From Magnetospirillum sp. (GTDB lineage Bacteria > Pseudomonadota > Alphaproteobacteria > Rhodospirillales > Magnetospirillaceae), in contig JAIWOG010000005.1 of NCBI GenBank assembly GCA_020217035.1, positions 1-10,000 of the forward strand: a DNA stretch of 10,000 nt. Reading direction: 5' to 3'. The notes under the pieces are model-generated. The model was not told where the DNA came from. It saw nothing but the letters and a program-made list of their open reading frames with translations, and searched no databases. The position numbers and the translations under genes are program-made. Numbering within the stretch: position 1 is the first letter of the stretch; each line of letters starts with the position of its first letter. Of the stretch, positions 1 to 10,000 are shown piece after piece.

Positions 1-148
1 GGGCGATGACCGCCAGACCTTGATTTTCGGCCCGGGCGAACAGGCCGGTCAGACGGCCGCCGAAGCGCTTGGCCAACTCGCCCGCCGCCTTGATGCGGAT
101 GGGGTCGCGATGGCCGCCATCCAGGTGAACCAGGATGTCCTTGTACAT
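1..148 (-). CDS. Universal stress protein (UspA family), N-terminal part only
   Basis: Only the first 49 codons lie in the window; the gene continues past the left edge. The N-terminus reads MYKDILVHLDGG, then an amphipathic helix rich in Ala/Lys (IKAAGELAKRFGGRLTGLFA). This is the beta1-alpha1-beta2 start of the UspA nucleotide-binding fold, where the conserved Asp after the first strand (D10) sits near the ligand. The ATP-binding G-2x-G-9x-G(S/T) motif would be outside the window, so nucleotide binding cannot be judged. The ATG at 146-148 has an excellent AAGGAG ribosome site (155-160) six bases upstream, which overlaps the livM stop codon. That arrangement suggests co-transcription and coupled translation with the liv operon. 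Usp proteins are cytoplasmic and often accompany transporters in alphaproteobacteria; the specific role here is unknown. Confidence 0.85.
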   Translation of the reverse strand, partial: MYKDILVHLDGGHRDPIRIKAAGELAKRFGGRLTGLFARAENQGLAVIA

Positions 149-158
149 GGATGTCTCC

Positions 159-1136
159 TTAGGCCTCGATGCCGCGCTTCTTCAGGAACGGGCGCAGCAC
201 GCCGACGATGCCGGCCCGGAAGGCGAGCACGCAGATGACGAAGATGACGCCCTGGATGATGGTCACCCAAGATCCCAAGGTGGCGAAGTAGTTCTGGATG
301 GTCACCACCAGATAGGCGCCGGCGGTGGGGCCGAAAATGGTGCCGACGCCGCCCAGCAGGGTCATCAGCACCACCTCGCCGGATGCGTGCCAGTGCACGT
401 CGGTCAGCGACGCCAACTGGAACACCAGGCTTTTCACCGACCCGGCCGTGCCCGACAGCGCCGCCGAGATGATGAAGGCGATCAGCTTGTAGCGGTCCAC
501 CTGATAGCCCAGCGAGATGGCGCGGGGCTCGTTGTCGCGGATGGCCTTCAAAACCTGGCCGAAAGGCGAGTTCACCACCCTGTACAGGAAGAACAGCGCC
601 AAGGCGAAGACACCGAACACGAAGTAATACATGTTCAGGGTGTCGGACAGGTCGATCACGCCGAACAGATGGCCGCGCGGCACGCCCTGGATGCCGTCCT
701 CGCCGTGGGTGAACGGGGCCTGCAACGCCACGAAGTACATCAACTGGGCCAAGGCCAGGGTGATCATGGCGAAGTAGATGCCCTGGCGGCGGATGGCCAG
801 CCAGCCGACCACCGCACCCATGCCGGCGGCGCAGAAGGTGCCCAGAAGCACGGCGATTTCCGGGGTCAGCCCCCATTCCTTGGCGGCGTGGGCGGTGATA
901 TAGGCCGACCAGCCGAAGAACATGGCGTGCCCGAAGGACAGCAAGCCGACATAGCCCAACAGCAGGTTGAAGGCGGCGGCGAACAGGGCGAAGCACAACC
1001 CCTTCATCAGGAACACCGGATAGACGGCGAAGGGGGCGATCAGGCCCACGGCCAGCAGGATGCCGACGAAGATGGCCTGGCGCGACACGCCCTTGTTCGG
1101 ACCGGTTGCGGAAGACGTCACGGAATTGGTGGTCAT
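159..1136 (-). CDS. livM: Branched-chain amino acid-type ABC transporter permease, LivM family
   Basis: 325-residue inner-membrane permease of the hydrophobic amino acid uptake (HAAT) family; it pairs with LivH to form the channel. Visible signs are a short polar N-terminus, then many hydrophobic helices from about residue 21, and the LivM hallmark GYVGLLSFGHAMFFG at 61-75. The cytoplasmic coupling segment, about 192-215, contains FGQVLKAIRDNEPRAISLGY and would contact the ATPases LivG/LivF. The length is normal for the family. The start ATG (1134-1136) lies 4 nt after the livH stop and is preceded by AAGGGAG, so the two permeases are very probably translated together. It ends GIEA just before the universal stress gene. 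The transported substrate cannot be read from this subunit; branched-chain amino acids, amides, urea and aromatic acids are all known for the family. Confidence 0.93.
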   Translation of the reverse strand: MTTNSVTSSATGPNKGVSRQAIFVGILLAVGLIAPFAVYPVFLMKGLCFALFAAAFNLLLGYVGLLSFGHAMFFGWSAYITAHAAKEWGLTPEIAVLLGTFCAAGMGAVVGWLAIRRQGIYFAMITLALAQLMYFVALQAPFTHGEDGIQGVPRGHLFGVIDLSDTLNMYYFVFGVFALALFFLYRVVNSPFGQVLKAIRDNEPRAISLGYQVDRYKLIAFIISAALSGTAGSVKSLVFQLASLTDVHWHASGEVVLMTLLGGVGTIFGPTAGAYLVVTIQNYFATLGSWVTIIQGVIFVICVLAFRAGIVGVLRPFLKKRGIEA

Positions 1137-1140
1137 GGGT

Positions 1141-2028
1141 TCAGGCTCCCTTGCCGAACAGGCCGGCGGGCTTGATCAGCAGCACCACGACCATGACCAT
1201 GAAGATCACGGTGGAAGCCGCTTCCGGATAGATCACCTTGGTCAGGCCCTCCAACAGGCCCAGCATGAAGCCGGTGACGATGGAGCCCATGATCGAGCCC
1301 ATGCCGCCGATCACCACCACGGCGAACACCACGATGATCAGGTTCGATCCCATCAGCGGGTTGACCGAATAGATGGGGGCGGCCAGCACGCCGGCGAAAG
1401 CGGCCAAGGCGACGCCGAAACCATAGGTCAAGGTGATCATGATGGGGACGTTGATGCCCATGGCTTGCACCAGGGCCGGATTCTCGGTGGCGGCACGCAA
1501 ATACGCGCCCAGCTTGGTCTTCTCGATCAACAGCCAGGTGCCGACACACAGCACCAGCGAGGCGATCACCACCCAGGCGCGATAGATCGGCAGGTACATG
1601 AAGCCCAGGTTCCAGCCGCCGGCCAGTTCCTTGGGCACCGCGTAGGGGATGCCGGAAATGCCGTAAAGTTGGCGGAAGATGCCTTCGATGATCAGCGCCA
1701 GGCCGAAGGTCAACAGCAGGCCGTACAGGTGGTCCAGCTTGTAGAGACGCGACAGCATGGTGCGTTCCAGCACGATGCCGATTGCGGCCACCACCAGCGG
1801 TGCCAGAGCCAGGGCCACCCAGTAATTGGCGCCCATGTAGGTGAGCCCCAGCCAGGCGACGAAGGCGCCCATCATGTACTGGGCCCCGTGCGAGAAGTTG
1901 ATGATGTTCAAGAGGCCGAAGATCAACGCCAGGCCCAGACTGAGCACGGCGTAGAAGGCGCCGTTGATCAGCCCCAGCAACAACTGGCCGAAAAGGGCGG
2001 CCGTGGGAATGCCGAACAAGGTCATCAT
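1141..2028 (-). CDS. livH: Branched-chain amino acid-type ABC transporter permease, LivH family
   Basis: 295-residue integral membrane permease, the partner of LivM in a HAAT-type importer. The N-terminal block LLLGLINGAFYAVLSLGLAL followed by IFGLLNIINFSHGAQYMMGAF (about 17-55) is the standard LivH signature. The coupling loop near 173-195 (LGAYLRAATENPALVQAMGI) is the segment expected to dock on the ATPase dimer. Roughly eight hydrophobic stretches are visible and the length is typical. There are two adjacent ATGs (2026-2028 and 2023-2025), so the start is ambiguous by one codon. The ribosome site is weak (AAAGAGAC). The gene is separated from livK by an 84-nt gap holding a strong hairpin, so it is probably expressed below livK. 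Confidence 0.93.
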   Translation of the reverse strand: MMTLFGIPTAALFGQLLLGLINGAFYAVLSLGLALIFGLLNIINFSHGAQYMMGAFVAWLGLTYMGANYWVALALAPLVVAAIGIVLERTMLSRLYKLDHLYGLLLTFGLALIIEGIFRQLYGISGIPYAVPKELAGGWNLGFMYLPIYRAWVVIASLVLCVGTWLLIEKTKLGAYLRAATENPALVQAMGINVPIMITLTYGFGVALAAFAGVLAAPIYSVNPLMGSNLIIVVFAVVVIGGMGSIMGSIVTGFMLGLLEGLTKVIYPEAASTVIFMVMVVVLLIKPAGLFGKGA

Positions 2029-2069
2029 GTGGCTAGGTCTCTTTCGTGACTAAAGTGCCGGTGGCGGAA

Positions 2070-2097
2070 GGAAGGGCCGCCGGGCGGCGGCCCTTCC
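2070..2097 (-). terminator. Strong intercistronic hairpin between livK and livH (attenuator or mRNA stabiliser)
   Basis: A perfect 12-bp inverted repeat, GGAAGGGCCGCC / GGCGGCCCTTCC, encloses a 4-nt loop, 15 nt downstream of the livK stop. No run of T follows on the minus strand (the next bases are TTCCGCCACC), so it is unlikely to be a full intrinsic terminator. Hairpins at this point in binding-protein transporter operons are known to protect the upstream mRNA or cause partial termination, giving an excess of the binding protein over the permeases. Assigning that role here is inference. Confidence 0.7.
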
Positions 2098-2112
2098 GAT
2101 CGCATGCCGGTC

Positions 2113-3330
2113 TTACTTCTTGACCAGATCGCACTTGCTGTCGGCCAGCGGCTGATACGCGTCGTCGCCGGGGATGGTGCGCACGATGTTGTAATAGTCC
2201 CAAGCACCCTTGGAATCAGCGGGCTTCTTCACCTGGGCCAGGTACATGTCGTGGACCATGCGGCCGTCGGCGCGAATCTTGCCGTTGATGGCGAAGCCCG
2301 AAACGTCCTTGATCGGCAAAGCGCGCATCTGGTCGGCGACCTTCATGCCATCGTCGGTCTTGGCGGCGGCCAGGGCCTTCAGGTAGTGCATGACCGACGA
2401 ATAGGTGCCGGCATGGACCATCGAGGGCATCTTGCCGTCCATCTTGGCCGACCAACGCTTGGACCAGGCGCGGGTTTCGTCGTCACGGTTCCAGTAATAG
2501 CCGGTGGTCATCATCATGCCTTGGGCGGTTTCCAGGCCCAGCGAGTGGACGTCGGTGATGAACACCAGCATGCCGGCCAGCGACTGGCCGCCCTGGGTGA
2601 TGCCGAATTCCTTGGCTTGCTTGATGGCGTTGATGGTGTCGGCGCCGGCATTGGCCAGACCGATGATCTGGGCGCCCGAAGCCTGGGCCTGCAGCAGGAA
2701 GGACGAGAAGTCCGAGTTGGGGAACGGATGGCGCACCGCACCCTTGATCTCGCCGCCATTGGCCTTGACCACACGCTCGGTCTGGGCCTGCAAATCGTGG
2801 CCGAAGGCGTAGTCGGCGGTCAGGAAGTACCAGGACTTGCCGCCGTTCTTGACCACGGCGTTGGCGGTGCCGTTGGCGAGCGCGGCGGTGTCGTAGGTCC
2901 AGTGGAAGCCGGTGGGCGAGCACTTGGCGTTGGTCAGCGCGGTGGAGGCGGCACCCGACACCAGGTCGATCTTGCCCTTTTCCTTGGACACTTCGCGCAC
3001 GGCGATGGCGGCGGCGGTGGTCACCAGCTCGGCGATGGCGTCGACCTGTTCGGCGTCATACCACTTGCGGGCGATGGAGGACGCGATGTCGGCCTTGTTC
3101 TGGTGGTCGGCCGAGACGATTTCCACCGGCACGCCGTTGACCTTGCCGCCGAAATCTTCCACGGCCATTTGCGCGGCGACGATGGCGCCCTTGCCGGCCA
3201 GGTCCGAATAGGTGCCCGACAGATCGGTCAGCACGCCGATCTTGATCTTGCTGTCGGAATACTGGGCTTGGGCCTGGGCCGCGGTCAAAGCGGTCAGGGC
3301 GACGGCGCCGATCAAAGCTTTCTTCAACAT
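2113..3330 (-). CDS. livK: Periplasmic substrate-binding protein of a HAAT-family ABC transporter (LivK-like)
   Basis: 405-residue secreted receptor that would deliver substrate to LivHM. It has a clear Sec signal peptide: MLKKALIGAVALTALTAAQAQA, with signal peptidase I cleavage likely after an AQA at residue 20 or 22. The mature protein begins with the Peripla_BP_6 strand KIKIGVLTDLSGTYSDLAGKG; GGKSWYFLTADYAFGHDLQ is the typical hinge/second-lobe segment. Two mature cysteines (in NAKCSPTG and in DSKCDLVKK at the C-terminus) could form a disulfide. The start has an excellent GGGAGGA site. The length and the ADYAFG segment resemble subfamily members often annotated generically as branched-chain amino acid receptors, some of which bind aromatic acids or amides. 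The true ligand cannot be assigned from sequence reading alone. Confidence 0.9.
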   Translation of the reverse strand: MLKKALIGAVALTALTAAQAQAQYSDSKIKIGVLTDLSGTYSDLAGKGAIVAAQMAVEDFGGKVNGVPVEIVSADHQNKADIASSIARKWYDAEQVDAIAELVTTAAAIAVREVSKEKGKIDLVSGAASTALTNAKCSPTGFHWTYDTAALANGTANAVVKNGGKSWYFLTADYAFGHDLQAQTERVVKANGGEIKGAVRHPFPNSDFSSFLLQAQASGAQIIGLANAGADTINAIKQAKEFGITQGGQSLAGMLVFITDVHSLGLETAQGMMMTTGYYWNRDDETRAWSKRWSAKMDGKMPSMVHAGTYSSVMHYLKALAAAKTDDGMKVADQMRALPIKDVSGFAINGKIRADGRMVHDMYLAQVKKPADSKGAWDYYNIVRTIPGDDAYQPLADSKCDLVKK

Positions 3331-3382
3331 AGAATGTCCTCCCGTTGGATTTATTGGCAGACGGTTTTCTTGGTAAAGGCGG

Positions 3383-4096
3383 TCAAACGCCCAGATACCC
3401 CTTGAGCTTCGCCATGTTGCTGGTCAGCTCGGCGTTGGGGATCATGTCGATGACATGGCCGTGTTCGACCACGTAATGGCGGTCGGCGACGGTGGCGGCG
3501 AAGTGGAAGTTCTGTTCCACCAGCAAGATGGTGAAGCCCCGTTCCTTGAGCTTCCTGATGATGTCGCCGATGTGCTGGACGATGACCGGGGCCAGGCCCT
3601 CGGTGGGTTCGTCCAGCAACAGCATGGTGGCGCCGGTGCGCAGGATTCGGGCGATGGCCAGCATCTGCTGTTCGCCGCCCGACAGCTTGGTGCCCTGGCT
3701 GCCGCCGCGTTCCAGCAGGCGCGGAAACAGGTCGTAGACCTCGGCCAGCGGCAGGCCGCCAGGCTTGACGATGGGCGGCAGCACCATGTTTTCCTTGACG
3801 GTCAAGGACGAGAAGATGCCGCGTTCCTCGGGACACAACGCCACGCCAAGCCGCGCGATCTTGTTGGACGACAGGTTGATGGTCTCGACCCCTTCGAAGG
3901 TAATCGAGCCCTTGCGCTTGCCCACCATACCCATGACCGACTTCATGGTGGTGGTCTTGCCGGCGCCGTTGCGGCCCAGCAGGGTGACGACCTCGCCCTT
4001 GTGAACCTCGAAGTTCATGCCGTGCAGGATGTGGGACTCGCCGTACCAGGCCTCGAGTCCGTCGACCTTCAGCAAGGCGCTGGATTCGTTACGCAT
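3383..4096 (-). CDS. livF: ABC transporter ATP-binding protein, LivF family
   Basis: 237-residue cytoplasmic ATPase that energises the LivHM channel as a heterodimer with LivG. All nucleotide-binding motifs are visible: Walker A GRNGAGKT (41-48), signature LSGGEQQ (138-144) and Walker B MLLLDEP (158-164). The switch position reads LLVEQN, with Gln (195) where LivG has His; this is the usual LivF pattern. The CPEERGIF segment (88-95) also matches the family. The length is standard. The ATG (4094-4096) lies inside the end of livG, giving an 8-nt overlap (ATGCGTAA), which points to translational coupling. livK follows after a 52-nt gap. Confidence 0.94.
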   Translation of the reverse strand: MRNESSALLKVDGLEAWYGESHILHGMNFEVHKGEVVTLLGRNGAGKTTTMKSVMGMVGKRKGSITFEGVETINLSSNKIARLGVALCPEERGIFSSLTVKENMVLPPIVKPGGLPLAEVYDLFPRLLERGGSQGTKLSGGEQQMLAIARILRTGATMLLLDEPTEGLAPVIVQHIGDIIRKLKERGFTILLVEQNFHFAATVADRHYVVEHGHVIDMIPNAELTSNMAKLKGYLGV

Positions 4097-4853
4097 GGCT
4101 GCCCACTCCGTGTCCCATGTAAGCCTCGATCACTTCCGGATTTTGCGAGATTTCGCTGTACGGGCCTTCGGCCAGAACCTTGCCCAACTTCAACACCGTG
4201 ATGGTGTCCGACAAATCGGCGACCACCGACAGGTTGTGCTCGACCATCAGGATGGTGCGGTCCTTGGAGACGCGGCGGATCAACTCGGCGGTGCGGGCCA
4301 CGTCCTCGGTGCCCATGCCGGCCATGGGCTCGTCCAGCAACAGCATTTCCGGTTCCAGCGCCAAGGTGGTGGCGATCTCCAGGGCGCGTTTGCGGCCATA
4401 GGACAATTCGCCGGCGGGGATGTCGCGATATTCCAGCACGCCCACATCTTCCAGCAATTGCTCGGCGCGGTCGTTCAACTCGGCCAGGCTGGTGTCCGAC
4501 TTCCAGAAATGGAACGAGGTGCCCAATTTCCGCTGCAACGCCACGCGGACGTTTTCCAGGGCGGTCAGGTGACCGAACACCGCCGAGATCTGGAAGCTGC
4601 GCACCATGCCAAGCTGGGCGATGTCGGCGGGCGCCGTGTTGGTGATGTCACGACCGTTCAGCAAGATGGTGCCGCGAGACAGCGGCAGGAACTTGGTGAT
4701 CAGGTTGAAGCAGGTGGTCTTGCCGGCGCCGTTGGGGCCGATCAGCGCATGGATGGTATGGCGCTTGACCTTCAGGTTGACGTCGGAAACGGCGACGAAT
4801 CCCTTGAATTCCTTGGTCAGGTTCTTTGTCTCGACGATGTAATCGTCAGCCAT
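4089..4853 (-). CDS. livG: ABC transporter ATP-binding protein, LivG family
   Basis: 254-residue ATPase and first gene of the liv operon. Motifs: Walker A GPNGAGKT (39-46), Q-loop Gln near 88 (RSFQIS), signature in the LivG-style form LSYGRKR (150-156), Walker B MLLLDEP (170-176) and switch His in MVEHN (206). The C-terminal tail GKVLAEGPYSEISQNPEVIEAYMG is characteristic of LivG. The ATG (4851-4853) is preceded by GGGAGG at good spacing. The gene order G-F-K-H-M, with the ATPases first, differs from the enterobacterial K-H-M-G-F order. The operon diverges from the heme-copper gene pair across a 370-nt intergenic region. Confidence 0.95.
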   Translation of the reverse strand: MADDYIVETKNLTKEFKGFVAVSDVNLKVKRHTIHALIGPNGAGKTTCFNLITKFLPLSRGTILLNGRDITNTAPADIAQLGMVRSFQISAVFGHLTALENVRVALQRKLGTSFHFWKSDTSLAELNDRAEQLLEDVGVLEYRDIPAGELSYGRKRALEIATTLALEPEMLLLDEPMAGMGTEDVARTAELIRRVSKDRTILMVEHNLSVVADLSDTITVLKLGKVLAEGPYSEISQNPEVIEAYMGHGVGSHA

Positions 4854-4916
4854 GCATGCCTCCCGGTTTGGCCCGCCTGGTGTCCTGCCGTGGCTGCGGC
4901 GGGAAGCGGGGTTTGG

Positions 4917-4949
4917 GATGGGTTATGCGGTTTTCGCAGACCACCCATC
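4917..4949. repeat. Interrupted inverted repeat in the livG leader
   Basis: GATGGGT (4917-4923) pairs with ACCCATC (4943-4949), and inside it TGCG (4926-4929) pairs with CGCA (4935-4938) around a short T-rich loop. It lies between the candidate livG promoter and the livG start, so it could be a leader RNA hairpin or an operator dyad. No T-run follows on either strand, so it is not a simple terminator. Confidence 0.4.
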
Positions 4950-4960
4950 TACTTTTGTCG

Positions 4961-4992
4961 ATATTAAGGCCATGCTCGGCAGCGCTTGTCAA
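4961..4992 (-). promoter_or_regulatory. Candidate sigma-70 promoter for the liv operon
   Basis: On the minus strand a perfect -35 hexamer TTGACA (4987-4992) is followed by TTAATA at 4962-4967 (spacer 19) or TAATAT at 4961-4966 (spacer 20). The spacing is longer than the ideal 17, so this is only a candidate. It would give a leader of about 100 nt before livG. Confidence 0.4.
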
Positions 4993-5048
4993 ATGAGACT
5001 TTGAAAAAACTGCTTACAAACATTCCATTCAATTAGTAAAGAAAGGGC

Positions 5049-5067
5049 ACAATTCGTTACAATTCGT
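5049..5067. repeat. Tandem direct repeat ACAATTCGT with a 10-bp period
   Basis: ACAATTCGT occurs at 5049-5057 and again at 5059-5067, one helical turn apart, within the AT-rich divergent promoter region. Same-face repeats of this kind can be binding sites for a dimeric regulator. They are short and could be chance in an AT-rich stretch. Confidence 0.5.
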
Positions 5068-5210
5068 CATCATTGAATAAAGATTAAGTCGTCAATTCAT
5101 GTCTTTGAAGTAGAAATACATGACCTAGTGTTTCGTTTCGTATTCGTTTATGAAATCAACTCACTACCCTGGAAATCCGAAAGCATCAAGGCCATATGTT
5201 TGCTCAATAT

Positions 5211-5216
5211 GGGGAG
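5211..5216 (+). promoter_or_regulatory. Ribosome binding site that favours a TTG start for the heme-copper subunit
   Basis: GGGGAG ends 7 nt before an in-frame TTG at 5224-5226. The in-frame ATGs at 5209, 5239 and 5266 lack a comparable site at proper spacing; for 5239 the same GGGGAG is 22 nt away. Confidence 0.5.
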
Positions 5217-5223
5217 CCCTGAT

Positions 5224-6498
5224 TTGTCCGCCAAGTCCATGCACGTGCAAGAAAATCACTTCCGCATGTTGGAATTGCGGCTTTGGTTGCTGTTGGCGGT
5301 CGCTGCCCTGGCGGTGGCCGGGGGATTGGCCTTGGGTCTGGCCTTGGCGCGGACCCCCGGCATCCAGGATGTCCTGCCCTCGGGGCCGGCCTTCTTCCAC
5401 AAGGCGCTGGTCACCCATGTGGTGTTTTCTTTCCAGGTCTGGCTGCTGACCATGTTGGCGGCTCTGGCGGCCACCGGCGCCGCGCATCCTGGCTCCGGAT
5501 TGCTGGGTCTCGGCTTGGCCGCTATCGGCGTGGCGCTGATGCTGGCGGTGACCCTGGCCGGTTGGGGCGAGGCGTCGTTGAACAATTACGTGCCGGTCCT
5601 GGATCATCCGCTTTATTTCGTCGGCCTGGGGCTGGTGGGGGCCGGGGTGGCGGCGGCGCTGTGGCGGCCGGGCACCGGGCTGGCGGCCGTCGGCTGGTGT
5701 TATGGCGTGGCGCTGGCGTGTTTCGCCGTGGCCGTTTGGCGGTTGCCGGCCGAGTTGGATCCGGCCTTCCGCCTGGAACGGCTGTTCTGGGGCGGCGGCC
5801 ATGTGCTGCAATTCGTCAACACGGGCCTGGTGATGGCGGCTTGGCAAATCCTGGCCGGACATCGGCCGACACTTTTGTCGCGCTTGGCCTTTGGCCTGCT
5901 GGCTTTGGGCGCCAGCGCGGCGCTGGTGGTCGAAATCCGCTTCGACCCGCAGGGGCTGGCCTGGCGCCAGGCTTACACCGACCTTCTTTGGTACATGCTG
6001 CCGCTGCCGCCGGTGCTGCTGGCCGTCGACGTGCTGGCCGGGGCTTGGCGCCGGCTGGACTGGCATTCGCTGGCCGGCTGGGCCTTGCTGGCCTCGTGGC
6101 TGGTCTTCGCCCTGGGCGGCGGCGCTGGCTTCGCCCTGGGGGCGGGCGACACCCGCACGCCGTCGCATTACCACGCGATGATCGGCGGCGTGAACGTCGC
6201 CTTGATGGGGATGGTCTTGTGCGTGTTGCTGCCGCGTTTGCAACGTCCCGTCGCCGCGTCGCGCTTGCCGCGCTGGCAAATCGGGCTTTATGGCGGCGGC
6301 CAATTGCTGCACGCCTTGGGCTTCTATCTGGCCGGAATGGCGGGCGTCGCCCGCAAGACCGCCGGTGCCGAACAAGGGCTGGACAGCGCCTTCAAGCTGG
6401 TGTCCATGGGGGTGGTGGGGCTGGGCGCCGCCGTGGCGGTGCTGGGGGGAATCCTCTTCGTCGGCCAGGTGCTGGCCCGGCTGGTGCGCCATGATTAG
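5224..6498 (+). CDS. Heme-copper oxidase superfamily subunit I, divergent (probable non-canonical nitric oxide reductase)
   Basis: About 424 residues with 12 apparent transmembrane helices, the heme-copper catalytic core. Numbering from the TTG start: H65 (VTHVVFSFQVW, helix 2) and H317 are the expected low-spin heme ligands. H315 in SHYHAMIGG is the high-spin heme ligand, matching the HxH of helix 10. H193 in WGGGHVLQF (helix 6) is the only clear CuB/FeB histidine. Where oxygen reductases have HPEVY, this has HVLQF, so the cross-linked Tyr is absent. Aligning by eye to the TRAY...PTGVKV block of cytochrome oxidases places E237-I238 where the helix-7 His-His pair belongs. The NNYVPVLDHPLYF motif (120-132) also recalls oxidase/NOR relatives. 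It overlaps the CuA gene by 8 nt. The lost Tyr and nearby nirS favour NO reduction, but the substrate is inferred. In-frame alternative starts are GTG 5128, ATG 5209 and ATG 5239. Confidence 0.8.
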   Translation: MSAKSMHVQENHFRMLELRLWLLLAVAALAVAGGLALGLALARTPGIQDVLPSGPAFFHKALVTHVVFSFQVWLLTMLAALAATGAAHPGSGLLGLGLAAIGVALMLAVTLAGWGEASLNNYVPVLDHPLYFVGLGLVGAGVAAALWRPGTGLAAVGWCYGVALACFAVAVWRLPAELDPAFRLERLFWGGGHVLQFVNTGLVMAAWQILAGHRPTLLSRLAFGLLALGASAALVVEIRFDPQGLAWRQAYTDLLWYMLPLPPVLLAVDVLAGAWRRLDWHSLAGWALLASWLVFALGGGAGFALGAGDTRTPSHYHAMIGGVNVALMGMVLCVLLPRLQRPVAASRLPRWQIGLYGGGQLLHALGFYLAGMAGVARKTAGAEQGLDSAFKLVSMGVVGLGAAVAVLGGILFVGQVLARLVRHD

Positions 6499-6913
6499 GG
6501 TGGTTATGGCCGGCTTGGCGTTCCTGGCCCTGGCGGCGTGGTGGCCGGGATGGCGCGGCGGCGAGCAGCCGTTGGGGCAAGCGGTGGACCCGGCAGCCTT
6601 CGTCGCCGAAACCGAGGCTTTCGCCACCCGCCATCAAGCGGGACAGACGGTGCGGCCACCGCCCGGTGCGGTCCCCCTCTTGGCCCGTCGCTTCGAATTC
6701 TGGCCGCCCCTTGCGCTTGATCCGGGCGAAAGCTATCGCTTGCGCCTGATGGCCCAGGACAGCGTGCATTCGGTGGCGGTGAACGGCCGCGAAATGCTGC
6801 TGGTGCCGGGCCATGTCCAGGACATCGACGTGGCCCCCGGCGACCAGTTGGAACTGCGTTGCAACGAATATTGCGGGCTGGGCCACAACCGCATGCGGCT
6901 GAAACTCTACTGA
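6491..6913 (+). CDS. CuA-containing subunit II-like membrane-anchored cupredoxin
   Basis: 140 residues: one N-terminal membrane anchor (about 4-20), a linker, then a periplasmic cupredoxin domain. The CuA ligands are complete: H93 in DSVHSV, then C124, E126 (backbone ligand position), C128, H132 and M135 in CNEYCGLGHNRM. This matches the CxExCGxxHxxM pattern of cytochrome c oxidase subunit II. It is shorter than a normal subunit II because it lacks the two-helix hairpin, and it ends five residues after the last ligand. It would take electrons from a periplasmic cytochrome c or cupredoxin and pass them to the heme-copper subunit, whose gene it overlaps by 8 nt (ATGATTAG). Its stop lies inside the 3' end of the convergent regulator gene. 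The CuA assignment is firm; the enzyme's substrate is not. Confidence 0.88.
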   Translation: MIRVVMAGLAFLALAAWWPGWRGGEQPLGQAVDPAAFVAETEAFATRHQAGQTVRPPPGAVPLLARRFEFWPPLALDPGESYRLRLMAQDSVHSVAVNGREMLLVPGHVQDIDVAPGDQLELRCNEYCGLGHNRMRLKLY

Positions 6914-7671
6914 GCCGCCGCGCAGCGTTGGCGCAATGATGCGACGTCGTCGATGCGCACCGAATTGCCTTCGGTGCTGACCCCCATGTCGCGCAGCCGC
7001 GCCAGCACGCGGGACAGGCTTTCGCGCCGGATGCCGACCCGGCTGGCCAGGATTTCCTTGTTGAAGGGCAGGGACACCACAGCCTGGCCGGCATGGGCGT
7101 CGGTCAGCGCCAGCAGGAACTCGGCCACCCGTTGCCAGGGCGGAATCTGCTTCAGATGGTGGATTTCCGACGCCAAGCGCTGGTGCCAGCGGCACATGCC
7201 GGCCAGCATGCGGTATCCCACCACCGGGTCCGACTTCAAGGTGGCGACGAAGGCGCGGCGGCCGACGCGGATCAGGGTGGCGTCCTCGATCACCTCGGCG
7301 TGCAGCGGGAAGACGCTGTCGGACAGCATGGCGGCCTCGCCGAAGGACGACACCGGGGTGAACACCTCGACGATGCTTTCCCGTCCGTCAGGGGTCAGCG
7401 CCGACAGCTTCACCTGGCCGTCCAGCACGATGTAGAAGCAATCGGCCGGCGCGCCTGCGGAAAACAGCAAGGATCGCCGTTCCAAGGCCAAGGCGGTGGA
7501 ATCGGCCATCAGCCGTTCCAGCACGTCGTGATCCAATCCGCTGAACAACGGCAGCGCCATCACCTGTTTGGCCAGGGCCGGGCCGGCGGCGCGGTGGCGC
7601 GGCAACTGGGCTTGCGCCTTGGAACATTCGGGTTTGGGCACCAGGCACAGAATGCGGCAGGGGCAGGTCAT
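6907..7671 (-). CDS. Crp/Fnr-family transcriptional regulator with a Cys-rich N-terminus
   Basis: 254 residues. An N-terminal extension (1-35) carries C3, C5, C9 and C16; then come a cyclic-nucleotide-binding-like beta-roll (about 40-140, with FSAGAPADCFYIVLDGQVKL), a long dimerisation helix (about 148-180) and a C-terminal winged helix. The recognition helix IRRESLSRVLARL contains E217, S220 and R221, matching the E-x-x-S-R contacts by which FNR reads TTGAT half-sites. The four clustered Cys plus C78 could bind an Fe-S cluster, but the spacing (CxCx3Cx6C) is not that of E. coli FNR. Dnr/NnrR proteins usually lack such cysteines. The start ATG overlaps the stop of the upstream regulator as ATGA and has GGAG at 7 nt. 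An in-frame open stretch upstream (to 8085) lies antisense-free but inside the other regulator and is not coding. It probably controls denitrification genes. Confidence 0.87.
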   Translation of the reverse strand: MTCPCRILCLVPKPECSKAQAQLPRHRAAGPALAKQVMALPLFSGLDHDVLERLMADSTALALERRSLLFSAGAPADCFYIVLDGQVKLSALTPDGRESIVEVFTPVSSFGEAAMLSDSVFPLHAEVIEDATLIRVGRRAFVATLKSDPVVGYRMLAGMCRWHQRLASEIHHLKQIPPWQRVAEFLLALTDAHAGQAVVSLPFNKEILASRVGIRRESLSRVLARLRDMGVSTEGNSVRIDDVASLRQRCAAAQ

Positions 7672-8378
7672 GGCGTTTCTCCGTCCCACGGCATGTCCAG
7701 GGCTTCCACCAGCGAACGCAGGTTTTCCAAATCGGCGATCAGCACCCGGTCGCCGCGGCCCGATTCGACACCGATGTCGCGCAGCTTGGCGAAGGCGCGG
7801 GACAAGGTGGCGGGTTCCATGCCCAAGCGGTCGGCCAGCAGGCGCTTCTCGAACGGCAGCTTGACCTCGATGGCGCCGTCCCGACGATCGGCGGCCAGGG
7901 CACACAAATAGCTGGCCAATCGTTCGGTGGTGGATTGCAGCTTCAGTTCGGTGATTTCCTTGACCAAGCCGTGCAGGCTGCCGGCCATTTCGGCGATCAT
8001 CGCCAGCATCAGGTCGAAATGGCTGTCCAGATAGGTGGTCAGCGCGTGGCCACGGATGGCGACGACACGGCCTTGTTGCACGCATTGCGCGGTGGCGGCG
8101 TGGGATGAGCCGGGGATCAGCGAATCAGCCCCCACCGCCATGCCGGCGGACAGATGGGCCAGCACTTCCGCTGGGCAGCCGGGGCGATGCACCGCCAGTT
8201 CCACTTGCCCGTTCATCAAGACGTACAGATGGGTGGCGTCGTCGCCTTGCGCGAACAGAACCTGGCCAGCCGCCATGGTCCGGCAGGGATCGGCGTCCAA
8301 AAGCCCGGTCAGGTCGGCTTCCGGCACCGTGGCGAAGACGGGATGTCGTCTTAGCGTGGCGATCGCTTCGGTTCGCAT
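7668..8378 (-). CDS. Crp/Fnr-family transcriptional regulator (Dnr/NnrR-like)
   Basis: 236 residues from the ATG at 8376-8378, chosen because GGGGGT lies just upstream and the beta-roll begins soon after; a longer in-frame start at 8462 would run into the nirS terminator region. The sensor domain (about 11-120) contains FAQGDDATHLYVLMNGQVEL; a dimer helix and a C-terminal winged helix follow. There is no N-terminal Cys cluster, so an FNR-type Fe-S cluster is unlikely. Heme-based NO sensing, as in Dnr, is possible. The recognition helix reads MEPATLSRAFAKL: Ser193 and Arg194 of the FNR contact triad are kept, but the base-contacting Glu position is Ala190. It is the first gene of a two-regulator operon and has an FNR-type box upstream, so auto- or cross-regulation is likely. 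Confidence 0.88.
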   Translation of the reverse strand: MRTEAIATLRRHPVFATVPEADLTGLLDADPCRTMAAGQVLFAQGDDATHLYVLMNGQVELAVHRPGCPAEVLAHLSAGMAVGADSLIPGSSHAATAQCVQQGRVVAIRGHALTTYLDSHFDLMLAMIAEMAGSLHGLVKEITELKLQSTTERLASYLCALAADRRDGAIEVKLPFEKRLLADRLGMEPATLSRAFAKLRDIGVESGRGDRVLIADLENLRSLVEALDMPWDGETP

Positions 8379-8444
8379 GTTGGCTACCCCCGTAACCGGA
8401 AACCCCCGATGACGGCACAGTGACTTTTCTGCGTGTCGGTGCCC

Positions 8445-8458
8445 TTGACTTTCGTCAG
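8445..8458 (-). promoter_or_regulatory. FNR/NNR-type box upstream of the regulator operon
   Basis: TTGACTTTCGTCAG (plus strand) matches TTGAC-N4-GTCAA at 9 of 10 defined positions. Its centre is about 73 nt upstream of the regulator ATG. If it acts at -41.5, transcription would start near 8410, giving a leader of about 32 nt. A matching -10 around 8417-8422 (CACTGT on the minus strand) is weak, as is common for activator-dependent promoters. The box sits only 5 bases from the T-run of the nirS terminator. Confidence 0.72.
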
Positions 8459-8463
8459 GCACG

Positions 8464-8496
8464 AAAAAACCCCCGGAGAGACAGGCTCTCCGGGGG
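8464..8496 (-). terminator. Intrinsic terminator of nirS
   Basis: On the minus strand an 11-bp perfect GC-rich stem (CCCCCGGAGAG / CTCTCCGGGGG, 8470-8480 and 8486-8496) with a 5-nt loop is followed by six T (8464-8469). It lies about 60 nt after the nirS stop. It should separate nirS transcription from the two regulators that follow on the same strand. Confidence 0.9.
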
Positions 8497-8555
8497 GCAA
8501 GGAGGGAGGGGCTTTAAGAGTTGCCCGTGCCGGGCTGCTCAATTGCCGCTCGGGC

Positions 8556-10000
<1,445 letters not shown>

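Follow-up and report, generated by a model that had tools for sequence, protein, structure and literature searches.

A conserved heme-copper oxidase-fold family without the CuB/FeB ligand set, encoded beside nirS in Magnetospirillum

In the A- and B-type oxygen reductases of the heme-copper oxidase (HCO) superfamily the catalytic Tyr near CuB lies in helix 6; the cbb3 enzymes carry theirs three residues after the helix-7 His-His pair, a placement also seen in the sequences handled here. Magnetospirilli are described as carrying a Tyr-less B-type enzyme, ‘ba3-a1’, together with SCO genes (PMC6431628), and ba3-a1 is reported to reduce NO and has been renamed eNOR (PMC8879329). Table A4 of PMC8756737 gives Gln, replacing Tyr, as the eNOR active-site residue, and from this Gln and the ba3-a1 papers we identified as eNOR a protein of 557-578 aa whose helix 6 carries GH[SA]SQQIN and whose helix 7 carries AHH. 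CtaM, a DUF420 protein, is reported to be needed for aa3 oxidase in S. aureus and B. subtilis (PMC4958251, PMC9145763, PMC13344008), and copper export has been proposed for the B. subtilis protein (PMC13344008). Here we compare with these systems an HCO-fold family that we did not find described in the open literature searched (NOR classes, DUF420/CtaB/COX operons, assembly factors, Magnetospirillum denitrification and CuB-less HCOs), where the class nNOR (Murali et al. 2024) appears by name only.

The window is a stretch of 10,000 nucleotides, bases 1-10000 of contig C219 in a 3.5 Mb draft Magnetospirillum genome. Positions 5224..6498 of its forward strand encode an HCO-fold subunit I, and this protein with its relatives is called the window family in all counts. 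The start codon may be ATG 5209, TTG 5224 or ATG 5239, a choice with no bearing on the residue findings; numbering is from TTG 5224. The AlphaFold model (pLDDT 92.6) has the 12-helix HCO fold, with a ba3 oxidase as best Foldseek match, and model and alignment both show the His ligands of a low-spin and a high-spin heme. The gene is under purifying selection, with dN/dS of about 0.12-0.21 against three relatives. Among the 120 matches listed, the 13 closest (73-95% identity) include Magnetospirillum proteins, one of them from M. gryphiswaldense MSR-1 and annotated as ‘putative Permease’.

Loci were taken from the best 80 of 473 relatives, picked by two motif patterns, and divergent members are under-sampled in this best-80 set. 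It supplied the neighbour counts (78 loci, since L056 and L070 have no called gene carrying the motif), the family alignment and tree (76 of 79 proteins, with L023, L037 and L064 left out at under 330 aa) and the genome co-occurrence counts (50 of the 80 loci); fractions of 75, 76, 78, 80 and 50 below refer to it. Gene content was read by tblastn for L119 and from open reading frames for L098. A second alignment, A2, has 91 rows, the window and 90 of the 120 matches listed of 437. Searched against PDB sequences, the A2 profile returned two unrelated matches (E 0.3-0.4), and kinship to solved structures is therefore seen by fold only.

The ligands of both hemes are kept. H65 in helix 2 (5416..5418), the low-spin heme ligand, is found in 75/75 rows with a residue at this position, and the helix-10 motif H315-Y316-H317 (6166..6174), with the high-spin and the low-spin heme ligand, is found in 76/76, as is H193 in helix 6 (5800..5802), the sole CuB-type His left. 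A first-pass annotation of this DNA had picked out the same open reading frame and these four His, all of which hold and are invariant in A2 (91/91). R377-K378 (6352..6357) stands at the RR pair of ba3 and eNOR in 76/76 rows and, by analogy with that pair, is presumably a heme propionate contact. One divergent member (L098, 8203-9567, genome G094) has NVVIPAHYH in place of DTRTPSHYH and a His at the 199 position.

The catalytic Tyr and the helix-7 ligands of the second-metal site are gone. As the first-pass annotation had read it, the HPEVY motif of oxidases is HVLQF in the window protein, and F197 occupies the Tyr position, where 74/76 rows have F/L/V/I and 2/76 have Tyr. Position 240 is also Phe in the window (Tyr in 13/76), and the catalytic Tyr of the A, B and C oxygen reductases is thus found at neither position. 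Q196, F197 and N199 (5809..5820) belong to an H-x-x-Q-x-x-N motif, with Q196 in 76/76 and N199 in 69/76 rows. The helix-7 His-His pair is absent from 76/76 aligned rows. Here the annotation was right about the loss and one residue out in the register: it had put E237-I238 in place of the pair, which aligns by hhalign and MAFFT with V236-E237 (5929..5934), the register also used with the tree and A2, so that E237 takes the place of the second CuB His. At this position 63/76 rows have Tyr, 6/76 have Glu and 7/76 have T/F/L/A, giving an O-donor (E or Y) in 69/76, and the Glu is specific to the branch with Magnetospirillum (12/91 in A2). The alternative metal site that the annotation proposed, of H193 and perhaps Q196 and E237, is not supported by this comparison. 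In A2, no conserved ligand replaces the His pair in the window's helices 6-8, leaving the CuB/FeB site of helix-6 His and helix-7 His-His incomplete, and Q196 and N199 already occur in eNOR alongside the full His set. E237 was rejected as a family-wide metal ligand since its position is mostly Tyr. H247, a His in 66/91 rows of A2, was also rejected, since the window has Trp there and the position is ten residues further along, in the loop between helices 7 and 8.

Profile comparison by hhalign gave E 3e-22 (25% identity) for eNOR, 2.7e-4 for aa3 and 0.12 for the NorB of the same genome. In a tree of the 76 proteins rooted on ba3, the window family is closest to eNOR. Of the 289 class genomes searched, true family members are present in four, and the weaker profile matches were 12 non-family frames, ten of which were fetched; all ten carry GH[SA]SQQIN. 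By profile (three families compared), by tree and by next-best genome matches, the window family thus appears to be the sister of eNOR, the alphaproteobacterial ba3-a1 of the B family, among the families compared. The basal nodes of the tree are weak (0.24-0.6), and we therefore make no claim on loss versus gain of CuA.

The window family and eNOR have in common the helix-6 motif H-x-x-Q-x-x-N, B-family kinship, a cupredoxin (CuA-type) subunit II and, at times, the same locus. In eNOR, unlike the window family, Gln replaces the Tyr and the helix-7 His-His (AHH) is complete, hence three CuB His; the window family has no pair and mostly F/L/V/I in place of the Gln (F197 in the window). The ba3-type oxygen reductase, the top Foldseek match for subunit I and among the best for subunit II, shares the heme ligands and CuA and differs in having the catalytic Tyr and the two further CuB His. 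The cNOR and qNOR enzymes share the HCO fold and an NO context, but the window family has a cupredoxin rather than a cytochrome c subunit; neither NorB kinship, nor three FeB His plus Glu, nor a heme c or fused quinol subunit was found, in a comparison with one NorB and, for qNOR, by fold only. For gNOR, and for sNOR and bNOR (CuANOR), Table A4 of PMC8756737 lists Asp and Asn, respectively, as the active-site residue without giving its position; residue 197 is Phe in the window. The profile and tree check that the first-pass annotation had suggested, run here against eNOR, aa3, the genome's own NorB and in the ba3-rooted tree, thus returned eNOR as nearest and an active site outside the definitions of both cNOR/qNOR and eNOR. 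Alignment by hhalign and MAFFT showed neither a helix-7 His-His pair nor a catalytic Tyr in the window protein, and the annotation's observation of these losses holds.

The 3′ end of the subunit I gene is overlapped by 8 bases by a subunit II gene (6491..6913, forward strand), which encodes 140 aa with one N-terminal helix and a CuA cupredoxin domain. Its match to TIGR02866 (E 8e-5) is below the cut-off of that model; its predicted structure (pLDDT 88) finds CuA domains, including ba3 subunit II, as best Foldseek matches at modest TM scores of 0.4-0.5. The CuA ligands H93, C124, E126, C128, H132 and M135 (6767..6895, numbered from ATG 6491), with the C-x-E-x-C spacing, are all present and are invariant in 24/24 family partners. 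In L059 and P0106 the CuA domain is fused to the family protein. The overlapping CuA gene and these fusions argue for electron input. A CuA motif lies downstream or fused in 32/78 loci of the best-80 set, one of them (L060) belonging to eNOR. No CuA motif was found within 1.5 kb in the other 46/78, four of which end within 160 bases, and a CuA route is therefore not general to the family. No CuA gene can be recognised downstream of the nirS-linked members L015 and L031; position 237 is Glu in L015 and Ala in L031.

Downstream in the window, on the reverse strand, are two Crp/Fnr-family regulators, at 6907..7671 (PF00027, PF13545) and 7668..8462 (PF13545, PF00027; the gene caller prefers a shorter start at 8378), and nirS for cytochrome cd1 nitrite reductase (8556..10000, PF02239 E 1e-149), which runs off the window. 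This gene order recurs in genome G475. Upstream and divergent from the HCO-like gene is a five-gene transporter of the branched-chain amino acid ABC type (159-4853, reverse strand; by Pfam two permeases, a binding protein and two ATPases), which also neighbours several related loci. No Fnr/Dnr/NnrR-type box was found upstream in the window at up to two mismatches, the sites found lying inside other genes; the relatives L002 and L003 have weak two-mismatch Fnr/Nnr-type sites upstream. In MSR-1, the fnr-family genes MSR1_08370 and MSR1_08380, with consecutive tags, are reported as up in anoxic magnetic cells (M 6.04 and 2.37; PMC9549626), and these may be the two regulators beside the HCO-like gene. 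The host genome also has a norC-norB pair. Elsewhere in it (L086, 1504-2784 of G000:C248), a membrane protein with below-cut-off NnrS and COX1 matches is encoded beside another Crp/Fnr regulator.

Across the best-80 set the commonest context of the family is linkage to DUF420 and CtaB, in many cases together with the aa3 operon and frequently without CuA. DUF420 (PF04238, E 2e-41 and 1e-40 in two examples) directly adjoins the family gene in 50/78 loci, and a CtaB-type prenyltransferase gene lies up to six genes away in 52/78. CoxB is found up to eight genes away in 28/78 and CtaA up to six genes away in 8/78; the divergent member L098, from the 1.9 Mb genome G094, is in our reading divergently placed with a CtaA-like gene. 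DUF420 and CtaB are genomic partners of the window family and not its relatives. In the window's genome they form a separate two-gene unit (L109, G000:C45, 6383-7672) beside unrelated genes, and in other Magnetospirillum genomes they likewise form a two-gene unit away from the family gene. Linkage to nirS up to eight genes away is seen in the window and in 5/78 loci (L001, L002, L004, L015 and L031), and an eNOR gene is present in the same locus in 11/80. In the eNOR loci (L008, 7879-9947, and its relatives) the HCO-like gene is directly preceded by genes for a cytochrome b - ferredoxin - FlpD fusion and for a protein of 167 aa that has no Pfam match.

The family and DUF420 also travel together between genomes. 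Of 150 genomes from the order, 97 have both, 5 the family only, 4 DUF420 only (one weak) and 44 neither (Fisher 1.6e-27, a value that ignores phylogeny). Profiles scored 5-11 first-look candidates per genome, which makes family absences soft. Three of the five family-only genomes were looked at, and all three keep the HCO-CtaB pair. In the class sample, DUF420 at E<=1e-30 occurs in 2/289 genomes, both family bearers; the exceptions are one non-bearer (G201) with a weaker DUF420 match over the cut-off and two divergent bearers (G048 and G094) without any. Among the 50 family-bearing genomes of the best-80 set, DUF420 is found in 48, Cox11 in 43, cNOR in 23 and eNOR in 16. Genes of cd1 type (E<=1e-50) are found in 30/50 against 20/289 class genomes, a contrast that is descriptive only and an enrichment that is partly phylogenetic, as the family-bearing genomes cluster within one order. 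Fourteen of the 50 have no nirS, cNOR or eNOR match at the thresholds used, and an NO context is thus not universal. In the 45 DUF420 proteins of the fetched loci, H9 is near-invariant (44/45), H37, H84 and H110 are found in 45/45, and several Tyr, Met and Trp are invariant, a sequence pattern compatible with heme or copper binding.

We tentatively read the window family as a redox-active enzyme from a conserved HCO branch that either is the sister of eNOR-like (B-family) NO reductases or arose from within them, and in which the CuB/FeB ligand set was lost; as a whole this falls somewhat short of an even chance in our estimate. The CuA partner and the linkage to nirS and eNOR favour an enzyme. 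On this reading the window's protein would be a CuB-less, eNOR-like two-heme protein, redox-active there, matured by CtaB and DUF420 and probably reactive towards NO or O2. Subunit I would keep two hemes, one low-spin on H65/H317 and one high-spin on H315, with a distal pocket of H193, Q196, N199 and the O-donor at 237 (Glu in the window, Tyr in most relatives) in lieu of a second metal. In the window, electrons may pass from a periplasmic donor to the CuA subunit, the low-spin heme and then the high-spin heme; redox activity is expected where CuA is present, with NO or O2/NO as likely substrate. The likeliest reaction would be one-electron chemistry at a single heme with NO, or with O2 and NO in the manner of a dioxygenase, by which the NO from NirS is consumed or buffered; fast two-metal respiration of 2NO to N2O would be left to norCB. 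CtaB would supply heme O/A, and DUF420 would act as a dedicated maturation partner.

The role of CtaM in aa3 maturation fits equally well a quite different function, in which the HCO-like protein, DUF420 and CtaB form a module for handling or inserting heme O/A into aa3 (and eNOR), the protein being a heme holding site without catalysis and its CuA-bearing members re-uses. The frequent DUF420, CtaB, CoxB and CtaA neighbours, the CtaA-like gene beside L098, the near-perfect co-distribution with DUF420 and the many members without CuA all point this way. A dedicated and intact CuA subunit, at times fused, has no obvious assembly role; moreover, 285/289 class genomes lack the family and 287/289 lack a strong DUF420 match (the search covered the family and DUF420), and in Magnetospirillum the family gene sits in a nirS locus with DUF420-CtaB elsewhere. 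We regard such a biogenesis factor as the main rival, possible though on the unlikely side. Signalling is a different matter: a gas or redox sensor, or an inert pseudo-enzyme, could act on neighbouring Crp/Fnr regulators, two of which adjoin in the window, and a different Crp-type gene (L077, 11493-12176) directly follows a Hyphomicrobium member. The window's Crp cluster is found in 6/80 loci, however, and most loci have no gene of it (once-seen neighbours are not all annotated and other regulators were possibly missed), which makes this very unlikely.

The first-pass annotation had inferred a non-canonical NO reductase or another NO/N-oxide enzyme. In its favour, this is no ordinary oxidase, the nearest relatives are B-family NO reductases of eNOR type and the locus contains nirS; a plain NO reductase fits poorly with the norC-norB pair already in the genome, the 14/50 genomes with no nirS, cNOR or eNOR match, and DUF420/CtaB as commonest context. 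A true binuclear NO reductase would need an unusual non-heme metal on H193, E/Y237 and Q196, and might correspond to the class named nNOR in print. A Glu at the non-heme site is a NorB theme, and the O-donor at 237 in most rows, the eNOR kinship and the nirS locus suit such an enzyme; against this, one His is left, T/F/L/A stands at 237 in some rows, and the common H247 is a loop residue replaced by Trp in the window. We consider it doubtful. An ordinary cbb3, aa3 or ba3 oxygen reductase, with the manual alignment at fault, agrees with the fold only: the His pair occurs in 0/76 rows, 74/76 have no Tyr at the catalytic position and the COX1 score is under its cut-off (22 vs 34.8 bits). The hhalign and MAFFT alignments refute this possibility, to which we assign next to no probability.

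Whichever function applies, we think it reasonably likely that an HCO family without a second metal is common in one alphaproteobacterial order, with both hemes kept, CuA in some lineages and a His/Gln/Asn/Tyr(Glu) pocket in the former place of CuB, in a module with DUF420 and CtaB, and that its role is that of an enzyme reacting with NO/O2 at a single heme or, alternatively, that of a holdase keeping heme for terminal oxidases. PF00115-type matches near nirS should be checked for the helix-7 His pair before they are counted as oxidases or NO reductases. If the association is true, DUF420/CtaM, whose role in oxidase maturation is unsettled, would gain a partner. The binuclear heme-metal centre is taken to define the superfamily, and a conserved family without second-metal ligands, but with a tight set of partners, purifying selection and both heme sites, would put the purpose of the second metal to the test.
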